From Planctomycetota bacterium (GTDB lineage Bacteria; Planctomycetota; Phycisphaerae; Phycisphaerales; SM1A02), in the NCBI GenBank assembly GCA_022574595.1, contig JACZRS010000004.1, positions 186,001-250,000 on the forward strand: a stretch of 64,000 bases of DNA, given 5' to 3'. The position numbers and the translations under genes are program-made. Position 1 is the first letter of the stretch. Every line of letters starts with the position of its first letter. The notes below the pieces were generated by a model. That model worked only from the letters and a program-made list of their open reading frames with translations, was not told the origin of the DNA and made no database searches. Below, one piece after another: positions 1-64,000 of this stretch.

Positions 1-302
1 GTCATTTTCGTCCTCATGCCTCCACATCTATCGGCACAGAGAGCCATAATACTACTATATCTAGTATATGCAAGGCGTTAGGCCCCATAATGTTGATTTT
101 TTATAGGACACTCGCAAGTCTAGAATTTTCAATGGTTTACGATGGGGTTACCCGAACAAACATATTGAGCACCTAAGAAAATTCCTTGGTGCACCAATTT
201 TTTGCACTATATATGGTAGGTGCTCATAGTGTGGCATTTGCCAGTTCATGATTCAAATATTGATGTGATTTCTAACTGCAATTGTGCGTAGACTCTTTGC
301 CC

Positions 303-2579
303 ATGCCAAATGCTATGACAATTGATACTGAACAATTATTTGCAAACTTAACGCAGCCGCAGCGTGAAGCTGTCAGTCATGTTGATGGGCCTTTGTTGGT
401 GCTGGCTGGTCCGGGTTCGGGGAAGACCACCGTGGTAACTCGGCGTATTGCCAACTTAATAGCAAACGGTGCAGCACCATGGGAGATTTTAGCGCTTACC
501 TTTACAAATAAAGCAGCCGGCGAAATGCGCGATCGTGTCGTCAAAGCTCTTGGCGGTTATGTTGATTACCGTAACACCCCCACCGTTGCAACATTTCATT
601 CGTTTTGTGCAAGGCAGTTAAGGCGGTACGCAGATGCAGCAGGCTTGGCGGAGAATTATTCGATCTACGATTCCGCAGACCAGCGCGATGCCATAAAACT
701 ATCACTGAAAAAAGCTGATCTGGATTCAAAAAATTGGACACCTGGGTCGGTCGCTGCAGCTATAAGTAACGCAAAGAATCAGTTAATGGATGCTGCGACT
801 TATTCCGCAAGCGCAACTGATTTTTATACGCGCAGCATCTCAAAGATTTACACGCATTACCAAAAGATCTTAAAAGATAATGATGCGCTGGATTTTGATG
901 ATTTACTTATGAAGATGGCCAATTTGCTGCGCGATAGTGAAGATGTGCGCGAGCAGTTTCAGAACCGCTTTCAATATCTATTAATAGATGAATACCAAGA
1001 CACCAATCATGCGCAGTTTGTGATCGCATACGCACTAGCAGGCGGCCATCAAAATATTTGCGTGGTAGGTGATCCCGACCAGTCTATTTACGGGTGGCGT
1101 GGTGCGGATATTACTAATATATTAGAGTTTGAAGAGCATTTTCCCAACGCGAAAATCGTTGCATTAGGGCAGAATTTTAGAAGTACCGGCCACATTGTTG
1201 ATGCCGCGGCTGGCTTAATTGAAAATAATTCGAGGCGCAAACACAAACGCTTACATACCGAGTTAGGGGAAGGTGAGAAACCTACGGTTTCTGTTTGTTT
1301 AGATGAACATCATGAAGCAAGGTTGGTTACGGATTTCTTTAGCCGATTGCATGAGGAGGATGATCTCCCCTGGAAAGAGATGGCTGTTTTATATCGCGTC
1401 AATTCACTGAGCAGAGTTTTAGAAGAAGCGTTTCGAAAGGCAAAGATTCCTTATGTGATTGCGCGGGGAACTGCGTTTTATGATCGCAAAGAGATTAAGG
1501 ATGCGTTATCGTATCTGCGTCTGGTTGTAAATCCAAACGATGAAGTTGCGCTGAGACGAATTATCAATACTCCAACGCGGGGTATTGGCAAGACCACATT
1601 ATCAAAGATCGAGTTGGCTGGAGTGCTAAAGCAATTGCGTTTGTTTGATTCACTAAAAGAAGCAGCAATGGTTGAGGGGCTAACGACTCGCGCAGTTAAT
1701 TCCATAAAGAAATTCGTGGCAATGATTGAAAATTGGCAGCGGGCAGCGCTTGCGGATGCATCGGACAGTTTGATTGCAACTAATCCACTTGCTGGGTTTG
1801 TTGAGCAGGTTATTCGCGAATCGGGTTTGGAAGCACAATATAAAAATTCTAAAAATAATGAAGAGGATCAGGAACGGCTTGAAAATCTCAGCGAGTTAAT
1901 AAGCGCTTCAGCACAATTTGTACCTGAACCTGTTTTTAGTGAGGGGGAAAACGAGGAGGACAATGAGGATCTGACTCTAGTTAGGTTATTGGCAGCTTTT
2001 TTGGAATCGGTAGCGCTAGTTAGTGATGCAGATGCGATTGATCCCGAAAGTGGTACGGTAACATTGATGACTCTGCATGCAGCAAAGGGCATGGAGTATG
2101 AAGCTGTTGCGATTGTGGGGTTAGAAGAGAATTTATTGCCACACATGCGCGCAATTGGTAATGAGATGGAGATGGAGGAGGAGCGGCGGCTTTGCTTTGT
2201 GGGTATTACTAGGGCAAAGCGGCGATTACAGATGAGTCGGGCTGCGGTTAGAACGCATAGAGGAATGCGCGAGCGCACAATGGAAAGTCGGTTTCTAAGT
2301 GAACTGCCAAGTGGATCAATTATTTGTTGCGATCAGAGTTTTGATGAGGATATTGATGATACAGAAGCGTATTCACCCCGAAGTGACCGCAGACTTAGTA
2401 CGAGCGTTTCAAGCGGTGAGTTTCCCATCGGCTGTGTAGTGCGCCACGCAAAGTTCGGTTTAGGTACAGTCCAAGCAATCACGCCGCGCGCAATAGGCGC
2501 AAGTGTTAGCGTATCATTTTCAACTGTGGGAACAAAGACATTAATTTTAGAATACGCAAAGTTGGAGCGCGTGGGTTAG
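303..2579 (+). CDS. pcrA: UvrD/PcrA-type superfamily 1 DNA helicase
   Basis: ATP-dependent 3'-5' DNA helicase of the UvrD/PcrA/Rep family, acting in nucleotide-excision and replication-fork repair. About 758 residues, close to the usual PcrA/UvrD length. Walker A GPGSGKTT lies at about residues 36-43 and the helicase motifs follow in order: DEYQDTNHAQ (motif II), GDPDQSIYGWRGAD (III), QNFRST (IV), HAAKGMEYEAV (V) and GITRAKRRL (VI). The last 60 residues carry a PcrA/UvrD-like C-terminal tudor-type patch (HAKFGLGTV). The frame is open from a TTG at 282; ATGs at 303 and 315 are more natural starts and neither has a strong Shine-Dalgarno, so the start is uncertain by a few codons. It stands alone, followed by a minus-strand pair. 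PcrA versus UvrD cannot be settled by eye. Confidence 0.93.
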   Translation: MPNAMTIDTEQLFANLTQPQREAVSHVDGPLLVLAGPGSGKTTVVTRRIANLIANGAAPWEILALTFTNKAAGEMRDRVVKALGGYVDYRNTPTVATFHSFCARQLRRYADAAGLAENYSIYDSADQRDAIKLSLKKADLDSKNWTPGSVAAAISNAKNQLMDAATYSASATDFYTRSISKIYTHYQKILKDNDALDFDDLLMKMANLLRDSEDVREQFQNRFQYLLIDEYQDTNHAQFVIAYALAGGHQNICVVGDPDQSIYGWRGADITNILEFEEHFPNAKIVALGQNFRSTGHIVDAAAGLIENNSRRKHKRLHTELGEGEKPTVSVCLDEHHEARLVTDFFSRLHEEDDLPWKEMAVLYRVNSLSRVLEEAFRKAKIPYVIARGTAFYDRKEIKDALSYLRLVVNPNDEVALRRIINTPTRGIGKTTLSKIELAGVLKQLRLFDSLKEAAMVEGLTTRAVNSIKKFVAMIENWQRAALADASDSLIATNPLAGFVEQVIRESGLEAQYKNSKNNEEDQERLENLSELISASAQFVPEPVFSEGENEEDNEDLTLVRLLAAFLESVALVSDADAIDPESGTVTLMTLHAAKGMEYEAVAIVGLEENLLPHMRAIGNEMEMEEERRLCFVGITRAKRRLQMSRAAVRTHRGMRERTMESRFLSELPSGSIICCDQSFDEDIDDTEAYSPRSDRRLSTSVSSGEFPIGCVVRHAKFGLGTVQAITPRAIGASVSVSFSTVGTKTLILEYAKLERVG

Positions 2580-2582
2580 TTG

Positions 2583-2939
2583 TCATTGATCATGCGGAGC
2601 TGGTTCACCCGTTAAGCGAGAAAGCTCATCGTAATACTCCCTTGGTGTTTTGAATTCACCAGCCAATAGTCTTGAACTTAACAGCTGCAATTCTTGAACT
2701 GCATTATCATTATAAATCTGTAGGCGATCAAAAGTTTCTTCCGACATGTCTTTTAGTGCCTCACGCTCCCACGTGTATCCCGAGATCCACCAGCGCTTAC
2801 CGACTTTCACTAAAAGCATTGTCTCAGACCCGGAGTATGGATCTTTCTGTACAGCTTTTGCCCTATTCTCGCTATGTTCTGTGATAATGGCAGGTGGATA
2901 TTTTATAAAAAGCGTTACCTCTTTGAATTCTGCAGGCAT
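2583..2939 (-). CDS. Hypothetical protein; possible 3' half of a split lipoprotein gene
   Basis: 118-residue protein with no family I recognise. It contains a stretch resembling the core of lipoprotein/NTF2-like folds (MLLVKVGKRWWISGYTW) and an acidic helical C-terminus. It has no signal peptide of its own. Its ATG lies inside the end of the upstream lipoprotein ORF, with a 25-nt overlap in another frame, and no convincing Shine-Dalgarno precedes it. Read together with that ORF it would make one secreted lipoprotein of ordinary design (lipobox, helical N-half, beta-rich C-half), so this may be the second half of a frameshifted gene. Alternatively it is translated by coupling. Its 3' end meets the convergent helicase gene with a 3-nt gap. 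Confidence 0.55.
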   Translation of the reverse strand: MPAEFKEVTLFIKYPPAIITEHSENRAKAVQKDPYSGSETMLLVKVGKRWWISGYTWEREALKDMSEETFDRLQIYNDNAVQELQLLSSRLLAGEFKTPREYYDELSRLTGEPAPHDQ

Positions 2940-3298
2940 TGGTTTGCCAGAACATCTTCCCAGGTGTATAGCTCAAGCGCTTCACCAAAGTAATCTTTCA
3001 ATTCATTGCGCAATGCTGCATGCGCAACTATAGTTTGATTAAGGCGATAGATTTTCTCTTGCAGTGGGGTTTCAACATAGTATAACTCAAGCGATCGAGG
3101 CAAATACTCTCGAGATGTCCTCTCTATAGTGTTGTAATAATCGATCAAGCTTTGTGCGGTTGCATATCTTGGATCGACAGTTGGAGCTTGTACTGCGGTT
3201 TCTTCGGGTTCGCTACTGCCACAAGCATTGAGAGTTAGCACGATTGCAATAAGCAACAGATTCCTGCTACGACAAACGATTGATCTGAGATTTGGCAT
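2915..3298 (-). CDS. Putative lipoprotein (N-terminal half?)
   Basis: 127-residue protein with a lipoprotein signal: basic N-terminus, hydrophobic run LLLIAIVLTL and lipobox LNAC followed by GSSEPEE, so the mature protein would be tethered to a membrane. The rest is predicted helical (YATAQSLIDYYNTIERTSRE) with no family assigned. A purine-rich GGGGCC-AGGA stretch precedes the ATG. The ORF ends abruptly with a short unrelated-looking tail (NQCLQNSKR), exactly where the next ORF starts in another frame, which suggests a frameshift rather than two genes. The next gene upstream, queG, is divergent. Confidence 0.6.
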   Translation of the reverse strand: MPNLRSIVCRSRNLLLIAIVLTLNACGSSEPEETAVQAPTVDPRYATAQSLIDYYNTIERTSREYLPRSLELYYVETPLQEKIYRLNQTIVAHAALRNELKDYFGEALELYTWEDVLANQCLQNSKR

Positions 3299-3385
3299 TC
3301 CTGGCCCCTCTTATCTGTAAAACTCGATCGAGCTATCATAGCGCTTATTTAAATTATTCGCTAGGATAGATTATTCGAGCTAGTA

Positions 3386-4357
3386 ATGTCAAATAACGAT
3401 TCACAACAATTGACGCAGCAAGTGCTTGTGCGGTGTGGGGAGCTTGGGTTTGCTTTAGCGGGAGTTGCTGAGGCATTGCCAACACAATATGCCGATCAGT
3501 ACGCAAAGTGGATCGAAGAGGGAAATCATGGGGAGATGGAATACTTAGCACGAAATCTGCCGCAACGATTTGATCCGCGCGAAATGGTTGATGGCGCCAA
3601 GTCTATTATTTGTGTTGCGGATAGATATAGTTCAGATGCTACAGATAAAGGAAATGGGGATCATGGCAAAGTTGCTCGGTACGCCTGGGGTGATGATTAT
3701 CACGTTGTAATAAAAAAGCGCTTGCATAAACTTGCAGATGAATTAACTTCGCAATTTCCGCATGAGACTTTCAAGGTTTGTGTAGATACTGCACCGGTAC
3801 TTGAGCGCGAACATGCACAGCGTGCAGGCCTGGGTGCAGTAGGCAAGCACACGCTATTAATTGAGCAAGGTGTGGGTAGTTATTTACTACTTGGCGAGAT
3901 TATTACAACTCTAAAACTTCAGCCGACACCAACAGAAGAATCAAGCGATCCATGCGGAACTTGCACGCGGTGTATTGATGCCTGTCCAACCGATGCGATT
4001 TCACCCTGGTCAGTTGATGCAACAAAGTGCATCAGCTATTTAACCATCGAACATCGAAGCGAGATCGACAAGAAATTTCACGACAAAATAGGCGACTGGA
4101 TCTTTGGTTGTGATATCTGCCAGGAAGTCTGCCCACACAATCAACCATCGCAGCGAACAAGCGAATCCCAAACTCACGATGCCTACAAACCAAGAAACAC
4201 CAGCTTTGATTTACTAAGCATAATTAACTGGAGCGAGCAGGATAGGCGTGATGCGTTTATTAAATCACCTATGAAGCGAGCCAAGCTTGAGATGATGAAG
4301 CGTAACGCACAGATTGCACTAAATAATGTGCGCGCTCAAAGCGGCGGCGGATTATAA
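3386..4357 (+). CDS. queG: Epoxyqueuosine reductase QueG
   Basis: Catalyses the last step of queuosine synthesis in tRNA, reducing epoxyqueuosine to queuosine with a cobalamin cofactor and two [4Fe-4S] clusters. The sequence shows the family's conserved central block (DTAPVLEREHAQRAGLG, then GKHTLLIEQGVGSY) and a ferredoxin-like module with CGTCTRCIDACPTDAI and CDICQEVCPHN as the cluster ligands. At 323 residues it is shorter than E. coli QueG (about 380); only about 90 residues follow the last Cys motif, so the HEAT-like C-terminal part that helps hold tRNA is reduced. The ATG at 3386 is taken as the start. It overlaps the convergent membrane-protein gene by 22 nt. No other queuosine genes are in the window. 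Confidence 0.93.
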   Translation: MSNNDSQQLTQQVLVRCGELGFALAGVAEALPTQYADQYAKWIEEGNHGEMEYLARNLPQRFDPREMVDGAKSIICVADRYSSDATDKGNGDHGKVARYAWGDDYHVVIKKRLHKLADELTSQFPHETFKVCVDTAPVLEREHAQRAGLGAVGKHTLLIEQGVGSYLLLGEIITTLKLQPTPTEESSDPCGTCTRCIDACPTDAISPWSVDATKCISYLTIEHRSEIDKKFHDKIGDWIFGCDICQEVCPHNQPSQRTSESQTHDAYKPRNTSFDLLSIINWSEQDRRDAFIKSPMKRAKLEMMKRNAQIALNNVRAQSGGGL

Positions 4358-4716
4358 AGCTGCGAGGCTGCTGCTATGAAACAATACAGGATCGCAGCCA
4401 GTGGAAGCATCATTGCAATTAACCCTAACATGCTCATTAGCCACTTGCGTTTTGGGTTAAGCATCAGCACGATGCCGCAAACAAGTGTGGGTAATGCTAG
4501 TAGAGGTAGTAAGCTGCGATTGTCCATGCACCACTTTGCCAAACCTGGCAGATCGCTTGGGCTGGCTAGATCATTTCTTATAACTACATCAAGCATGCGA
4601 GGCATCAACATAGCGCCGATCCCCAAGCCAACTGATGCCAGGATGTAATAAAGCCCACTTAAGCGAAACAGCCAGCGCTTTGCGGTGCTGGCTGGTGATT
4701 CGTTCTTATCTTGCAT
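4336..4716 (-). CDS. Small membrane protein of unknown function
   Basis: 126 residues with three predicted transmembrane segments: WLFRLSGLYYILASVGLGIG near residue 15-35, LLPLLALPTLVCGIVLML in the middle and MLGLIAMMLPLAAILYCFIA near the C-terminus. No conserved catalytic motif is visible and no family is recognised. It is the first gene of a minus-strand pair, with the coiled-coil lipoprotein gene lying upstream of it at a 25-nt gap, so the two are probably co-transcribed. Its 3' end overlaps the end of queG. Confidence 0.6.
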   Translation of the reverse strand: MQDKNESPASTAKRWLFRLSGLYYILASVGLGIGAMLMPRMLDVVIRNDLASPSDLPGLAKWCMDNRSLLPLLALPTLVCGIVLMLNPKRKWLMSMLGLIAMMLPLAAILYCFIAAASQLYNPPPL

Positions 4717-4741
4717 TTACATATGCTAAACAATTTGGAGT

Positions 4742-6916
4742 TTAATTTCCACCAAAGCCGGGTGGTGGTCCGCCCATGCCTCCACCCATACCCTGCTGCA
4801 TTTGAGCTGCAAACTCTTCTACTGCTGTCTTAAATGCCTCAATAGAAGCGAACTCACCTGCTTTTACACGACCTGTAAATTGTCTTGCAGCATCTTTAAC
4901 GGGTTTGAGCATTTGTAAAAACATGGCTTTCATCATTGCGGCACCCATATCGTCAGGACTGGATGCACCAGAGGCTTCATAGCCTTTTTTGAAACCATCG
5001 ATCATTTCTTGATTAAACAAATACCATCTGTCGTTGATCTGTCTGATATCTACTGGTTCAGATGGATCTCCAAATGCAGTTATATTAATAGTGCCTCGTT
5101 TACCCGAGACTGAAATTATTTCCACGCTATCAATTGAAATGCTTCGAATATCTAGTGGATCAATATTTTCAAAATCAATAAAGTCAAGATCGGGCATATC
5201 CATAGGCATGCCTCCCATACCCCCCATCGCCCCGCTATTTTCGTCCATTTCAGAAATGCCCGTTAGCGCCATTTCAACTAAGCCTTCATTGAATTGGTCA
5301 TATAAAGCGCTGTCTAAATCAATGAGCGTATGTGCAATATCGATTATGCCGCTAGCCAGCATTCTATCTTCATTAGAATCTATAGGGATGAATGTATAAT
5401 CAACAAAGATTGACAGCATGCCCTTTAAGCCTGTGGCATTTTTAATTTTTTCAATAAGTGCTTCGGGGGAATCAGCACCGTTGCCTAAGGCAGTCGTTGT
5501 AGATCCTCGGCTAGTACCAGCACCAGGCCTAGTAACACCTGTCGTTCGTGAGCGAGTGATTCTCTTGCCTGACAATGAGTCGATTGATGCCTGAATATCC
5601 AGCTTAAGAGTTTCGAGCTGCGTTGCTCCAGCGCCACGTGCCGTTACTCTTTCAAGTGAATCTTTAGCTTGTTTGAAAGCTTCCTTTGCTGCTTCGACTG
5701 CTTTGTTGTGTGCTTCATTTGAAGCATCTTGCTTTGCATTAATGCCAGCAACATTAGGCAGTGCATCGCTTGCCGCTTCGATTCGATCAAGTAATTGAGC
5801 ATGGCCCTGCCAGGCTTGCGCGGCTGCCCAGTGCATTGCTGCAAGTTCTTGATATACAACTGCTGCTTGAGTGTTTGCAGCATTCTTTTGATCCCTATCA
5901 CTGCTTCTCGATGCTTCATTTGCGCTTCGTGCAGCTGAGGATAAAAGTATTTCCGCTTGCTCGTAAGCTTCTGTTAGGGATTGAACTCGAGCATCATGCA
6001 GTTCTGTTAACTGTGAAGAAATCGCATTCTGAAGTTCATTGATTTTCTTTCGAGTTGCAATCACTTCATCTTCAAATGTTTGTTCTAAGCTTTCAACATT
6101 ATTGCTGGAATCGTCTATTGCAACGATTACAGATTGTGTCAAGTCAGATTTATTCTTTGCCAGATCGTGCCTTGGTTGATGCTCAAACTCCATCTCCAGA
6201 TCACGATGCGCAACTGAGTATTCGATCATATCTGCATTGCGATCAACTTGAATTGCCTGTTCGTAGGATGAGAATCCCATAGCCGGTCCAAGTTCCGTCG
6301 CCTTACGCATCAAGACAGTTGCTTTTTCTCTAAGTGAATCGATCTCGGACTGATCACGCTTATTGGCCTTAGTTATTGCATTAATCGGCCCATCAGCAGA
6401 AGCCATCTCCTCGCTATAGATTACTAACTGTTGCTGAGCTTGTTGACGATTTGAAGCAAGATGCGCTTTTTCCTGAGCTGTTGAAATGTCTTCTATTCCC
6501 GATGCAACTGTATTAAGATCAGAAGCAACATTTACCAGGCTTGTTAATAGACCACGTCTTCGTCGCTGATCAGCTTCAATTTGATCCGCTTGAGCGCGAG
6601 CCATCAATGCTAATTTGCGGTTAATGCTTGAACTTAAAAGTGCAGCTTCAGCCTTTTGGCCATCAGATGCGCCTTCGGTATCACGAAGCTTTGTCAACAG
6701 ACTCTTAAGGTTTCTTTCCGCTTCTGTGCGATCTTCATCTGCGGGATCAGTTGTTGATGCGGTAGACTGCCACAGATCGCGATTGACGCTGTCGATATTT
6801 GCCTTGACTTCCGCTCGTCTGGCAGCAGCACTGTCCTCACAGCCAACTGACAATACAAGGGTTAAAGCTAATGGGCAGCAGATTGTAAAGATAGCGATAC
6901 GGTCAATAATCTTCAT
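4742..6916 (-). CDS. Large coiled-coil lipoprotein, Gly/Met-rich C-terminus
   Basis: 724 residues of unknown function. The N-terminus is a lipoprotein signal (ALTLVLSVGC, lipobox SVGC then EDSAAARR). Residues about 30-460 are highly charged, Ala/Gln/Glu-rich and predicted coiled coil. A Thr/Arg/Gly linker around residue 470 (RTTGVTRPGAGTSRGS) joins a globular domain of about 190 residues with WYLFNQEMIDGFKKGY, reminiscent of small secreted beta domains. Two Gly/Met/Pro patches (GAMGGMGGMPMDMP and the extreme tail GMGGGMGGPPPGFGGN) look disordered. The ATG is preceded by GAGGGAA at good spacing. It probably sits in the periplasm or outer-membrane face. It is separated from the next upstream gene by 122 nt with no recognised feature. 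Confidence 0.75.
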   Translation of the reverse strand: MKIIDRIAIFTICCPLALTLVLSVGCEDSAAARRAEVKANIDSVNRDLWQSTASTTDPADEDRTEAERNLKSLLTKLRDTEGASDGQKAEAALLSSSINRKLALMARAQADQIEADQRRRRGLLTSLVNVASDLNTVASGIEDISTAQEKAHLASNRQQAQQQLVIYSEEMASADGPINAITKANKRDQSEIDSLREKATVLMRKATELGPAMGFSSYEQAIQVDRNADMIEYSVAHRDLEMEFEHQPRHDLAKNKSDLTQSVIVAIDDSSNNVESLEQTFEDEVIATRKKINELQNAISSQLTELHDARVQSLTEAYEQAEILLSSAARSANEASRSSDRDQKNAANTQAAVVYQELAAMHWAAAQAWQGHAQLLDRIEAASDALPNVAGINAKQDASNEAHNKAVEAAKEAFKQAKDSLERVTARGAGATQLETLKLDIQASIDSLSGKRITRSRTTGVTRPGAGTSRGSTTTALGNGADSPEALIEKIKNATGLKGMLSIFVDYTFIPIDSNEDRMLASGIIDIAHTLIDLDSALYDQFNEGLVEMALTGISEMDENSGAMGGMGGMPMDMPDLDFIDFENIDPLDIRSISIDSVEIISVSGKRGTINITAFGDPSEPVDIRQINDRWYLFNQEMIDGFKKGYEASGASSPDDMGAAMMKAMFLQMLKPVKDAARQFTGRVKAGEFASIEAFKTAVEEFAAQMQQGMGGGMGGPPPGFGGN

Positions 6917-7038
6917 GTTGTTCCCTCAACTCCAATCCTAGAAGGAGTAACCGGCCAGTGTAACAGTCCCAAGACCTCCAGGTAAGGTTCGACCTTTCGA
7001 TTCTTGCGGTTCCACCCCGGACAAGGCATTAGCGACTA

Positions 7039-8472
7039 CTAACGGGAGATCCTTTCCTTGGAAGGGGTCGCCTTTGGCACATCTGGAGCGAGTCTGGGGG
7101 GCTCATATTCAATAGGATAGTCAGGCCTGGGCTGGAGCATCGAGCGGATCCATCTGCCCGCGTCGTCCAACATTCGCTTATTAGAGCGTGCAAAGACCGG
7201 TTTCCAGCCACGCACGTCCGGATGAGGCTTACGAGCTTCACTTCGTTTAAGGCCATACTGGATGATCAGTGAGTCCATAGGCTGCTCGTAATTGATCAGT
7301 GGCCAGTCTGGATCTATCTCCAATCTCTCGAGAATCAAAAAATTGGTATATCGGACTCTTTCATTTTTGTGCCCACGCCTATGCAGGAAGAATTCCCCAG
7401 CATGGATTCCTCCATGGCATCTGCTGGTGGCACAGTTATTGATAAGCCAGGTGTCGTGAACACGTCTGCGAAACATGTTTAGAGCGTATGGCTCAGTTTG
7501 GACTTTGATCTCTTGGTAGAGATCTCTGGCTTTAAGCTCAAACATCAAACGCGTGATATCAAGCGGATCAGCGCGGAACATTGCTGTACGTTTTTGGCCT
7601 GTTGGAATTAATTTGTTGGAAGCGTATGTAGAGATTAGTTTGCGAATGGTATCTGGCCCGATCACCAAATGAGGCGGATTGTGAAAATCAATCTCGTAAA
7701 CACGCATCAAGTTCACATCTTCATAACTGAGAAGTTCAGTTGGAAGTAGATCCTTATCATCAACCGGGCCAACGTTTGGATCATCACCACCTTGAGGATC
7801 AGCACCTCTATGGTTAAATTCAGGATCTCCTACATCATCATTTTTAGGTTTGCCTTTATCTAGCGCAAGCTGGGCTTCGACGATTGTCAGCAAGCGCATA
7901 GCTTCGGGCATCTGTGATATTTTGACTAGCTCTACAAGCTCATTCCTTGCCAGCTCATATTTACGTTGATTTACCAGCCAATCGCATAGGCGGTAATGAT
8001 CCACGTGCTGCGTCGGTCCGATCGCTGCTTTCCAATTCTTGTACTGCTGCTGGAATGTTGGTTTTAAAATGACGTAGTCAACCGCTTCGCGCAGCAACTT
8101 GGCTCTGATACCTTCAGCTTCAATTAGAACATGATCGAATACGTCTTCTATAATGATGCCTTCGCGCCTCTGACCGTTACGAAGAATCACAATTCCGCTT
8201 TGGCCTGGCTTAGGCACAGCTAACCTGACTATCGAGACTACTCTGGTTTTAGAAAAGCTCACGATTTCATCATCAAGTTTTCGGATTACAATGATGGTGT
8301 CATCTTCTTCTTCCACGTAGCCTGCCACTTCAAGATTGCGGCTGACGCGCACAATAACCCTTGGTAGCTGCGGGTCATCCTCTGAGCTTCTTGCTATTGT
8401 TAATGCCAGTGCAGCCGTTGTGGCTATGCTCAGTACCAGAAGGCTTAATATAAGTTGGCGGGCCTTGATCAT
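7039..8472 (-). CDS. Secreted planctomycete-type protein with a CX4CH motif
   Basis: About 477 residues from the ATG at 8472, which gives a clean signal peptide (MIKARQLILSLLVLSIATTA); an upstream in-frame extension to 8574 lacks one and runs into the divergent gene's promoter space. After the signal there is a beta-rich stretch (residues 25-130) and a helical middle. Near residue 346 comes CATSRCHGG, a CX4CH arrangement like a variant c-type heme attachment site, in a setting (NNCATSRCHGGIHAGEFFL) that resembles planctomycete PSD1/cytochrome-associated proteins. The remainder is conserved-looking and rich in Trp and Arg. Function unknown; a periplasmic redox or heme-binding role is a guess from the motif. 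It is divergent from the isomerase gene, 132 nt away. Confidence 0.7.
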   Translation of the reverse strand: MIKARQLILSLLVLSIATTAALALTIARSSEDDPQLPRVIVRVSRNLEVAGYVEEEDDTIIVIRKLDDEIVSFSKTRVVSIVRLAVPKPGQSGIVILRNGQRREGIIIEDVFDHVLIEAEGIRAKLLREAVDYVILKPTFQQQYKNWKAAIGPTQHVDHYRLCDWLVNQRKYELARNELVELVKISQMPEAMRLLTIVEAQLALDKGKPKNDDVGDPEFNHRGADPQGGDDPNVGPVDDKDLLPTELLSYEDVNLMRVYEIDFHNPPHLVIGPDTIRKLISTYASNKLIPTGQKRTAMFRADPLDITRLMFELKARDLYQEIKVQTEPYALNMFRRRVHDTWLINNCATSRCHGGIHAGEFFLHRRGHKNERVRYTNFLILERLEIDPDWPLINYEQPMDSLIIQYGLKRSEARKPHPDVRGWKPVFARSNKRMLDDAGRWIRSMLQPRPDYPIEYEPPRLAPDVPKATPSKERISR

Positions 8473-8604
8473 AAGGTCTTCCCTAAGGCGGGTTTGGGCG
8501 ATTTTTACCATGAGGGCTTGCCGAGACCCGCAGCATCGGCGAAGCTGCACCTTAGTACTGGATGCACTAAACACCTATTCGCCAAACAAAGTGTGGAGGT
8601 TGAT

Positions 8605-9597
8605 ATGAAGCTTGGAGTGATGGCTGCCCTTTTTGGGGGTATGAAGTTCGATGATGCCCTGTTTTACTGTCAGGAGCTGGGTTTAGACGCCATAGAGCTG
8701 CCTGTGGGGGGTTATCCTGGCCAACCATTTTTTGATCCAAAAAAAGTTTTAGCCTCAGTAAAACTGCAAAAAGAGATAATCGCCAAGCTCAAAGACCATG
8801 GTTTGAGCTTGTCCGGGCTGGCAGTCCATGGCAATCCGGTCCATCCAGTCAGGGCAAAAGCTACCCACGATCACGAAGCTTTTGTCACTGCTGTGAAGCT
8901 CGCTCCCAAATTAGGCACAGATATCGTCATCACCTTCTCAGGCTGTCCTGGAGGGTCTAGAACCGACAAGACACCCAACTGGGTTACCAGCGCCTGGCCA
9001 GATGATTATCAGGAAATTCTTACCTACCAGTGGGATGAAATCTTAGTCCCATATTGGGCAACGCAAGCCAAGCTTTGTAAGAAGCACAATGTTAAAGTTG
9101 CCTGGGAAGCCCATCCAGGATTCTGTGTGTATAACCCCGATACATTAATTCGCCTCTCTAAACGAGCATCAAAAGAAGCTGGTATACGAGGCAAAACACC
9201 TCTGGGCGCAAACCTCGACCCCTCACATTTCTTCTGGCAGGGAATAGATCCAGTAATAGCAGCCCAAAAGCTCGGCGAGGAGGGGTTACTCTACTACGTC
9301 CACGCCAAAGATACCGAACTAGATCCAATCCAAGGCCCACTCAACGGCTACCTCGATGCGCGCAAATACAGCGATCTAAAAAACCGCTCATGGTCATTCA
9401 GAACCTGTGGCTACGGACACGGCGACGAATTCTGGAAACCATTTGTCTCAATGCTAAAGCGCTACGGCTACGACCACGTACTAAGTATCGAACACGAAGA
9501 TCCACTAATGTCACTCGAAGAAGGCCTAGAAAAAGCCGTCGCATACCTCGGATCTGTGATCATCGAAGAAAGCCCAGGCAAACCTTGGTGGTGCTAA
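8605..9597 (+). CDS. Sugar phosphate isomerase/epimerase (TIM barrel, AP-endonuclease-2 fold)
   Basis: 330-residue member of the xylose-isomerase-like TIM-barrel superfamily (sugar phosphate isomerase/epimerase group), which isomerises or epimerises sugars or their derivatives with a divalent metal. Family landmarks are the first strand MKLGVMAALFGG, CQELGLDAIELPVGG, the metal-ligand strands VAWEAHPGFCVYNPDT and LGANLDPSHFFWQG, YVHAKDTELD and the C-terminal LSIEHEDPLMSLEEG. The ATG at 8605 is preceded by GGAGG at ideal spacing and starts exactly at the first barrel strand, so the longer reading from 8455 is rejected. The substrate cannot be named. The gene is single, with AT-rich sequence following. 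Confidence 0.88.
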   Translation: MKLGVMAALFGGMKFDDALFYCQELGLDAIELPVGGYPGQPFFDPKKVLASVKLQKEIIAKLKDHGLSLSGLAVHGNPVHPVRAKATHDHEAFVTAVKLAPKLGTDIVITFSGCPGGSRTDKTPNWVTSAWPDDYQEILTYQWDEILVPYWATQAKLCKKHNVKVAWEAHPGFCVYNPDTLIRLSKRASKEAGIRGKTPLGANLDPSHFFWQGIDPVIAAQKLGEEGLLYYVHAKDTELDPIQGPLNGYLDARKYSDLKNRSWSFRTCGYGHGDEFWKPFVSMLKRYGYDHVLSIEHEDPLMSLEEGLEKAVAYLGSVIIEESPGKPWWC

Positions 9598-9766
9598 AAA
9601 GGCACTTTCTTAATCCAGCTTAAATTAGCTTAAAAGCTCTTAATTTTCATTAATTTGAAAATAAATAGCCTTATTTTGCTTCTGTAATTTCCTAAAAATG
9701 TGTGTTGATTGAGATGGTGTTGCAAAGGAAATTTTCAGAATTTTAGCTGCTCACTTCTTAAGTAGA
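9598..9766. other. AT-rich intergenic stretch, no gene seen
   Basis: About 170 bp of AT-rich sequence between the isomerase stop and the first of several repeat elements. I see no coding frame, RNA gene or convincing terminator. Confidence 0.5.
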
Positions 9767-9783
9767 ACGGGCGTCTCGCCCGT
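9767..9783. repeat. GC-rich perfect hairpin (ACGGGCG-TCT-CGCCCGT)
   Basis: A 7-bp perfect inverted repeat with a 3-nt loop in otherwise AT-rich sequence. Similar GGGC/GCCC hairpins occur at 49329-49346, 49404-49421 and 63048-63064, always between genes, so this is one of a loosely related dispersed hairpin class. There is no T-run, so it is not a typical rho-independent terminator. Confidence 0.6.
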
Positions 9784-9800
9784 GCATAGATCAACTCTCC

Positions 9801-9844
9801 GGTGCCACTGGTTACAGCTTTCCGGGGGTGCGTAACCAGTGACC
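9801..9844. repeat. Dispersed palindromic element, GGTGCCACTGGTTAC family
   Basis: GGTGCCACTGGTTAC followed after a short loop by GTAACCAGTGACC forms a long imperfect stem. The same words recur at 37042-37075 (CACTGGTTAC ... GTAACCAGTGGCACC) with a variant at 36983-37020, so this is a dispersed REP-like element. Each copy sits beside accessory sequence. Confidence 0.65.
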
Positions 9845-9857
9845 TAGTGAATCAATA

Positions 9858-9872
9858 AATGTACTTATCCCC
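9858..9872 (+). repeat. Dispersed 15-bp repeat AATGTACTTATCCCC, copy 1
   Basis: Exact word AATGTACTTATCCCC followed by TTTTCTTC. Fourteen or fifteen bases of it recur at 12869-12882 (same strand), 15091-15105 (same strand) and 15025-15039 (inverted). All copies lie in the 9.8-15.1 kb accessory region. Copies 1 and 2 are direct repeats bracketing the methyltransferase/GAF/HEPN cassette. Confidence 0.7.
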
Positions 9873-9898
9873 TTTTCTTCTCCCCATTTCTTCCTTTG

Positions 9899-10018
9899 AT
9901 AATACTAGTCGCACAATGGGGCCAATGCCCAAAGGCCAACCCCTGCCCAGCCTACCTGGACGCTTCCGGCTCAGTCGACACAAACGATCTACTAATCCTG
10001 TTCTCACAGTGGACGTAA
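9899..10018 (+). pseudogene. 3' remnant of a dockerin-tailed secreted protein gene
   Basis: Frame starting 9899 reads the end of a paired dockerin-like tail: ILVAQWGQCPKANPCPAY, then LDASGSVDTNDLLILFSQWT and a TAA at 10016-10018. This matches the intact tails at 49537-49950 and 51542-51720 in order and spacing (W-G end of the first repeat, Cys-rich linker, full second repeat). The homology stops abruptly on the left at the AATGTACTTATCCCC repeat and no start codon or upstream domain remains. It is therefore the truncated end of a lost gene, probably cut when the repeat or the neighbouring cassette arrived. Confidence 0.75.
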
Positions 10019-10212
10019 AGGTAATGCTAAGATATCGAGAAGGCAGCCTAGTAATTGGGTTTTCCCACATGATGATTGCGCTATAACACATGAATTCAGC
10101 TCGGTCTTGATCCCCCAAGATATCAGCTTGACAGTCAGCCGGCCGGATGGATAATCACGATAAGCTGGGGGCGGTTCCCTGGTAGCTATTCAGTCTCCGA
10201 AAGAATTTATTG

Positions 10213-10911
10213 ATGCCACGATCTGGCTACGACGACATCGCTGAGGAATACTATGACTTAAGGCACGTCACTTGTCGCAACTTTGACAACACAACGAAGT
10301 CTTCATTGGTCAGTAACTCTTTTCCTATTCCTGACGGCAAACTCCTTGAAATTGGTGCGGGTCGAGGCCGTGCTGGTGAATTCTTAGGCGTCGATCATTC
10401 TCGCGTTGTTCAACTCGACAATTCGCAAGCAATGTTTGATTTGGCTGTTCGCGAGGAGTGTTCCCTTAAGATATTGGCAGATGCATGTGCTATACCACTT
10501 GCTTCCGGGCAATTTAAATATGTTGTGGGCTTTTTGATTGATCCATTCATGGGTCTAGACTGTCTTGCAGAAGCTCATCGAATGTTAGTGCCGGAAGGGC
10601 GAATTCTCCTTACTGTGCCTACTCACCAATGGGGCACAGTACTTCGAACCATGCTAGGTATTGAAGAAATGACTACTCGATTCAAAGTACTGGATACTGA
10701 AAACATTGTAGTATTGCCATCTGTCCTACATACGCCCGAAAGGATAGATGAAATGCTAAAAATGGTAGGCTTTCAGAAAATAGAGATTTCATGTGATGCT
10801 TTAACAGATTTTGAGCAACCGGTTTCTAGCGATATCACATCGGTGTGCGAAACTTTGGAAATCCAGGTCTCCGACTTGCCAATAATTCACACTATAAGGG
10901 CTACACGGTGA
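10213..10911 (+). CDS. Class I SAM-dependent methyltransferase (type 11)
   Basis: 232-residue Rossmann-fold methyltransferase; substrate unknown. Motif I LLEIGAGRGRAGEFLG is at residues 44-59, followed by the acidic strand end VVQLDNSQAMFDLAV, the ILADACAIPLASGQFKYVV segment typical of Methyltransf_11 and EAHRMLVPEGRILLTVP as the motif III strand. The ATG at 10213 is used. The stop overlaps the GTG of the next gene by 4 nt (GTGA), so the two are translationally coupled. It is the first gene of a three-gene cassette with a membrane GAF protein and a HEPN protein. It could modify a small molecule, RNA or partner protein; nothing in the sequence decides this. Confidence 0.85.
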   Translation: MPRSGYDDIAEEYYDLRHVTCRNFDNTTKSSLVSNSFPIPDGKLLEIGAGRGRAGEFLGVDHSRVVQLDNSQAMFDLAVREECSLKILADACAIPLASGQFKYVVGFLIDPFMGLDCLAEAHRMLVPEGRILLTVPTHQWGTVLRTMLGIEEMTTRFKVLDTENIVVLPSVLHTPERIDEMLKMVGFQKIEISCDALTDFEQPVSSDITSVCETLEIQVSDLPIIHTIRATR

Positions 10912-11705
10912 AAAACATCCTCGCTGTTCTTCGATTCTTTGGCATCCGGACTTACAGATCGTTTCGCCTCACATTGCGGACCATTTCGTTAGTTGTAGGC
11001 TTGGTAGCCATATTTTGTATGAGCGTGAAGATGGAAAGACAAGAGTTCGGTCCGGCTCTGTATATCTACCTAATTGTATGTACCACGGCATTCATTGAGT
11101 TCATTCTCGCAGATGTATTGGCTGATCAGTCATTTCCTTTTGACACCGAACGGAAACTTGCACTTATGGAAAAAAGCCTTGGAGCTAGTGTTATTAGTAC
11201 GATTTCGACACGCATACAACAGACAATCCAACAGTTTCCCGGGTGTGACCAGTCCCGTATCAAGGGCGCAGTTCATCTTATGGCGGAATTGACCTCAACA
11301 GCTGACAAACGCATTCGCGAAGGTCTGTTGCAACTGACCGATTACGTCGGTGCAGAAGGAGAAGCAAGCCTAAGAAAAAAAGGTCGGGTCACGCTAATCA
11401 ATCAAGGTGTTATTGGGCGGTGTGCACGCACAGGTCAACTGGAATCTGCAGATTTCGCAGATGCTGCTGAATACCATTCTGCTATGGTTCGTGAATTCGG
11501 TTTCACGAAAGAGGAAGCAGACGGTCATACCCAGGAGGCAAGATCATACCTCGCATATCCATTGAAATATGATGGTTGCCTTGTGGGAGTGCTGTACTTC
11601 TTCACCACGGAGCCTCAAGTTTTTCCACGTGCTGCCGATCAAACTCAATTGGAGGATGTCGCGCAAGAAATGATAAATTACCTAAGGCTTGCCAAACTGG
11701 TATAG
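10908..11705 (+). CDS. Two-transmembrane protein with C-terminal GAF-like sensor domain
   Basis: 265 residues from a GTG that overlaps the methyltransferase stop. Two hydrophobic segments near residues 22-42 (ISLVVGLVAIFCMSV) and 50-70 (LYIYLIVCTTAFIEFILA) form a membrane hairpin. A helical linker (residues 75-110) leads to a GAF-like domain at about 110-260: a long helix, GRVTLINQGVIGRCARTGQ, then the diagnostic strand pair SYLAYPLKYDGCLVGVLYFF. GAF domains bind small ligands such as nucleotides; here the domain faces the cytosol if both termini are inside. No enzymatic output domain is present, so signalling must pass through the membrane part or a partner. The next gene starts 73 nt on. 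Confidence 0.75.
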   Translation: MKNILAVLRFFGIRTYRSFRLTLRTISLVVGLVAIFCMSVKMERQEFGPALYIYLIVCTTAFIEFILADVLADQSFPFDTERKLALMEKSLGASVISTISTRIQQTIQQFPGCDQSRIKGAVHLMAELTSTADKRIREGLLQLTDYVGAEGEASLRKKGRVTLINQGVIGRCARTGQLESADFADAAEYHSAMVREFGFTKEEADGHTQEARSYLAYPLKYDGCLVGVLYFFTTEPQVFPRAADQTQLEDVAQEMINYLRLAKLV

Positions 11706-11778
11706 CCTGTAAGCACACAATTTTGAACGTGGAACTCGTATGATGCGTTCATTTTAGAAGAAGATCACTACCAATCCC

Positions 11779-12681
11779 ATGAACGCGTTCTTTACCGATG
11801 CAACATACAATCTAAATCGAGCTGCAGCCCTACTTGATCAGAAGATGGATAATGATCAAGTTGAGGACGCCACGATGCAATTCGCGTTCGGCATTGAGCG
11901 CATCTTCAAAGGTATCATTCACGACGTCAATCCACTACTCTTGCTTGAATCAGCGAAGATTGAAAACGCTATCTCAGTCCTATATAGAGACAAGATGATT
12001 CCTAAGCACCGTGAGAAGGCAGACAAAGAAGCAAGATCCAAAAGAATCAACTCTCGTTTGTTATCATTTCAAGGTTCGATGTTGCGCGCAGCTAAATTTT
12101 CTAACACCACGGAGTTGAATATAGGTTTGCTTACTAAGCTTTCTCACTACCGTGGTATAATTGCTCACCGAAAAATTGCGGAATTCGATCATTCATATGT
12201 AAAGTCGCTTATTCTGCGCGTCTTCCACCCGATTGTTACATCATTCGCGGCAGAGATCGGACTTGATCTCGATAAGTGTTTCGCAACAAAGTCTGCACAA
12301 TTGTATAGAATAAGTGAATCACTCGTTAAACAAGCAAACTTTCAACAGTCATTTACTGATCTATTGAAGCAACATGCCAAGATATGGGAGCAACGGTCGG
12401 GCGACGAAAACCTTGTGGCTACCACAATGAAGGGAACACAAAGTGAATTGGTAAATTATCCAATCGCAGACACTTTTGTTGAAGAGTATCCATGTCCTGC
12501 GTGTGAAAATCCTTCGATACTTTTCATTGACAAGGACTGGGATGTTGATCGTACCAATGGCGAAGCGTTTGTAACTGGTATATACGTATCGGGTCTCGAA
12601 TGTCGATTCTGTGATCTTGAACTGAATGATTACGAACAATTCGACTACCTTGAACTAAACGAATGGCTGGTGGAAGAATAA
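11779..12681 (+). CDS. HEPN-domain protein with C-terminal zinc ribbon
   Basis: 300 residues. The N-terminal 160 are all-helical with the HEPN RNase signature Rx4H in LSHYRGIIAHRKIAEF (R125, H130), preceded by a long paired-helix region starting NLNRAAALLDQKM. HEPN domains are metal-independent RNases common in toxins, Abi and CRISPR effectors. The C-terminal third carries two CxxC pairs (C239/C242 in YPCPAC and C275/C278 in LECRFC) about 33 residues apart, a likely zinc ribbon. There is no partner nucleotidyltransferase (MNT) antitoxin nearby. It shares strand and cassette with the methyltransferase and GAF membrane protein. RNase function is inferred from the motif only. Confidence 0.72.
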   Translation: MNAFFTDATYNLNRAAALLDQKMDNDQVEDATMQFAFGIERIFKGIIHDVNPLLLLESAKIENAISVLYRDKMIPKHREKADKEARSKRINSRLLSFQGSMLRAAKFSNTTELNIGLLTKLSHYRGIIAHRKIAEFDHSYVKSLILRVFHPIVTSFAAEIGLDLDKCFATKSAQLYRISESLVKQANFQQSFTDLLKQHAKIWEQRSGDENLVATTMKGTQSELVNYPIADTFVEEYPCPACENPSILFIDKDWDVDRTNGEAFVTGIYVSGLECRFCDLELNDYEQFDYLELNEWLVEE

Positions 12682-12931
12682 ATTTCGATAGAGACAGAAG
12701 TGGCGTGGCAGGTTTACTTTTGTTGGCGGGAAAAAAAAGGCAGTCTTACGCCAAGACATCAAGCAGATTGCAGAGCAATTTTGTCTTTGCGATTTCTGCT
12801 CCGGCTTTTGTTGTTGATTTTGTGGAAGATTGGATTGCGCCTTGGCTTTTTGCCATGTTGTACCTAATAATGTACTTATCCCTTTTTCTTACCCTTTTTT
12901 TTACCCAAACAATACGTCACGGAAAAGCATC
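12682..12931. other. Intergenic stretch with AATGTACTTATCCC repeat, copy 2 at 12869-12882
   Basis: About 250 bp with no gene I can support. It contains the second dispersed repeat (AATGTACTTATCCC then TTTTTCTTACCC), in direct orientation to the copy at 9858 three kilobases upstream. T/C-rich sequence follows before the next small gene. Confidence 0.6.
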
Positions 12932-13159
12932 ATGGCGAAACGCGATCGCGAAAAACTGAAAAAAGCCAAGGCCCGCAAAGACAAGAAGGCCAAAGCTGCC
13001 AAGACCGCCCGTGACGAAGCCAAGGCCGCCGGCGGTCCCACAACGCAAGACCAAGCAGCAGCCTTTGCTGCCAACAATCCCTTCGGCGTAGACAGCGTCG
13101 GCCGATCCACCGGCGACAGCGGTTCCCCCCGACTCCCCCGCCGAAGCAAGAAGGGATAG
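12932..13159 (+). CDS. Small Lys/Ala-rich basic protein
   Basis: 75 residues beginning MAKRDREKLKKAKARKDKKA, strongly basic and helical in the first half, then a low-complexity Gln/Ala/Pro/Gly tail ending RLPRRSKKG. No family is recognised; the composition fits a nucleic-acid-binding small protein. ATG at 12932 follows GGAAAAG at about 7 nt. The gene's DNA is clearly more GC-rich than its surroundings, and long open frames exist on the other strand too, so the coding call rests on the Shine-Dalgarno and the sensible N-terminus. It directly follows repeat copy 2. Confidence 0.5.
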   Translation: MAKRDREKLKKAKARKDKKAKAAKTARDEAKAAGGPTTQDQAAAFAANNPFGVDSVGRSTGDSGSPRLPRRSKKG

Positions 13160-13333
13160 CAAACTTCTTGATCCTGCCGACGCCCACGGGAAAGAAAAGA
13201 AAGAAAAGGAAAGAAAAGGTGTCAGGTTTGATTTAATTGATTGACAACTTGTAATCTAGGCGTCAGTGATGCAAATGAGCAAATGAAGTTGAATTGAATG
13301 AATTGAAGGTGTCAGACACCATCTCTGATCCAA
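13160..13333. repeat. Low-complexity intergenic stretch with two AAGGTGTCAG words
   Basis: Purine-rich AAGAAAAGGAAAG runs are followed by AAGGTGTCAGG at 13217-13227, and GAATTGAATGAATTG leads into the palindrome GGTGTCAGACACC at 13308-13320, directly at the 3' end of the propeller gene. The repeated GGTGTCAG core looks like a short REP-type word. No gene seen. Confidence 0.5.
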
Positions 13334-14953
13334 TTAATTAGTCCAAGGGCCATTCTTGCCAACGCTGAAAATGGATTTGCCATCATAGCGAAAGAGTCCC
13401 ATCCAACCTCCAAGCCAAAGCCGGCCTTGGTTATCTTCAAAGGTGCACTGTATGGCATTAGTGGTAAGACCCTGCTCTTTTTGGAAATTGGTAAAGGACT
13501 TTCCATCGTAGCGGTAGACTCCAGAATTCTCGATAGGAAACCAGATGTTGCCTTTACTATCTTGGTATAGATCCCACGCCTCAGTGCCAATAACCCCATC
13601 CTTTGCGGTAATATGGGTGAATGATTTGCCATCGTAGCGACATACGCCGTTATGATGAGTCGCGAACCAGATATTACCGTCCTTACCTTCCAGAATACAA
13701 TTCACAGAATTATTGCATAGGCCATCTTTCTCGGAAATATGGGACAAGGTTTTTCCATCGTAGATATAGGCCCCTCCATTGGTGGCAAACCACATTCTGC
13801 CTTTACTATCTTCCATGATGCAATGGACTATCCTGGCGCTTGAAACGCCTCTTGTAGGATCAGGCTCAACCTCTGGAATGTCAAAAGGAGTAAACACTTC
13901 TCCATCAAAACGACTTACCCCTTGCAAAGTACCTATCCAGATTATTCCTTTGCTGTCTATTACTATGCTCCAGACATCATTATTAATCAGGCCATCGTTT
14001 TCGGTAAAATTGGTGAATGATTGCCCATCATATTTGGTTACCCCTCCCGATGTACCGAACCAAACTGAACCATCTTTATCCTCCACAATTCCCCTTACCG
14101 CCCTACCGCCGAAGCCCTCATTAATAGAGAAATACTCGAGAGAATCTCCATCGTAGCGGACGACCCCATCGCCATTGGTGCCGAACCATAGATTCCCATT
14201 TGAATCTTGAAATATCCTGCGCACGAATTCGCTGATCGTTTGAGGAGTGCGCTCGAGAAAAGCCAGCCCAGAATCGTAATTAGAAAGTTGTTTTTCTTGT
14301 GGGGGTGGCAGACGCGAAGCCCGCACCCGGGGCTCTACGAGCGCTCCGGCCTGCTGTTCCGTGACTTGTTCACCCGCCCAAAGGTCAAAGATCAGTAGTC
14401 GGCCATCGGTGGTCTGCACTTCGAAGAACACATCTCTCGGTGTACGCCGCTCTCTCGGCTCCTTGGTCTTGTCGGCATCATCGGGGGCTTGGGACTCTGG
14501 AGGCAGAGGGACTCGCCTACGAAACCCGTGGATTCGACTGATCACCCTGTGATGGGAGACGGACGCAAAGACGTTGTCCGGACCAACGGCAATGTCGAGT
14601 GTGCTGTATCGCTTGAGGAGTTTGTCGTTCAGGTAGAACTCCAGCGAGAGGCTGTCGGGGTTCGCCTTGCGCCCACGCGGCCAGAGTCCCTTACGGACGA
14701 TGGCGACGTCGCTGCCAAGTTGATATAGGTAGAGCTGGCGCGTATACCACGGGAACTCGCAGATCAGCTGATCACCCGCCGCCACGCGGTAGATCTTCGT
14801 TACACCCACCGTACCATGATTGTCCCTCGGCTCCGAGCGAGCATAGATGTAACCGCTTGATGAGGCAAAGACACGGGTCCGATTCAGGCCTTCCCTATCA
14901 GCACTGGCGGCAGTACAGAGACTTAGCACGATGCACATTATGATGGTTCGCAT
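13334..14953 (-). CDS. Secreted Reg_prop beta-propeller protein (two-component-sensor type) without output domain
   Basis: 539 residues from the ATG at 14953, which is preceded by AGGAG at 8 nt and gives a signal peptide (MRTIIMCIVLSLCTAASA). Residues about 25-240 form an unassigned globular region; residues about 250-539 hold seven Reg_prop-type repeats of about 40 residues, each with a G(N/R)(L/I)WFGT core and RYDGKSFT partner (examples GNLWFGTNGDGVVRYDG, GNIWFATHHNGVCRYDG). In hybrid two-component systems such propellers are periplasmic ligand sensors followed by a membrane helix and kinase. Here the protein ends right after blade seven, so it is a secreted or periplasmic propeller only. 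The N-terminal third is visibly more GC-rich than the repeats. Confidence 0.8.
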   Translation of the reverse strand: MRTIIMCIVLSLCTAASADREGLNRTRVFASSSGYIYARSEPRDNHGTVGVTKIYRVAAGDQLICEFPWYTRQLYLYQLGSDVAIVRKGLWPRGRKANPDSLSLEFYLNDKLLKRYSTLDIAVGPDNVFASVSHHRVISRIHGFRRRVPLPPESQAPDDADKTKEPRERRTPRDVFFEVQTTDGRLLIFDLWAGEQVTEQQAGALVEPRVRASRLPPPQEKQLSNYDSGLAFLERTPQTISEFVRRIFQDSNGNLWFGTNGDGVVRYDGDSLEYFSINEGFGGRAVRGIVEDKDGSVWFGTSGGVTKYDGQSFTNFTENDGLINNDVWSIVIDSKGIIWIGTLQGVSRFDGEVFTPFDIPEVEPDPTRGVSSARIVHCIMEDSKGRMWFATNGGAYIYDGKTLSHISEKDGLCNNSVNCILEGKDGNIWFATHHNGVCRYDGKSFTHITAKDGVIGTEAWDLYQDSKGNIWFPIENSGVYRYDGKSFTNFQKEQGLTTNAIQCTFEDNQGRLWLGGWMGLFRYDGKSIFSVGKNGPWTN

Positions 14954-15022
14954 GATAGAGACTCCTGGTGACCACAAAGTATAGCGCCCCCAGCAGCTGC
15001 GCTATTGCCCTTCCGGGTAGAA

Positions 15023-15105
15023 AATGGGATAAGTACATTCATAGTTATAGCATACCTAAAGACAAAATAAGATTGCTCCGTGAGTTTAAAAATGTACTTA
15101 TCCCC
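15023..15105. repeat. MITE-like 83-bp element with inverted AATGTACTTATCCC ends
   Basis: GGGATAAGTACATT (15026-15039) and AATGTACTTATCCC (15091-15104) are perfect inverted copies enclosing about 50 bp of AT-rich sequence. This is the size and shape of a miniature inverted-repeat element, and its ends are the same word found singly at 9858 and 12869. The right end abuts the stop codon of the broken zinc-ribbon gene. Confidence 0.55.
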
Positions 15106-15106
15106 T

Positions 15107-15703
15107 TTATCGGGTGCTGAATTTGTGACCACATTCGCTGCACTTCTCGGATGTTCCGCGTGGATAAGCGCATTTGATGCATAAATTCTGAGCGATTCTA
15201 CGGCGTCGTCGAATATTGAAGAATAAAGCGAAGGGCAGGACAAATACAAGCCAAAGTGATAGGCCGAAGATTAGCGGGTTGAGCACTACACCACTCCAAA
15301 CCAAATGGAGAGCAGGATCAGGCTCGTTGGTGGTTTACCATTTGGGATCATCCCATGGCCACCACATCTGTATGTGTTCCAGCACAGGTAGGGGCCACCC
15401 CATGTGATCGACTTGCATCTGGACTCTGTCAATGGGATTACTTCGTGTTCCGTTCCAGCCGTAGACGTTGTATGTTTTATAGCCAAAGCTAGCGTTCATA
15501 ACCCATTGTGTAGGAGTAGGCCATGGTGTGTCGTGTGGAGTGTCGGCGGGCCAAACATGCAACGCTGCTTGAGGACCTATGACGTTTACAAGTATTGGTG
15601 CAGGTGGCGCTGTGCGCGAATGCAGAAACTGCATGGCAATCGGAATGTTAATCGCGGCACCTATAAGAATAAATAGCAGCAGCAGTATAAGAGGTCGCTT
15701 CAT
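15107..15703 (-). pseudogene. Membrane protein with planctomycete zinc-ribbon tail, interrupted by an in-frame stop
   Basis: From the ATG at 15703 the frame encodes a signal/TM (LILLLLFILIGAAINIPIA), a Trp/Pro-rich extracellular part and ends at TAA (15335-15337) after WPWDDPKW. The same frame continues past that TAA without a shift: TTNEPDPALHLVWSGVV, a second TM (LSLWLVFVLPFALFF), RRRRRIAQ and a two-CxxC zinc ribbon LCIKCAYPRGTSEKCSECG. This TM-RRRR-CxKCxY-CxECG tail is a very common planctomycete protein ending. The single in-frame stop therefore looks like a nonsense mutation in a once-complete protein of about 198 residues. Two shorter products or readthrough are less likely. Confidence 0.7.
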
Positions 15704-15873
15704 ATTCGCTGTAGTATTGCTGAACTATATCCGTAATGCAAACAGTGAGCCACAAGAGCCTAAGAAGATAAGAAAAGAGAGGGAAAGAGGATAGGATAAA
15801 GGAGGATAAATCGGTCGCCATGGAATAATATAAGCGGGAACATTTTTCTGTTAGAGTTGGTTAAGTGTGAACC

Positions 15874-17001
15874 ATGATAATGATGCTATTGCTACTTGCT
15901 GGGGCCACGCTGCTTTTGAGCTACGCCAATGGGGCCAATGACAATTTCAAAGCTGTTGCGACTATTTATGGCTCATCAACGTTGAGCTATAAAAAATCGC
16001 TGATATTGGCGACCATAGCTCAAATTCTTGGCTCATTAGCATCTGTATTTGTTGCAGGCGCACTTCTTGCAGCATTCAGTGGTAAAGGACTTGTAGACGA
16101 CGCAATTCTGGCGGATGAGCGATTTGTGATCGCAGTGGCGCTGGGAGCAGGATTTGCAGTGCTCATAGCTACGCGCATGGGTTTACCGATTTCAACTACT
16201 CACGCATTGGTGGGCGGCTTGGTTGGGGCAGGAATCGCAATGTCAAGTTTGGAAGGCGTTGCGTGGTCTAAGCTCGGTGCGGTTTTCTTTTTACCACTTT
16301 TAATCAGCCCTTTACTAGCGACTGCTCTGGCGGGAACTATTTACCCGATTGCGAGATTTGCGCGCAAGCGCTGCGGGATTGATGAAGTAACTTGTCTTTG
16401 CGTTGGTGAAACTATTGAGCCGGTTGCAATGAATGCTGATGGTTCTTTAGTTATGGCAAGAACCGGATTACAGTTGACAGTCAGTCAAACTGAACAATGT
16501 CAACAACGATATAGCGGATCAGTACTCGGTATATCTGCACAGAAAACTGTAGATAGCTTGCACATATTTTCGGCAATGTCATTGGGGTTTGCGCGGGGCT
16601 TAAACGACACACCCAAAATTCTGGCGCTGCTGCTGGCATCTGCATCGTTTGGTGTAAATCCCAAGCTCGGCCTAGTTGTTGTAGCAATAGTAATGGCAAT
16701 TGGCGGTTTATTACATTCACGCAGAATCGCAACCACCATGGGTGAGCGCATCACCGAAATGAATCGGGGTCAAGGTTTTATTGCCAATCTCGTTGCAAGC
16801 TCTCTGGTCATTGGCGCTTCGCTAATGGGAAGCCCTGTCTCTACAACACACGTATCAACCGGCTCAATCTTTGGTATAGGTATGTGGACGAAACGCACAC
16901 ACTGGAAAGTCGTTGGACAGATTCTCCTGGCCTGGGTGGTTACGCTGCCGATCGCAGGTCTATTGGCCTTTGCGATTGGTTCTACATTGAAAATGTTCTA
17001 G
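15874..17001 (+). CDS. pit: Inorganic phosphate transporter, PiT family
   Basis: 375-residue integral membrane permease of the PiT/Pho-4 family, which takes up phosphate (as metal-phosphate or with cations). The two family-defining inverted repeats are visible: GANDNFKAVATIYGS near residue 20 with MGLPISTTHALVGGLVG in the first half, and FARGLNDTPKILALLL with MGSPVSTTHVSTGSIFG in the second. About ten hydrophobic segments are present and a soluble loop of about 60 residues lies between halves. Start ATG at 15874; the ATG at 15880 is an alternative. No phoU-like gene is adjacent; the GDH gene is convergent 9 nt beyond the stop. Confidence 0.92.
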   Translation: MIMMLLLLAGATLLLSYANGANDNFKAVATIYGSSTLSYKKSLILATIAQILGSLASVFVAGALLAAFSGKGLVDDAILADERFVIAVALGAGFAVLIATRMGLPISTTHALVGGLVGAGIAMSSLEGVAWSKLGAVFFLPLLISPLLATALAGTIYPIARFARKRCGIDEVTCLCVGETIEPVAMNADGSLVMARTGLQLTVSQTEQCQQRYSGSVLGISAQKTVDSLHIFSAMSLGFARGLNDTPKILALLLASASFGVNPKLGLVVVAIVMAIGGLLHSRRIATTMGERITEMNRGQGFIANLVASSLVIGASLMGSPVSTTHVSTGSIFGIGMWTKRTHWKVVGQILLAWVVTLPIAGLLAFAIGSTLKMF

Positions 17002-17010
17002 GTTTGCTAA

Positions 17011-19974
17011 CTAATCCTCATCGTCATCATCGTTGCCGATTGTTGTGAGAATCCCTGCATCTGCTAAGAGCTTGGCAATACGCTGGCGGTTAGGTAGGTC
17101 AGAAGCGTCAACTTCGTCGATGAGATTCCTGCGCTCAAGTTCCAATTTCAAGTATTTCGTAGCCAGATCAGAGATAGATGTTGCAGGCATCAATTCCAAT
17201 GACTCAAATCCCTCGCGATAAACGATTCGAGCGGCCAACGATTTGGCCATGATCCATTTTAGATAGGATCGTGGCGTGTCGGTCCACAATCTATTGCCGG
17301 CCTTTGCTACCAATACCTCAGGCAAGTGATCAATCACTAATTGACGAACTAATTGGGAGTTTTTATTTTCCAGATCTTCGATGGCTTCTTCAATAGCATC
17401 CGCAGCCCGAATCATTACACGACTTAATCGTTCGCTAATTGCAGGCAGCGGAACGGGTGGATAATGTCGATGCAGCCGCAATAACAACTCCGCTTCGCGT
17501 TTAGCAAGCATGCGCAGTTTTTCCAGAACCTGCTCAACGAATATGTCTTTGATTTCAAGGAATTCTTCTTCTGATAGCAGCATGCTGGCTACTATTTCAA
17601 AGCTGGAACAGATTACGCCACATTTATTGGCTGAGCTGTCCTTGATGATAAGTGTTCCTCGCTCTGACAATCGAGTTCGCGCTTGTGGGGTTAAGAATAG
17701 ATTTGCACCTTCTACGATGACAGGACTGCTGGGTTTGCCATCAGGTAACAGATACTCCTGCCAATTGCTGTCATGAATAGCGTTGGGCCTACCGCCTGCC
17801 GGTATAAAGGCGTCCGCGACAATGCGGTTATGCATGGTGTTTCTTAGATGCACGCCATCAGGCTCTTCCAGCGCAACTATACGGCCGTTGGGTCCAAGCT
17901 TCTTGCGATTAAAGTGGCTGATCGGAAGTGTATTTTCTACTAAGCGTAATAGCTCAGTGTGATCTAATCCATCGGGGTCTTCGCCCACCCCGCTGCCATC
18001 GGCAATACCTACTATTCGTGCGTTATTGCCATATTCTCTATCAAGGATTTTTATTTCATTGCCCGCAACATCACCATCGGGGCCGCCGGTGATTTTGATG
18101 GTGAAAGGCTGTTGAGTTGGGTTAATACCAACCGATCGCAGTGCTACATCCAGGAATACTGTAATACCTTCGCTGGTTACTCCATATCGCTTGTGATTGA
18201 TGCCCGCACCCGGCTTAGAACTCATCAAAGCTGTAGGTGAAGGATAACCTCGCCTGGCTGCGCGATCCACGATCCAGTCGATCAGCTCAGGTGTAATATT
18301 TTCATCCGGTCCAAGATATAAAAGCTCATCGAAACCCAATCGATCAACAATGAACTGCTGCGTTTGGGGATCTGGGGTGATTAGATCAAGAATCGCATCA
18401 ACAAAAGCCTTGACGCTGCGCGCAAGCTTAGCGGTTGGATCAAGAAGTATGGTTGCTTTAGCGCCCCCTTCAGGGATGTCCTTGTTTTTTAGCTGTTGCG
18501 CTGAGGCTAGGTAGTAAGCCTCATCGAACAAACGTTCTGCTTCACGTGCGTGTTGATCGGGGCTGACCGTACGCACAACACGAACTCCGCCGCGAGCGAT
18601 TTCACGGAACCTTACGTGGAATCCATTAAACGATCGGCCATGAACGAAGAACACACCAAATGGCACTTCCGGCCTCTGCTCATCAGCTAATAAGTTAGGG
18701 TCCAATCTGAATGACAATGCATAACGGTTTTCAACATATACATTAGTGCGTTTAATTGCCTCGACCGCTTTTATCATTGTGCTTAGAACAGTTCTAGCTT
18801 CCTCAAGATCAACATCACTAGCAATCTGTTCCAGCAATTGGATCTTTCGAGTTTCAAACCTTTCATCATCCAGTGGGTCATTGGGGTTGAACCGGGCGAG
18901 CATTAAATCCGCAATCTTGCTCGAATGCAGAATATTTCGTTCTGCTAATCTTACTATGCGGTCAAGTTCAAAGGCATATCGATTAGTTTTCAGCAGCAAT
19001 TGATGCACAAGATGACAGAAGGCAATAATAATCTCTGCACGCGTTAAGTCTAAATCCGGATGACGATATGCTAGACTCAAAGATCGCTCATCTAACCACT
19101 TAAGGCGAATCAGGTCTTTGCGAAGACTCTTCCATAGATCGCTATCAGCTTCAAGCGGACCACCCTCTGGTGTTTGCACAACGAACCCAAGCAAACTGAT
19201 CGAACCGTTAGCTCCATCATCAATCAGATCCAAGTACGCACGGTGAATATTAATTGAAGATCGACTTAATCGAGTTGCGATTCGCTCAAGCATTGTTCGT
19301 GTTGTAGCGTTTCCAATTGCTACAACAATTCGACTTTGCGAGGGGTCGGTTTCAGGCTCTAGCGAAACAGCTGTTCCATCTGTGCCACTGACTCTTCGGA
19401 AAAACTTGATGTGTCTGCAAATACGCAGAGGTGTAACCGTTAGAACATACTCAGCACCTAACCGTTCAAACTGCTCAGTTATCTCCTGTGCGGTCCAATC
19501 TGGTTCGTGCTCGACTGCATGAGCGATAGTTAGCTCAAGTTTGGCACGCTGTTTGGGATCTTGCGGATCAAATCGGTCCGCTTCACCAAATTCAAATGTA
19601 TCTAAGACAAGTTGCCCATCGATTGCGGTATGGATCTTTGCGGCTCGCAACGGTCGATCATGCGGCAGCTCGCTGACCAATTCCGCAAGCACGCCCGGAT
19701 AATCTAATGGCCTAACCAAAGTCCATTGCGATCCATCCTCACTGCGCAGAGTAAGTTCAATGGGCCGACCTGAAGCTTTGGCCGCAATAATCGCTCGCAG
19801 ATGACCTAGTTGAGTTGCGTGATCGGTATCCTGGAAGTACATGGGAGGCATATTTGCCACAAACCACGGGACCACGTCCTGGGCTGTTTCTCGCAACCCC
19901 TCGGTCAACTCATCGATAAGAGTCTTAGGGTCAAGCGGATCTGTGGTTATTGATGAAGTGGATACTTCGCTCAT
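17011..19974 (-). CDS. gdh: NAD-specific glutamate dehydrogenase, large (115-kDa) class
   Basis: 987-residue NAD-dependent glutamate dehydrogenase, converting glutamate to 2-oxoglutarate and ammonia. The catalytic core is at residues about 450-800: GGVRVVRTVSPDQHAREAER, LKNKDIPEGGAKATILLD, SSKPGAGINHKRYGVTSEG and FTIKITGGPDGDVAGNEI, matching the Bac_GDH-type core. The N-terminal 430 residues are a poorly conserved regulatory region with ACT-like strands. Length fits the 115-kDa class rather than the 180-kDa class of Streptomyces or Pseudomonas. It is divergent from ribF (about 100 nt between the chosen starts), and no ammonium-assimilation gene is close by. Confidence 0.9.
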   Translation of the reverse strand: MSEVSTSSITTDPLDPKTLIDELTEGLRETAQDVVPWFVANMPPMYFQDTDHATQLGHLRAIIAAKASGRPIELTLRSEDGSQWTLVRPLDYPGVLAELVSELPHDRPLRAAKIHTAIDGQLVLDTFEFGEADRFDPQDPKQRAKLELTIAHAVEHEPDWTAQEITEQFERLGAEYVLTVTPLRICRHIKFFRRVSGTDGTAVSLEPETDPSQSRIVVAIGNATTRTMLERIATRLSRSSINIHRAYLDLIDDGANGSISLLGFVVQTPEGGPLEADSDLWKSLRKDLIRLKWLDERSLSLAYRHPDLDLTRAEIIIAFCHLVHQLLLKTNRYAFELDRIVRLAERNILHSSKIADLMLARFNPNDPLDDERFETRKIQLLEQIASDVDLEEARTVLSTMIKAVEAIKRTNVYVENRYALSFRLDPNLLADEQRPEVPFGVFFVHGRSFNGFHVRFREIARGGVRVVRTVSPDQHAREAERLFDEAYYLASAQQLKNKDIPEGGAKATILLDPTAKLARSVKAFVDAILDLITPDPQTQQFIVDRLGFDELLYLGPDENITPELIDWIVDRAARRGYPSPTALMSSKPGAGINHKRYGVTSEGITVFLDVALRSVGINPTQQPFTIKITGGPDGDVAGNEIKILDREYGNNARIVGIADGSGVGEDPDGLDHTELLRLVENTLPISHFNRKKLGPNGRIVALEEPDGVHLRNTMHNRIVADAFIPAGGRPNAIHDSNWQEYLLPDGKPSSPVIVEGANLFLTPQARTRLSERGTLIIKDSSANKCGVICSSFEIVASMLLSEEEFLEIKDIFVEQVLEKLRMLAKREAELLLRLHRHYPPVPLPAISERLSRVMIRAADAIEEAIEDLENKNSQLVRQLVIDHLPEVLVAKAGNRLWTDTPRSYLKWIMAKSLAARIVYREGFESLELMPATSISDLATKYLKLELERRNLIDEVDASDLPNRQRIAKLLADAGILTTIGNDDDDED

Positions 19975-20074
19975 TGGGTAGTCATACGACGCCTTGCAGC
20001 TTCAATCAAGGTTTAGGCCGCTGCGTGTGCTCCTTGCTTGGCCCAACGGCTCTGATGGTCTATTGTCATCGCCT

Positions 20075-21001
20075 ATGTCTGGGACTTCTGCTATTACGAT
20101 CGGCAATTTCGACGGCGTGCATTTGGGTCACGTTGAGCTTGTTGCTGCTGCCAGGCAAGCAGTAGGAGCAAGCGGTCGAGTTATCGCACTTTCGTTTGAT
20201 CCCCATCCACTAACGGTTCTCAGACCAGACAAAACTCCTAAGCGTCTAACCACCTTCCAGCAAAGGCAGGATTTGCTCACAAAAGCAGGAGCCGATGAGG
20301 TAGTTCCCTTGCGTCCAACTGGTGATTTTCTCAAGCTCGAGGCGCAGGAATTTCTGGAATGGATTACTAGTAAGTACAAGCCGGACTTTATTGTTGAAGG
20401 TGAGGATTTTCATTTTGCGCGGGCTCGCCAGGGGAATATCAAGACCGTTATAGAGGGTCAGGCTAAGTACGGTTACTCATCAATTATCATCGAGACCGTA
20501 AAAACAATACTTACCGATCATTCGATTGTTCGCGCATCCAGTTCGATGGTGCGTTGGCTTATTGAGCGTGGCCGTGTCAGAGACGCATCAATTTTACTTG
20601 ACCGCCCCTTTGAACTTTGCTGTGAAATCGTCTCAGGAGACAAACGCGGTCGCGATCTGGGTGTTCCAACTGCTAACCTCAATCATCTTGATTACGCACT
20701 ACCCGAAGATGGGATCTACTGCGGTTTTGCAATTGCGGACGATGGCAAGCGTTATGCAGCAGCAATTAGCGTCGGCACAAAGCCTACCTTCGGAAAACAC
20801 CCGCGCCTCTGCGAAGCCCACCTGCTGGATTACCAAGGTGATCTCGATCATTACGGTTGGACAATCAAGTTACAGTTTCACGATTGGATTAGAGATCAAC
20901 TTAAGTTTAATAGTGTTGAGCTTCTGGTTGAGCAGTTAAAGCGTGACATTAACAAAACTCGCAAGCGTTGCGATATGAATCTTGCACAAAGTATATGCTG
21001 A
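20075..21001 (+). CDS. ribF: Bifunctional riboflavin kinase / FAD synthetase RibF
   Basis: Makes FMN from riboflavin and ATP and then FAD. The FAD synthetase (nucleotidyl-transfer) half opens with TIGNFDGVHLGHVEL and includes VEGEDFHFARARQGN and SSSMVRWLIERG; the flavokinase half has GDKRGRDLGVPTANL and the beta-barrel GIYCGFAIADDGKRYAAAISVG, ending LEAHLLDYQGDL-like text. The ATG at 20075 places the start 8 residues before TIGNFDG and gives 308 residues, the usual size; a longer reading from 19994 adds a non-family leader. nrnA follows after 8 nt, so they are likely co-transcribed. Confidence 0.92.
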   Translation: MSGTSAITIGNFDGVHLGHVELVAAARQAVGASGRVIALSFDPHPLTVLRPDKTPKRLTTFQQRQDLLTKAGADEVVPLRPTGDFLKLEAQEFLEWITSKYKPDFIVEGEDFHFARARQGNIKTVIEGQAKYGYSSIIIETVKTILTDHSIVRASSSMVRWLIERGRVRDASILLDRPFELCCEIVSGDKRGRDLGVPTANLNHLDYALPEDGIYCGFAIADDGKRYAAAISVGTKPTFGKHPRLCEAHLLDYQGDLDHYGWTIKLQFHDWIRDQLKFNSVELLVEQLKRDINKTRKRCDMNLAQSIC

Positions 21002-21009
21002 AATAACAA

Positions 21010-22023
21010 GTGAACCAATACACAACAAACACGAGTATTACGCAGATCGCAAGCCGCATCAATGCAGCTAAGCGCATTCTGCTGACAACTCATTCCAAGC
21101 CTGATGGCGATGCGCTGGGGTCTGTCCTGGCTTTATCCCGCGCGCTTAATAATCCTAATCGCCAAGCAGATATTTGGCTCATGGGTCCGTTAGAGCCAAA
21201 CTTAAAGCAAACCGCAGCTGAAACTCCACTCATGTTTATAGAGCAGAAGATGCCTGATGATGATTACGATCTTGTAATTGTTAGTGATACTGGCGCTTGG
21301 TCACAGCTTGACCCACTAGAAAAATGGCTGCGCAATCACTATCAGAAAATTATTGTAATTGATCATCATGCGCGCGGAGATGATGTGGGGGAGCTTAAGT
21401 TAATTGACTCCAAAGCTGCCTCAACCACGCAGATTATTGCTGAACTTCTTGATGAACTAGACTGCCCAATCACAGGCGGAGATGGTTCCATAGCAGAAGC
21501 GCTATTTATAGGTCTAGCAACTGACACAGGCTGGTTTCGCTTTTCAAGCGCACAAGCAGAAGCATTTTATCTTGGCGCCAAGCTGCTTGAGATCGGCGTA
21601 GATAAAACCAAGCTGTTTCAACTGCTTGAAGAAACCCTGCGCCCGCAGCGACTAGCACTAGAAGCACGCGCACTTTCATCATTGGAATTCTTAAAAGATG
21701 GCTCAATTACTTTAATGATGGTTGGGATAAAGGATTTTAAGGAAACAAACTGCACCGGTGAAGATCTAGCAAATTTAGTTAATGCGCCAATGGTTGTCGG
21801 GTCAGTCCGCGTTTCAATATTATTAACACAAGCTCAGCCCAAACTTACGAAAATAAGTTTTCGATCCAAGCCACTAATAAAAGGCTCAAACGATCCTCCC
21901 GCAATAAATGTAAACGACCTGGCGCAGCAGTTCGGAGGCGGCGGTCACATCAACGCAGCAGGCGCACGCATGGAATGTGACATCGACGAAGCACGCAAAA
22001 CTGTCATTGCTGCACTGCAATAA
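21010..22023 (+). CDS. nrnA: DHH/DHHA1 phosphoesterase, NrnA-like nanoRNase/pAp phosphatase
   Basis: 337 residues from a GTG. DHH motifs are complete: TTHSKPDGDALGSVLALSRA (motif I region), VSDTGAWSQLDP, IDHHARGDD (the DHH-type metal site) and GLATDTGWFRFSSA, followed by the DHHA1 substrate-binding half with QFGGGGHINAAGARM. This set marks NrnA-type enzymes, which degrade 2-5-nt RNA (nanoRNA) and dephosphorylate pAp. Two-manganese catalysis in the cytosol is known for the family. It lies 8 nt after ribF; the 3' side is a hairpin shared with a convergent gene. Confidence 0.9.
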   Translation: MNQYTTNTSITQIASRINAAKRILLTTHSKPDGDALGSVLALSRALNNPNRQADIWLMGPLEPNLKQTAAETPLMFIEQKMPDDDYDLVIVSDTGAWSQLDPLEKWLRNHYQKIIVIDHHARGDDVGELKLIDSKAASTTQIIAELLDELDCPITGGDGSIAEALFIGLATDTGWFRFSSAQAEAFYLGAKLLEIGVDKTKLFQLLEETLRPQRLALEARALSSLEFLKDGSITLMMVGIKDFKETNCTGEDLANLVNAPMVVGSVRVSILLTQAQPKLTKISFRSKPLIKGSNDPPAINVNDLAQQFGGGGHINAAGARMECDIDEARKTVIAALQ

Positions 22024-22028
22024 AAAGG

Positions 22029-22049
22029 AAGATTGAAAATTTCAATCTT
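22029..22049. terminator. Possible bidirectional terminator
   Basis: AAGATTGAAA and TTTCAATCTT form a perfect 10-bp inverted repeat around a single base, flanked by TTTATTAT on one side and A5 (T5 on the other strand) on the other. It sits between the convergent nrnA and the minus-strand gene, overlapping the latter's stop. The stem is AT-rich, so strength is doubtful. Confidence 0.4.
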
Positions 22050-22842
22050 TATTATCGTCCTCACTTGGCGGTTGAAGACTTGTTGCATCTACTTCAAAGC
22101 TGAACTGTGCGAATGGCCCAATGAACTTCGCCTTATCAAATGGCCCGGCCGTTGATCTGCTGCGATCAAATGTCACGTTGGGGTGAAGTGTTCCTTTAAG
22201 TTCTACTACTTCTGCCCCAGATCGCCGAATTACTTGTTCATAACGCTTGGTTAAACCTTTACTTAATAGAGCAAAGAAAGGATCTCCGAGCTTGGTGTTG
22301 GTCTTTGGATCCACTGCTTGAAGTTCAAAAGCAAATCCCTTTGGAGTTGGGCTAGTAGCTAAAACTCGAACATGCCAAACTATCTTTGCTCGATATTCTC
22401 GGTTGGCAGCAATTGCCCATCTCTGAACAGCTTTTGAATAAATTTTGTGACTTGTCTCACCAGGCTCACCTTGATCCAGGCCATCAACCGCTTGTTCGTA
22501 ACTGCTCTTTAATGCGCTAAAAAGTGCTCGCGGACTTGCTGTTGCCACAGACTCATCAATCGAGATTTTTTCATCAACTCTTGGCTGTTGACTGGGCTTT
22601 TTCGGTGCATTTCGGGCTGCTTTGAGGGCTTTTTCGAGGTCTTTAACCTGATTGTTGAGCTTTGCAATCTGAGCTTTGGAGGCATCCAGCTCCTTTTGCT
22701 GCTGTTTTACCTGGGTTTTTAGGCGCTGATTTTCTGCTCGTAGGTCCCGATCGCTTTGGCCTAAAGATGTCCCTGTATGCGTAAATAACGCCAAAATAGC
22801 CATTATTGCCAATAATCGTGGTTGATCCAAGTGTTTAAACAT
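22042..22842 (-). CDS. Secreted coiled-coil protein of unknown function
   Basis: 266 residues. Signal peptide MFKHLDQPRLLAIMAILALF...SLGQ, then a coiled coil at about residues 30-75 (LRAENQRLKTQVKQQQKELD), a Pro/Gln linker (KKPSQQPRVDEK) and a globular domain of about 170 residues with KIVWHVRVLATSPTPKGFAFE. It has no lipobox, and no family is recognised; the layout resembles planctomycete exported proteins with a beta domain at the end. Purine-rich GAGGAT precedes the ATG. A 233-bp AT-rich gap with no visible gene separates it from the divergent plus-strand operon. Confidence 0.7.
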   Translation of the reverse strand: MFKHLDQPRLLAIMAILALFTHTGTSLGQSDRDLRAENQRLKTQVKQQQKELDASKAQIAKLNNQVKDLEKALKAARNAPKKPSQQPRVDEKISIDESVATASPRALFSALKSSYEQAVDGLDQGEPGETSHKIYSKAVQRWAIAANREYRAKIVWHVRVLATSPTPKGFAFELQAVDPKTNTKLGDPFFALLSKGLTKRYEQVIRRSGAEVVELKGTLHPNVTFDRSRSTAGPFDKAKFIGPFAQFSFEVDATSLQPPSEDDNKD

Positions 22843-23075
22843 GGCCGATGATCCTCTTTAGAAACCCCAAATAGTTACAAAATACTCTTTGGGAAGTAGT
22901 TTGGGCGGTATGATCTATCATATTATGATCTAAAACCACTCCAAATGGTTCAACTTTTTTTGATGAACTTTCTAACTTTGTTTGCCGTCTAATACATAAT
23001 GCCCCTTAGTAGACAACTAAGCTTAGGCTTTCTCGGATAACCATAAGCCCAACCTTTGGCGAAAGGTGACTTGCG

Positions 23076-24797
23076 ATGAACGAAATCCGTCTGATTCTTA
23101 AAACCGCTGCTCGACGCCTGGAATTGACTTCTTTTCTCGGCTGGGCGCATCTTCTAACCGTTCTGCTGGGCATCGCAGTGCTATGCCTTCTTATTGCTGA
23201 GCGCATTGGTGAGCAGACATTCCTGCCATGGAATTGGATGTTGCCCAGTTTTATCGCAGTGGGTTTGCTTATTGCAGGTCGCATATGGTATGTAAGACGC
23301 AACAGCGAATTACAAGTTGCGTTAGAAGTCGATGAACGTCTGGACTTACACGAAAAATTATCAACCGCTCTTCATTGTAGCGGGCGTGATGATGCTTTTG
23401 CCCGTACTGCACTCGATGATGCAGTTCAAACTGCAAGAGATGCCAAGACTCGCGAAGCTGTCAACCGACACTTTAGTGTCAAGGCTCCGCGCCGATGGTG
23501 GTTAAGCCCAATGATTATTGCTCTTGCGGTTGGATTATGGTTTGTTCCCGCGCTTGATCTTTTTGCAGCTGAGGAGCCAGAGGTCTTACCTAATGATGTA
23601 GCGTTAGAGCAGGCCCCGGAGATAGCAGTTGAAGCAGTTATCAAGCAAATTAAGGAAAGCCCTGAACTTAAAAAAGAACTTGATGATATGTTGGGCAACC
23701 TTTCCAATGATCCAATTGATCCCAAAGCTCCGAAATCTCGAGAACGAAGAGCTATAAAGAACTTAACCGAGCTTAACAAACGTCTCGATGATCTTCTTAA
23801 CGGTTCAAAGGGTAAGACTGCTGAGGCACTAAAGAAATCGTTGCGTCAACTTAAGACCCCCGAAAGTGGCCCGGCAAAGGATTTGGCAGATGCACTAGCC
23901 AAAGGTGATTTCGCACAGGCCCAGAAAGCTCTGGAAAAGTTGATGGCTGACTTAGATAAAGGCAAGCTCGACAAGAAACAACAAGAGCAACTTGCAAAGC
24001 AACTAGAGGATCTTGCCAAGCAAATGGAGAAACTCGCCCAACAGCAACAGCAGATGGAGCAATTGCTCAAGCAGGCGGGAATGAATCCGCAGTTGGCCCA
24101 AAACCCTCAGGCACTACAGCAAGCGATTCAAAACAACGCAAACTTGAATCAACAACAAAAGCTGCAACTTATGCAAATGGCTCAAGCCCAGCAGGCAGCT
24201 GCAAAGGCGTGCCAAGGTATGGGACAGGCTTGCCAACAGATGGCTCAAGGTATGAAGCAAGGGCAAAAAGGCCAGGCCGGTCAGAACATGGCAAATCAGC
24301 TAAATCAGCTTGAAGCAATGCAGCAAATGCTGATGCAAGCTCAAGCTGCTGCTAACGCATGTAAGAATGGACAATGTAAAGGACTAGGGATGCAGCAGGC
24401 GTGGCAGCAATGGCAAACACAGGGCGGTGCATTCGGTAATCGGGGTCAAAGCTCAGGAGGTGGCAAAGCACCTAACAAGAAGACCCCTTCTGGTACAAAA
24501 ATAGAACAAGCTAAAACTAAAATGACCCAGGGCGATATCATCGCACGCTGGCTTGTTGAAGGCCCGAATTACCAGGGTGAATCTACAAAAACCTTGGAGC
24601 AGGTTGAGGCTGTCGTTGCTGAAGGATACGAAGAAGGTCTTTCTGAAGATGAGATTCCTATTCGATATCGTGAAGCACAAAAACACTACTTCGGTGAATT
24701 GCAAGATACTATAAAAGCAATAAAAAAGGCCCGCAAAGAATCTTCCGATGCTGATAATTCAGGTGAAACACCAGCCAATAGCGAATCTGACGACTAA
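23076..24797 (+). CDS. Q/M-rich membrane protein at head of MoxR/VWA locus (DUF4175-like)
   Basis: 573 residues. The first 170 contain three predicted transmembrane segments (LTVLLGIAVLCLLIA, MLPSFIAVGLLIAGRIWYV and WLSPMIIALAVGLWF). Residues 200-460 are a long charged coiled coil that becomes extremely Gln/Met/Ala-rich (QMEKLAQQQQQMEQLLKQAG). The last 110 residues are an acidic helical domain. This architecture matches DUF4175-type proteins that accompany MoxR/DUF58/VWA clusters in planctomycetes and bacteroidetes; the role is unknown, possibly a scaffold at the membrane. AAAGGTGA precedes the ATG. The stop is one base from the next start, indicating an operon. Confidence 0.72.
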   Translation: MNEIRLILKTAARRLELTSFLGWAHLLTVLLGIAVLCLLIAERIGEQTFLPWNWMLPSFIAVGLLIAGRIWYVRRNSELQVALEVDERLDLHEKLSTALHCSGRDDAFARTALDDAVQTARDAKTREAVNRHFSVKAPRRWWLSPMIIALAVGLWFVPALDLFAAEEPEVLPNDVALEQAPEIAVEAVIKQIKESPELKKELDDMLGNLSNDPIDPKAPKSRERRAIKNLTELNKRLDDLLNGSKGKTAEALKKSLRQLKTPESGPAKDLADALAKGDFAQAQKALEKLMADLDKGKLDKKQQEQLAKQLEDLAKQMEKLAQQQQQMEQLLKQAGMNPQLAQNPQALQQAIQNNANLNQQQKLQLMQMAQAQQAAAKACQGMGQACQQMAQGMKQGQKGQAGQNMANQLNQLEAMQQMLMQAQAAANACKNGQCKGLGMQQAWQQWQTQGGAFGNRGQSSGGGKAPNKKTPSGTKIEQAKTKMTQGDIIARWLVEGPNYQGESTKTLEQVEAVVAEGYEEGLSEDEIPIRYREAQKHYFGELQDTIKAIKKARKESSDADNSGETPANSESDD

Positions 24798-24798
24798 G

Positions 24799-25929
24799 GT
24801 GAAGGGTCTTTTAATTCACGCGCTTAAGCAAATAACAAAATACCAACTAAACAGTTGGCTTTGCTGGCTACTGCTAATAACAATCCAATCTACGCTAGTT
24901 GCCTGCGGCCCAGCTTCCGATGGCCCGCACGTAGTCTTATATGCCTCTGCGGATGAATATATTGTGCGCCAAGTCATCGCACAATTTACGGAGCAAACTG
25001 GTATTAAGGTCGATTTCCTGGGCGACACCGAAGCTCAAAAAACCACCGGCTTAGTTAATCGCCTCATAGCTGAAAGTGATAATCCCCAGGCTGATGTTTT
25101 TTGGTCATCTGAAGTTTTTATGACAATCAAATTGGCAGAGCAAAACATTCTTGAACCGCACCAGTCCCCCGCTACCGCTGATTGGCCTAAGAGATATAAA
25201 GACAAGCAAAATCTTTGGTACGGCTTTGCCAGTCGTGCACGTGTGATTGTCTACGCGCCTGATCGAATCTCAGCTGATGACTTACCAAAAACATGGATGG
25301 CTTTAACGCAAGATCGCTTCAAAAACCGCATAGTCATGGCCGACCCGCGCTTTGGTACTACAGGTGGGCATCTCGGGGCAATGAAAGCATACTGGACTCG
25401 AGTTGCGGGTAAGGCTTACTATCCCGCCTTCTTGGAAGGTTTGGCAGCTAATAACGTACGATTACTACCAAGCGGTAACGCAGGTGTAGTTAAGGCCGTC
25501 GCTACAGGTGAAGCAGATCTGGGAATGACCGACACCGATGATGTATGGGCAGCCCAAGCACAAGGTCTAAACGTCAAACTAATATATCCTCGACACGCAA
25601 ACGGTATGGGTGATGATGGAACAGGCACACTTTTAATCCCAAATACTGTAGCGCGAATTAAAGGTGGTTCAAACTCAACTGAAGCAACAATGCTAATTGA
25701 CTTTTTACTTTCTGAGGAAATTGAGCGCATGCTGGCTAAAACAACATCTCACAATATTCCAGTTAGAGAGAAAATCGCTTCAGAGTTTTCTCAATACCAA
25801 GTTCCCGATCCACTAAAAGTTAGCTACAAACAAGCTGCTAATATGCGCGAAGTTGCAGTCGCACAAGCAATGGACTGGCTAACCCGCAAGGACAAGCATA
25901 CGCAAAGCCTGGAAGAAGATGCGCCGTAG
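24799..25929 (+). CDS. ABC transporter substrate-binding lipoprotein, iron(III)/FutA-FbpA type
   Basis: 376 residues from a GTG one base after the previous stop. Lipoprotein signal WLCWLLLITIQSTLVAC with lipobox LVAC. The mature part opens VVLYASADEYIVRQVIAQFTE, typical of the type-II periplasmic binding proteins for ferric iron (family with FbpA/FutA/SfuA), then ADVFWSSEVFMTIKL and DPRFGTTGGHLGAM. The gene overlaps the permease gene by 11 nt. Specificity for iron is by family resemblance only; related proteins bind thiamine, phosphonate or polyamines. No ATPase gene is present in this window. Confidence 0.88.
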   Translation: MKGLLIHALKQITKYQLNSWLCWLLLITIQSTLVACGPASDGPHVVLYASADEYIVRQVIAQFTEQTGIKVDFLGDTEAQKTTGLVNRLIAESDNPQADVFWSSEVFMTIKLAEQNILEPHQSPATADWPKRYKDKQNLWYGFASRARVIVYAPDRISADDLPKTWMALTQDRFKNRIVMADPRFGTTGGHLGAMKAYWTRVAGKAYYPAFLEGLAANNVRLLPSGNAGVVKAVATGEADLGMTDTDDVWAAQAQGLNVKLIYPRHANGMGDDGTGTLLIPNTVARIKGGSNSTEATMLIDFLLSEEIERMLAKTTSHNIPVREKIASEFSQYQVPDPLKVSYKQAANMREVAVAQAMDWLTRKDKHTQSLEEDAP

Positions 25930-28420
25930 TGGATACTTATTGCCAGCAGCGGCAGCGCTTTTTTGGTTTGCGGCTGTTGGTTATCCTTTATTTGCCTTCT
26001 TGCAAAATGCGTTTGTCAAACCACAAACCGAAGTAATAACTCGCAGCACCATCGAGTTATTTATTACAACATCTATTTGGGCGCTTACGGTTGCTTTCAT
26101 TGCGGCCGTTATTGGCTGGCTCCCCGGTCGTTTGCTGGGTCAGGCGCTACGAAAACGTGGGTATGTTCCCCTTGCGATTGCAATGTTAGCGCCACTATGC
26201 GTTCCTGCCTACATCATTTTTTGGTGTTGGTGGCAAGTGTGGCCGGAGGGTTCTGATCTTTTTAGATGGGCGGTGCGCACTGATCATGTAACACTACTTA
26301 AAAACGTAACACTTCTGGTTGGCCTTGTATGTTGGTCCTGGCCCTTGGTTGCCTGGTGCGTAGCCGGCTGTGTTGCGGACAATACTGAAAATAGCCAGGA
26401 ATTGCTGAAGCTCGATGGTGCATCAACAAAAACTCGTTTGTTAGCTTTATTGAGAAGTGATAGCCGAGGACTGGCTATTGGCGCGCTCATCGTATTCCTA
26501 GTTACATTTAACAATACAACCTGCTTTGATCTAGCTGGGATATTTTCATTCGGTAACGAACTGCGCGCAATAGATGCACTCGGCGCTGACGCACCAACTC
26601 TCCTTTATGTTGCAACACCATCTATCACGATAGCGATTATTGGATGCACACTTGTCTGGTTCTTATTAAAAAGAACAACAATTCGCCAGCCAAAGCGGAC
26701 GGTAAAAACGCACAAGAGTACGATCTACATAACCATCGCAATTTGGCTCATATCAGTTGGTTTGCCGATTGTATTGCTGCTTAGCAATCTCTCAAGTGCG
26801 GGGCACTTAAGTGAGTTTATAAATTTATATGGGCCTGCTGTTACAGGCAGTGCTGGTCTTGCAATAACTGCGGGCGGTCTTGGTATTGTAATAGCACTCG
26901 GTTTAGCGGCTGCATGGCAAGATCATCGCCCAATTATTCGAGCTATTGCCCACATTCTTGCATTAACCTGGATGATCGCAGCAGTAGTTCCCGGTACTAT
27001 TATAGGTGTTGCTATGGAAGCTGCCTACAACTTGCCGCTTGCTATTACAAACAGCCAAACGCTCGCAGAAATGATCTACACAAAACCAATCATCTTAGTC
27101 TTAGGATATATTGCTCGGTTCGGATTCATCGGCGCACTCTTAGGCAGATGGATCGCAGCTAGCGAACCCGCAGATCTAAAAGCACTTAGACTTATTGACG
27201 GCGCTCAAACGCTTGGCGGTTGGCTAAGAGCATCGTGGCCTCGATTATTAGCCGGTGGGATTGGAAGCGCAGCTGTTATTACAGCGTTATCTATCAGTGA
27301 AATTCCAGTTACCGCCAGATTGCAACCGCCCGGCGATGGTTCACTTGCAGGAGCAGTTCTAAACGCACTACATTACCAACGCCCGGAAACCGTAATGTTT
27401 GCAACACTACTACTTATTGGAGCAGCAATAGTTGCAGCTTTGATTGCAATACTAACTTGGGCAGTTCTGAGCAAATCTTGGACGCGCACAACTGCTTCAA
27501 TTGTCTTACTAACGTTTTGTATATGTTTTAGCGGTTGCGCTAAACAAGATAGCACAGAAAGTTCAAACAAGCTTGATACTCTGCTGGTATTTGGCTCACC
27601 TGGAATCTCATTAGGACAATTCGATTACCCACGCGCATTAGCAGTGGATAAGAAAAACAAATACGTTTATATCGTGGACAAGACCGCACGCGTGCAGCGA
27701 TTTGGCTTTGATGGGAAACCACAGCTTCAATGGTCATTACCAAAGTCTAAGAACGGAAAACCCACCGGTATCAGTGTTGACTCAAATGGAAGAGTATTCG
27801 TTCCCGACACGCATTATCACCAAATTATTAAATATGACAGCGAGGGTAATGAACTAATGCGCTTCGGCAGCTACGGCGAAGAACCGGGTAAATTTATCTA
27901 TCCAACTGATGTAGCTTTCGGACCTGATGGAACACTGTACATTAGCGAGTATGGTGGAGCTAACGATCGCATCCAGGTTTTTAGCGCACAAGGCAAATAT
28001 CTATTCGGCTTCGGCTCCTTCGGTGAGGGCGAGGGAGAGTTCAGCAGACCACAATCAATACTTTTTAACGATGCACTAACAGAGTTATATATTGCTGACT
28101 CGTGCAATCATCGAATTGTGGTTGTAGATCCAAAAGGAAATACCTTGCGAACTATTGGCAGCTCCGGGCGCAGTGAAGGCCAACTGGCATATCCATACAG
28201 CCTGATTATTCTCGACGATGGATCACTTCTAATATGTGAATATGGAAATAATCGTATTCAGCGACTAACAAACTCAGGCAATTGTCTTGGTATATTTGGA
28301 AGGCCGGGCATGGGTGATGGCGAGCTATACTCCCCATGGGCTCTTGATGGGTCTGATAGCATGGTTTTTGTGTTGGATTCAAAAAATACGCGAGTTCAGG
28401 TCATTCGAACTCCATCTTGA
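25919..28420 (+). CDS. ABC permease (FbpB-like, two-domain) fused to a lipobox-bearing NHL propeller
   Basis: 833 residues. Residues 1-530 are an iron-type binding-protein-dependent permease with about 12 TM helices and two EAA-loop regions, ELLKLDGASTKTRLLAL and ADLKALRLIDGAQTLGG, each about 90 residues from its half's end. Without a stop, residues about 525-545 read as a lipoprotein signal (SIVLLTFCICFSGC, lipobox FSGC), and residues 555-833 are an NHL beta-propeller of about six blades (PRALAVDKKNKYVYIVD, PTDVAFGPDGTLYISE, RIQVFSAQGKYLFGFGS). The ATG overlaps the binding-protein gene by 11 nt. The NHL part would be extracytoplasmic. I see no ATG that would start the NHL part separately; CTG codons exist near 27475. 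The architecture is unusual. Confidence 0.8.
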   Translation: MRRSGYLLPAAAALFWFAAVGYPLFAFLQNAFVKPQTEVITRSTIELFITTSIWALTVAFIAAVIGWLPGRLLGQALRKRGYVPLAIAMLAPLCVPAYIIFWCWWQVWPEGSDLFRWAVRTDHVTLLKNVTLLVGLVCWSWPLVAWCVAGCVADNTENSQELLKLDGASTKTRLLALLRSDSRGLAIGALIVFLVTFNNTTCFDLAGIFSFGNELRAIDALGADAPTLLYVATPSITIAIIGCTLVWFLLKRTTIRQPKRTVKTHKSTIYITIAIWLISVGLPIVLLLSNLSSAGHLSEFINLYGPAVTGSAGLAITAGGLGIVIALGLAAAWQDHRPIIRAIAHILALTWMIAAVVPGTIIGVAMEAAYNLPLAITNSQTLAEMIYTKPIILVLGYIARFGFIGALLGRWIAASEPADLKALRLIDGAQTLGGWLRASWPRLLAGGIGSAAVITALSISEIPVTARLQPPGDGSLAGAVLNALHYQRPETVMFATLLLIGAAIVAALIAILTWAVLSKSWTRTTASIVLLTFCICFSGCAKQDSTESSNKLDTLLVFGSPGISLGQFDYPRALAVDKKNKYVYIVDKTARVQRFGFDGKPQLQWSLPKSKNGKPTGISVDSNGRVFVPDTHYHQIIKYDSEGNELMRFGSYGEEPGKFIYPTDVAFGPDGTLYISEYGGANDRIQVFSAQGKYLFGFGSFGEGEGEFSRPQSILFNDALTELYIADSCNHRIVVVDPKGNTLRTIGSSGRSEGQLAYPYSLIILDDGSLLICEYGNNRIQRLTNSGNCLGIFGRPGMGDGELYSPWALDGSDSMVFVLDSKNTRVQVIRTPS

Positions 28421-28539
28421 CAGTAACGTATGAGATAGGACTGCTAATCAAGTAGGATAATGGGCAATTGAGAAATCTACCTCATGGCAACCGAGGGTTG
28501 GGCTTTGGCGGATACACTCAAGGAGAATAGGAGCTAACA
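28421..28539. other. 119-bp gap inside the MoxR/VWA locus
   Basis: No gene or hairpin strong enough to call. AAGGAGAATAGGAG at about 28520-28533 supplies the Shine-Dalgarno of the next gene, so transcription probably either continues or restarts here. Confidence 0.4.
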
Positions 28540-31524
28540 ATGTTTGACGAGTTCCCAATCCAGTTCGATCACCCCGGTTGGTTGATATTACTCTTACTTA
28601 TAGTACCTGCGATTTTAATCGCTCGGAAAAGTATTGGAGGGTTAAGCAAACGAAAAGCTTATGTCTCGCTGATCATTCGCTCAATGGTAATTTTATTATT
28701 AAGTCTCACACTAGCCCAACCTGTCTGGGAAGAGAGAGGTGAGGGATTGACTGTTACGATTTTACTTGACCGCAGCCAATCGGTTCCTTTGCCTTTGCAG
28801 AAATACGCACTGGATTTTATTCGTAAAGCTGCCGCGCTAAAGGAGAATCCGGAAGATCGTTTATCTGTGATAACCTTGGCCCGAGATGCCACAATCGTGG
28901 CATTGCCTGACAAGTACTCTGCTGTACCTGACCCTATACAAGATCCGCCTGATTTGGCAGCTACAAATCTAGCTGCAGGCGTTCGCACTGCTATTGCCAC
29001 AATGCCTGATGACACGGCAAATCGAATTGTTATCGTCTCAGATGGAAACGAAACAATTGATAACGTGCGTGCAGCAGCAGAATTGGCCAAAGCCAACGAT
29101 GTTCGTATTGATGTATTAGTCTTGGAATATGAACATGAGAACGAAGTACTTTTCGATCGGATAGTTGCACCCGCCCGTGCGCGCCAAGGGCAAGCTGCGG
29201 ATTTGAAACTGGTTCTTAGAAGTAAAGGTACAGCAACCGGCACCATCACTTTAGATATGAACGGTTTGCCGCTTGATCTGAATGGTGATGCCCAGGGTGT
29301 TGGGATGGGTGTTGCTCTTAAACCCGGAGTGAATGCAATTAGAATCCCAATAGCATTTGACGAATCCGGTCCCATGCGTTTCGTTGCACACTTTGAGCCT
29401 GATGATGATAGTGTCGATAGTGTCGCAGCAAATAACGTTGCCATGGCGGTCACTTTCGTTGGTGGCGAGGGTAAGGTGCTGATAATCGATGATGGAAATG
29501 AATCTGAATACTTAGCAAAAGCGCTTACAGATAGCAAAATTACAGTACACATCGGATCGCCGGATGTCTTAGGCAACGGGGCTGTTTACTTAAGCGGTTA
29601 CGATGCGATTGTGTTAGTGAATATCCCACGCTTTGCGGTAAACGATGATGAAGACCCTATGCTCCACGCTTACGTCCATGACATGGGTGGTGGGTTAGTA
29701 ATGATTGGCGGACCTGAATCCTTTGGCGCTGGCGGATGGATTGATTCACAGGTTGCTAAGGTGTTGCCGGTTAAACTTGATCCACCTCAAACTCGCCAGA
29801 TGGTGCGTGGAGCTTTGGGGCTTATCATGCACTCCTGCGAAATGCCGCAAGGTAATTACTGGGGACAGCGCGTGGCTGAAGCTGCTATTGAAGCGCTTTC
29901 AAGCCAGGACTATGCTGGAATTATAGATTGGGGCTTTAATGGAGTTGGCTGGGAATATGGACCTGCGATTGTTGGAAACAAGGTTGCAGCTCTTGCAGCT
30001 ACAAAGAAAATGCTAGTCGGTGATATGCCTGACTTTGCTTCATCAATGACGCTAGCTCTAAAAGATCTTGATCCTCTACCGGCCGGCCAAAAGCATGTCA
30101 TCATTATCTCCGATGGTGATCCTCAACCTCCGCCTAAGAAACTTTTAAATAATTATGTCGCAGCTAGTATTTCAGTTACAACAGTACTAGTCGCTGGTCA
30201 CGGATCACCGGCTGACAGAAAAATGATGAAAGCAATTGCAGCGATAACCGGCGGTAATTTTTATGAAGTTAAAAATCCAAAGAACCTGCCACAAATATTC
30301 ATCAAGGAAGCGCAGATTGTTTCACGATCACTCATTGTTGAAGGTGATTTTCAGCCAACAGTAGTTAATAGTTTACCCGGGCCTGTCGCGGGCTTTGGTG
30401 CGGTTCCTTCTATTGACGGTTATATACTAGTTGCAGAGCGCGAGGGGCTTACACAAATGCCCATCGTTAATGCAACTGATGAAGGCATGGATCCAATTTA
30501 CGCGTATTGGAATTACGGCCTGGGTAAATCAATTGCTTATACACCTGACTTAACAGGCCGATGGGGAAGCGATTGGGTTGGTTGGTCGGAGTTTAAATCG
30601 TTCTGGGAACAGTCCATACGTTGGGTGATGCGCCCCAGCTCGCCAACTAATATGACGATAAATACCAGAAAAGAAGGTGATATAGCCATAGTCGAACTTG
30701 AAGCACTCGATGCAAACGCTTCATACCTTAACTTTCTTAGAACTAGAGCAGTCGTGCTTTCACCTGATGGAGTTGCCCAGCCGCTTGTGATGCAACAAGT
30801 TGGGCCAGGAAGATATCGCGGGCAATTTCCAACCGAAGAAGCGGGTGCTTACCTGGTAAACATTAACTTTGTTGGCGGAAGCGGTGAAGATAAGCTCGAA
30901 GGTAATATCCAAGCTGCGGTTACTGTTCCATATCCTCGGGAATATCGTGCTGTCAAACACAACGCAGCTTTGCTTCACGATTTAGCTAAAATGACAGGAG
31001 GCAGAATAATTAACGGTTCTGATCCCATGTTGGCGGATCTGTTTTACGATGAAGGATTAGAACTTCCGCTTAGCCCTAAAAGCACCTGGGATTTGATGGC
31101 TATTCTTGCTGCTGCTTTATTCCTGTTTGATGTAGCTAATCGCAGATTTTCAATTGATAAAAAAGCCATGGCTGAAGCAGCAGCCAAAGCAGTTGGACGA
31201 CGTGCTGAAGTCGGATCAGATACAGTTGCAGCATGGAAACGTACAAGAGCTAGTGTAGTTAAAGGTAGAGCCAAAGCAGAGCATGCCGTTGTAGCTACAA
31301 AACGATTTGATGCTGATGATGTTGATGCGCAAACCGCAATTGATGTGCAGGCTGAATCAGCAGGCCAGCCTGGTAGCCCAGCAAGAAAATCCGTGCAGCA
31401 AACATCGGTAGCTAAAGAAGATCCTGTTTCAGATGAAGGTGATTACACATCACGTTTATTAGCTGCAAAACGCCGAGCTCGCGGTGAAGATAACAAAGAG
31501 CCCCAAGGTGGTAGCGATGCCTGA
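28540..31524 (+). CDS. Large VWA / glutamine-amidotransferase-like membrane protein
   Basis: 994 residues. An N-terminal BatA-like membrane region (two TM segments, PGWLILLLLIVPAILIA and SMVILLLSLTLAQPVW) leads into a von Willebrand A domain with a complete MIDAS (DRSQS in ILLDRSQSVPLPL), then a beta-sandwich, a class-I-GATase-like segment (GGGLVMIGGPESFGAGGW) and a second VWA-like stretch (HVIIISDGDPQPP). A C-terminal TM (LMAILAALFLFDVANRRF-like) and a long charged tail finish it. Such proteins bind metal and partners and are usually encoded with MoxR AAA+ ATPases, which remodel them. It has a strong Shine-Dalgarno (GGAGAATAGGAG). The stop overlaps the MoxR start by 8 nt. Confidence 0.85.
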   Translation: MFDEFPIQFDHPGWLILLLLIVPAILIARKSIGGLSKRKAYVSLIIRSMVILLLSLTLAQPVWEERGEGLTVTILLDRSQSVPLPLQKYALDFIRKAAALKENPEDRLSVITLARDATIVALPDKYSAVPDPIQDPPDLAATNLAAGVRTAIATMPDDTANRIVIVSDGNETIDNVRAAAELAKANDVRIDVLVLEYEHENEVLFDRIVAPARARQGQAADLKLVLRSKGTATGTITLDMNGLPLDLNGDAQGVGMGVALKPGVNAIRIPIAFDESGPMRFVAHFEPDDDSVDSVAANNVAMAVTFVGGEGKVLIIDDGNESEYLAKALTDSKITVHIGSPDVLGNGAVYLSGYDAIVLVNIPRFAVNDDEDPMLHAYVHDMGGGLVMIGGPESFGAGGWIDSQVAKVLPVKLDPPQTRQMVRGALGLIMHSCEMPQGNYWGQRVAEAAIEALSSQDYAGIIDWGFNGVGWEYGPAIVGNKVAALAATKKMLVGDMPDFASSMTLALKDLDPLPAGQKHVIIISDGDPQPPPKKLLNNYVAASISVTTVLVAGHGSPADRKMMKAIAAITGGNFYEVKNPKNLPQIFIKEAQIVSRSLIVEGDFQPTVVNSLPGPVAGFGAVPSIDGYILVAEREGLTQMPIVNATDEGMDPIYAYWNYGLGKSIAYTPDLTGRWGSDWVGWSEFKSFWEQSIRWVMRPSSPTNMTINTRKEGDIAIVELEALDANASYLNFLRTRAVVLSPDGVAQPLVMQQVGPGRYRGQFPTEEAGAYLVNINFVGGSGEDKLEGNIQAAVTVPYPREYRAVKHNAALLHDLAKMTGGRIINGSDPMLADLFYDEGLELPLSPKSTWDLMAILAAALFLFDVANRRFSIDKKAMAEAAAKAVGRRAEVGSDTVAAWKRTRASVVKGRAKAEHAVVATKRFDADDVDAQTAIDVQAESAGQPGSPARKSVQQTSVAKEDPVSDEGDYTSRLLAAKRRARGEDNKEPQGGSDA

Positions 31525-32560
31525 TTTGGCACCTCTACCAAAACTAGACCTGGCCTTTGAAGATATTGATTCTGTCAAGCAGGCGTGTGCTGATTTTCGC
31601 AAAGTGTTTGATCGCCTTCGCGCGCAAATCGCTAATGCCATGGTCGGGCAGGATTTGATCGTTGAGCAAACACTAATAGCCCTATTTGCCAACGGCCATG
31701 TGTTGCTTGAAGGTGTACCGGGCCTTGGCAAGACTTTATTAGTGCGAACACTTGGCAGCGCTTTAACCTTGCCGTTTTCACGAATTCAATTTACACCCGA
31801 TCTAATGCCTTCAGATATCACCGGTACAAGCGTGGTATTAGAAAATCCAGCAACAGGCAGGCGTGAGTTTACATTCAGGCCTGGGCCGATTTTTGCTCAA
31901 TTAGTTCTCGCCGATGAGATAAATCGGGCTACTCCTAAAAGCCAATCCGCATTGCTTGAAGCAATGCAGGAACGCAGCGTCACCATTGCCGGTGAAACCA
32001 GACATTTGCAGCTACCTTTCTTCGTGCTGGCAACGCAAAATCCTATTGAGCAGGAAGGCACATACCCTCTACCTGAAGCGCAGCTCGACCGATTTTTCTT
32101 TAAGGTAGTAGTACCCTACGCCAGCCGAGGCGAGATCAACAAAATTTTAGACCGAACCACAGCCGGAGTTGCTTCAATCGTTAATCCGGTAATGGATGGT
32201 GAGTATATTTTAGCTGCGCAGCGACTTGCCACAAGGATTGTAGTTTCGCCACATGTACAGGATTATGCGATTCGTTTAATAATGGCAACTCATCCGGATC
32301 ATGAACATAGCGATCCTAAAATGAATGGTTATGTACATATAGGCGTAAGTCCGCGCGGCGCGCAAGCACTGATAAGCGGCGCTAAAGTTCGAGCACTCTT
32401 AGCAGGTAGATACGCAGTTTCGTTTAAAGATATTAAAGCAGTTGCATGCCCCGCCTTAAGGCACCGCATAATCCGAAGCTTCGAAGCAGAAGCCGATGGC
32501 GTAACCACCGATGATATAATTAACGAATTATTGGATACATTACCCAGAGAGTTTGAATAA
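31517..32560 (+). CDS. MoxR-family AAA+ ATPase
   Basis: 347 residues. Walker A GVPGLGKTLL, Walker B/sensor block LADEINRATPKSQSALLEAM, TQNPIEQEGTYPLPEAQLDRF (sensor 1) and the C-terminal lid domain are all present, so it should be an active ATPase of the MoxR group (class with BatA/YeaC-type partners). These ATPases act as chaperones that assemble or activate VWA-domain partners. ATG at 31517 is preceded by AAGGTGG at 5 nt and overlaps the upstream stop; an ATG at 31484 is less likely. It is followed by a heptamer repeat and the DUF58 gene. Confidence 0.93.
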   Translation: MPDLAPLPKLDLAFEDIDSVKQACADFRKVFDRLRAQIANAMVGQDLIVEQTLIALFANGHVLLEGVPGLGKTLLVRTLGSALTLPFSRIQFTPDLMPSDITGTSVVLENPATGRREFTFRPGPIFAQLVLADEINRATPKSQSALLEAMQERSVTIAGETRHLQLPFFVLATQNPIEQEGTYPLPEAQLDRFFFKVVVPYASRGEINKILDRTTAGVASIVNPVMDGEYILAAQRLATRIVVSPHVQDYAIRLIMATHPDHEHSDPKMNGYVHIGVSPRGAQALISGAKVRALLAGRYAVSFKDIKAVACPALRHRIIRSFEAEADGVTTDDIINELLDTLPREFE

Positions 32561-32582
32561 GGCTTGTAGCTTTATATCCTAA

Positions 32583-32661
<79 letters not shown>

Positions 32662-32671
32662 TCTCTTAACT

Positions 32672-33601
32672 ATGGCAGATTTCGGCGTAACAACTCAGCC
32701 TCGTCCCAAACGCGTAGACGAACTACTTGATTCCAAGCTTATGGCTAAGCTCGATCAAGTGGATATTGTTTCGCGCAAAATCTTTGCGGGTAAATTGCAA
32801 GGCGAACGCCGTAGTAAAAAACGAGGGATCAGCGTCGAGTTTGCCGACTATCGACATTACGTTCACGGCGATGATTTGCGCTTCGTAGATTGGAACATCT
32901 ACGCCAGGCTTGACCGCCTCTTCCTCAAATTATTCTTAGAAGAAGAAGATCTTTCACTAGTAATAGCAGTTGATTGCAGCGCATCAATGGATTGGGGAAA
33001 TCCAAACAAGTTTGTATTTACTCAACAACTGGCCATGGCTTTAGGTTATATTGGCTTAGTAAACAACAACCGCGTCTCATTGTTTGGATTTAATACCGAA
33101 GAATTGCGACCACTTCCAAGTATGCGCGGTAGACGCAGGGCACGCGATATCGGGTCCTGGCTCTTGGATCTTAATCCAGCAGGCTCAAGCGCATTTAACG
33201 AAGCAATGCGCACCATCGCACTTACACGAATAGGTAAAGGCGTCATGATTATCCTCTCTGACTTTATGTTCAAAGAGGGGTACGAGAAAGGTTTGCGCTA
33301 CCTTTCCGGCGGAGGCTACGACATCTTTTGTATGCAAATACTCAGCCCCGAAGAAATTGACCCCGCCAAGCACGGCCTGGCGGGCGATCTACGCCTTACT
33401 GATATTGAGGATGAAGATACAGCTGAAGTTACAGTTAGCGCAGCTTTACTTAAGCGTTACAAAGAGAATCTAAACGCATATTGCGGGAAGCTTCGAGATT
33501 TTGCGGTGAGGCGCGGTATCACTCACATCACAATTGATACTTCACAAGATCTAACAACACTGCTGCTTGATTACCTGCGCAAAAGAGGGCTGCTTAAGTG
33601 A
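32672..33601 (+). CDS. DUF58 protein (VWA-like)
   Basis: 309-residue protein with the DUF58 hallmark GERRSKKRGISVEFADYRHY-VHGDDLRFVDW (positions about 48-78), followed by a VWA fold with DCSASM as the MIDAS-like motif (AVDCSASMDWGNP) and a long helical-sheet remainder. DUF58 proteins are standard partners of MoxR ATPases. No clear Shine-Dalgarno precedes the ATG at 32672; instead the gene starts after the heptamer repeat. The stop overlaps the GTG of the next gene by 4 nt. Confidence 0.9.
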   Translation: MADFGVTTQPRPKRVDELLDSKLMAKLDQVDIVSRKIFAGKLQGERRSKKRGISVEFADYRHYVHGDDLRFVDWNIYARLDRLFLKLFLEEEDLSLVIAVDCSASMDWGNPNKFVFTQQLAMALGYIGLVNNNRVSLFGFNTEELRPLPSMRGRRRARDIGSWLLDLNPAGSSAFNEAMRTIALTRIGKGVMIILSDFMFKEGYEKGLRYLSGGGYDIFCMQILSPEEIDPAKHGLAGDLRLTDIEDEDTAEVTVSAALLKRYKENLNAYCGKLRDFAVRRGITHITIDTSQDLTTLLLDYLRKRGLLK

Positions 33602-35580
33602 ATTGGCTTACCCCATTAGCAGGCGCAACTCTCGCAGCGCTTGTTATTCCGCCGCTTATCTTGCTTTATTTTCTGAAGTTAAGGCGGCGCACACAACCTA
33701 TTTCATGCACAATACTTTGGAAGCGTGCCATTGAAGACCTGCGCGCCAATGCACCATTTCAGAAGTTGCGTAAAAGCTTGCTCTTATTACTTCAGCTATT
33801 TGCATTGATCCTGTTAGCCTTGGCAATAATGCAGCCACAGCTTCAAGCGGGCGCAAGGCGGGGCGGCAATACCGTTATCCTGATTGATAATTCCGCTTCT
33901 ATGACAGCAACGGATATAGAAGGTACAACAAGGCTTGATGATGCTAAACGCCAAGCTAAAGAAAGAATCGAGCAACTTTATGGGGGAGGAATATTCGGAA
34001 GCTCCGCGGGCGAAACTATGGTCATCGCTTTTTCAGATCAAGCACAGATCATTTGTCGATTTACCGATTCAAAACCACAGTTACTTACAGCCATTGATCG
34101 TATTCAGCCAACGCACGGCTTAAGTTTGATCGGAGATGCGCTTAATTTCGCTCGCGCATATACAACCATTGTCAATCCCGAAGCTGGGCTTGTTTCGCAC
34201 GACACCACACTAGAACTATACAGCGATGGAAAACTTGCTGATCTTTCCGATCAAGTTCTTCGCGGCGAGAAATTGGTCTACTACGCAATAGGCAAAGAGG
34301 ATGCGGACAACGTTGCAATTACTGCAATTTCTATTGAACGACCTTATGACCGGCCTAACGCTGTAGAAGTTTTCGCATCACTTGTCAATTTTAATACTGA
34401 TGCCGTCGTATGTGATTTGCAGCTATCGGTTGATGGTTTAGTTCGGGCCATTGAGGAAGTATCTATTAATGCTGCAGCTCCCGATCCGGTTACCGGCGAG
34501 ATCGTGCCTGAGCGAAGCAATGTGGTATTCACACCGTTTGAACAACCTCGCGGCGCTGTAATTGAAATCGCAAATTTACGAGAAGATGACCTTGCAGCCG
34601 ACAATGTGGCGCGCTTAGTAGTGCCTCCGCCTAAGCTGCTTAAAATCGCTTTAGTAGAACCCGTTGGCACTGTAATTAAAATTGTGTTGGAAGGTATGAC
34701 AACTATTGCATCAATCGAAACTATTGATACAGATCAGTTTGAACAGGTCGCGGCAGAAGAAGGTGTGGATAATTATGATGTGGTGATATTCGGCAACTAC
34801 GCACCGCCACAAGGGTCAATGCCGCCAGGCCGCTATCTGAGCTTTGGCGAAGTTCCGCCGCTTAAAGGACTGAACAAATATGGCGAAGGCGGTTCAGCAA
34901 TCATTTTAGATACCAAAGATGAACATCCCATATTTCGCTTTGTAAATCTTGATAAACTTTACTTCAGCAAGTCCCAGCTTATTCAACCAGATGATGATGT
35001 GCAGGTTCTAGCTGAAACAGTTGACGGACCGGTTATTGTGGCGATTTCAAGAGGTTCGATGCAGGCTATTCATGTTTGTATAGACCCACTTGATAGTAAT
35101 TGGCCTTACCTTAGAAGCTGGGTAACTTTCGTGGTTAATGCCGTGGAATATCTGGGGAATTCCGGCGATGCCTTGGCCTTAAAAGGTTTTTCAGCAGGTC
35201 AAGCGCTTACAGCTCGACTTCCCGCATCAGCTACTGAAATCGTCTTGCATGAACCGGATGACTCAACTCATCAACTTCAGCCACAAGATCCAACCCAGCT
35301 AAGTTGGGGGCCGATTCGATTGGCGGGAGTGTACGGCCTGGATTGGTCTGAACCTACAAAATCCGACAAACAACACCGTCTCTTTGCGGTCAATTTGCTT
35401 AACGAGCTCGAAGGTGATATTCGTCCCGAAAAAGAAATCTTCGCTAACGAACAAGGTAACGTAACCATAGCTGGTTCCGGCAGCTCACACTACACGCCAC
35501 TGTGGCCCTGGGCAATCGGGATCTGCCTGACAGTACTAATGCTCGAGTGGTGGGTCTACCACCGCAAAGCGTATATTTAA
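33598..35580 (+). CDS. BatA-type N-terminal membrane region plus VWA domain protein
   Basis: 660 residues from a GTG overlapping the DUF58 stop. The N-terminus is the Aerotolerance-regulator (BatA/N-terminal) module: PLILLYFLKLRRRTQPISC and LLLLLQLFALILLALAIMQP. A VWA domain with MIDAS DNSAS (VILIDNSASMTATD) follows, then a beta-sandwich and a GATase-like segment (YDVVIFGNYAPP), and a final TM (WAIGICLTVLMLEWWVY). Together with DUF58, MoxR and the 994-residue VWA protein it forms a membrane complex of the Bat/MoxR kind. Function remains unknown; related clusters are tied to stress tolerance or enzyme activation. Confidence 0.88.
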   Translation: MNWLTPLAGATLAALVIPPLILLYFLKLRRRTQPISCTILWKRAIEDLRANAPFQKLRKSLLLLLQLFALILLALAIMQPQLQAGARRGGNTVILIDNSASMTATDIEGTTRLDDAKRQAKERIEQLYGGGIFGSSAGETMVIAFSDQAQIICRFTDSKPQLLTAIDRIQPTHGLSLIGDALNFARAYTTIVNPEAGLVSHDTTLELYSDGKLADLSDQVLRGEKLVYYAIGKEDADNVAITAISIERPYDRPNAVEVFASLVNFNTDAVVCDLQLSVDGLVRAIEEVSINAAAPDPVTGEIVPERSNVVFTPFEQPRGAVIEIANLREDDLAADNVARLVVPPPKLLKIALVEPVGTVIKIVLEGMTTIASIETIDTDQFEQVAAEEGVDNYDVVIFGNYAPPQGSMPPGRYLSFGEVPPLKGLNKYGEGGSAIILDTKDEHPIFRFVNLDKLYFSKSQLIQPDDDVQVLAETVDGPVIVAISRGSMQAIHVCIDPLDSNWPYLRSWVTFVVNAVEYLGNSGDALALKGFSAGQALTARLPASATEIVLHEPDDSTHQLQPQDPTQLSWGPIRLAGVYGLDWSEPTKSDKQHRLFAVNLLNELEGDIRPEKEIFANEQGNVTIAGSGSSHYTPLWPWAIGICLTVLMLEWWVYHRKAYI

Positions 35581-35591
35581 AACCCCCGACG

Positions 35592-35613
35592 CCCATGGAT
35601 AGCAATCCATGGG
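35592..35613. terminator. Dispersed 3' hairpin, copy A: CCCATGGAT ... ATCCATGGG then TTTCTTG
   Basis: A 9-bp perfect inverted repeat with a 4-nt loop, 11 nt after the stop of the BatA-like gene, followed by TTTCTTGAA. The same palindrome with the same flanks lies after stops at 53219-53250 and 63211-63232 in the same orientation relative to the upstream gene. It may be a transcription terminator or a REP-like element; the T-run is short. Confidence 0.55.
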
Positions 35614-35649
35614 TTTCTTGAAGAAGGCAACATAGCATGAGTAAAAGCT

Positions 35650-35727
35650 TTATTCCGCCAGGTCTTCTATGCTTAGATCGTCTTTTGTCATCACATCAGA
35701 CCGAGACAAACCATACCAGCAGTAGTG
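35650..35727 (-). pseudogene. Remnant of an RND transporter 3' end
   Basis: The minus strand here encodes HYCWYGLSRSDVMTKDDL then SIEDLAE and a stop, matching the last 25 residues of the intact RND pump 1.4 kb downstream (HYCWYGLHRSDVITEDDL then SLEELAE). The two 78-bp stretches are about 83% identical without gaps and most changes are conservative. The frame is closed by a TGA a few codons upstream. It is thus a decayed copy of a paralogue's end, or a foreign 3' end carried in with the accessory insert. Confidence 0.7.
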
Positions 35728-35948
35728 TGCCTGGCAATCAAATCAATCCGTGCTGGCTTACCCCCCGCGACAGCCAAGCACTCTATCTTTCGGTTCATCG
35801 TGCCAATGCGGAAGTACCAACCCAAACCACTGCCATTGTATGCGCAGGAATGCCTACTAAATGTTGAGATCCGCAAACTCACAGTGGGTCTTGAGGCAGA
35901 TTCCGCCATTGCTCAATAATAACCGATTCTCCCCTAGTAACCCCTACG
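35728..35948. other. Accessory intergenic sequence, no supported gene
   Basis: About 220 bp left of the phased array. Three short frames are open (two plus, one minus) but none has a start with Shine-Dalgarno or a recognisable domain, so no gene is called. Confidence 0.4.
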
Positions 35949-36001
35949 CGAATACTATCGAATACAACAAGTACTATGAGTACACGAGCACTTACGAGTA
36001 C
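35949..36001. repeat. Phased iteron-like array, motif CGARTAC
   Basis: Six copies of a 7-bp motif (CGAATAC, CGAATAC, CAAGTAC, TGAGTAC, CGAGCAC, CGAGTAC) begin at 35949, 35959, 35968, 35977, 35985 and 35995, a spacing of 8-10 bp that puts them on one face of the helix. A weaker CGAGTTT is at 36009. Such arrays are typical of iterons or multi-site operators. It lies 338 bp upstream of a winged-helix gene. Confidence 0.5.
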
Positions 36002-36338
36002 GGAAATGCGAGTTTAGTTCTCTAAAAATAGAGTCGGAGGTGCTTTTGGATGCCATTTAAGACATTTGAGTTGGCGCACATGTGCTAACTGAGTATGGTG
36101 GGATAGACGACGTTGCGTCAGGGAGTAGTGACGTATGGGTGTACACAAATCCTAGACTAGAGGGTATTTGCGGCGATACTTCTACTGTCAGGATCACGAT
36201 CTGGCGTTGGACGTTGCGGCTCGGTTTGCAGCGAAACGCAAGGGCCCCAATACCAATGGGAATTCCTTGTCCATGGCACTGCAGACCGGGCGCAAGTCCG
36301 GCAACCGATTTTCTTTCGCTGATTTAAGGATGCTCAAA
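36002..36338. other. Leader region of the winged-helix gene
   Basis: From 36168 (TTG) the frame of the winged-helix gene is open and reads plausible protein (RRYFYCQDHDLALDVAARFA), so the true start could be upstream of 36339. No Shine-Dalgarno supports 36168. No other gene or RNA is visible. Confidence 0.35.
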
Positions 36339-36941
36339 ATGACTAAAAGTAAGATAGCTCGGAAGATCGTATCAGAAAAGGCACCCTTATCTAATAAGAA
36401 GACTGGTCACGATAGGGCACGTAAGAAGCGCACTAAGCTGATTGCCAAGCATCTTGCGCAGAGAGATCTGCTCTGGCCTGACGCTGAACAAAGGGTCTGG
36501 AATTGGGGTGAATCCAAGGGCTACGTTCACATACCCCGACTCATACCGCTAGTGATGAAGGTGATCAAGGAGATTAGTCCGAAGCAAGATCCGTCATTAG
36601 TGTACCTTGAACTTTGGACAAGGTGCATGGATGGTGGCTTCTTTGAAGTCGATGATGAAGATGCATGTGCCTATGCGTCAGGTTACACAGGCCAACGATC
36701 TGTGCGAACCTGGAGGGAGCGAATGCGTAAACTGCGTGATCTTGGATTTATCGAGGTCAAGCGATCCGGGAACCGTGAGTTCGGAAGCATCTTAATTATT
36801 AATCCACTCCAAGTTTGTGTTAACCTTAAGAGTGCTAAGAAATCGGGAGTGACCGATGCCTGGTGGACAGCCTTTATTTCACGTGCGAAGAAGATCGGTG
36901 CAGTTATTCCAAGTGCATCAGAGATAAAGGAAAAGGTATAA
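36339..36941 (+). CDS. Winged-helix protein, possibly a replication initiator or regulator
   Basis: 200 residues from ATG 36339 with AAGGA 8 nt upstream. The N-terminus is very basic (MTKSKIARKIVSEKAPLSNK). Residues about 70-170 read as a DNA-binding fold: TGQRSVRTWRERMRKLRDLG and FIEVKRSGNREFGSILIIN have the helix-turn-helix and beta-wing of a winged helix, as in plasmid Rep proteins and some regulators. I do not recognise a precise family. The phased repeats upstream and the absence of a homologous neighbour suggest a small mobile or plasmid-derived unit. No integrase or transposase is seen in the insert. Confidence 0.6.
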   Translation: MTKSKIARKIVSEKAPLSNKKTGHDRARKKRTKLIAKHLAQRDLLWPDAEQRVWNWGESKGYVHIPRLIPLVMKVIKEISPKQDPSLVYLELWTRCMDGGFFEVDDEDACAYASGYTGQRSVRTWRERMRKLRDLGFIEVKRSGNREFGSILIINPLQVCVNLKSAKKSGVTDAWWTAFISRAKKIGAVIPSASEIKEKV

Positions 36942-36982
36942 GAATGAATTAATTTTTAATTCAGCACTGAGTTAGGGATTTT

Positions 36983-37075
36983 CCGGTGCCACGGGTTCAC
37001 GCGGAGTGGAAACCCGTGTCTTAAGCTCGGTAGTATTCCAGCACTGGTTACTCAAAGCCGTAACCAGTGGCACCA
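36983..37075. repeat. Two tandem palindromes of the GGTGCCAC family
   Basis: GGTGCCACGGGTT ... AACCCGTGTC (36985-37020) is followed by CACTGGTTAC ... GTAACCAGTGGCACC (37042-37075). The second is the same sequence as the element at 9801-9844. The pair separates the winged-helix gene from the RND pump gene. Confidence 0.65.
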
Positions 37076-37105
37076 GGCCTACTGCCAAGTGCCTAGTGCC
37101 TTCTC

Positions 37106-40100
37106 TTATTCCGCCAGTTCTTCTAGGCTTAGATCGTCTTCTGTTATTACATCTGATCGGTGTAGGCCATACCAGCAGTAGTGCAGTATGCCTTTTATGT
37201 CATCCATGATGACCAGAATGCAAGGTAAGACGATCAGGATAAGAACCGTTGCGCTCATTAAGCCGAAGGAAATGCTTACAGCCATGGGAATTAGGAACTT
37301 GGCTTGGAAAGATGTTTCTAACATTAATGGTGTAAGGCCGAGGATCGTTGTTACAGTAGTAAGAAAGATGGGTCGCAATCGATGTCGCCCTGCAAAAACA
37401 AGCGCTTCTTGAATTTCCATGCCCTCTTTGCGTTTTGTGTTATACAAATCCACAAGTATTAGCGAGTCATTTACCACGACTCCGCTAAGCGCCACAAAGC
37501 CTATCAAACTCAGGAACGTCAATTGGAATCCGAGCAAGTAGTGGCCCCAGATTACCCCAATAATACTAAAAGGAACAGCCAACATAACTGCAATCGGCTG
37601 AAGGTAGCTGCCAAACATCCAGGCAAGAATCACGTAGATAATGATGCTTGCAACAAGAAACCCTACGGGTAGAGTTGAAAACGCCTTGGCCATTTGCCTT
37701 TGCTGTCCACCTTTTTCAATATTAAGGCCGGGATACATCGCTTCCAAGGCATCAAACTCATGCTCGATTGCGCCCAAAACCATTTCAGCTCTCACCTTTG
37801 GAGCAGTCGCAGCGGTAACCGTAATAGCCCGCTCCCGATCAACACGATGAATTAACGAATAACTTGTGCCTTCAACAACATCTGCGATCTCACTAAGCGG
37901 GATACGCCGACCATCTGGGGTAATAATATACATATTCTCGATGGCATATAAGCTATTTCTTGTATCCTCATCCAGGCGAACTCGTACCTTGATATCCTCT
38001 CTATGAGCGGAATAAACGTGCGGCTCCAATCCATATAAAGCTCCACGAACCTGGTTAGCCACATCTGCAACGGTCAGGCCCAGGCTTGCCGCTCCAGCTT
38101 TGAGGCTGACCTGCACTTCGCGCTGACCTTTTGCGTTATCATCACCTACGTCAAAAACACCTTGGCTCTGTGTGAGAAGTTGCTTGATCTTCGCAGCTAC
38201 TTTTTCAATGGCATTAGTATCAGGTCCACTAACGATCAGAGTTATATCAGGTCCATCGAACCCACCCTGGATTGCACCAAAGGATATTCGTTCAAGATCA
38301 TTTATAATGCCGATCTTCTCTCTTATTGCTGCGATCACTTCAGAAGATTCTCTACCCCCCGCTGCTTGTCGTTTTTCTACTGCGTGAAGTTCGATAAATA
38401 TTTGAGCTACATGGCCGCCGGTACCACTGCGTTGGCCGGTTTGAATATCCGTGCTTATGCCGATGAGCGTTGATACGGATTTGACCTCTTTATCCAAGGA
38501 AGTAGCTGCGTTTTCAATTCGCTTGACAATTTTCTCGGTACGCTCAATTGGGGTTCCGATAGGCATGCGCAGATCAACAATAAGAGTTTCCGAATCATTA
38601 TTACCCAGGAATGTAAATTCGCTGTGCCCCCCTGCGACCAAACCTAGAGAAACGATTAATGCAGCAATGGCTGCGGTAAAAGTCGCGTAGCGATTTCGCA
38701 GCAGGAATTCCAACAGTCTTGCATATCCGGGAATGATTTTATTTTGGAGGATGCTATCACGCTTTGCTTCATACACACCAATCCAGCGCGAGAATTTACG
38801 AGGTTTAGCCCTATCGCGACTAAGCAAGCTGTGCCCCATATGACTGGGCAATATCAGTATCGATTCAATCAAGCTAAATGAAAGTGCGCAAATCACAACC
38901 AAAGGCAGAGCGCCCATAAGATCACCAATTTGCCCTTGAATAAATCGAAGCGGCAGGAATGCCACAATGCTGGTTAGTACCGTAGCCACGACAGGCCAAA
39001 ATACTTGTTCGGTACCCTTTATTGCTGCAACTAATGCGGGTTCATTACGATCATACCTGGACTGTATGTTTTCTGCGACAACGATTGCATCATCAACCAG
39101 CAGCCCCAGCACCACAATCAATCCGAACATAGTCAGTAAATTAAGTGTGATACCCACAATCTGCATTATGATCAAAGTTCCACACAAGGCGATAACCAAT
39201 CCCACGCCCACCCACAATGCAACTCGCCAATTAAGAAAAATAAGTAAAGTCGCAAAAACCAGCATCGCGCCCCACATGGCATTGCGAGTAAGTAAGTCTA
39301 ATCGGCCTTCTATAAAACGGGCAAGATCAGAATGTGTCTGCACTTTGCAATCAGCAGGAAGCAAGCTGGCGCGGCTTTGACCAAGTTCAAATGCTTCAAG
39401 ACGCTTTGTACGCAGCTGATTACTCGACTGAATAGAATCGCCACGAGCTGCATTACGGATATTATTGACTACACCAAATAATTTGTCAGTTACCCTTGCT
39501 TCAAACTGGGCATCTCTATTACCCGATGCAAATTTGATTCCCGATACATAAGCTCGCGCCATCTCCGCAATTTTCACCGCATCCTGATCGCCAGTCTTAA
39601 AGACTGTCAGACTGACCGCTGGCTGGCCGTTAAAGCGCGTAATAATCTGTTCATCTACGTAATACTCACGGACTGTGGCTATATCTCCAAGGCGTAAAGC
39701 CTGTCCCTCAGCGCTGGCCTTGATGACGATCTCTCGAATCGCCTGGGCTTGCTCTGGAACGCCAATGGTTCGCACCGCCACATCACCAAGGCCGGTTCGC
39801 ACTGATCCACCTGGCATATCCGCCATCCATTGACTTACAGTATTAGATATTTGCGGCAAGCTCAGGCGATGTTCAAGCAAGGCACTTGGAGTTACATTTA
39901 CTCGTATCTCATAATCGCGAACTCCGGAGACAACAATATCACCCATGCCCGGCAAGCTTTCCAGATCATCGCGAATAGCATGAATGCCACGTTTTAGTGA
40001 TTCTTCATCCGCAGTTCCATATAGCACAACCATTATCGTGGGTAGTTGAGGTTCAAATTCAGTAACATCAATTTTCTCAGCTTGATCGGGCAGGTCGCGC

Positions 40101-40447
40101 AAAGCATCGATGGCGCTTTGGATGTCGTCGACAGCTTCTCCCACATCGTCGATTCCGGAATAAAATTCGACTATTATGCCTCCGCCGCCTTCTGATAGAG
40201 TTGTTGTTAACCGGTCAACATCGTCAAGATTAGCGATTGCATCCTCGACTTTGATAGCCATTCCCTCTTCGACTTCTTGAGGGGTAGCGCCGGGGTAAGG
40301 CAAATTAACCATAGCTGAGTCAGGCGTTGTATCTGGGAAGAACTCTCGCGTGAGATTAATAGCCGCAGCAACTCCGCCGATTATCGCCGCCGCCATAATT
40401 AGATTGACGGGAACCGGATGTGTAACACCAAAGCGCGGGAAGCTCAC
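37106..40447 (-). CDS. RND-family efflux pump, AcrB/MexB (HAE1-like) type
   Basis: 1113-residue inner-membrane transporter with the RND pattern of a TM helix, large periplasmic loop, TM block, second loop and TM block. Family landmarks are FPDTTPDSAMVNLPYPGATP early in the sequence, GLVIALCGTLIIMQ and the membrane-embedded VVLGLLVDDAIVVAEN (helix IV acidic pair), with matching VALSGVVVNDSLILVDLYN in the second half. It exports small molecules by proton exchange. GTG start overlaps the stop of the membrane fusion gene (GTGA). Substrate unknown. No outer-membrane TolC-like gene is present. A decayed copy of its 3' end lies at 35650-35727. Confidence 0.92.
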   Translation of the reverse strand: MSFPRFGVTHPVPVNLIMAAAIIGGVAAAINLTREFFPDTTPDSAMVNLPYPGATPQEVEEGMAIKVEDAIANLDDVDRLTTTLSEGGGGIIVEFYSGIDDVGEAVDDIQSAIDALRDLPDQAEKIDVTEFEPQLPTIMVVLYGTADEESLKRGIHAIRDDLESLPGMGDIVVSGVRDYEIRVNVTPSALLEHRLSLPQISNTVSQWMADMPGGSVRTGLGDVAVRTIGVPEQAQAIREIVIKASAEGQALRLGDIATVREYYVDEQIITRFNGQPAVSLTVFKTGDQDAVKIAEMARAYVSGIKFASGNRDAQFEARVTDKLFGVVNNIRNAARGDSIQSSNQLRTKRLEAFELGQSRASLLPADCKVQTHSDLARFIEGRLDLLTRNAMWGAMLVFATLLIFLNWRVALWVGVGLVIALCGTLIIMQIVGITLNLLTMFGLIVVLGLLVDDAIVVAENIQSRYDRNEPALVAAIKGTEQVFWPVVATVLTSIVAFLPLRFIQGQIGDLMGALPLVVICALSFSLIESILILPSHMGHSLLSRDRAKPRKFSRWIGVYEAKRDSILQNKIIPGYARLLEFLLRNRYATFTAAIAALIVSLGLVAGGHSEFTFLGNNDSETLIVDLRMPIGTPIERTEKIVKRIENAATSLDKEVKSVSTLIGISTDIQTGQRSGTGGHVAQIFIELHAVEKRQAAGGRESSEVIAAIREKIGIINDLERISFGAIQGGFDGPDITLIVSGPDTNAIEKVAAKIKQLLTQSQGVFDVGDDNAKGQREVQVSLKAGAASLGLTVADVANQVRGALYGLEPHVYSAHREDIKVRVRLDEDTRNSLYAIENMYIITPDGRRIPLSEIADVVEGTSYSLIHRVDRERAITVTAATAPKVRAEMVLGAIEHEFDALEAMYPGLNIEKGGQQRQMAKAFSTLPVGFLVASIIIYVILAWMFGSYLQPIAVMLAVPFSIIGVIWGHYLLGFQLTFLSLIGFVALSGVVVNDSLILVDLYNTKRKEGMEIQEALVFAGRHRLRPIFLTTVTTILGLTPLMLETSFQAKFLIPMAVSISFGLMSATVLILIVLPCILVIMDDIKGILHYCWYGLHRSDVITEDDLSLEELAE

Positions 40448-41778
40448 TTTCGATCTCCGCGTTGATTAAGAAGTGCTGTTGCGGATTTGCTGTCGCCGGC
40501 TAGTGAAATCGGCTCAACACGCAAACCATCAGGCAAGGATCGAGCAGCATTTACTACGATTAGTGAGCCATTAGGTAATGGTTCACTTAGAACAGCCCAT
40601 TGTTCTGCAACAACGTTAAGAGTTGGAAAATCACCCTGCACATGAAAATCAACCTTGACATGCCGACTTGTAACAATGTCATCTTCGATGATTAAAAGAC
40701 GATCACCAATAAGTGCTCTTCGCGGCACGATATATCTATTAGAGATCATTGAGGAAATAACCGTGCCTTGCACAAATTTCCCAGGCGGTAACAATAGTGT
40801 ATCGTTAGGGCTTTGCTGAATCTCTATATAAACCGACATAGCCCGTGTTAATGCGTTATCTTCGGGCGCTATACGATGAACCGATCCCTCCCACTGCTGT
40901 TTTGATGCTCCTTGAGCAAACAATATTGCCATATCACCAACGGATATGTATCCTCGCGCACTTGAGGGTAGCTGAAGTGGCACTTCAATACGATTTACAT
41001 TGACGATTCGCCCGATATGGTCTCCCAGCGAAACACGTTCGCCTTCTTCCAAGTCAAAGCTTTGAATAAATCCCTTTAGTGGACTTCGAACCGTACATCT
41101 CTGGACATTTCGCAGCGCAACAGCTTTTTCTGATTCAAATACAAGATGCTGCGCGGCAAGTTGCAGTCTGCGTGGAGCGATTGATGCCAATTGCTCGGTA
41201 ACTACTGCTTCGAGTCGTTGCTTGACTTTAAGCGCTTCTTCAGCACGATTTACTTCTCGTTCATTTGCACCATTACGATTAAATGCATCATGCACACGAT
41301 CAAACTCAGTGTTTGCCAGCTCAGTTTCTTTGGCCGCAAACTCCGTTCTTTTTATCAGGCTTTTTTCTTGAACCAACAATTGTTGAATCAGTGCATCGAC
41401 TTCACTAATTCGTTGTGTGAAGATCTGCACCTGATTGAGAAAATCACCCTTTTCCAGTACAGCAAGAATCTCATCCTTTGCCACCTCGGCACCTTCGACA
41501 ATCCTGTTTGGAATCTCCGTAACCAGCGCAGAAACTTCAGCTGAAATCTCTGCAGAGTCCATTGCCGCGGCTGTGCCAAACCCGTTGAATTGTCTTTGAA
41601 CAGGTACTTCAAGCGCTCGCATGACTTCCACACGTCGAAGCGGAGCTGAATCAGAAAACTTTGGAGGCTTCGGGCCAGTATTATAAAGAAACACAACCAG
41701 GATCGTTGCAACAGCCATAAGCGCAAGACCAACGACGACTTGAGTGATCATCGATACGAGTTTGTTGCGCTTGGTCAT
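40444..41778 (-). CDS. RND membrane fusion (HlyD/AcrA-type) periplasmic adaptor
   Basis: 444 residues. A single N-terminal TM (MITQVVVGLALMAVATILVVFLY) anchors the protein, followed by a lipoyl-type half motif (VQRQFNGFGTAAAM and GFIQSFDLEEGERVSLGD), a long helical hairpin (ISEVDALIQQLLVQEKSLIK to VVTEQLASIAPRRLQL) and beta-barrel and membrane-proximal domains. It bridges the RND pump to an outer-membrane channel. The ATG at 41778 gives a short basic N-terminus before the TM and is preferred to 41811. Co-transcribed with, and overlapping, the pump gene. Confidence 0.88.
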   Translation of the reverse strand: MTKRNKLVSMITQVVVGLALMAVATILVVFLYNTGPKPPKFSDSAPLRRVEVMRALEVPVQRQFNGFGTAAAMDSAEISAEVSALVTEIPNRIVEGAEVAKDEILAVLEKGDFLNQVQIFTQRISEVDALIQQLLVQEKSLIKRTEFAAKETELANTEFDRVHDAFNRNGANEREVNRAEEALKVKQRLEAVVTEQLASIAPRRLQLAAQHLVFESEKAVALRNVQRCTVRSPLKGFIQSFDLEEGERVSLGDHIGRIVNVNRIEVPLQLPSSARGYISVGDMAILFAQGASKQQWEGSVHRIAPEDNALTRAMSVYIEIQQSPNDTLLLPPGKFVQGTVISSMISNRYIVPRRALIGDRLLIIEDDIVTSRHVKVDFHVQGDFPTLNVVAEQWAVLSEPLPNGSLIVVNAARSLPDGLRVEPISLAGDSKSATALLNQRGDRK

Positions 41779-42003
41779 TAAGAAATTTCTTGAATAAATT
41801 TGAAGGTACAATGGTACGGTAGGCCGTCTTGCAAGCTGGATCGAGCCAGGTATTGATCGCTAAATTAAAGGTAGCAAGCTTCTTTCGTCTCCGTATCGAC
41901 CATTTGAACAAGGTCCGAAAGTCCATAGGTCTGACACTAATAAATATACGTAATTTACTGCCATTTGACCTCATTAATTGTGGGATTTGGTACGCTTGAG
42001 GAA

Positions 42004-42315
42004 GTGGATAAGCAATTAACCATTCAGGAAATCAAGCAAGTAGCAAAGTTGGCGCGGCTTCGGCTCACCGATGAGCAGCTTAAGCAGTATCAAGGCCAGC
42101 TTCATACGATACTAAAACATATAACTAAGCTCAGCGAACTTGACGTAGAGGGCGTGGAGCCGATGGCTCATCCAAGTAACATTTCAAATCGGCTTGATGA
42201 GGATAATCCCACTATTTCACTAGCCCAAAGTGAAGTGCTTTCACTAATGCCTCAGGTTGAAGGCGAGTATCTCGCTGTGCCAAAGGTATTGCCAGGATCG
42301 GATGAAGATGCCTGA
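42004..42315 (+). CDS. gatC: Asp/Glu-tRNA amidotransferase subunit C
   Basis: 103 residues from a GTG giving VDKQLTIQEIKQVAKLARLR, the usual GatC opening; earlier in-frame TTG (41965) or GTG (41980) starts would add a non-family leader. The rest follows the family (LTDEQLKQYQGQLHTILK, VEPMAHPSN, LPGSDEDA). GatC helps GatA fold and pass ammonia in Gln-tRNA(Gln)/Asn-tRNA(Asn) synthesis. It overlaps gatA by 14 nt. gatB is not in the window. Confidence 0.85.
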   Translation: MDKQLTIQEIKQVAKLARLRLTDEQLKQYQGQLHTILKHITKLSELDVEGVEPMAHPSNISNRLDEDNPTISLAQSEVLSLMPQVEGEYLAVPKVLPGSDEDA

Positions 42316-43795
42316 AAGACAGACAATTCTTGGCTTGGTAGATTCTATTGGCAATAAAGAGCAACGGTGTGTTGATATTGTTCAGCAGTATCTGGATCGG
42401 ATCCAGCAACTTGACAAGCATTTAAATTGTTTTCGTGAGGTTTATGCTGAGCGTGCATTGGACCAAGCCAAGAAAGTTGATAAGCAAATTGAAGCTGGCA
42501 AAGACGTTGGTCCACTTGCTGGGTTGCCTATCGCAATAAAAGACAACATTGTCACAGAGTTTGGCAATTCATGCTGCGGATCACGTTTTTTAGAAAATTA
42601 CAAAAGCCCATTTACAAGTACAGCTGCGAGTCGCTTAATAAACAGCGGCGCAATTATCATCGGGAAAACTAACTGCGATGAGTTTGCAATGGGCTCATCA
42701 AACGAACACTGTGCGTTCGGCATTGTGCACAATCCCTGGGACTCCAATTGCGTGCCCGGCGGATCATCAGGTGGAAGCGCAGCTGCGGTTGCTGCTGGTC
42801 TATGCACAGCGGCGTTAGGATCAGATACCGGCGGATCTATTCGCCAACCGGCTGCCTTCTGTAATGTTGTCGGAGCCAAACCAACCTACGGACGAGTGAG
42901 CAGATACGGCCTGGCAGCCTTTGGTTCCAGCCTAGATCAAATTGGTCCAATCACACAAGATGTAAAAGATGCAGCATTGCTTTTGAAAATACTAGCTGGT
43001 GCAGACGAGCACGATTCGACATCAGCACAGTTGCCGGTACCGGATTACTTAGCACAGATCGATACGCCCATTGATCGCCTTCGTGTAGGTGTTCCAAGTC
43101 AATATATAAGCGAATATAACAGCGATGCTGTAAATGAAGCGGTCAGAAACGCGGTCGAAGTTTATCGAGATCAAGGTGCGGAAATAGTAGATATCGACAT
43201 GCCGTTAACTGAATACGGCGTTGCAGCATATTACGTTATCGCGCCCGCAGAAGCGTCGAGTAATCTTGCTCGTTACGATGGGATCAGATTCGGCAAACGA
43301 GCTGAGATTGGCCCTGATGAGAATCTAACTGACTTATATGAAAAAAGTCGTTCACAAGGCTTTGGTCCGGAAGTAAAGCGTCGCATCATGCTTGGTACAT
43401 TTGTACTGAGTGCTGGCTATTACGATGCATATTACAAACGTGCCATGCAGGTGCGGCGACTTATCAAGGAAGAATATGATTCAGCATTTGCCAAGTGTGA
43501 TATTCTCTTAGGCCCTACCACTCCAACGCCTGCCTTTGAGATCGGTGAAAAAACCGATCCTCTTTCGATGTATCTTGGCGATGTATATACAGCAATAACT
43601 AACATTGCGGGAATATGTGCTATATCATTGCCAGGCGGGTTTCAACGCAGCAATGATCGCTTGCTCCCAATTGGTATTCAAATCCAATGCAATGCGTTTG
43701 ATGAGCAAACAATGTTTCGAGCTGCACGCATGTTTGAATCGCAAACAGATTTTCATAAAGTGCAGCCAGAATTAGCCAAGACAGGTAACTTGTGA
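42302..43795 (+). CDS. gatA: Asp/Glu-tRNA(Asn/Gln) amidotransferase subunit A
   Basis: 497 residues of amidase-signature family. The catalytic Lys is in LPIAIKDNIVTEFG, the cis-Ser in VPGGSSGGSAAA and the nucleophile Ser in GSDTGGSIRQPAAF; the family finishes with the IGIQIQCNAFDEQTMFRAAR block. GatA releases ammonia from glutamine for transfer by GatB. ATGs at 42302 (AGGA 4 nt upstream) and 42308 are both possible starts. It overlaps gatC, and its stop overlaps the GTG of the kinase by 4 nt. gatB must lie elsewhere in the genome. Confidence 0.93.
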   Translation: MKMPERQTILGLVDSIGNKEQRCVDIVQQYLDRIQQLDKHLNCFREVYAERALDQAKKVDKQIEAGKDVGPLAGLPIAIKDNIVTEFGNSCCGSRFLENYKSPFTSTAASRLINSGAIIIGKTNCDEFAMGSSNEHCAFGIVHNPWDSNCVPGGSSGGSAAAVAAGLCTAALGSDTGGSIRQPAAFCNVVGAKPTYGRVSRYGLAAFGSSLDQIGPITQDVKDAALLLKILAGADEHDSTSAQLPVPDYLAQIDTPIDRLRVGVPSQYISEYNSDAVNEAVRNAVEVYRDQGAEIVDIDMPLTEYGVAAYYVIAPAEASSNLARYDGIRFGKRAEIGPDENLTDLYEKSRSQGFGPEVKRRIMLGTFVLSAGYYDAYYKRAMQVRRLIKEEYDSAFAKCDILLGPTTPTPAFEIGEKTDPLSMYLGDVYTAITNIAGICAISLPGGFQRSNDRLLPIGIQIQCNAFDEQTMFRAARMFESQTDFHKVQPELAKTGNL

Positions 43796-44781
43796 ACAAT
43801 TCGAGCAACAAGAAAACGTTTGTAATAGGAGCAGATCTAGGTGGAACCAACTTGCAGGCTGTTGTTGTAGATGAAAGTAATTCTATCATCGGCCACAAAC
43901 ACGCGCGTACAGAATCTGAACAAGGTAAAGATCACGTTACTAATAAGCTTGTCGAAACTATTAATGGTGCATGCGCTGCTGCGGGAATAAGCCTTGCAGA
44001 AATAGGTGCAGTAGGTGTAGCAGCGGCTGGCGCCATGGATATCCCCAATGGAGTTGTGCTTGAAGCTCCCAATCTAGGGTGGACAAACTTTGCTTTTCGC
44101 GACCGATTAGAGAAAGCTCTCAAAAAGTCGGTGGTGCTGGAAAACGATGTCAATGGTGCGACTTGGGGTGAATACCACCTTGGAGCCGGTTCAGGCTGCG
44201 GTGATGTGCTGGGAGTGTGGGTTGGGACAGGAATTGGAGGCGGCCTTATCTTAAATGGGAAAATACATCACGGTGAGTTTTTTACCGCAGGTGAAATTGG
44301 TCACACCGTACTTACTCCAAATGGTGAAAAAGGAAATCGCACAGTTGAAGATCATTGCGGACGCAGAAGTATTATTCGATCGCTAACTTCACAATTAGCA
44401 AGCAATCCAAATTCAATGCTGCATGAACTTACTGAAGGCCTAAAGCAGAAAATTGATATGAATATGCTATGTAAAGCTTATTCAAAAGGAGATTCTCTAA
44501 CTCAAAGCGTAATCAATCGATCCGCAGACTTGCTGGGAATTGCCATCTCTAATTGGGTTACAATGCTAGCTATGGATACTGTGATAGTTGGTGGCGGAAT
44601 TACGGAGTCACTTGGTCAAGCGTACTTGGATCGAATCATTGCAGCGTTTAAAGCAGATGTATTCCCGCCAAGGTGTAAAGAGTGCCGGATTGTTGCAACT
44701 GAGCTTAAAGGTAATGCAGGATTACTCGGTGCAGCTCTACTTGCGCAAGAGCTTGTAAATAATGAGCAAGCTAGGAGATGA
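43792..44781 (+). CDS. ROK-family sugar kinase (glucokinase-like)
   Basis: 329 residues from a GTG overlapping the gatA stop. ROK landmarks: VIGADLGGTNLQAVVVD (phosphate-1), GVAAAGAMDIPNGVV, ENDVNGATWGEYHLGAG and GTGIGGGLILNGKIHHG with GEIGHT. The usual Cys-rich zinc motif of ROK proteins (CxCGxxGCxE) is represented by EDHCGRRSIIR, keeping only one of the cysteines. It phosphorylates a hexose or acetylhexosamine; glucokinase is the commonest assignment but the substrate is not fixed by sequence. Coupling to gatA is unusual and possibly incidental. Confidence 0.88.
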   Translation: MNNSSNKKTFVIGADLGGTNLQAVVVDESNSIIGHKHARTESEQGKDHVTNKLVETINGACAAAGISLAEIGAVGVAAAGAMDIPNGVVLEAPNLGWTNFAFRDRLEKALKKSVVLENDVNGATWGEYHLGAGSGCGDVLGVWVGTGIGGGLILNGKIHHGEFFTAGEIGHTVLTPNGEKGNRTVEDHCGRRSIIRSLTSQLASNPNSMLHELTEGLKQKIDMNMLCKAYSKGDSLTQSVINRSADLLGIAISNWVTMLAMDTVIVGGGITESLGQAYLDRIIAAFKADVFPPRCKECRIVATELKGNAGLLGAALLAQELVNNEQARR

Positions 44782-44787
44782 GTCAAA

Positions 44788-45306
44788 CTATTCATCTTCA
44801 AAGCCGCGCTTGTTTCCAAATGCTTTCATCTTTTGTGCGAACACAGCTAAGAGTTTGTCAGCACGTTCTTGATCATCGTGGAATCGGCCTACGGTTGCGC
44901 TTGCTTGATAGACCTGATCATTATCAAGTCGTCTAACAATCAACTGAGCTGGCTTATCCTCGACTGTTTTAATTATGAAGGTGTATCCCCAGTCCTGAGT
45001 GATAGTTTCGACGACAGCCATCTCTACACCATTTTCTCCACACGCAGCCGCAACAGCTTTTGGGACATCCGACCAGCGAACTCCTTTGATAGCTCTAGCT
45101 GGACGATTGACGCGCTTTTTGCCTTTTGTGAGCGATCTAAAGGCACTAAGGATTTCTGTATTATCTGATGAATCGAGCAAAACTTTCTCATCAGGTGCCA
45201 ATTCCTTGGTAGGCAAGACCTTGGGAGCCTGCTCACAACTAATTCCTAAGCCAAGGGCTAGAGATCCTAAAAGGGCGAAAATCGTGGTTCTTTTAATGTA
45301 AATCAT
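44788..45306 (-). CDS. Putative lipoprotein of unknown function
   Basis: 172 residues with lipobox GISC (LLGSLALGLGISCEQAP). The mature part begins with charged, Pro-rich sequence (EQAPKVLPTKELAPDEKVL) and has a globular C-half with DWGYTFIIKTVEDKPAQL. No family recognised. It is convergent with the kinase gene, 6 nt away, and divergent from the HD gene. Confidence 0.7.
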   Translation of the reverse strand: MIYIKRTTIFALLGSLALGLGISCEQAPKVLPTKELAPDEKVLLDSSDNTEILSAFRSLTKGKKRVNRPARAIKGVRWSDVPKAVAAACGENGVEMAVVETITQDWGYTFIIKTVEDKPAQLIVRRLDNDQVYQASATVGRFHDDQERADKLLAVFAQKMKAFGNKRGFEDE

Positions 45307-45554
45307 GTGTTTTCAATGATTTAGAGTGTGTGGTATACAAGAAAACTAGCGTACTACCTATGGACTGGTTCATTAGAATGCGGTAGCCTCCTTCGCCTGT
45401 CAAACATCGGTTGTGGTATCGGCTCAGGACTAGGAACATTCTTGGCTCATGGCTTGTTGTCCAGGCCATACAAGCCGATAACGATTGGATCTTCGCCTGG
45501 GGCGATAGAGCGAACCTACTAGAAGACTTAGAGTCTTCGGAGAAACCTGGTTTT
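45307..45554. other. 248-bp gap upstream of the HD phosphodiesterase gene
   Basis: The frame of the HD gene is open through much of this gap but the reading has no domain and no Shine-Dalgarno, so the leader is not taken as coding. GGAGAAACC just before 45555 is the ribosome-binding site. Confidence 0.4.
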
Positions 45555-47900
45555 ATGTCCAAAACCACCAAGCCCAAATCGAATGTTGGCAAACCCGTTC
45601 GAAGACGGGAAGAGTTGAGACGCACCTTGCCCAAGCCCAGCTTCGATTTGAAGTCGTTGCTGCTTAAACCTGGTGTTGTAGGTGCACTTGCAGTTGGCTT
45701 GGCGTTCGCATCAGTTGTCAGCCTTTTGGTGATCTGGTCACGCGACCAAGTGAAGGTCGATATCGGCCAGATCATGACCGAAACTAAGTTGGTCAGGCGT
45801 GCTTTTATCGAGGAAGATGAGGCGCGCACTGCTGAGGAAAAAGCAGATGCTCGAGATCGTGCCCCTGAGGTCTATAAGCTAGACTTTGAACACCTTGATG
45901 CACAGCGATCACCACTGCTTAACCTGCCGGTTCTCGTTGCTGAGCAAGAGGACTTCCAAAGCATCTCGCCAGAAATCATTGGGACTTATTTATTAGATGA
46001 AAATACCGCAAGGAAGCTAGCACTCTACGCCAGGGATGGCAAACCAACCCCAGGCTGGGAATCAATGGTTAATCGGTTGCTGGATGATGTATTGCCAAAA
46101 TACCCTATCGTGCAACGTAGTGATTGGGAAGCAGGTCTTCAGCGTGCTGAGGTTCCGGAAGTACGGGATCGTGATGGGGCTCTAACTGCAAGTTGGCACG
46201 ATGCTATCAAAATTAATGATGAAGTAGATGAATTGCAGCGTACAGTTGAATTGTCTGAATCGCTCACACCGGTTATGAGAGAAGCAGGCTTTTCTTCATT
46301 CGATGGGCTAGATAAATGTGTAGCTGCCGGCTTTGCTTCAATCACAAAGGCGCGCCCTACCTATGTAAAAGATGAAGCAGCAACAGCAGCACTTGCTCAG
46401 AAAAGAGCCGAAGCAGTAGCACCTATCAAGATAACCCACGATAAAGGAAAAGTAATTTACAGTCGAGGCGATCAACTGAATAATCCCCAAGAGCATTTAC
46501 TGCAGCTTGAGCGGACCAATTATGCTCAGCACGTATTGTCCGGTGAAATTTGGGCGCAGCGTATTGGAATTATTGGCTTAATCGTCATCATCACAGTACT
46601 CTTAGCTGGGTACATAACGGCTTTTTATAAAGGTATTACCCGCAATCCCATGCGTCTGGCAGCAATTGGTTTATTGCTTACAGGAATGTTAGCCATCACT
46701 GTCTTTGCAGTGGGTCCAGTACCAAAGTTTATTTATATGGCTGCGGTCGGTCCTACACTTTTAGTAGCGTTTATCACGCTTCTTGCATACGACCAGAGAA
46801 TTGCACTATTTCTAAGTACCGTACAGTGTGCGCTTGTGACTTTAGCATTAGAGCAAAGCATAGGCATGTTCATACTATTGTTTGCAGGATGCGCCTTGGT
46901 CATTGGGCAATTACGTGAGGTAAGGCATCGCAGCTCATTAATAAGCGCGGCTACCACAACTACTGCACTAATTGGGCTTGGTGCGATAATGCTAGGCGTA
47001 TTGGAAACCCCATTTGTTGAAGGAGCGTTGAATCAAATTCTAATTAATGCCGGGCTTGCAGCTATAACAACATTCAGCGTCGGATTTCTAGTACTTGGAA
47101 TGTTACCTAGCATAGAGAAGCTGTTTAATATAACAACCGGCATGACGCTTGCGGAACTGCGTGACCCCAAACAGCCATTGCTCAGACAATTGCAGCAACG
47201 TGCGCCAGGCACTTATAACCACTCATTACAAGTCGCCAATATTGCAGAAGCTGCAGCCGAGGCCATCGGAGCTGATGGGTTGCTGGTTTATGTTGGAGCG
47301 CTCTATCACGACATTGGCAAGATGAATAAGCCGCAATATTTCATCGAGAACCAAACTGAAGGCGAATCAAAGCATGAAAAACTGTCGCCTGCCATGAGCT
47401 TGCTGGTCATTGTCGGACACGTAAAAGACGGCGTGGAATTAGCGCGGGAATATAATCTTCCAAAGCACATGCTGCACTTCATTGAATCGCACCACGGAAC
47501 AACACTTGTGGAATATTTCTATGAGGCAGCAAAAACTCAAGCCCAAGCAGAAGAAAAGACAACCGTACAAGAAATCGAATACCGCTATCCAGGCCCTAAG
47601 CCGCGAAGCAAGGAGGCTGCGATCTTGATGCTCTCTGATGCCGTTGAGTCTGCTACTCGCACCATGGCTGAGCCTAACCCCGCAAGAATTGAAACTTTGG
47701 TGCGCTCGCTATCGCAAAAACGACTTACAGACGGCCAGTTCAATCAATGTGAGCTAAGTTTCCGACAACTTGGGATAATTGAGGATTCGATCATCAAGTC
47801 AGTTTGTGCAATCTACCACAGTCGAATTGCCTACCCGAGTACTCAGCCTGCTGAAGAGGAAGAGGCTCAGGAGTCGACCTCAAAGCCTGCAACCGCTTAA
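45555..47900 (+). CDS. PgpH-like 7TMR-HD phosphodiesterase (likely c-di-AMP)
   Basis: 781 residues from the ATG at 45555 (GGAGAAA at about 10 nt). Layout matches the 7TMR-HD family: one TM near residue 35-55 (VVGALAVGLAFASVVSLLV), an extracytoplasmic region to about residue 335, six or seven TM helices (IIGLIVIITVLLAGYITAF and others) and a cytosolic HD domain with LYHDIGKMNKPQYF at about residue 584 and HHGTTLVEYF, DAVESATR. In Listeria PgpH this family hydrolyses c-di-AMP. The tail is acidic. It stands alone; ribosomal and tRNA genes follow on the same strand after 156 bp. Confidence 0.9.
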   Translation: MSKTTKPKSNVGKPVRRREELRRTLPKPSFDLKSLLLKPGVVGALAVGLAFASVVSLLVIWSRDQVKVDIGQIMTETKLVRRAFIEEDEARTAEEKADARDRAPEVYKLDFEHLDAQRSPLLNLPVLVAEQEDFQSISPEIIGTYLLDENTARKLALYARDGKPTPGWESMVNRLLDDVLPKYPIVQRSDWEAGLQRAEVPEVRDRDGALTASWHDAIKINDEVDELQRTVELSESLTPVMREAGFSSFDGLDKCVAAGFASITKARPTYVKDEAATAALAQKRAEAVAPIKITHDKGKVIYSRGDQLNNPQEHLLQLERTNYAQHVLSGEIWAQRIGIIGLIVIITVLLAGYITAFYKGITRNPMRLAAIGLLLTGMLAITVFAVGPVPKFIYMAAVGPTLLVAFITLLAYDQRIALFLSTVQCALVTLALEQSIGMFILLFAGCALVIGQLREVRHRSSLISAATTTTALIGLGAIMLGVLETPFVEGALNQILINAGLAAITTFSVGFLVLGMLPSIEKLFNITTGMTLAELRDPKQPLLRQLQQRAPGTYNHSLQVANIAEAAAEAIGADGLLVYVGALYHDIGKMNKPQYFIENQTEGESKHEKLSPAMSLLVIVGHVKDGVELAREYNLPKHMLHFIESHHGTTLVEYFYEAAKTQAQAEEKTTVQEIEYRYPGPKPRSKEAAILMLSDAVESATRTMAEPNPARIETLVRSLSQKRLTDGQFNQCELSFRQLGIIEDSIIKSVCAIYHSRIAYPSTQPAEEEEAQESTSKPATA

Positions 47901-48017
47901 ACCCATACAAAGTAGCGGTGATTGTGTTGCAGCTCATCGAAAGCAACAAGGCAGCTTGGTTTTTACAGCTAGTTTGGCGGCTACAGTCCGGTAAGGAATT
48001 AGCGATGGCAAATTCGC

Positions 48018-48045
48018 TTGCCTAATCCATGAGTCGTGCTATCCT
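48018..48045 (+). promoter_or_regulatory. Sigma-70-like promoter for tRNA-Gly
   Basis: TTGCCT and TATCCT are separated by 16 bp and end about 11 nt before the tRNA 5' end. The match is fair; no other motif competes. Confidence 0.4.
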
Positions 48046-48056
48046 CATCGAACATC

Positions 48057-48128
48057 GCGGGTGTAGCTCAGTGGTAGAGCGCAACGTTGCCAACGTTGAT
48101 GTCGGGCGTTCGAATCGCCTCACCCGCT
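48057..48128 (+). tRNA. tRNA-Gly (GCC anticodon)
   Basis: 72 nt, full cloverleaf: acceptor GCGGGTG pairs with CACCCGC, D arm GCTC ... GAGC, anticodon stem CAACG/CGTTG enclosing the loop TTGCCAA with anticodon GCC, variable ATGTC, T arm GGGCG/CGCCT with TTCGAAT, discriminator T. No encoded CCA. Confidence 0.95.
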
Positions 48129-48190
48129 TGTTTTTGGCTTGACTGAATTCTAATTAGTAATACCGATAACTTCATGTTAGCATTAGATTT

Positions 48191-48346
48191 ATGCTGAATC
48201 TCGTACTAATGGTTCTGAGCACCGCTGGAATGCTTGGCGTGGGCTGGTTTGTTTGGAAAAAACTTCAAGCGCAAGATGCAAGTGCAGCTGATAGCTCAAG
48301 CGATAGACATTCTGATGATAACACCGATACAACCCCGCCAAGTTAA
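48191..48346 (+). CDS. Small single-pass membrane protein
   Basis: 51 residues: a hydrophobic N-terminus (VLMVLSTAGMLGVGWFVW) ending in KKLQ, then a Ser/Asp/Thr-rich polar tail (ASAADSSSDRHSDDNTDTTP). Typical of short exported or inner-membrane peptides; function unknown. No strong Shine-Dalgarno precedes the ATG, so the call is moderate. Confidence 0.45.
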   Translation: MLNLVLMVLSTAGMLGVGWFVWKKLQAQDASAADSSSDRHSDDNTDTTPPS

Positions 48347-48364
48347 ATCTGAGCAAGAACTAAA

Positions 48365-49132
48365 CTAGCGAGAAGCTACATTCGATATTGCGCGACTTAT
48401 TACGTTGGGCGCATGATCACTTGACCTACGCCTCCTTTTTGAGGGACTTGATCTAGATCGTGCGCCAACAAGCCGAGCTGCGTATGAGCAGCCAGCTGGT
48501 ATAAGCAAAACGATAGCTAAGAACACCAATGCTATCCATCGCAGGGATGTAGAAATGATCTCGCTCAATGCAAGGTTGCTAGCGGATGTTGAAGCAATTA
48601 TGCCCGTTGATATGCCTAAAGGATTTTGTATTGCACTTGCCATTATTGGTTCAGTCTTGGCATTAGCATCATCATCATTCCAAGACATTGCCAGAACCCC
48701 CATAGGAACATATTCATAGTCTACGTCAAGCGGCAGATCCGGCTGGTACTTGGTTTCCAATGAAGCTAACCAAATAGATGTCGAAGAAATTTGCTGACCA
48801 AGTTCCATCGAGCCTTCCCATGGGGTAATAGATCCACGACTTACCTTATTAGTTAATAGGCTTATTAGATTCGCCTTGTGCAAATCCATTTGCCCTTGTG
48901 GCTGAACTGGCCCCATATTAAAGGAGAAGTCAATAGGCTTAAATTCCTCATCAGAAATAGCAATCTCATCACCAGCAAGCGGCGATAAAATTGTCGGCTC
49001 GGTATATCGAGCTGCTCCGGTTGCAAAAGGCTGCGCAGTAAACCACGAGTCTCCCGATGCCAGATCATCCAGAGTTGTACACCCGCCTAAAGGTGCGATC
49101 AGGAATAAGAGAAATAACAAGAGCATTTTCAT
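48365..49132 (-). CDS. Lipoprotein of unknown function with C-terminal TM
   Basis: 255 residues from the ATG at 49132, which gives the lipoprotein signal MKMLLLFLLFLIAPLGG-CTTL (lipobox LGGC). The upstream reading from 49240 has no signal and is rejected. The mature part has FSFNMGPVQPQGQMDLHKAN and a second membrane segment near the C-terminus (WIALVFLAIVLLIPAGC) followed by a basic tail. No family known. Possibly anchored in both leaflets or a two-TM envelope protein. Confidence 0.65.
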   Translation of the reverse strand: MKMLLLFLLFLIAPLGGCTTLDDLASGDSWFTAQPFATGAARYTEPTILSPLAGDEIAISDEEFKPIDFSFNMGPVQPQGQMDLHKANLISLLTNKVSRGSITPWEGSMELGQQISSTSIWLASLETKYQPDLPLDVDYEYVPMGVLAMSWNDDDANAKTEPIMASAIQNPLGISTGIIASTSASNLALSEIISTSLRWIALVFLAIVLLIPAGCSYAARLVGARSRSSPSKRRRRSSDHAPNVISRAISNVASR

Positions 49133-49324
49133 GGCTCGATCCTCATAAATCGGATTGATGATCGACGCCCCCGAAGCGTCTGAACATTCACCATTGGCCG
49201 AAAAAGGCAATTCGGCACAAACACATTGATCTCTACGCATTAATGATGAGGATAGTTGGTTGTCCGATAACGAACGCGGAGAAACGTCGAAAAATCAAAA
49301 CGTCAATAAATAGAAACGTTTAGC

Positions 49325-49425
49325 GAGCCGGGCTGTCCCCAGCCCGAGTGATGTGGGAACTTCAATGCGTGATCGTTTGACTACTGTTAATTGGGCATCA
49401 CTCGGGGCGGGGACGCCCCGGCTCA
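49325..49425. repeat. Foldback element with two nested GC-rich hairpins
   Basis: GAGCCGGGCTG ... GCCCGAGTGATG (49325-49352) is inverted at CATCACTCGGGGC ... CCCCGGCTC (49398-49425). Each arm is itself a hairpin (CGGGCT/AGCCCG and CGGGGCG/CGCCCCG). Together they can form a cruciform about 100 bp long between genes. Confidence 0.6.
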
Positions 49426-49468
49426 CTGCATGATGCCATGATGCCTTCTTTATTAATGCATGCCCCTA

Positions 49469-49503
49469 ATAAAAAAAGCCCGGGCAGCTATGTGCCTGGG
49501 CTT
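49469..49503 (-). terminator. Rho-independent terminator
   Basis: AAGCCCAGGCA/TGCCCGGGCTT stem read on the minus strand, with a 6-nt loop, followed by a T7 run. It lies 34 nt after the stop of the beta-helix gene. Confidence 0.8.
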
Positions 49504-49536
49504 GGGTTAAGGGTTAAGTATTATTGGATTATTTAT

Positions 49537-51321
49537 TTAGTTATACGGATCAGGGTTGGGACAGGGGACTGGGCCAAAGCATGTGCATTTATTGCAGTCG
49601 TTGATGTAATGCTCCATCCAACATTGATACCGGTCCTTTTTCGATTGAGGACTGAGAGGATCTCTCATCACATCTTCAAAAGCATCCCAATCAGCCTGGG
49701 TCAGGCACGCGTCTATTAGCTCATCTTCGAATGACAAGGGTTCAGGACCCGGTGGAGCACATTCACAACGACCCCAGTTAGCAAAGAGTGCGAGCAGGTC
49801 GTTCGTGTCAACATCGCCATCGCAATCAAAGTCAGGCGGTCCGGGGTCATGGATTCCCCATTCAGCAAATAGCGTAAGCAGATCTGAGGTTGAGACCATG
49901 TCATTATCGTCGAGATCCCACTGGCAGCACCCCTGAACAAATTCATAAGCTCCCATATCAACCACCTGACATTCATCATCGGGACTGCTTATGCGGTTAT
50001 TAAGATCCAGATCGGGAGTGGGTTCGCTGGTACTGCCATCATTATCAAGGTCAAAGAAATCGTCAGTAATTATGTCGTCATCCGGATTGCCGGTATCTAT
50101 GCAGAGTGAAGCAGGTTGCAAGTGGTAGTCGCCGCCAGCGAGATCGACAAAGAGGGGGTCTACGTCAATGTTATACACGCCATACGGCCAGTCTCCTTGA
50201 TCTTGAATATCACTGTAGTTCACTACTAATGTAGCCCCTGTTGTAGGTACAATGTCTACCTGATTTGGATCGTTGTCCCACAAGATACAACTATTCATCA
50301 CAATTGAGCCACCCTTTGCGGCTACTCCGCCACCTCCAGAAATTATACCGTAATTGCCAACAAAGACGCAGTTGATAAGCATTCCTGATGCGTCACTGGT
50401 AGTAACGGCAAAACCTGCACCTGGGTATACACCAGAAATAACGTTTTCGGTGAATGTGCTGTTAACAACCGTAGCCGCTGCGTTTCCATAAACGACAATA
50501 CCAGCACCGTAGCAGTTTGCAGCGTTATCATTGAACTCACAATTAATAATGAGTGGATCAGTCGTTCCAGCCCCTCCAAATACTGCGATTCCACCGCCAA
50601 CCGTTGCCTGATTGTCTATGAATTTGCAGCGTACAATAGTCGGACTAGCATTTACAATATCCAGGCCGCCGCCGTGTAGTTCCTGTGTTGTAAATCCCCT
50701 TCCGCCCGTGACAGTAAACCCGTCTAGAATGGCCGTTGATCCAATCCCGTGAGCAGTAAGGATGTTAAATGAGTTGTCAAACGTGTTGCACAACGATTCA
50801 GCTTGTATGTAGCAATCTATATCCCACGCTATCGTACAACATTCCGGATCAATATCGCAAACAAAGTCACAGCAAACTGAGTTATCGCATCCAGGCGTGT
50901 TGTTGGGTAAATGGCAGTCGCCGCCTTCGCCGCAGCCGGACGCAGGCGCCCCGATGTTGCCGGAAAGGATTGTGACGTTGGTGACAGGATCGCGATCCTC
51001 AGCAAACTCCTCCATGCCTTCAAAACCGCCTAAAATGGCTACGCCGTCTACCATATTGAAGGTTGCGTTCCAGTCTTTATTGCCGTGGGTATTGCCGCAG
51101 TCCTGATCTGGATAGTAGGTCCCCGCCGCAACCCAGATTTCGTCGATTTCTAATTCTGGTATGGATGCCACAATTATAGCAAGCTTAAGATATTTGAAAG
51201 CATCCGATCCCCAGTCTGAGCCATCTCCTCCACAGATACCGTTTGTTCCATCTACATATAATCGATCAGCAAATGCTGACGAATTCATGCAGAATAGTGC
51301 CGACAAAGACACAATAATCAC
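49537..51321 (-). CDS. Secreted beta-helix protein with paired dockerin-like tail
   Basis: 594 residues from a GTG. Signal peptide SLSALFCMNSSAFA, then a Cys-rich cluster (CCDFVCDIDPECCTIAWDID) of the kind repeated in phycisphaeral secreted proteins, then a right-handed parallel beta-helix typical of PMP/choice-of-anchor-Q surface proteins (GGGLDIVNASPTIVRCKF, GGGIAVFGGAGTTDPLIINC). The end carries two dockerin-like repeats: WDLDDNDMVSTSDLLTLF and DCDGDVDTNDLLALFANWG. Role likely surface attachment or carbohydrate interaction. A rho-independent terminator follows. Confidence 0.85.
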   Translation of the reverse strand: MIIVSLSALFCMNSSAFADRLYVDGTNGICGGDGSDWGSDAFKYLKLAIIVASIPELEIDEIWVAAGTYYPDQDCGNTHGNKDWNATFNMVDGVAILGGFEGMEEFAEDRDPVTNVTILSGNIGAPASGCGEGGDCHLPNNTPGCDNSVCCDFVCDIDPECCTIAWDIDCYIQAESLCNTFDNSFNILTAHGIGSTAILDGFTVTGGRGFTTQELHGGGLDIVNASPTIVRCKFIDNQATVGGGIAVFGGAGTTDPLIINCEFNDNAANCYGAGIVVYGNAAATVVNSTFTENVISGVYPGAGFAVTTSDASGMLINCVFVGNYGIISGGGGVAAKGGSIVMNSCILWDNDPNQVDIVPTTGATLVVNYSDIQDQGDWPYGVYNIDVDPLFVDLAGGDYHLQPASLCIDTGNPDDDIITDDFFDLDNDGSTSEPTPDLDLNNRISSPDDECQVVDMGAYEFVQGCCQWDLDDNDMVSTSDLLTLFAEWGIHDPGPPDFDCDGDVDTNDLLALFANWGRCECAPPGPEPLSFEDELIDACLTQADWDAFEDVMRDPLSPQSKKDRYQCWMEHYINDCNKCTCFGPVPCPNPDPYN

Positions 51322-51541
51322 GCAGAATAGCCGATATGTACTTTTTTTACATTTACTAATATCCGAAGTATTCTTTTTATAAGATACATATTAATTGTCT
51401 TTTCTTACAACTAAGTTTGTTTTTATGAAGCGGATCACACATGTGATTCGTAATTCACGGTCCACGTCGTAGTTGTAGTGCGGCGTGGGCCATTTCTAAC
51501 CGTGTTTCTTGAATAAGCGGCTCCTTTCTTGAATATGCTTC
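51322..51541. other. Intergenic stretch between the two dockerin genes
   Basis: 220 bp, AT-rich near 51340-51400, with a weak ATCACA-CA-TGTGAT inverted repeat at 51434-51447. No gene. Confidence 0.4.
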
Positions 51542-52810
51542 CTATCCCCAATTGCTGAATAATATAAGCAAATCGGTGGTGGAAACGGTGCAGTTGCCAT
51601 CGAGGTCCGCTGGACAATCGCCGCAATCATCACATGGTCCCCAATTGCTAAATAGTAGAAGTAAATCTACGGTACTGACCTGACAATCTCCATTGAGATC
51701 ACCCAGAGTGCCCTTAATAGGGGTTAATAGAACTGCCACTGTGTCATTATCCGCATTGACTGCTCTGGCGGCAATCTGGCCACTGTTGTTTATAGCAGAG
51801 GCTTCTCGGATGGTTAAGCCAGCGCCCTCAGGAATAAGATCGTTGAGATTGATCATCACTCCTTTATTCCAGACATACGATTGGTCGTTGTTGGGATTAT
51901 CACTTTGGTCACATTCTCCAATAACCGTCGAGCTATTATTGATATCAATCGCTGCACACCTGTCAAAGCCGGGCAATGTTCCAAGATCGGTAAAAACATT
52001 GTTTTCCCAAAGGAAAGCGCGAACCACTATTGCAGCATCTTTCTCAACTATGCCGTGACCAACGACTTGGCGCAGATCATTTATTGCTCTACCTTCACTC
52101 GTTGAACCTCCGGGGACAGGGGGTAGCGCTGTCACTTTGCCAGCATCCCAGATGAAAGCAACAGTTTCAAAAAATCCTGCACTTCCCATCCAACCTGTAA
52201 CGATGCCATTGTCGTTGATATCTTTAGCGTCGCTCTTTAGTGTTTCAAAGTCGGGGTTGAGATCGATCATTTCACCATCTCGCCAGATGAACGCCTGCGG
52301 TGATAGAAATTCGCCGCCGCCCCAGAAGCCCACAATTTCGCCCGCACTATTTATTGCGTTTGCTTCCGAGCGGATGCCGCCGGGAAGTGTTCCTAGATCT
52401 GTAAAAGCCTTTGTACTGTGGTCGTAAAGAAAAGCCTTTGCACCGAATTCATCATCACTAATGAAATGATGCCCCACAATCTGCGAGCCGCAAATATCCA
52501 CAGCAGTGCTATCGTTTGTGTCAGGGGGCATTGGGATCAACACCAAGCCATCCTCTGGCGTCCACAGCCAGGCAATGTTCGGCCCAAAAATACAGGCTCT
52601 AAACGATCCAACCATCCACCCCTGCTCATTCAATCCAAGCGGCAGGGTCGGTGGAAACCCCAAAGGAGGACATTCATCAACCTGCACGATTGCCGTCACT
52701 TCATATCCGCCGCAAGGAACTTGCGCGCAAACACTATTTGAAGCGGCAAAGAGGCATATCACTAAACAGACCGTTGTTAAGACTAGATGTTTGTTCTTTT
52801 TATTACTCAT
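51542..52810 (-). CDS. Secreted HAF-repeat protein with dockerin-like tail
   Basis: 422 residues. Signal peptide (VLTTVCLVICLFAASNSVCAQ) followed by HAF-type extracellular repeats of about 40-50 residues, with the core GTLPGG.RSEANAINSAG and variants (LGTLPGFDRCAAIDINNS). The C-terminus has two dockerin-like repeats GDLNGDCQVSTVDLLLLFSNWG and DLDGNCTVSTTDLLILFSNW separated by a Cys-rich linker. Secreted and probably attached through the dockerin-type tail. The ATG at 52810 starts with MSNKKNKH. No functional family beyond this. Confidence 0.85.
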   Translation of the reverse strand: MSNKKNKHLVLTTVCLVICLFAASNSVCAQVPCGGYEVTAIVQVDECPPLGFPPTLPLGLNEQGWMVGSFRACIFGPNIAWLWTPEDGLVLIPMPPDTNDSTAVDICGSQIVGHHFISDDEFGAKAFLYDHSTKAFTDLGTLPGGIRSEANAINSAGEIVGFWGGGEFLSPQAFIWRDGEMIDLNPDFETLKSDAKDINDNGIVTGWMGSAGFFETVAFIWDAGKVTALPPVPGGSTSEGRAINDLRQVVGHGIVEKDAAIVVRAFLWENNVFTDLGTLPGFDRCAAIDINNSSTVIGECDQSDNPNNDQSYVWNKGVMINLNDLIPEGAGLTIREASAINNSGQIAARAVNADNDTVAVLLTPIKGTLGDLNGDCQVSTVDLLLLFSNWGPCDDCGDCPADLDGNCTVSTTDLLILFSNWG

Positions 52811-53026
52811 GGCTCATACCTCATCCCTCATGTTGCTCGGAATCCGCCGAGGCGGGGTTTCCTCCATGCCTCTTCCTCCGCAAGATAGGGAAATGCTACA
52901 CTTATTATACGAGAAGTTAGGCTAATTAGGTCAACAAAAACACTTTTCCATAGATGTATTTATTTTGGCTTATCAATCAGGGATAACACTCAGATAACAA
53001 GGCTTCAAGGCAGTTTGTCAAGAAAA

Positions 53027-53086
53027 CTGTCAGTAAAACCGTCAGTAAAAGCGTACGTAAAACTGTACGTAAAGCTGTACCTAAAC
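53027..53086. repeat. Five-copy degenerate 12-bp tandem repeat
   Basis: Units CTGTCAGTAAAA, CCGTCAGTAAAA, GCGTACGTAAAA, CTGTACGTAAAG and CTGTACCTAAAC run head to tail. The pattern is regular but decaying from left to right. No spacers, so not a CRISPR. Confidence 0.75.
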
Positions 53087-53218
53087 ACTGACAAGAAGTT
53101 GACAAACCCCTGGTTACTGAGGCGATTGGCGGGGAGCCATGCTTTGAACGCTTCCCTATCGGGGCGCGGCTAAACGGTCTTTTCTCAATGCCACGATGCC
53201 ACGATGCCATTTAAGAAA

Positions 53219-53250
53219 CCCATGGATTGCTACCCCCGGAAAACCATGGG
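53219..53250. repeat. Dispersed 3' hairpin, copy B (interrupted)
   Basis: CCCATGGAT then a 16-nt insert then CCATGGG, with TTTAAGAAA on one side and CGTCGG on the other, as in copies A and C. It lies 40 nt beyond the stop of the UnbV-type gene, in the same relative orientation. Confidence 0.5.
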
Positions 53251-53290
53251 CGTCGGAGGATTTATTGTTCCCAAATGCCAAGTGCCATTT

Positions 53291-55027
53291 TTATAAACCC
53301 CGGTTTCGCTTAAGTGTTGTGATCTGATTTGCGGTGAATTGGCCGAAGGACTCTACGGTTCCGTCGATCCAGCGCACGGATACCTCGGTAATTTGTGAGA
53401 TTGAGCCTAAGCCGAAGTGAACGCGCGGGTCGTTGGCGGCGCAGTAGCTATAAGCGCTACGAACTTCGCGCGAGATTCTTCGCTGGCCAAGTGATATTTG
53501 CACAGTTGCGCCTATTGCGTCCCGATTATGTTCATCCACCACGCGGAAGATGATCCAATCCCCCTTTCCGGGAGCAATGTTGTGAAGCAAACTGACCTGG
53601 GCGTCGCGGTTTACGACCAGAATATCAATTGAGCCGTCGTTATCTATGTCACCGAATACCGCTGCTCTGCTGGTTTTGATAATCTTCTCTACCGTTCCGC
53701 CTGCTGGCGTTACTTGGGTAAACCTCCCCGCAGCATCACCACTTAGCAGCAGATTCAGCTCCGCATAAGCGTCCTGCTGCTCTCCTTGAAGGTCGGTAGA
53801 GCTTGTAACCCGTCCGTTGGCTGTGAAAATATCCAGCCAACCATCGTTATCAAAGTCGGTTATTGATGTTCCAAAACGCGTGTAGCGTTGACTTATAGAT
53901 CCAAGTCCGACAGCTGAGGTATCGTCGGTAAAGTAACTTCCTTGATTACGATACAAAGTATCAGGCTCCGATTGGAGATTTACCACGAACAAATCCAGAT
54001 CCCCATCGTCATCGTAATCGATGGCGGTGGTTCCCATTCCCGCTTTTGCGTCGCCGTTTTGATCTACTGCACAGCCATATAGCATAGCTTGATCTTCAAA
54101 CGATTTTCCATCGATGTTGATCCAAAGTTGATTAGGCATCTGATCGTTGGCTACGAAGATGTCGGGCAGTCCGTTGCCATCTACATCACCGCAAACCACA
54201 CCAAGCCCATTGCCAAACGCACTGCGGAATCCTGCTTGCAAGGAAATGTCGGTGAATGTACCGTCGCCGTTGTTTAGGTATAGCACATCGGGAATTGGGG
54301 CGTCGTAGGAATTTGGGCTGCAATAATCCAACTCTCCCGAGTTGCTTCGGCAAGCAACATCATCATTTAGGTTCCAGTGCACATAATTTGCGACGAACAG
54401 ATCAAGATCGCCATCGAGATCAATATCAACAAAAGCAGCGCTGGTAGACCAACTCGTATTGCCGACACCCGCTTGTGAAGTTACATCTGTAAAGATGCCG
54501 GTTCCATCGTTGGCAAGTAGCACGTTTTCCTGGACGTTTGTTATATATAGATCGACATCTCCATCGTTATCATAATCGCCTGTTGCGACGCCCATTCCAT
54601 AGCCGCGATCATCAGCTCCGCTGCCTTGGGTTACATCAATGAATGTACCGTCTCCCTGGTTTTTGTATAAGCGATTAGGTGCGCGCTCTTCCGGAGGATT
54701 AGTAAGGCTGGAACTTTGAACGAGGTAGATATCAAGGTCGCCATCGCCATCCATATCAAATAGCGCTGCACCACCAGCCATGATCTCGGGAAAGTAGTTG
54801 CGTTCGACATGGCCTGATTCATGTGCGAATTTGAGGTTGGCACGGTCGGAGATTTCTTCAAACCAAGGTTGAGACTTAGTTGCTAGAGTTTCAGCTACTG
54901 GAGCCGATTGTTTTTCGCCCTCACAAGCCCACAGACCTGCTGCGCAGATAACGGCACCGATTGCTGTAACAGATAACGAGGCGAACAGTGAATTCTTAGA
55001 GGTATCGGTCTTAACGCGGCGGAGCAT
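53291..55027 (-). CDS. FG-GAP/VCBS and ASPIC/UnbV (CRTAC1-like) lipoprotein
   Basis: 578 residues from the ATG at 55027 (AGGAG 8 nt upstream). Lipoprotein-like signal (AVICAAGLWACEGEKQ, LWAC). The mature part is a seven-bladed FG-GAP propeller, with repeated DFDNDGDLDLFVAN-like calcium loops (DMDGDGDLDIYLVQSS, DIDLDGDLDLFVANYV), and the ASPIC/UnbV C-terminus (HFGLGSISQITEVSVRWIDG). It is likely surface-exposed. The gene overlaps the TPR gene by 17 nt; the pairing is common in planctomycetes and acidobacteria and its role is unknown. Confidence 0.9.
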   Translation of the reverse strand: MLRRVKTDTSKNSLFASLSVTAIGAVICAAGLWACEGEKQSAPVAETLATKSQPWFEEISDRANLKFAHESGHVERNYFPEIMAGGAALFDMDGDGDLDIYLVQSSSLTNPPEERAPNRLYKNQGDGTFIDVTQGSGADDRGYGMGVATGDYDNDGDVDLYITNVQENVLLANDGTGIFTDVTSQAGVGNTSWSTSAAFVDIDLDGDLDLFVANYVHWNLNDDVACRSNSGELDYCSPNSYDAPIPDVLYLNNGDGTFTDISLQAGFRSAFGNGLGVVCGDVDGNGLPDIFVANDQMPNQLWINIDGKSFEDQAMLYGCAVDQNGDAKAGMGTTAIDYDDDGDLDLFVVNLQSEPDTLYRNQGSYFTDDTSAVGLGSISQRYTRFGTSITDFDNDGWLDIFTANGRVTSSTDLQGEQQDAYAELNLLLSGDAAGRFTQVTPAGGTVEKIIKTSRAAVFGDIDNDGSIDILVVNRDAQVSLLHNIAPGKGDWIIFRVVDEHNRDAIGATVQISLGQRRISREVRSAYSYCAANDPRVHFGLGSISQITEVSVRWIDGTVESFGQFTANQITTLKRNRGL

Positions 55028-56486
55028 TGGGCGCTCCTGTTGGTTGCAATTGATTGAGACGATTAAGTGCGTCTGCAAGACGACTACGGTTGGCCGACCC
55101 TAACTCCTGTGCGCGCAATAGAGCAGACCGCGCTTCATCATATTTGCCGAGTTCCGTTAGCGCTTTTGCTGATCCCACATAGGCGTCTGCAAGGTTGGGC
55201 GAATGACTAATTGCAGTCTCAAAAGTCACGCAAGCATCGGAGTACAGCTTGAGATTGCATTCAAGAAAGCCTGCATTGACAAGCTGATCGGTTCTGCGCG
55301 AATCGAGTTCGAATGCATGCTTAAAGGCAGTGATAGATGAATCAGGACGATTGCGCCGGAATTGAATCATGGCTTTGGCGGTGAACGCGAGGCTGGACGA
55401 TGAGTTGGAGTCGATCGCACGATTTACATACATCAGCGCTTGATCAAGTTCCTGCTGCGATACATTCGGCGTCCTGACAATGACCTTGGCAAGAGCGTAG
55501 TTGATCTGAAAACTGTCGCGGTTGGTTTGCCAGGCTTCGTCCAAAATGGCTTTACCACGGCGAGGTTGGCCTATCTCTATATATGCACTGCTAAGCTGCG
55601 AAAGCAGTGTTAGTTCTTCAGGCTTATCTTTGATCAAATCTTCAAGGATAGGAATCGCCTTTTGGAAGTTGCGCTGAAGAATGTATCGGGCAGCTAATGT
55701 ACGCTTTGCTGTTACGCCGGTTTGAAAAGTCATCGCCTCTGTCGTCCAAGGGTCTCTCCAGTGCAGCTTGCCTGTGGTTGTATGAGCGAAAGCAGCCTTG
55801 GCCTTCTCGCTATTGCCCAGAAGCGAGTGAGCGCGGCCGAGCAGTTGATATCCGCGCGGTGCTACGTTTCCTTGAAGTAGGTGCGCATCAATAATTTCAA
55901 TAGCGTGCTGGGGCTGGTTTCGCGCAAGAGCTATCCTCGCCAAGCCGTACCACCCAGCTGGTTCTTCGAGATCGATCTCGGTTGCTCTGGCAAACGCGTT
56001 GTAAGCTTCGTCGATTCGCCCAGCATCGAAAAGCCATAACCCTAAACGCCATTGGATCGGTGCGTATTTATTATTGAATTCAGCAGCATGTCCAATGGCT
56101 TGTATTGACTTTTCAAGGCGGCCAACCTTTTCGTAGACAATGGCAAGTCGATACCACACACGCGCATCTTCCGGATTAAGGTCGAGGTGTTGGCGATATG
56201 TCTGCTCAGCGAGAGGATAGATACCGTTAGCTTCGTAGACCATACCTAGTTGCAGTCTCATCTCGCTATCGTTAGGAATATCTCGCACGCGCTGGGCGGC
56301 CTGGTGAATTACATCCACCAAAGCCGGGTCGTATTTCGACAAGTCATCTGGGACAGGCGGAGATAGTGGTGATGGCGTGGCTGTCGTTGAAGGCAGTTTG
56401 TCGTCCTTTGTAAGCCACAAAGCACCCGCAGCTATGATAATTGCTCCTGCGCCTAAGGCGATAGAAATTGTGAAGGCCTTTTTCAT
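55011..56486 (-). CDS. TPR-repeat membrane-anchored protein
   Basis: 491 residues. One N-terminal TM (ISIALGAGAIIIAAGALWL) and then ten or so tetratricopeptide repeats (EMRLQLGMVYEANGIYPLAE, ARVWYRLAIVYEKVGRLEKS), ending in a Pro-rich tail. It presents a protein-binding superhelix outside the membrane and probably partners the downstream FG-GAP/UnbV lipoprotein, whose start lies inside its end. Function unknown. Confidence 0.88.
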   Translation of the reverse strand: MKKAFTISIALGAGAIIIAAGALWLTKDDKLPSTTATPSPLSPPVPDDLSKYDPALVDVIHQAAQRVRDIPNDSEMRLQLGMVYEANGIYPLAEQTYRQHLDLNPEDARVWYRLAIVYEKVGRLEKSIQAIGHAAEFNNKYAPIQWRLGLWLFDAGRIDEAYNAFARATEIDLEEPAGWYGLARIALARNQPQHAIEIIDAHLLQGNVAPRGYQLLGRAHSLLGNSEKAKAAFAHTTTGKLHWRDPWTTEAMTFQTGVTAKRTLAARYILQRNFQKAIPILEDLIKDKPEELTLLSQLSSAYIEIGQPRRGKAILDEAWQTNRDSFQINYALAKVIVRTPNVSQQELDQALMYVNRAIDSNSSSSLAFTAKAMIQFRRNRPDSSITAFKHAFELDSRRTDQLVNAGFLECNLKLYSDACVTFETAISHSPNLADAYVGSAKALTELGKYDEARSALLRAQELGSANRSRLADALNRLNQLQPTGAPNAPPR

Positions 56487-56622
56487 TGATCTGAGATAGT
56501 AACAGCCTTTGCGAAAGATTCCAAGAGCAATTTGCTGTGGGGGAATAGGTTTGTTATTTCAAGAAGGGACACTTCGCGTCTCCCGCTAAATTTGATGGCG
56601 GAGCTGCGCGCCACAGTGCTGT

Positions 56623-57723
56623 CTAATCGCCGAAGCAGGTTTTTACTGCTCTTGCGGTGGCAAGTAGGGGTTCATCCATTGGAATTAGCCGCTGTTTGCC
56701 TGCAACGGATTTAATATCAACATCACAAAGTGTGCCATTTGTCATGCTTACCATGCGGTTTTGTTTGCCTGCCATTAGTTGTTCTATTGCGTGGTAGCCG
56801 AAGGCTGTTGCTAGTACGCGGTCATTAGCAATGGGAGTTCCACTGCGCTGAATGTAGCCGAGCACGGTTGTGCGTGCTTCGATATTAGTTCGCTGCTGGA
56901 TTTGTGTAGCAATATGTTGGCCGACACCTCCGAGGCGAATTGGCTCTGGTCTTGTAGGATCAACATGAGCAACGATCTGTTTGCCATCGGTTGATCTTGC
57001 TCCTTCTGCGCAGGCGATGATTGAAAAGCCACGATTGTGAGCCATGCGATTTTTAACAAAGGTGCAGATTCGATCTATATCGTAAGGAATTTCGGGAATT
57101 AGAATTGCATCTGAGCCGGACGCTATTCCGGAGTGAAGCGCAATCCAACCAGCGTTGCGCCCCATTAATTCGCAGACCATAACGCGGTGGTGGCTCATTG
57201 CAGTCGAGTGCAAACGGTCAAGTGCATCCGTTGCGGTGGCAACAGCGGTTAGGAAGCCAAAGGTTAAATCCGTGCCTGCTACATCATTGTCGATGGTTTT
57301 GGGTATTCCTATACAGTTGACTCCAGCTTCGACAAAGGGCATAGCGCATCCCATCGAACCATCGCCGCCGATTACTATTAGGGCATCGAGTTTATGAGCA
57401 TTGATATTGTCAAGGCAGCGTGGGGTAACGTCTGCGAATTTAGGTTTGCCGTCTTCATCATTTCCCACAAAGCAATGTGCAGGGTTGCTGCGATTATTTG
57501 TGCCCAGGATAGTTCCGCCTCTTGTGAGAATGCCCGAAACGTGCAGGCTTGATAGGGGCGCGATTCGGTTTTCGATCAGGCCTTGAAATCCATCTTCGAT
57601 ACCAAATACTCGAAGGTCGTATTTATAGATAGCGGTCTTTGTGACTGCTCGAATGACTGCATTGATTCCCGGGCAGTCTCCGCCTGCTGTTAGTACGCCG
57701 ATTCTTTTTATTGGGTTAGGCAT
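56623..57723 (-). CDS. pfkA: 6-phosphofructokinase
   Basis: 366 residues. Glycolytic phosphofructokinase with GVLTAGGDCPGINAVIR, GGDGSMG (phosphoryl-donor site with Gly at the ATP-type position), PKTIDNDVAGTD (Lys where bacterial ATP enzymes have Gly) and MGRNAGWIALHSG. This combination is typical of the ATP-dependent group III clade (also in Streptomyces and planctomycetes), less so of pyrophosphate enzymes, which usually have GGDDS. Start ATG 57723. It is divergent from lysS. Confidence 0.9.
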   Translation of the reverse strand: MPNPIKRIGVLTAGGDCPGINAVIRAVTKTAIYKYDLRVFGIEDGFQGLIENRIAPLSSLHVSGILTRGGTILGTNNRSNPAHCFVGNDEDGKPKFADVTPRCLDNINAHKLDALIVIGGDGSMGCAMPFVEAGVNCIGIPKTIDNDVAGTDLTFGFLTAVATATDALDRLHSTAMSHHRVMVCELMGRNAGWIALHSGIASGSDAILIPEIPYDIDRICTFVKNRMAHNRGFSIIACAEGARSTDGKQIVAHVDPTRPEPIRLGGVGQHIATQIQQRTNIEARTTVLGYIQRSGTPIANDRVLATAFGYHAIEQLMAGKQNRMVSMTNGTLCDVDIKSVAGKQRLIPMDEPLLATARAVKTCFGD

Positions 57724-57854
57724 AGGTTGATTGCTTGAAGTTGGCAGCGAATCATAGCGAGAATAGGCCTTTAACTGCGGGGTTATTAATTAAGTTAACT
57801 TTAGGAGGCTGCAATCAGGCAATACTTCCAGATCAAAGCTAATATCGTTGATCT

Positions 57855-59429
57855 ATGACTAATACTCAAGAAAGTAAAACAAGCAATAGCAAGCCAGTGG
57901 ATGTCGCCGCCCTCGAGAAGGCCAGGCGCGAAAAGATGAAGCGCTGGCGCGATGAGATGGGCTTGGATCCCTATGGCTCGCGCGTTGATGGCCTGATTTC
58001 ACTTTCGGAGGCTCGGGCGCTACTTGATGAGGATGCTCACAATAAGTTTCACGATTCACAAGCAGCTGCAAAGGAAAATGAATCTGTTGAGATTATTGAT
58101 AATCGCAACCGAGCCAAGGTTGCGGGTCGAATCGTACAGCACCGTGCCATGGGTAAGTTGGTGTTCTTAAGCCTGCGCGATCACACCGGCGACCTGCAAA
58201 TTAGTATCTCCAAAGCAAATTTGCCCGAAGCGATGTTTAAGCTTTCAAAGAAGCTGGACTATGGCGACATTATCGTGGCGGAAGGTCCTGTTGGTAAAAC
58301 ACAAAAAGGTGAGATTTGTATTTGGGCGAACAAAATTGAAGTTCATTGTAAATCACTTGCACCTCCACCGGAGAAATTTCACGGCTTAACTGATTCAGAA
58401 CTCAGGTATCGCCATCGGTCAGTAGATATGTACGCCAACCCGCAAACCATTCAAGTATTTCAACTTCGTTCGCGTTTACTTGCTCATATGCGAAAGTTTA
58501 TGGAAACATGGGGTTATCTTGAAGTAGAAACGCCGATGATGCAGCCGGTTGCAGGGGGTGCTGCTGCCAGGCCGTTTGTTACGCATCATAACGCACTTGA
58601 TATTGATTTATATTTGCGTGTTGCACCCGAATTATATCTCAAGCGTTTGCTAGTAGGTGGTTTGCCACGTGTGTTTGAAATTAATCGCAACTTTAGAAAC
58701 GAAGGCGTTGATCGATTTCATAATCCAGAATTTACCTCATTAGAAGCCTACGAAGCGTTTGGTGATTGTTGGTCGATGCTTGATCTAACGGAATCTTTAA
58801 TGCATGAACTGGCTTTGTTAGTTTCAGGCCAGGATAAACCGGTTCTGCCTTTTGGTGAGATGGAGATTGATTATTCGAGGCCGTTTGATCGTATTCGGTA
58901 TGATGAGTTATTCGAAAAAACACTAGGGTTTGCCATTACTGATATCGACAAAGTGCGCGAAAAAGCCAAGGATTTGAGTATCAAGAATGCGGATAAGTTA
59001 GACGATTGGCTTTTAGTTAATGAGGTTTATGAGCATTTTTGTGAGCCGGCAATTGATCCAACTCATCCGACGTTTGTAACGGACTATCCCAGTGTCATTT
59101 CGCCCCTAACCAGGCCGCAGCGTGATCAGCCCCATCTTTGTGATCGCTGGGAATTAATGATTGGGGGAGCGGAGATTGGTACTGCCTATAGCGAACTGAA
59201 TGATCCGGATATTCAGCGGGCAAAGTTCAGCGAGCAATTAAGCGGCGCCGATGAAGAGGTTGAGACATTCAGATCTTTGGATGAGGATTTTCTTTACGCG
59301 TTAATGGTGGGGATGCCGCCTGCTGGTGGTTTGGGATTAGGTGTTGATCGTATAGTAATGTTGATGTCTAATTGTTTGAGTATTCGTGATGTGATTCTTT
59401 TCCCGCTTCTAAAGCCACAGGAAAGTTAA
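57855..59429 (+). CDS. lysS: Lysyl-tRNA synthetase, class II
   Basis: 524 residues. OB-fold anticodon domain (AGRIVQHRAMGKLVFLSLRD) and class II core with motif 2 NRNFRNEGVDRFHNPEFTSL and motif 3 GLGLGVDRIVMLMSN. Two residues of the LysRS-specific ending are as expected. Standard cytosolic enzyme, slightly longer than the E. coli LysS because of a charged N-terminus. The transglutaminase-like gene follows at 16 nt. Confidence 0.95.
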   Translation: MTNTQESKTSNSKPVDVAALEKARREKMKRWRDEMGLDPYGSRVDGLISLSEARALLDEDAHNKFHDSQAAAKENESVEIIDNRNRAKVAGRIVQHRAMGKLVFLSLRDHTGDLQISISKANLPEAMFKLSKKLDYGDIIVAEGPVGKTQKGEICIWANKIEVHCKSLAPPPEKFHGLTDSELRYRHRSVDMYANPQTIQVFQLRSRLLAHMRKFMETWGYLEVETPMMQPVAGGAAARPFVTHHNALDIDLYLRVAPELYLKRLLVGGLPRVFEINRNFRNEGVDRFHNPEFTSLEAYEAFGDCWSMLDLTESLMHELALLVSGQDKPVLPFGEMEIDYSRPFDRIRYDELFEKTLGFAITDIDKVREKAKDLSIKNADKLDDWLLVNEVYEHFCEPAIDPTHPTFVTDYPSVISPLTRPQRDQPHLCDRWELMIGGAEIGTAYSELNDPDIQRAKFSEQLSGADEEVETFRSLDEDFLYALMVGMPPAGGLGLGVDRIVMLMSNCLSIRDVILFPLLKPQES

Positions 59430-59445
59430 GAAAGGGAATTTTAAT

Positions 59446-60954
59446 ATGAAGCTGCGACGAATTATAAATTGTAAATTAATCCTTCTTACCTGGCTTGTGC
59501 TTTGTACAAATGCTATAGCAGATACTGGCAAGTGGAATCTTGTAGATGAGTATTGGTACACAATAGAGATTAATGAGGCAAAGGCGGGGTGGATGTCTAG
59601 TAAGGTGTGGACTGATGGAACTCAATATCGCAGTGAAATGCACCAGCAATTCAGTATTGCGCGCGGTTCTAATCCAGTTAAAATGACGTTCAAGTTTACC
59701 TGGATTGAATCGCTTGATGGCACGCCTGTTTCGTTGCGATCAGAGCAGCAAATGTCAGCCCAGCCAGTTGATATCCTGTGGAAATTTAGGGATAAAAATG
59801 TAATTCAAACAACTAAGCAAGGCGGGAGAGAGGTTGTCAAGGAAGTGCCGTTACCTGAGCCGGGTTGGCTTACGCCCATGGCTGTTCAGAGATATTGGGA
59901 AAAGCAGTACGAAGGCGGAGAAGTTCTTATTAAGTATTTGACAATAATAGGTAGTAGTGGACTCAAGGCCAATGTGATTAGGCATAAGTATGTAGGTATA
60001 GAAGAGTTTCAAGGCGAGGATGGAACTATTGCGGTAACACGGTGGAGAACGCGCACAGATTTGGTGCCTCAGGAAGCGAAGGAGCTATATACGGCAGAAG
60101 GAGTGTTAGTACAGCAGCGGTTTAGTATGCCCATGCTTGATATGTTTATTCAGTTAACCAGCAAAGAGAATGCTCTAGCTGAATCGACGGGGCCTAAGCC
60201 TGAGATATTAATTTCAACAATGGTTAAGCCAAGCAGGCGGATTAAGCGCGTGGCCGGCTCAACCACCGCGACATATAAATTAATTGTAAATGAGGGGGAG
60301 ATTCCCAACCTGCCAAGTGCTGGCTCGCAGCGAGTTGTGATGGGCGAAGATGGTGTAAGCGCAACGCTTACGATTGATATTAATAAGCCCCAGCCAATAG
60401 AAGATGGTGCAGATATAAAAACCTTTCTCGAAGCATCTGCAATGGTTGACTGTAAGGATGAGCGGATAGTTCAGTTAGCAGAAAAAGCAGTTTATGGCGT
60501 AGATGATGCTGATCTCCTGGCCAAGGCTACAGCCATGCGCAAGTTCACGAACCGCTATATCTCAAATAAAGATTTGGATACCGCTTTCGCCTCAGCATCT
60601 GAAGTTGCCCAGCTAAGAAGTGGCGACTGCTCGGAACATGCGGTGCTATTGTGCGCTCTATTAAGGGCTGAGCAGATTCCAGCACGTGTTGCGATGGGCT
60701 TGGTTTATGTTAATTCATTTATGAATAAACGCAACGTGTTTGGTTGGCATATGTGGACTCAAGCTTTGATCGATGGAAAGTGGATTGATCTTGATGCAAC
60801 CCTGCCCGTTCGCTATCACGCTGGACATATCTTGACCAACACAACTGATTTAAGTAGTGGGGCTGCGGGCGATGAGATGATGTCTGCACTAAATCTAATT
60901 GGCAATTTACAAATTGAAGTGGTTGATGTTGGGTATGAAAAGAAGAACAAGTAG
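59446..60954 (+). CDS. Secreted transglutaminase-like protein
   Basis: 502 residues with signal peptide (LILLTWLVLCTNAIAD). The C-terminal domain has the transglutaminase/protease-like triad: Cys about 393 in RSGDCSEHAVLLCALLRA, His about 433 in GWHMWTQAL and Asp about 449 in WIDLDATLP. The N-terminal 300 residues are beta-rich and of unknown function. The family acts on proteins or peptides, often of the envelope. It lies between lysS and nnrD on one strand with short gaps. Confidence 0.88.
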   Translation: MKLRRIINCKLILLTWLVLCTNAIADTGKWNLVDEYWYTIEINEAKAGWMSSKVWTDGTQYRSEMHQQFSIARGSNPVKMTFKFTWIESLDGTPVSLRSEQQMSAQPVDILWKFRDKNVIQTTKQGGREVVKEVPLPEPGWLTPMAVQRYWEKQYEGGEVLIKYLTIIGSSGLKANVIRHKYVGIEEFQGEDGTIAVTRWRTRTDLVPQEAKELYTAEGVLVQQRFSMPMLDMFIQLTSKENALAESTGPKPEILISTMVKPSRRIKRVAGSTTATYKLIVNEGEIPNLPSAGSQRVVMGEDGVSATLTIDINKPQPIEDGADIKTFLEASAMVDCKDERIVQLAEKAVYGVDDADLLAKATAMRKFTNRYISNKDLDTAFASASEVAQLRSGDCSEHAVLLCALLRAEQIPARVAMGLVYVNSFMNKRNVFGWHMWTQALIDGKWIDLDATLPVRYHAGHILTNTTDLSSGAAGDEMMSALNLIGNLQIEVVDVGYEKKNK

Positions 60955-60973
60955 ATAACGCTTTTGCTTATTT

Positions 60974-61882
60974 ATGACTAGCGATTTACCAACACTACCC
61001 AAGCGACCGGCTGCGGGACATAAAGGAACGTTCGGTACAGTTTGCGTAGTAGGTGGACAGGCAGCTGAACCAAAGGTGATGCTGGGCGGACCTGCGTTTT
61101 CTGCGATTGCTGCGCTTCGTAGTGGGGCCGGGCTTGCGGTGCTTGCGGTTCCATCGCCGATCTTGGCTGAAGCTTTGACGGTTGCACCATCTGCTACAGG
61201 ATTAGCTCTGCCTGTTGATGAAAATGCGATACTTAATCCTAGTGAAGTCGCAGCATTGCTGGATGAACATCGATCAGGATATGGTTGTATTGCAGTCGGG
61301 CCTGGCCTTGGCGAAGGTGTTGCGCAGCAGCAAATTGTCATGAGGCTGATTGGCCGCGATGAAGTGCCGCTGGTTATAGATGCCGATGCTATTAACGCAT
61401 TAGCTGCTGTACCTAACTTCTTTGAAGAACTTGCTGCTCCTGCAATATTTACTCCTCATCCTGGCGAATATAGACGAATTGCATCTGCGCTTAATCTTGA
61501 AGTTGATCCGATTGATGAGCAATCGCGCATCGAAGCCGCCAAGCAGCTTGCTCAGCGACTGGGATGTGTGGTGGTGCTGAAAGGAGCAGGAACAGTTATC
61601 ACCGATGGCATTGAGGCAAGCGTCAATACAACGGGAAACGTTGCCCTTGCAACTGCGGGCACGGGCGATGTACTAACGGGCATTATTGCTGGTTTAGTTA
61701 GCCAGTTTTTTACGGGAGATTCTGCCAGCTTAAGCCTTTATGATTGCGCGCGATTGGGTGTTTATATACACGGCCTGGCTGCGGACAGATGGGCCAAACG
61801 CAGCGGCGAAAGTGGGCTATTAGCAAATGACTTGCTTGTCGAGATTCCACTGGTTATGGATGAGATTAGAAAAGGTGGATGA
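60974..61882 (+). CDS. nnrD: ADP-dependent NAD(P)HX dehydratase (NnrD/YjeF C-terminal type)
   Basis: 302-residue ribokinase-fold enzyme repairing hydrated NADH/NADPH. Family landmarks are GHKGTFGTVCVVGGQ, FTPHPGEYRRIASALN, VLKGAGTVITDG and NTTGNVALATAGTGDVLTGI (nucleotide loop). The N-terminal NnrE (epimerase) domain that is often fused is absent, so the epimerase must be separate. The frame has ATG at 60974. It is 20 nt after the transglutaminase-like gene. Confidence 0.92.
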   Translation: MTSDLPTLPKRPAAGHKGTFGTVCVVGGQAAEPKVMLGGPAFSAIAALRSGAGLAVLAVPSPILAEALTVAPSATGLALPVDENAILNPSEVAALLDEHRSGYGCIAVGPGLGEGVAQQQIVMRLIGRDEVPLVIDADAINALAAVPNFFEELAAPAIFTPHPGEYRRIASALNLEVDPIDEQSRIEAAKQLAQRLGCVVVLKGAGTVITDGIEASVNTTGNVALATAGTGDVLTGIIAGLVSQFFTGDSASLSLYDCARLGVYIHGLAADRWAKRSGESGLLANDLLVEIPLVMDEIRKGG

Positions 61883-61939
61883 ATCGCAAGTCTGACAAAA
61901 GCGTGGAATCAATTTACACGCTACACTTTGCGAATTACT

Positions 61940-62935
61940 ATGAACAATCGACCACATACCGACATTCGTTCGCTACCTCCCAATGGTTACGTTGAGGGGG
62001 TATATAGCATTATGAATCCGCAGATAGGCACGACCCGTGCGGGTAAGCCGTTCCTTAAGTGTTTGCTGCGCGACGCTACCGGCGAGATCGCAGCCAGACA
62101 ATGGACTTTCGATGAAGCGATCTTTCCTGATCTTGGATCGACCGGTTTCGTTTGGGCGGCCGGTCACACTCAACTCTACAACGGGCATCTGCAATTGATA
62201 GTTGAGCAAATCAAACCCATCAAAGTTGATGAAGAAGAATTAGCTTCGTTACTACCATCAACAACCCGCGATATTTCCGAGATGTTCGAAGAGGTTAAGA
62301 AAATCCTCGATACATTAAAACACCCAGCAGTCAAAGCACTTGCGGAAGTTTATTTAACTGATGAAGATTTGATGAATAATTTTAGGCAGGCGCCAGCTGC
62401 GGTGAGTATGCATCATGCGTACATAGGCGGCTTGCTTGAACACACTCTGCAACTTCTAAACCTGGCAGAAGTGATGTTGCCCTTATATCCCAAGCTCAAT
62501 CGTGATATTGTAATGATGGGTTTGTTCCTTCACGATATAGCTAAGACCAGCGAATTAACCTGGGCGCAAGGATTTGATTACACAGCCGAAGGCAACCTCA
62601 TCGGCCACATAGTTAGAGGCGCGATTTTACTTCAAGTTAAAGCAGCACTAGCGGCAAAGCAATCAGGCAATCGCCTGCCCTCAGATGCACTGCGCGTTCT
62701 GCAACACATCATCATCTCGCATCATGGCGAGTATGAATACGGCTCAGCCAAACTGCCCAGCACACCCGAAGCGATCTTTGTAGCTCAACTGGATAATCTA
62801 GACGCCAAGACCGCAATGGGTTTATCGCACTGTCGCCCTGAAGTACCTTCAGCAGTTGAAAACGAAGGCGATTTTACGGACAAGGTCTGGGCGCTAAACA
62901 CAAGGTTATATAAGCCCGACCCGCTAGCGGAATAA
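61940..62935 (+). CDS. YhaM-like OB-fold/HD nuclease
   Basis: 331 residues. The N-terminal OB-fold (PFLKCLLRDATGEIAARQWT) and HD domain (MHHAYIGGLLEHT, GLFLHDIAKTSEL, SHHGEYEYGS) match the YhaM family of 3'-5' exoribonucleases of Firmicutes, which trim RNA and single-stranded DNA. The ATG at 61940 is chosen over the upstream TTG. It has no Shine-Dalgarno, and nnrD ends 57 nt upstream. Confidence 0.88.
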   Translation: MNNRPHTDIRSLPPNGYVEGVYSIMNPQIGTTRAGKPFLKCLLRDATGEIAARQWTFDEAIFPDLGSTGFVWAAGHTQLYNGHLQLIVEQIKPIKVDEEELASLLPSTTRDISEMFEEVKKILDTLKHPAVKALAEVYLTDEDLMNNFRQAPAAVSMHHAYIGGLLEHTLQLLNLAEVMLPLYPKLNRDIVMMGLFLHDIAKTSELTWAQGFDYTAEGNLIGHIVRGAILLQVKAALAAKQSGNRLPSDALRVLQHIIISHHGEYEYGSAKLPSTPEAIFVAQLDNLDAKTAMGLSHCRPEVPSAVENEGDFTDKVWALNTRLYKPDPLAE

Positions 62936-62951
62936 TTATTCTTCAAACCAA

Positions 62952-63169
62952 GCCGGACCTGAGGCTTTGTGAAGTCGCAGATCCGCCTGTGGCGGGGTCC
63001 GGGTAGATACTGCAATAGATATCAAAAAACAAAACAACTGTTTAGCGGCGGGCTCCCAGCCCGCATTTAGCATCCCTCATGGCGCATGGCTTATCCCTCA
63101 TGCCTCTTCATAAATAACTCGGACCCCTCCAAAGGCGGATCTACGACTTCGCAAAGCCTCAGGTCCGGC
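62952..63169. repeat. 218-bp foldback element with 50-bp inverted arms
   Basis: The left arm (62952-63001) and the reverse complement of the right arm (63120-63169) agree at 46 of 50 positions. Each arm contains a GGACC ... GGTCC shape and a CCGCC/GGCGG hairpin. The loop holds a further hairpin (GCGGGCT-CCC-AGCCCGC, 63048-63064). No coding content is seen. A single related arm occurs at 52840. Confidence 0.8.
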
Positions 63170-63210
63170 GTGCCTTGGTGCCACGTTGCCTTGATGCCAT
63201 TTTCAAGAAC

Positions 63211-63232
63211 CCCATGGATTGGTATCCATGGG
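63211..63232. repeat. Dispersed 3' hairpin, copy C
   Basis: CCCATGGAT-TGGT-ATCCATGGG, with TTTTCAAGAAC on the left and CCTCGG on the right. It lies 10 nt beyond the stop of the FG-GAP/dockerin gene in the same relative orientation as copies A and B. Confidence 0.6.
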
Positions 63233-63242
63233 CCTCGGTTCT

Positions 63243-64000
63243 TTATTCACACGGCCCCCAATTGGCGAATAGTATCAGTAGATCGCTGGTACCGACGGCT
63301 CCACTTTCATCAAAGTCGGCGGTTCCGTCAGTACCCCATTGGGCGAAGAGTGCTAGTAGATCGCTGGTGTTAACTGATCCTGAGTCATCGAGATCCCACG
63401 GGCAAAGATCGATATTGGTGGCGTCAAAGATATACGCCGCGCCTGCCCCATCACCGTTGTCATTGTCATGAAGAGATCCGGCAATGACGGTGGTGCCACA
63501 GATCGCTACAGAGAGGCCGAAGAGATCTTCTTCTTCGCCGTCTTTTGGGAGTAACTTAGCAATTTGTGTGGGCTTAGCGAGATCAGAAATGTCGAAAATA
63601 TATACCGACCCTGAGTGGAAGCCGTTATCATCGTCCCACCTTGCTCCAATGACTGCGGATGAACCACTGATTGCAACGGAGTAGCCAAAGTGTTCGTCTG
63701 CTTCGCCGTCATCTGGTAGGAGTTTGGCGATTTGTTTACCCGTGCTGATATCAAAGAGGTAGGCGGAGCCGGAATTTTCACCGTTGTCATCGTCCAATAT
63801 GGCTCCAATGATTGCGGCGTTGTTGCTGATCGCAACAGAATTGCCAAAGAGGTCGTGAGCCGCGCCGTCATTTGGAAGTAGTTTTGCAACCTGCAGGCCG
63901 GTGCTGACATCAAATAGATAGACTGAGCCTGAACTGGGACCGTTGTCGCTGTCCAAAGCTGCGCCAACTATTGCAATTTCCTTTCCAGGGATTCCACCGA
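63243..64000 (-). CDS. FG-GAP-repeat secreted protein with dockerin-like tail (5' end beyond window)
   Basis: The frame is open to the edge of the window, so the N-terminus is outside it; at least 252 residues are seen. There are at least four FG-GAP-like repeats of about 48 residues (LFGNSVAISNNAAIIGAILDDD and HFGYSVAISGSSAVIGAR with SGSVYIFDISDL partners). The tail has two dockerin-like repeats WDLDDSGSVNTSDLLALFAQWG and DFDESGAVGTSDLLILFANW, then CE and stop. It would be surface-displayed or bound through the tail. Confidence 0.82.
   Translation of the reverse strand, partial: GGIPGKEIAIVGAALDSDNGPSSGSVYLFDVSTGLQVAKLLPNDGAAHDLFGNSVAISNNAAIIGAILDDDNGENSGSAYLFDISTGKQIAKLLPDDGEADEHFGYSVAISGSSAVIGARWDDDNGFHSGSVYIFDISDLAKPTQIAKLLPKDGEEEDLFGLSVAICGTTVIAGSLHDNDNGDGAGAAYIFDATNIDLCPWDLDDSGSVNTSDLLALFAQWGTDGTADFDESGAVGTSDLLILFANWGPCE

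Follow-up and report, generated by a model that had tools for sequence, protein, structure and literature searches.

The array of short direct repeats described here and the gene for a winged-helix protein downstream of it appear to be inherited as one unit, a portable and autoregulated DNA-binding switch; judging from the sequence comparisons, we give this reading a probability of about 55%. The unit recurs on plasmids, phages, and chromosomes, often by unrelated anti-phage genes, and is therefore likelier to be a portable switch than an origin of replication. Our main finding is this broader picture of a portable unit that stands beside interchangeable defence genes. The copy in the window (the whole 64,000-nucleotide stretch of DNA that was analysed, positions 186001-250000 of contig 18 of the genome; Table 1) is probably such a switch without cargo, a small insert left by site-specific integration. 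The first-pass annotation of the window had proposed either an iteron-like origin or a cooperative autoregulated operator. The operator reading is favoured over the replicon reading, in an amended form in which the operator is part of a portable switch and the array is conserved with its gene.

Table 1 Features of the window around the array, and loci with hairpin-bearing leaders.
Feature	Position	Strand	Basis
Second, displaced copy of the RND efflux gene's 3' end (last 25 codons plus stop); att-like left edge	35650..35727	-	83% over 78 nt
C-runs CCCCTAGTAACCCC, two CCCC runs directly 5' of the array	35931..35944	+	Sequence
Array, six GARTAC-like units	35949..36001	+	Sequence, shuffles, genome pattern search
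Leader between array and gene, non-coding	36002..36338	+	No alphaproteobacterial hairpin loop, no sigma-70-type match on + strand
AAGGA, ribosome-binding-site-like, 8 bp 5' of ATG	36326..36330	+	Sequence
Winged-helix gene, 200 aa, pI 10.0	36339..36941	+	ORF, alignment, AlphaFold2 model
Intact RND 3' end; att-like right edge	37106..37183	-	Repeat comparison
Hairpin-bearing leaders at L007, L008, L010-L012, L017, L018, L020, L022, L024, L027, L029, L032, L033, L035, L036, L042, L044-L048, L050			

The units of the array in the window were GAATAC (position 35950), GAATAC (35960), AAGTAC (35969), GAGTAC (35978), GAGCAC (35986), and GAGTAC (35996), set at steps of 10, 9, 9, 8, and 10 bp. Six 7-bp CGARTAC motifs at 8-10 bp had been described earlier; the number of units and the spacing were confirmed, whereas exact CGARTAC was present in three of the six and the array as a whole consisted of GARTAC-like hexamers. 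The units had also been placed on one face of the helix. At 10.5 bp per turn, however, they lay at 0, 343, 291, 240, 154, and 137 degrees, a progressive drift of about 220 degrees, and therefore share no common face. When the 900 nt upstream of the gene were shuffled 200 times by mononucleotides, no shuffle matched the score of the array. It was the sole chain to reach threshold 6.0 when both strands of the window were searched, and a three-unit array pattern had no second site in the 4.09 Mb genome. The CGARTAC heptamer by itself showed no enrichment in the window, with 12 occurrences against 9.25 expected, and Tandem Repeats Finder did not report the array.

When the motif was looked for elsewhere, as the first-pass annotation had suggested, arrays recurred upstream of most relatives of the gene. 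The array search over the loci used three motif variants, and its counts omit L052, in which the gene is truncated at the contig end. A GANNAC search with one mismatch allowed gave arrays without an equal among 200 shuffles in 26 of 48 loci. At threshold 6.0, a chain at -180 to -520 was found in 35 of 53 loci, and in 30 of the 43 that remained after the near-duplicates L005, L019, L021, L031, L034, L038-L040, L043, and L051 were omitted; elsewhere in the same loci there were two chains in 1.30 million strand-bases, one of which was a second copy on the same plasmid. At threshold 5.4, the counts were 39 of 53 loci (33 of 43 non-redundant) as against four chains elsewhere. That the array might not be conserved with the gene had been foreseen as one finding that would overturn the earlier reading; the array was found to be conserved with it at the 30 non-redundant loci mentioned above. 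The loci found later behaved similarly: 11 of 15 passed threshold 6.0, each with 0 of 200 shuffles as good, and L098 and L108 (the latter being the contig of L021) scored 5.4, with 1 and 0 of 200 shuffles as good, respectively. L096 and L103 failed the array test, with C-runs and degenerate units still visible. Most loci that failed the array threshold had, by eye, units at uneven steps.

The step averaged 8.92 bp across the 30 loci that have a clear array, in which 202 to 461 bp separated the array from the start codon. The commonest units across loci were GAGCAC, CAGCAC, GATACC, and GATAAC. A run of at least four C within 50 nt stood 5' of the array in 21 of these 30 loci and on its 3' side in three; it was also present 5' of the array in seven of the 15 later loci. 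The AT content of 100 nt was higher after the array than before it in all 29 comparable loci. Each unit carried one array in a single orientation. A two-ended transposon was rejected, as no second or inverted array was found at threshold 6.0 in the 53 loci, save for the second plasmid copy of L057 and a weak chain in L036. Furthermore, among the 40 classed rows of the protein tree, the array class (NNAC or TACC) showed a single change, on a branch with support of 100/99; in this comparison L033 was classed on two units and L042 on one. The tree itself had 41 rows, omitting L050 and L057 in addition to the near-duplicates, and its remaining row, L056, has no array class. The best support for the protein reading the array comes from this co-conservation and from a class that follows the tree.

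The basic winged-helix protein that had been placed 338 bp past the array was borne out by the reading frame, the isoelectric point, and a structural prediction. The frame extends without a stop upstream to a TTG at 36168, which would give 257 aa, but the aligned relatives begin at or after the ATG. The protein contains 40 lysine and arginine residues and 22 aspartate and glutamate residues. In an AlphaFold2 model built with 26 relatives (mean pLDDT 85.7), residues 62-185 were predicted to form a generic winged helix. No family in Pfam, NCBIfam, or PADLOC was above its cut-off for this protein, and a PDB sequence search gave no match to the family. Comparison of the model by fold gave no Z of 8 or more, with matches within background; the neighbours TFIIE, RPC62, TrmBL2, and the initiator chains 4pql, 4pt7, and 5kbj, all with Z below 8, indicate "winged helix" alone. 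Foldseek found nothing at E 0.001 in the PDB or BFVD. The WYL domain was absent from all 12 members scanned (Pfam, E 0.1), domain scans detected no STAS domain, and no sensor domain or inducer was apparent. The protein thus belongs to a winged-helix family without a name in Pfam, NCBIfam, or PADLOC, and no description of the family was found in the accessible parts of the literature on wHTH proteins with direct repeats ahead of diverse defence genes. On the protein tree, the window protein stands alone on a long branch, so that function by analogy is weaker for it.

A tblastn search of 72,556 plasmid records found relatives of the protein on 164, of which 95 reached at least 80% coverage, and none shared as much as 60% identity. 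An Enterobacter relative as the query gave an equal number of plasmid records and the same ten leading genus counts. One of 50,697 phage records and one viral contig also carried a relative. Scanning genome contigs with patterns drawn from five relatives of alphaproteobacterial origin, a choice biased toward that class, gave 37 loci. In the taxonomic family of the window, the gene was present in the window's genome alone among 181 genomes, a further match at E 0.009 being short and containing stops; likewise, one of 392 genomes of the phylum was positive, again that of the window. In four alphaproteobacterial families, chosen for having a positive member and with the starting genomes counted, 4 of 295, 6 of 307, 5 of 308, and 5 of 309 genomes were positive. 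Owing to this sparse occurrence across families and phylum, we regard the gene as rare and scattered, and presumably spread by horizontal transfer, as far as sequence distribution can indicate.

Subsequently, the genes beside the unit were compared with the PADLOC models. Among 33 neighbours behind the winged-helix gene, which lay within about 0.8 kb past it save for the second gene of L045 (about 1 kb) and six of which were on the other strand, 13 had a match with E below 1e-14, as against none of ten upstream neighbours (Fisher one-sided p = 0.016); these controls came from ten loci of the first and second sets and were not always the nearest ORF. The strong matches numbered eight of ten in the first set, two of ten in the second, none of the three enterobacterial second genes, and three of ten in the later set, for which, having no control of its own, p was 0.105 against the same ten upstream genes. 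Most of the first ten loci had been picked after their downstream proteins were read, so that eight of ten overstates the effect and the later three of ten is the fairer estimate.

The matches in the first set were PifA (9e-123), PD-T7-1 (2e-155), GajA (4e-110), PDC-S19 (1e-156), AbiJ (4e-19), an AAA/SMC protein (LmuB, 7e-16), PDC-M63A (9e-19; the second gene on, on the opposite strand), and the SIR2 protein of an Argonaute pair (1e-171), followed by a short Argonaute gene. Those in the second set were PD-T4-5/Abi_2 and a type II restriction enzyme, and those in the later set were PD-T4-5 twice and a PDC-S58/ApeA-like protein. Weak matches at L006, L017, L024, L100, and L103 were left uncounted, and the neighbour at L016 had no PADLOC match. 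Eleven cargo labels were spread over 14 loci, with protein and array constant. A position directly upstream of unrelated defence genes holds for the family but not for the window copy.

At L023, L028, L030, L031, L034, and L105, a DinJ-like gene to the left is transcribed away from the unit and a YafQ-like gene lies within 15 bp behind the winged-helix gene, and the unit therefore stands between the halves of a toxin-antitoxin pair. The relative at L030 comes from Caulobacter sp. Root1455. The pair at L031 (L031:3841-5353) matches the solved DinJ and YafQ, the YafQ-like gene of L105 had no PADLOC match, and at L023 PifA comes after the YafQ-like toxin. On enterobacterial ColE1-type plasmids, the second genes (L004:3201-3755, L005:1217-1780, and L013:2087-2632) encode 181-187 aa and overlap or abut the winged-helix gene; none had a match in Pfam or PADLOC, nor that of L005 in the PDB, and we regard them as candidate defence genes. 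On the Rhizobium phaseoli plasmid L008, the unit edges a variable spot beside ugpC, at which other strains carry, for example, DUF262 or DUF3732 proteins.

The leader between array and gene was also compared. The loop [GT]TCCA[AC]AC occurred in the 300-nt leader of 23 of the 43 non-redundant loci, with 37 occurrences in 12,900 leader bases; the remainder of these loci, 807,082 strand-bases, contained 41. At the sites defined by this loop, the arms paired at 5.4 of seven positions, compared with 3.6 when the right arms were swapped (the largest of 1,000 such values being 4.05), and 29 distinct stems were counted. Each such leader had one to four hairpin-like elements, in which the loop TCC[AC][AC]A[CT]C was conserved and the stems covaried. 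No Rfam family reached its gathering score in the five hairpin-bearing leaders scanned (L010, L011, L012, L045, and L050). The conserved loop was absent from the leader in the window. These hairpins would offer a new RNA element for study.

In the switch that we propose, the winged-helix protein would assemble head to tail on the direct repeats, with a turn of about 50 degrees from one protomer to the next, and a cooperative filament would grow from the array in the direction of a more distant downstream promoter. The filament would keep its own operon low and, in the DinJ-YafQ loci, also the divergent antitoxin promoter, until some signal relieved the repression; in many alphaproteobacterial loci, the leader RNA and its one to four conserved-loop hairpins may provide a further level of control. 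Several points weigh against this reading. The array is far from the promoter: at L005 some 140 bp separate it from the best promoter-like site that follows, both being upstream of the gene, and in the window no promoter-like site was found on the + strand after the array. The window copy is without cargo, and the ORF listings of L008, L033, L037, and L044 likewise showed no recognisable same-strand cargo close behind the gene. The two later loci that fail the array test, the enterobacterial second genes that match nothing, and the modest share of strong matches in the later set also tell against it.

Many anti-phage systems are toxic to their host, which raises the question of how they are silenced. 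If the switch is real, one transferable regulator with a readable DNA target would give a handle on about ten unrelated systems, and new defence genes could be found behind the unit, the enterobacterial second genes being an example. We know of no tie between BldC and defence genes. BldC resembles the proposed model in forming cooperative multimers on direct repeats, but is a 68-residue MerR-like developmental regulator of Streptomyces (PMC5859096). RptR, the repressor of a type I RM/DarTG2 island, is like our family the first gene of a defence operon and represses its own promoter via modular, cooperative binding to 9-bp direct repeats; it differs in its size of 9 kDa and in its three TAGCTA-palindrome repeats overlapping the -10 box (PMC12255303), compared with five to eight non-palindromic hexamers far upstream here. 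BrxR and CapW are similarly described as regulators tied to diverse immune operons, but they carry a WYL domain (PMC9122601, PMC9122588), for which the 12 members scanned here gave no match. The CapK-CapS regulator is also encoded ahead of diverse immune operons, yet combines STAS and wHTH domains with a partner kinase (PMC13373217), and no such domain was detected here. By analogy with RptR, BldC, and the regulators of immune operons, each step of the mechanism would be possible.

A broader form of the proposal, which we regard as doubtful, is that the family, the array, and in many alphaproteobacterial loci the leader RNA form a universal head for defence, standing ahead of interchangeable anti-phage or toxin genes. 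The cargo would then be switched on by dissolution of the filament at infection or plasmid entry, and in some carriers the array may also act on copy number or segregation.

We also consider it unlikely that the unit serves plasmid maintenance, with a centromere-like array, a single-protein segregation factor resembling StbA, and the defence genes as mere passengers. The 164 plasmid records with relatives would agree with this, and a protein paired with direct repeats near its own promoter follows the plan of StbA and the stbDRs of R388, where a plasmid protein binds short direct repeats around its own promoter (PMC3098194). The stbDRs, however, are given there as two sets of five 9-bp repeats, 2 bp apart, and StbA as functioning in segregation and transfer (PMC3098194). 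Kinship to StbA in sequence was rejected (hhalign probability 0.2%). Furthermore, the unit is also found outside plasmids (in chromosomes, one phage, and one viral contig), two carriers already own ParA/ParG or MipZ, and the frequent defence neighbours and the straddling by DinJ and YafQ would be left unexplained.

It is improbable, in our estimate, that the protein itself is an anti-phage or anti-plasmid factor that interferes with rival coupling proteins as PifC does, the array being its autoregulatory site. Copies without evident cargo exist, as such a factor would allow. PifC of F is likewise an annotated transcriptional repressor encoded just ahead of a P-loop NTPase gene, which we take to be pifA, and at L023 the unit lies ahead of a PifA homologue. 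The product of pifC, which precedes that NTPase gene on F, blocks the conjugation of rival plasmids (PMC5696584). PifC differs, however, in being a protein of 362 aa with unrelated sequence, no such array occurs in that stretch of F, and a candidate kinship was discarded (hhalign probability 0.6%). For the present protein, a DNA-binding fold is the sole prediction from the model.

The edges of the unit bear on a further alternative, to which we likewise give little credence, namely that it is a landing or recombination site that captures defence genes, DNA binding serving recombination or integration. Varied neighbours behind a constant unit would suit such a platform, as would the att-like repeats that flank the window copy. 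In the other 45 loci, however, exact matches between the flanks (3.5 kb on the left and 6 kb on the right) were absent or were 14-17 bp long and scattered, the exception being L013, whose record ends share a 753-bp duplication, and the single array in one orientation per unit also argues against capture. As general ends of a cassette, the flanking repeats were rejected, being convincing in the window alone.

In the window, an identical 17-bp block occurs at 35711-35727 and 37167-37183, inside the 78-nt repeat derived from the 3' end of the RND efflux gene (37106-40447), and the array and the winged-helix gene lie between these 17-mers, in an insert of 1,456 bp. The "small integrated element" of the first-pass annotation therefore stands as an insert of this length between two copies of the RND 3' end. 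These copies differ at 13 nt; ten codons differ, five of them silently, so that five of 25 residues differ, and both copies are in frame with no frameshift or early stop. The duplicated end and the identical core probably fit integration at the 3' end of the gene, the element's copy restoring it, as read from the sequence, while the left edge may instead derive from a tandem duplicate of the RND gene that has decayed. At the RND loci of 11 relatives (L059-L069; about 1.5 kb past the gene, and less than 100 bp in L066), neither a second 3' end nor a winged-helix gene was found, and their downstream DNA was too divergent to define an empty site. According to the ORF list, the insert has no ORF above 81 aa other than the winged-helix gene and hence no recombinase; since it also has no cargo, the window copy is an orphan or a remnant.

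Finally, the replication functions of the carriers were compared. The winged-helix gene was not the sole candidate replication function on 12 of the 15 plasmids examined, which had another replicon, the remaining three being L007, L011, and L054 (the megaplasmid L008 is outside the 15). ColE1-type RNAI was found on L004, L005, L013, L014, L055, and L057, and annotated initiators (one RepM, two RepA, and one TrfA) on L009, L010, L012, and a Burkholderia plasmid. The 4,037-bp circle L050 and the contig L045 have their own initiators resembling annotated ones, for which PDB sequence searches gave no match. When the protein was searched against plasmid Rep families, as the first-pass annotation had advised, one of the 12 members scanned gave weak matches to the PHROG initiator families 270 and 428 (E 0.07 and 0.085), and nothing was above the cut-off in Pfam, NCBIfam, or the PDB. 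An iteron origin served by a small initiator, perhaps as an additional or conditional replicon, would suit the C-run, the phased repeats, and the AT-rich flank (features that are present but not specific to origins), as well as the weak PHROG matches and a loose likeness of the predicted fold to the winged helices of initiators and phage replication protein O, but in view of the other replicons, the copies in chromosomes, the fold matches within background, and the lack of a Rep match above noise, we consider it very unlikely.

Two carriers showed peculiarities of assembly. The 6265-bp contig of L050 wraps the 4,037-bp circle, which has the unit in addition to its initiator. The record of L013 (NZ_CP120525.1) is identical over 753 bp at both ends, and the true plasmid is therefore probably 4,350 bp long, which is the length of a record whose winged-helix gene is 99.5% identical to that of L013.

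Other repeats were observed in the window. At 32583-32661, between the ORFs 31484-32560 and 32672-33601, the heptamer CTGACTC is repeated in 11.3 copies with 97% matches and resembles a length-variable tract. Imperfect 12-bp repeats, AAAACTGTAAGT, lie at 53023-53090.
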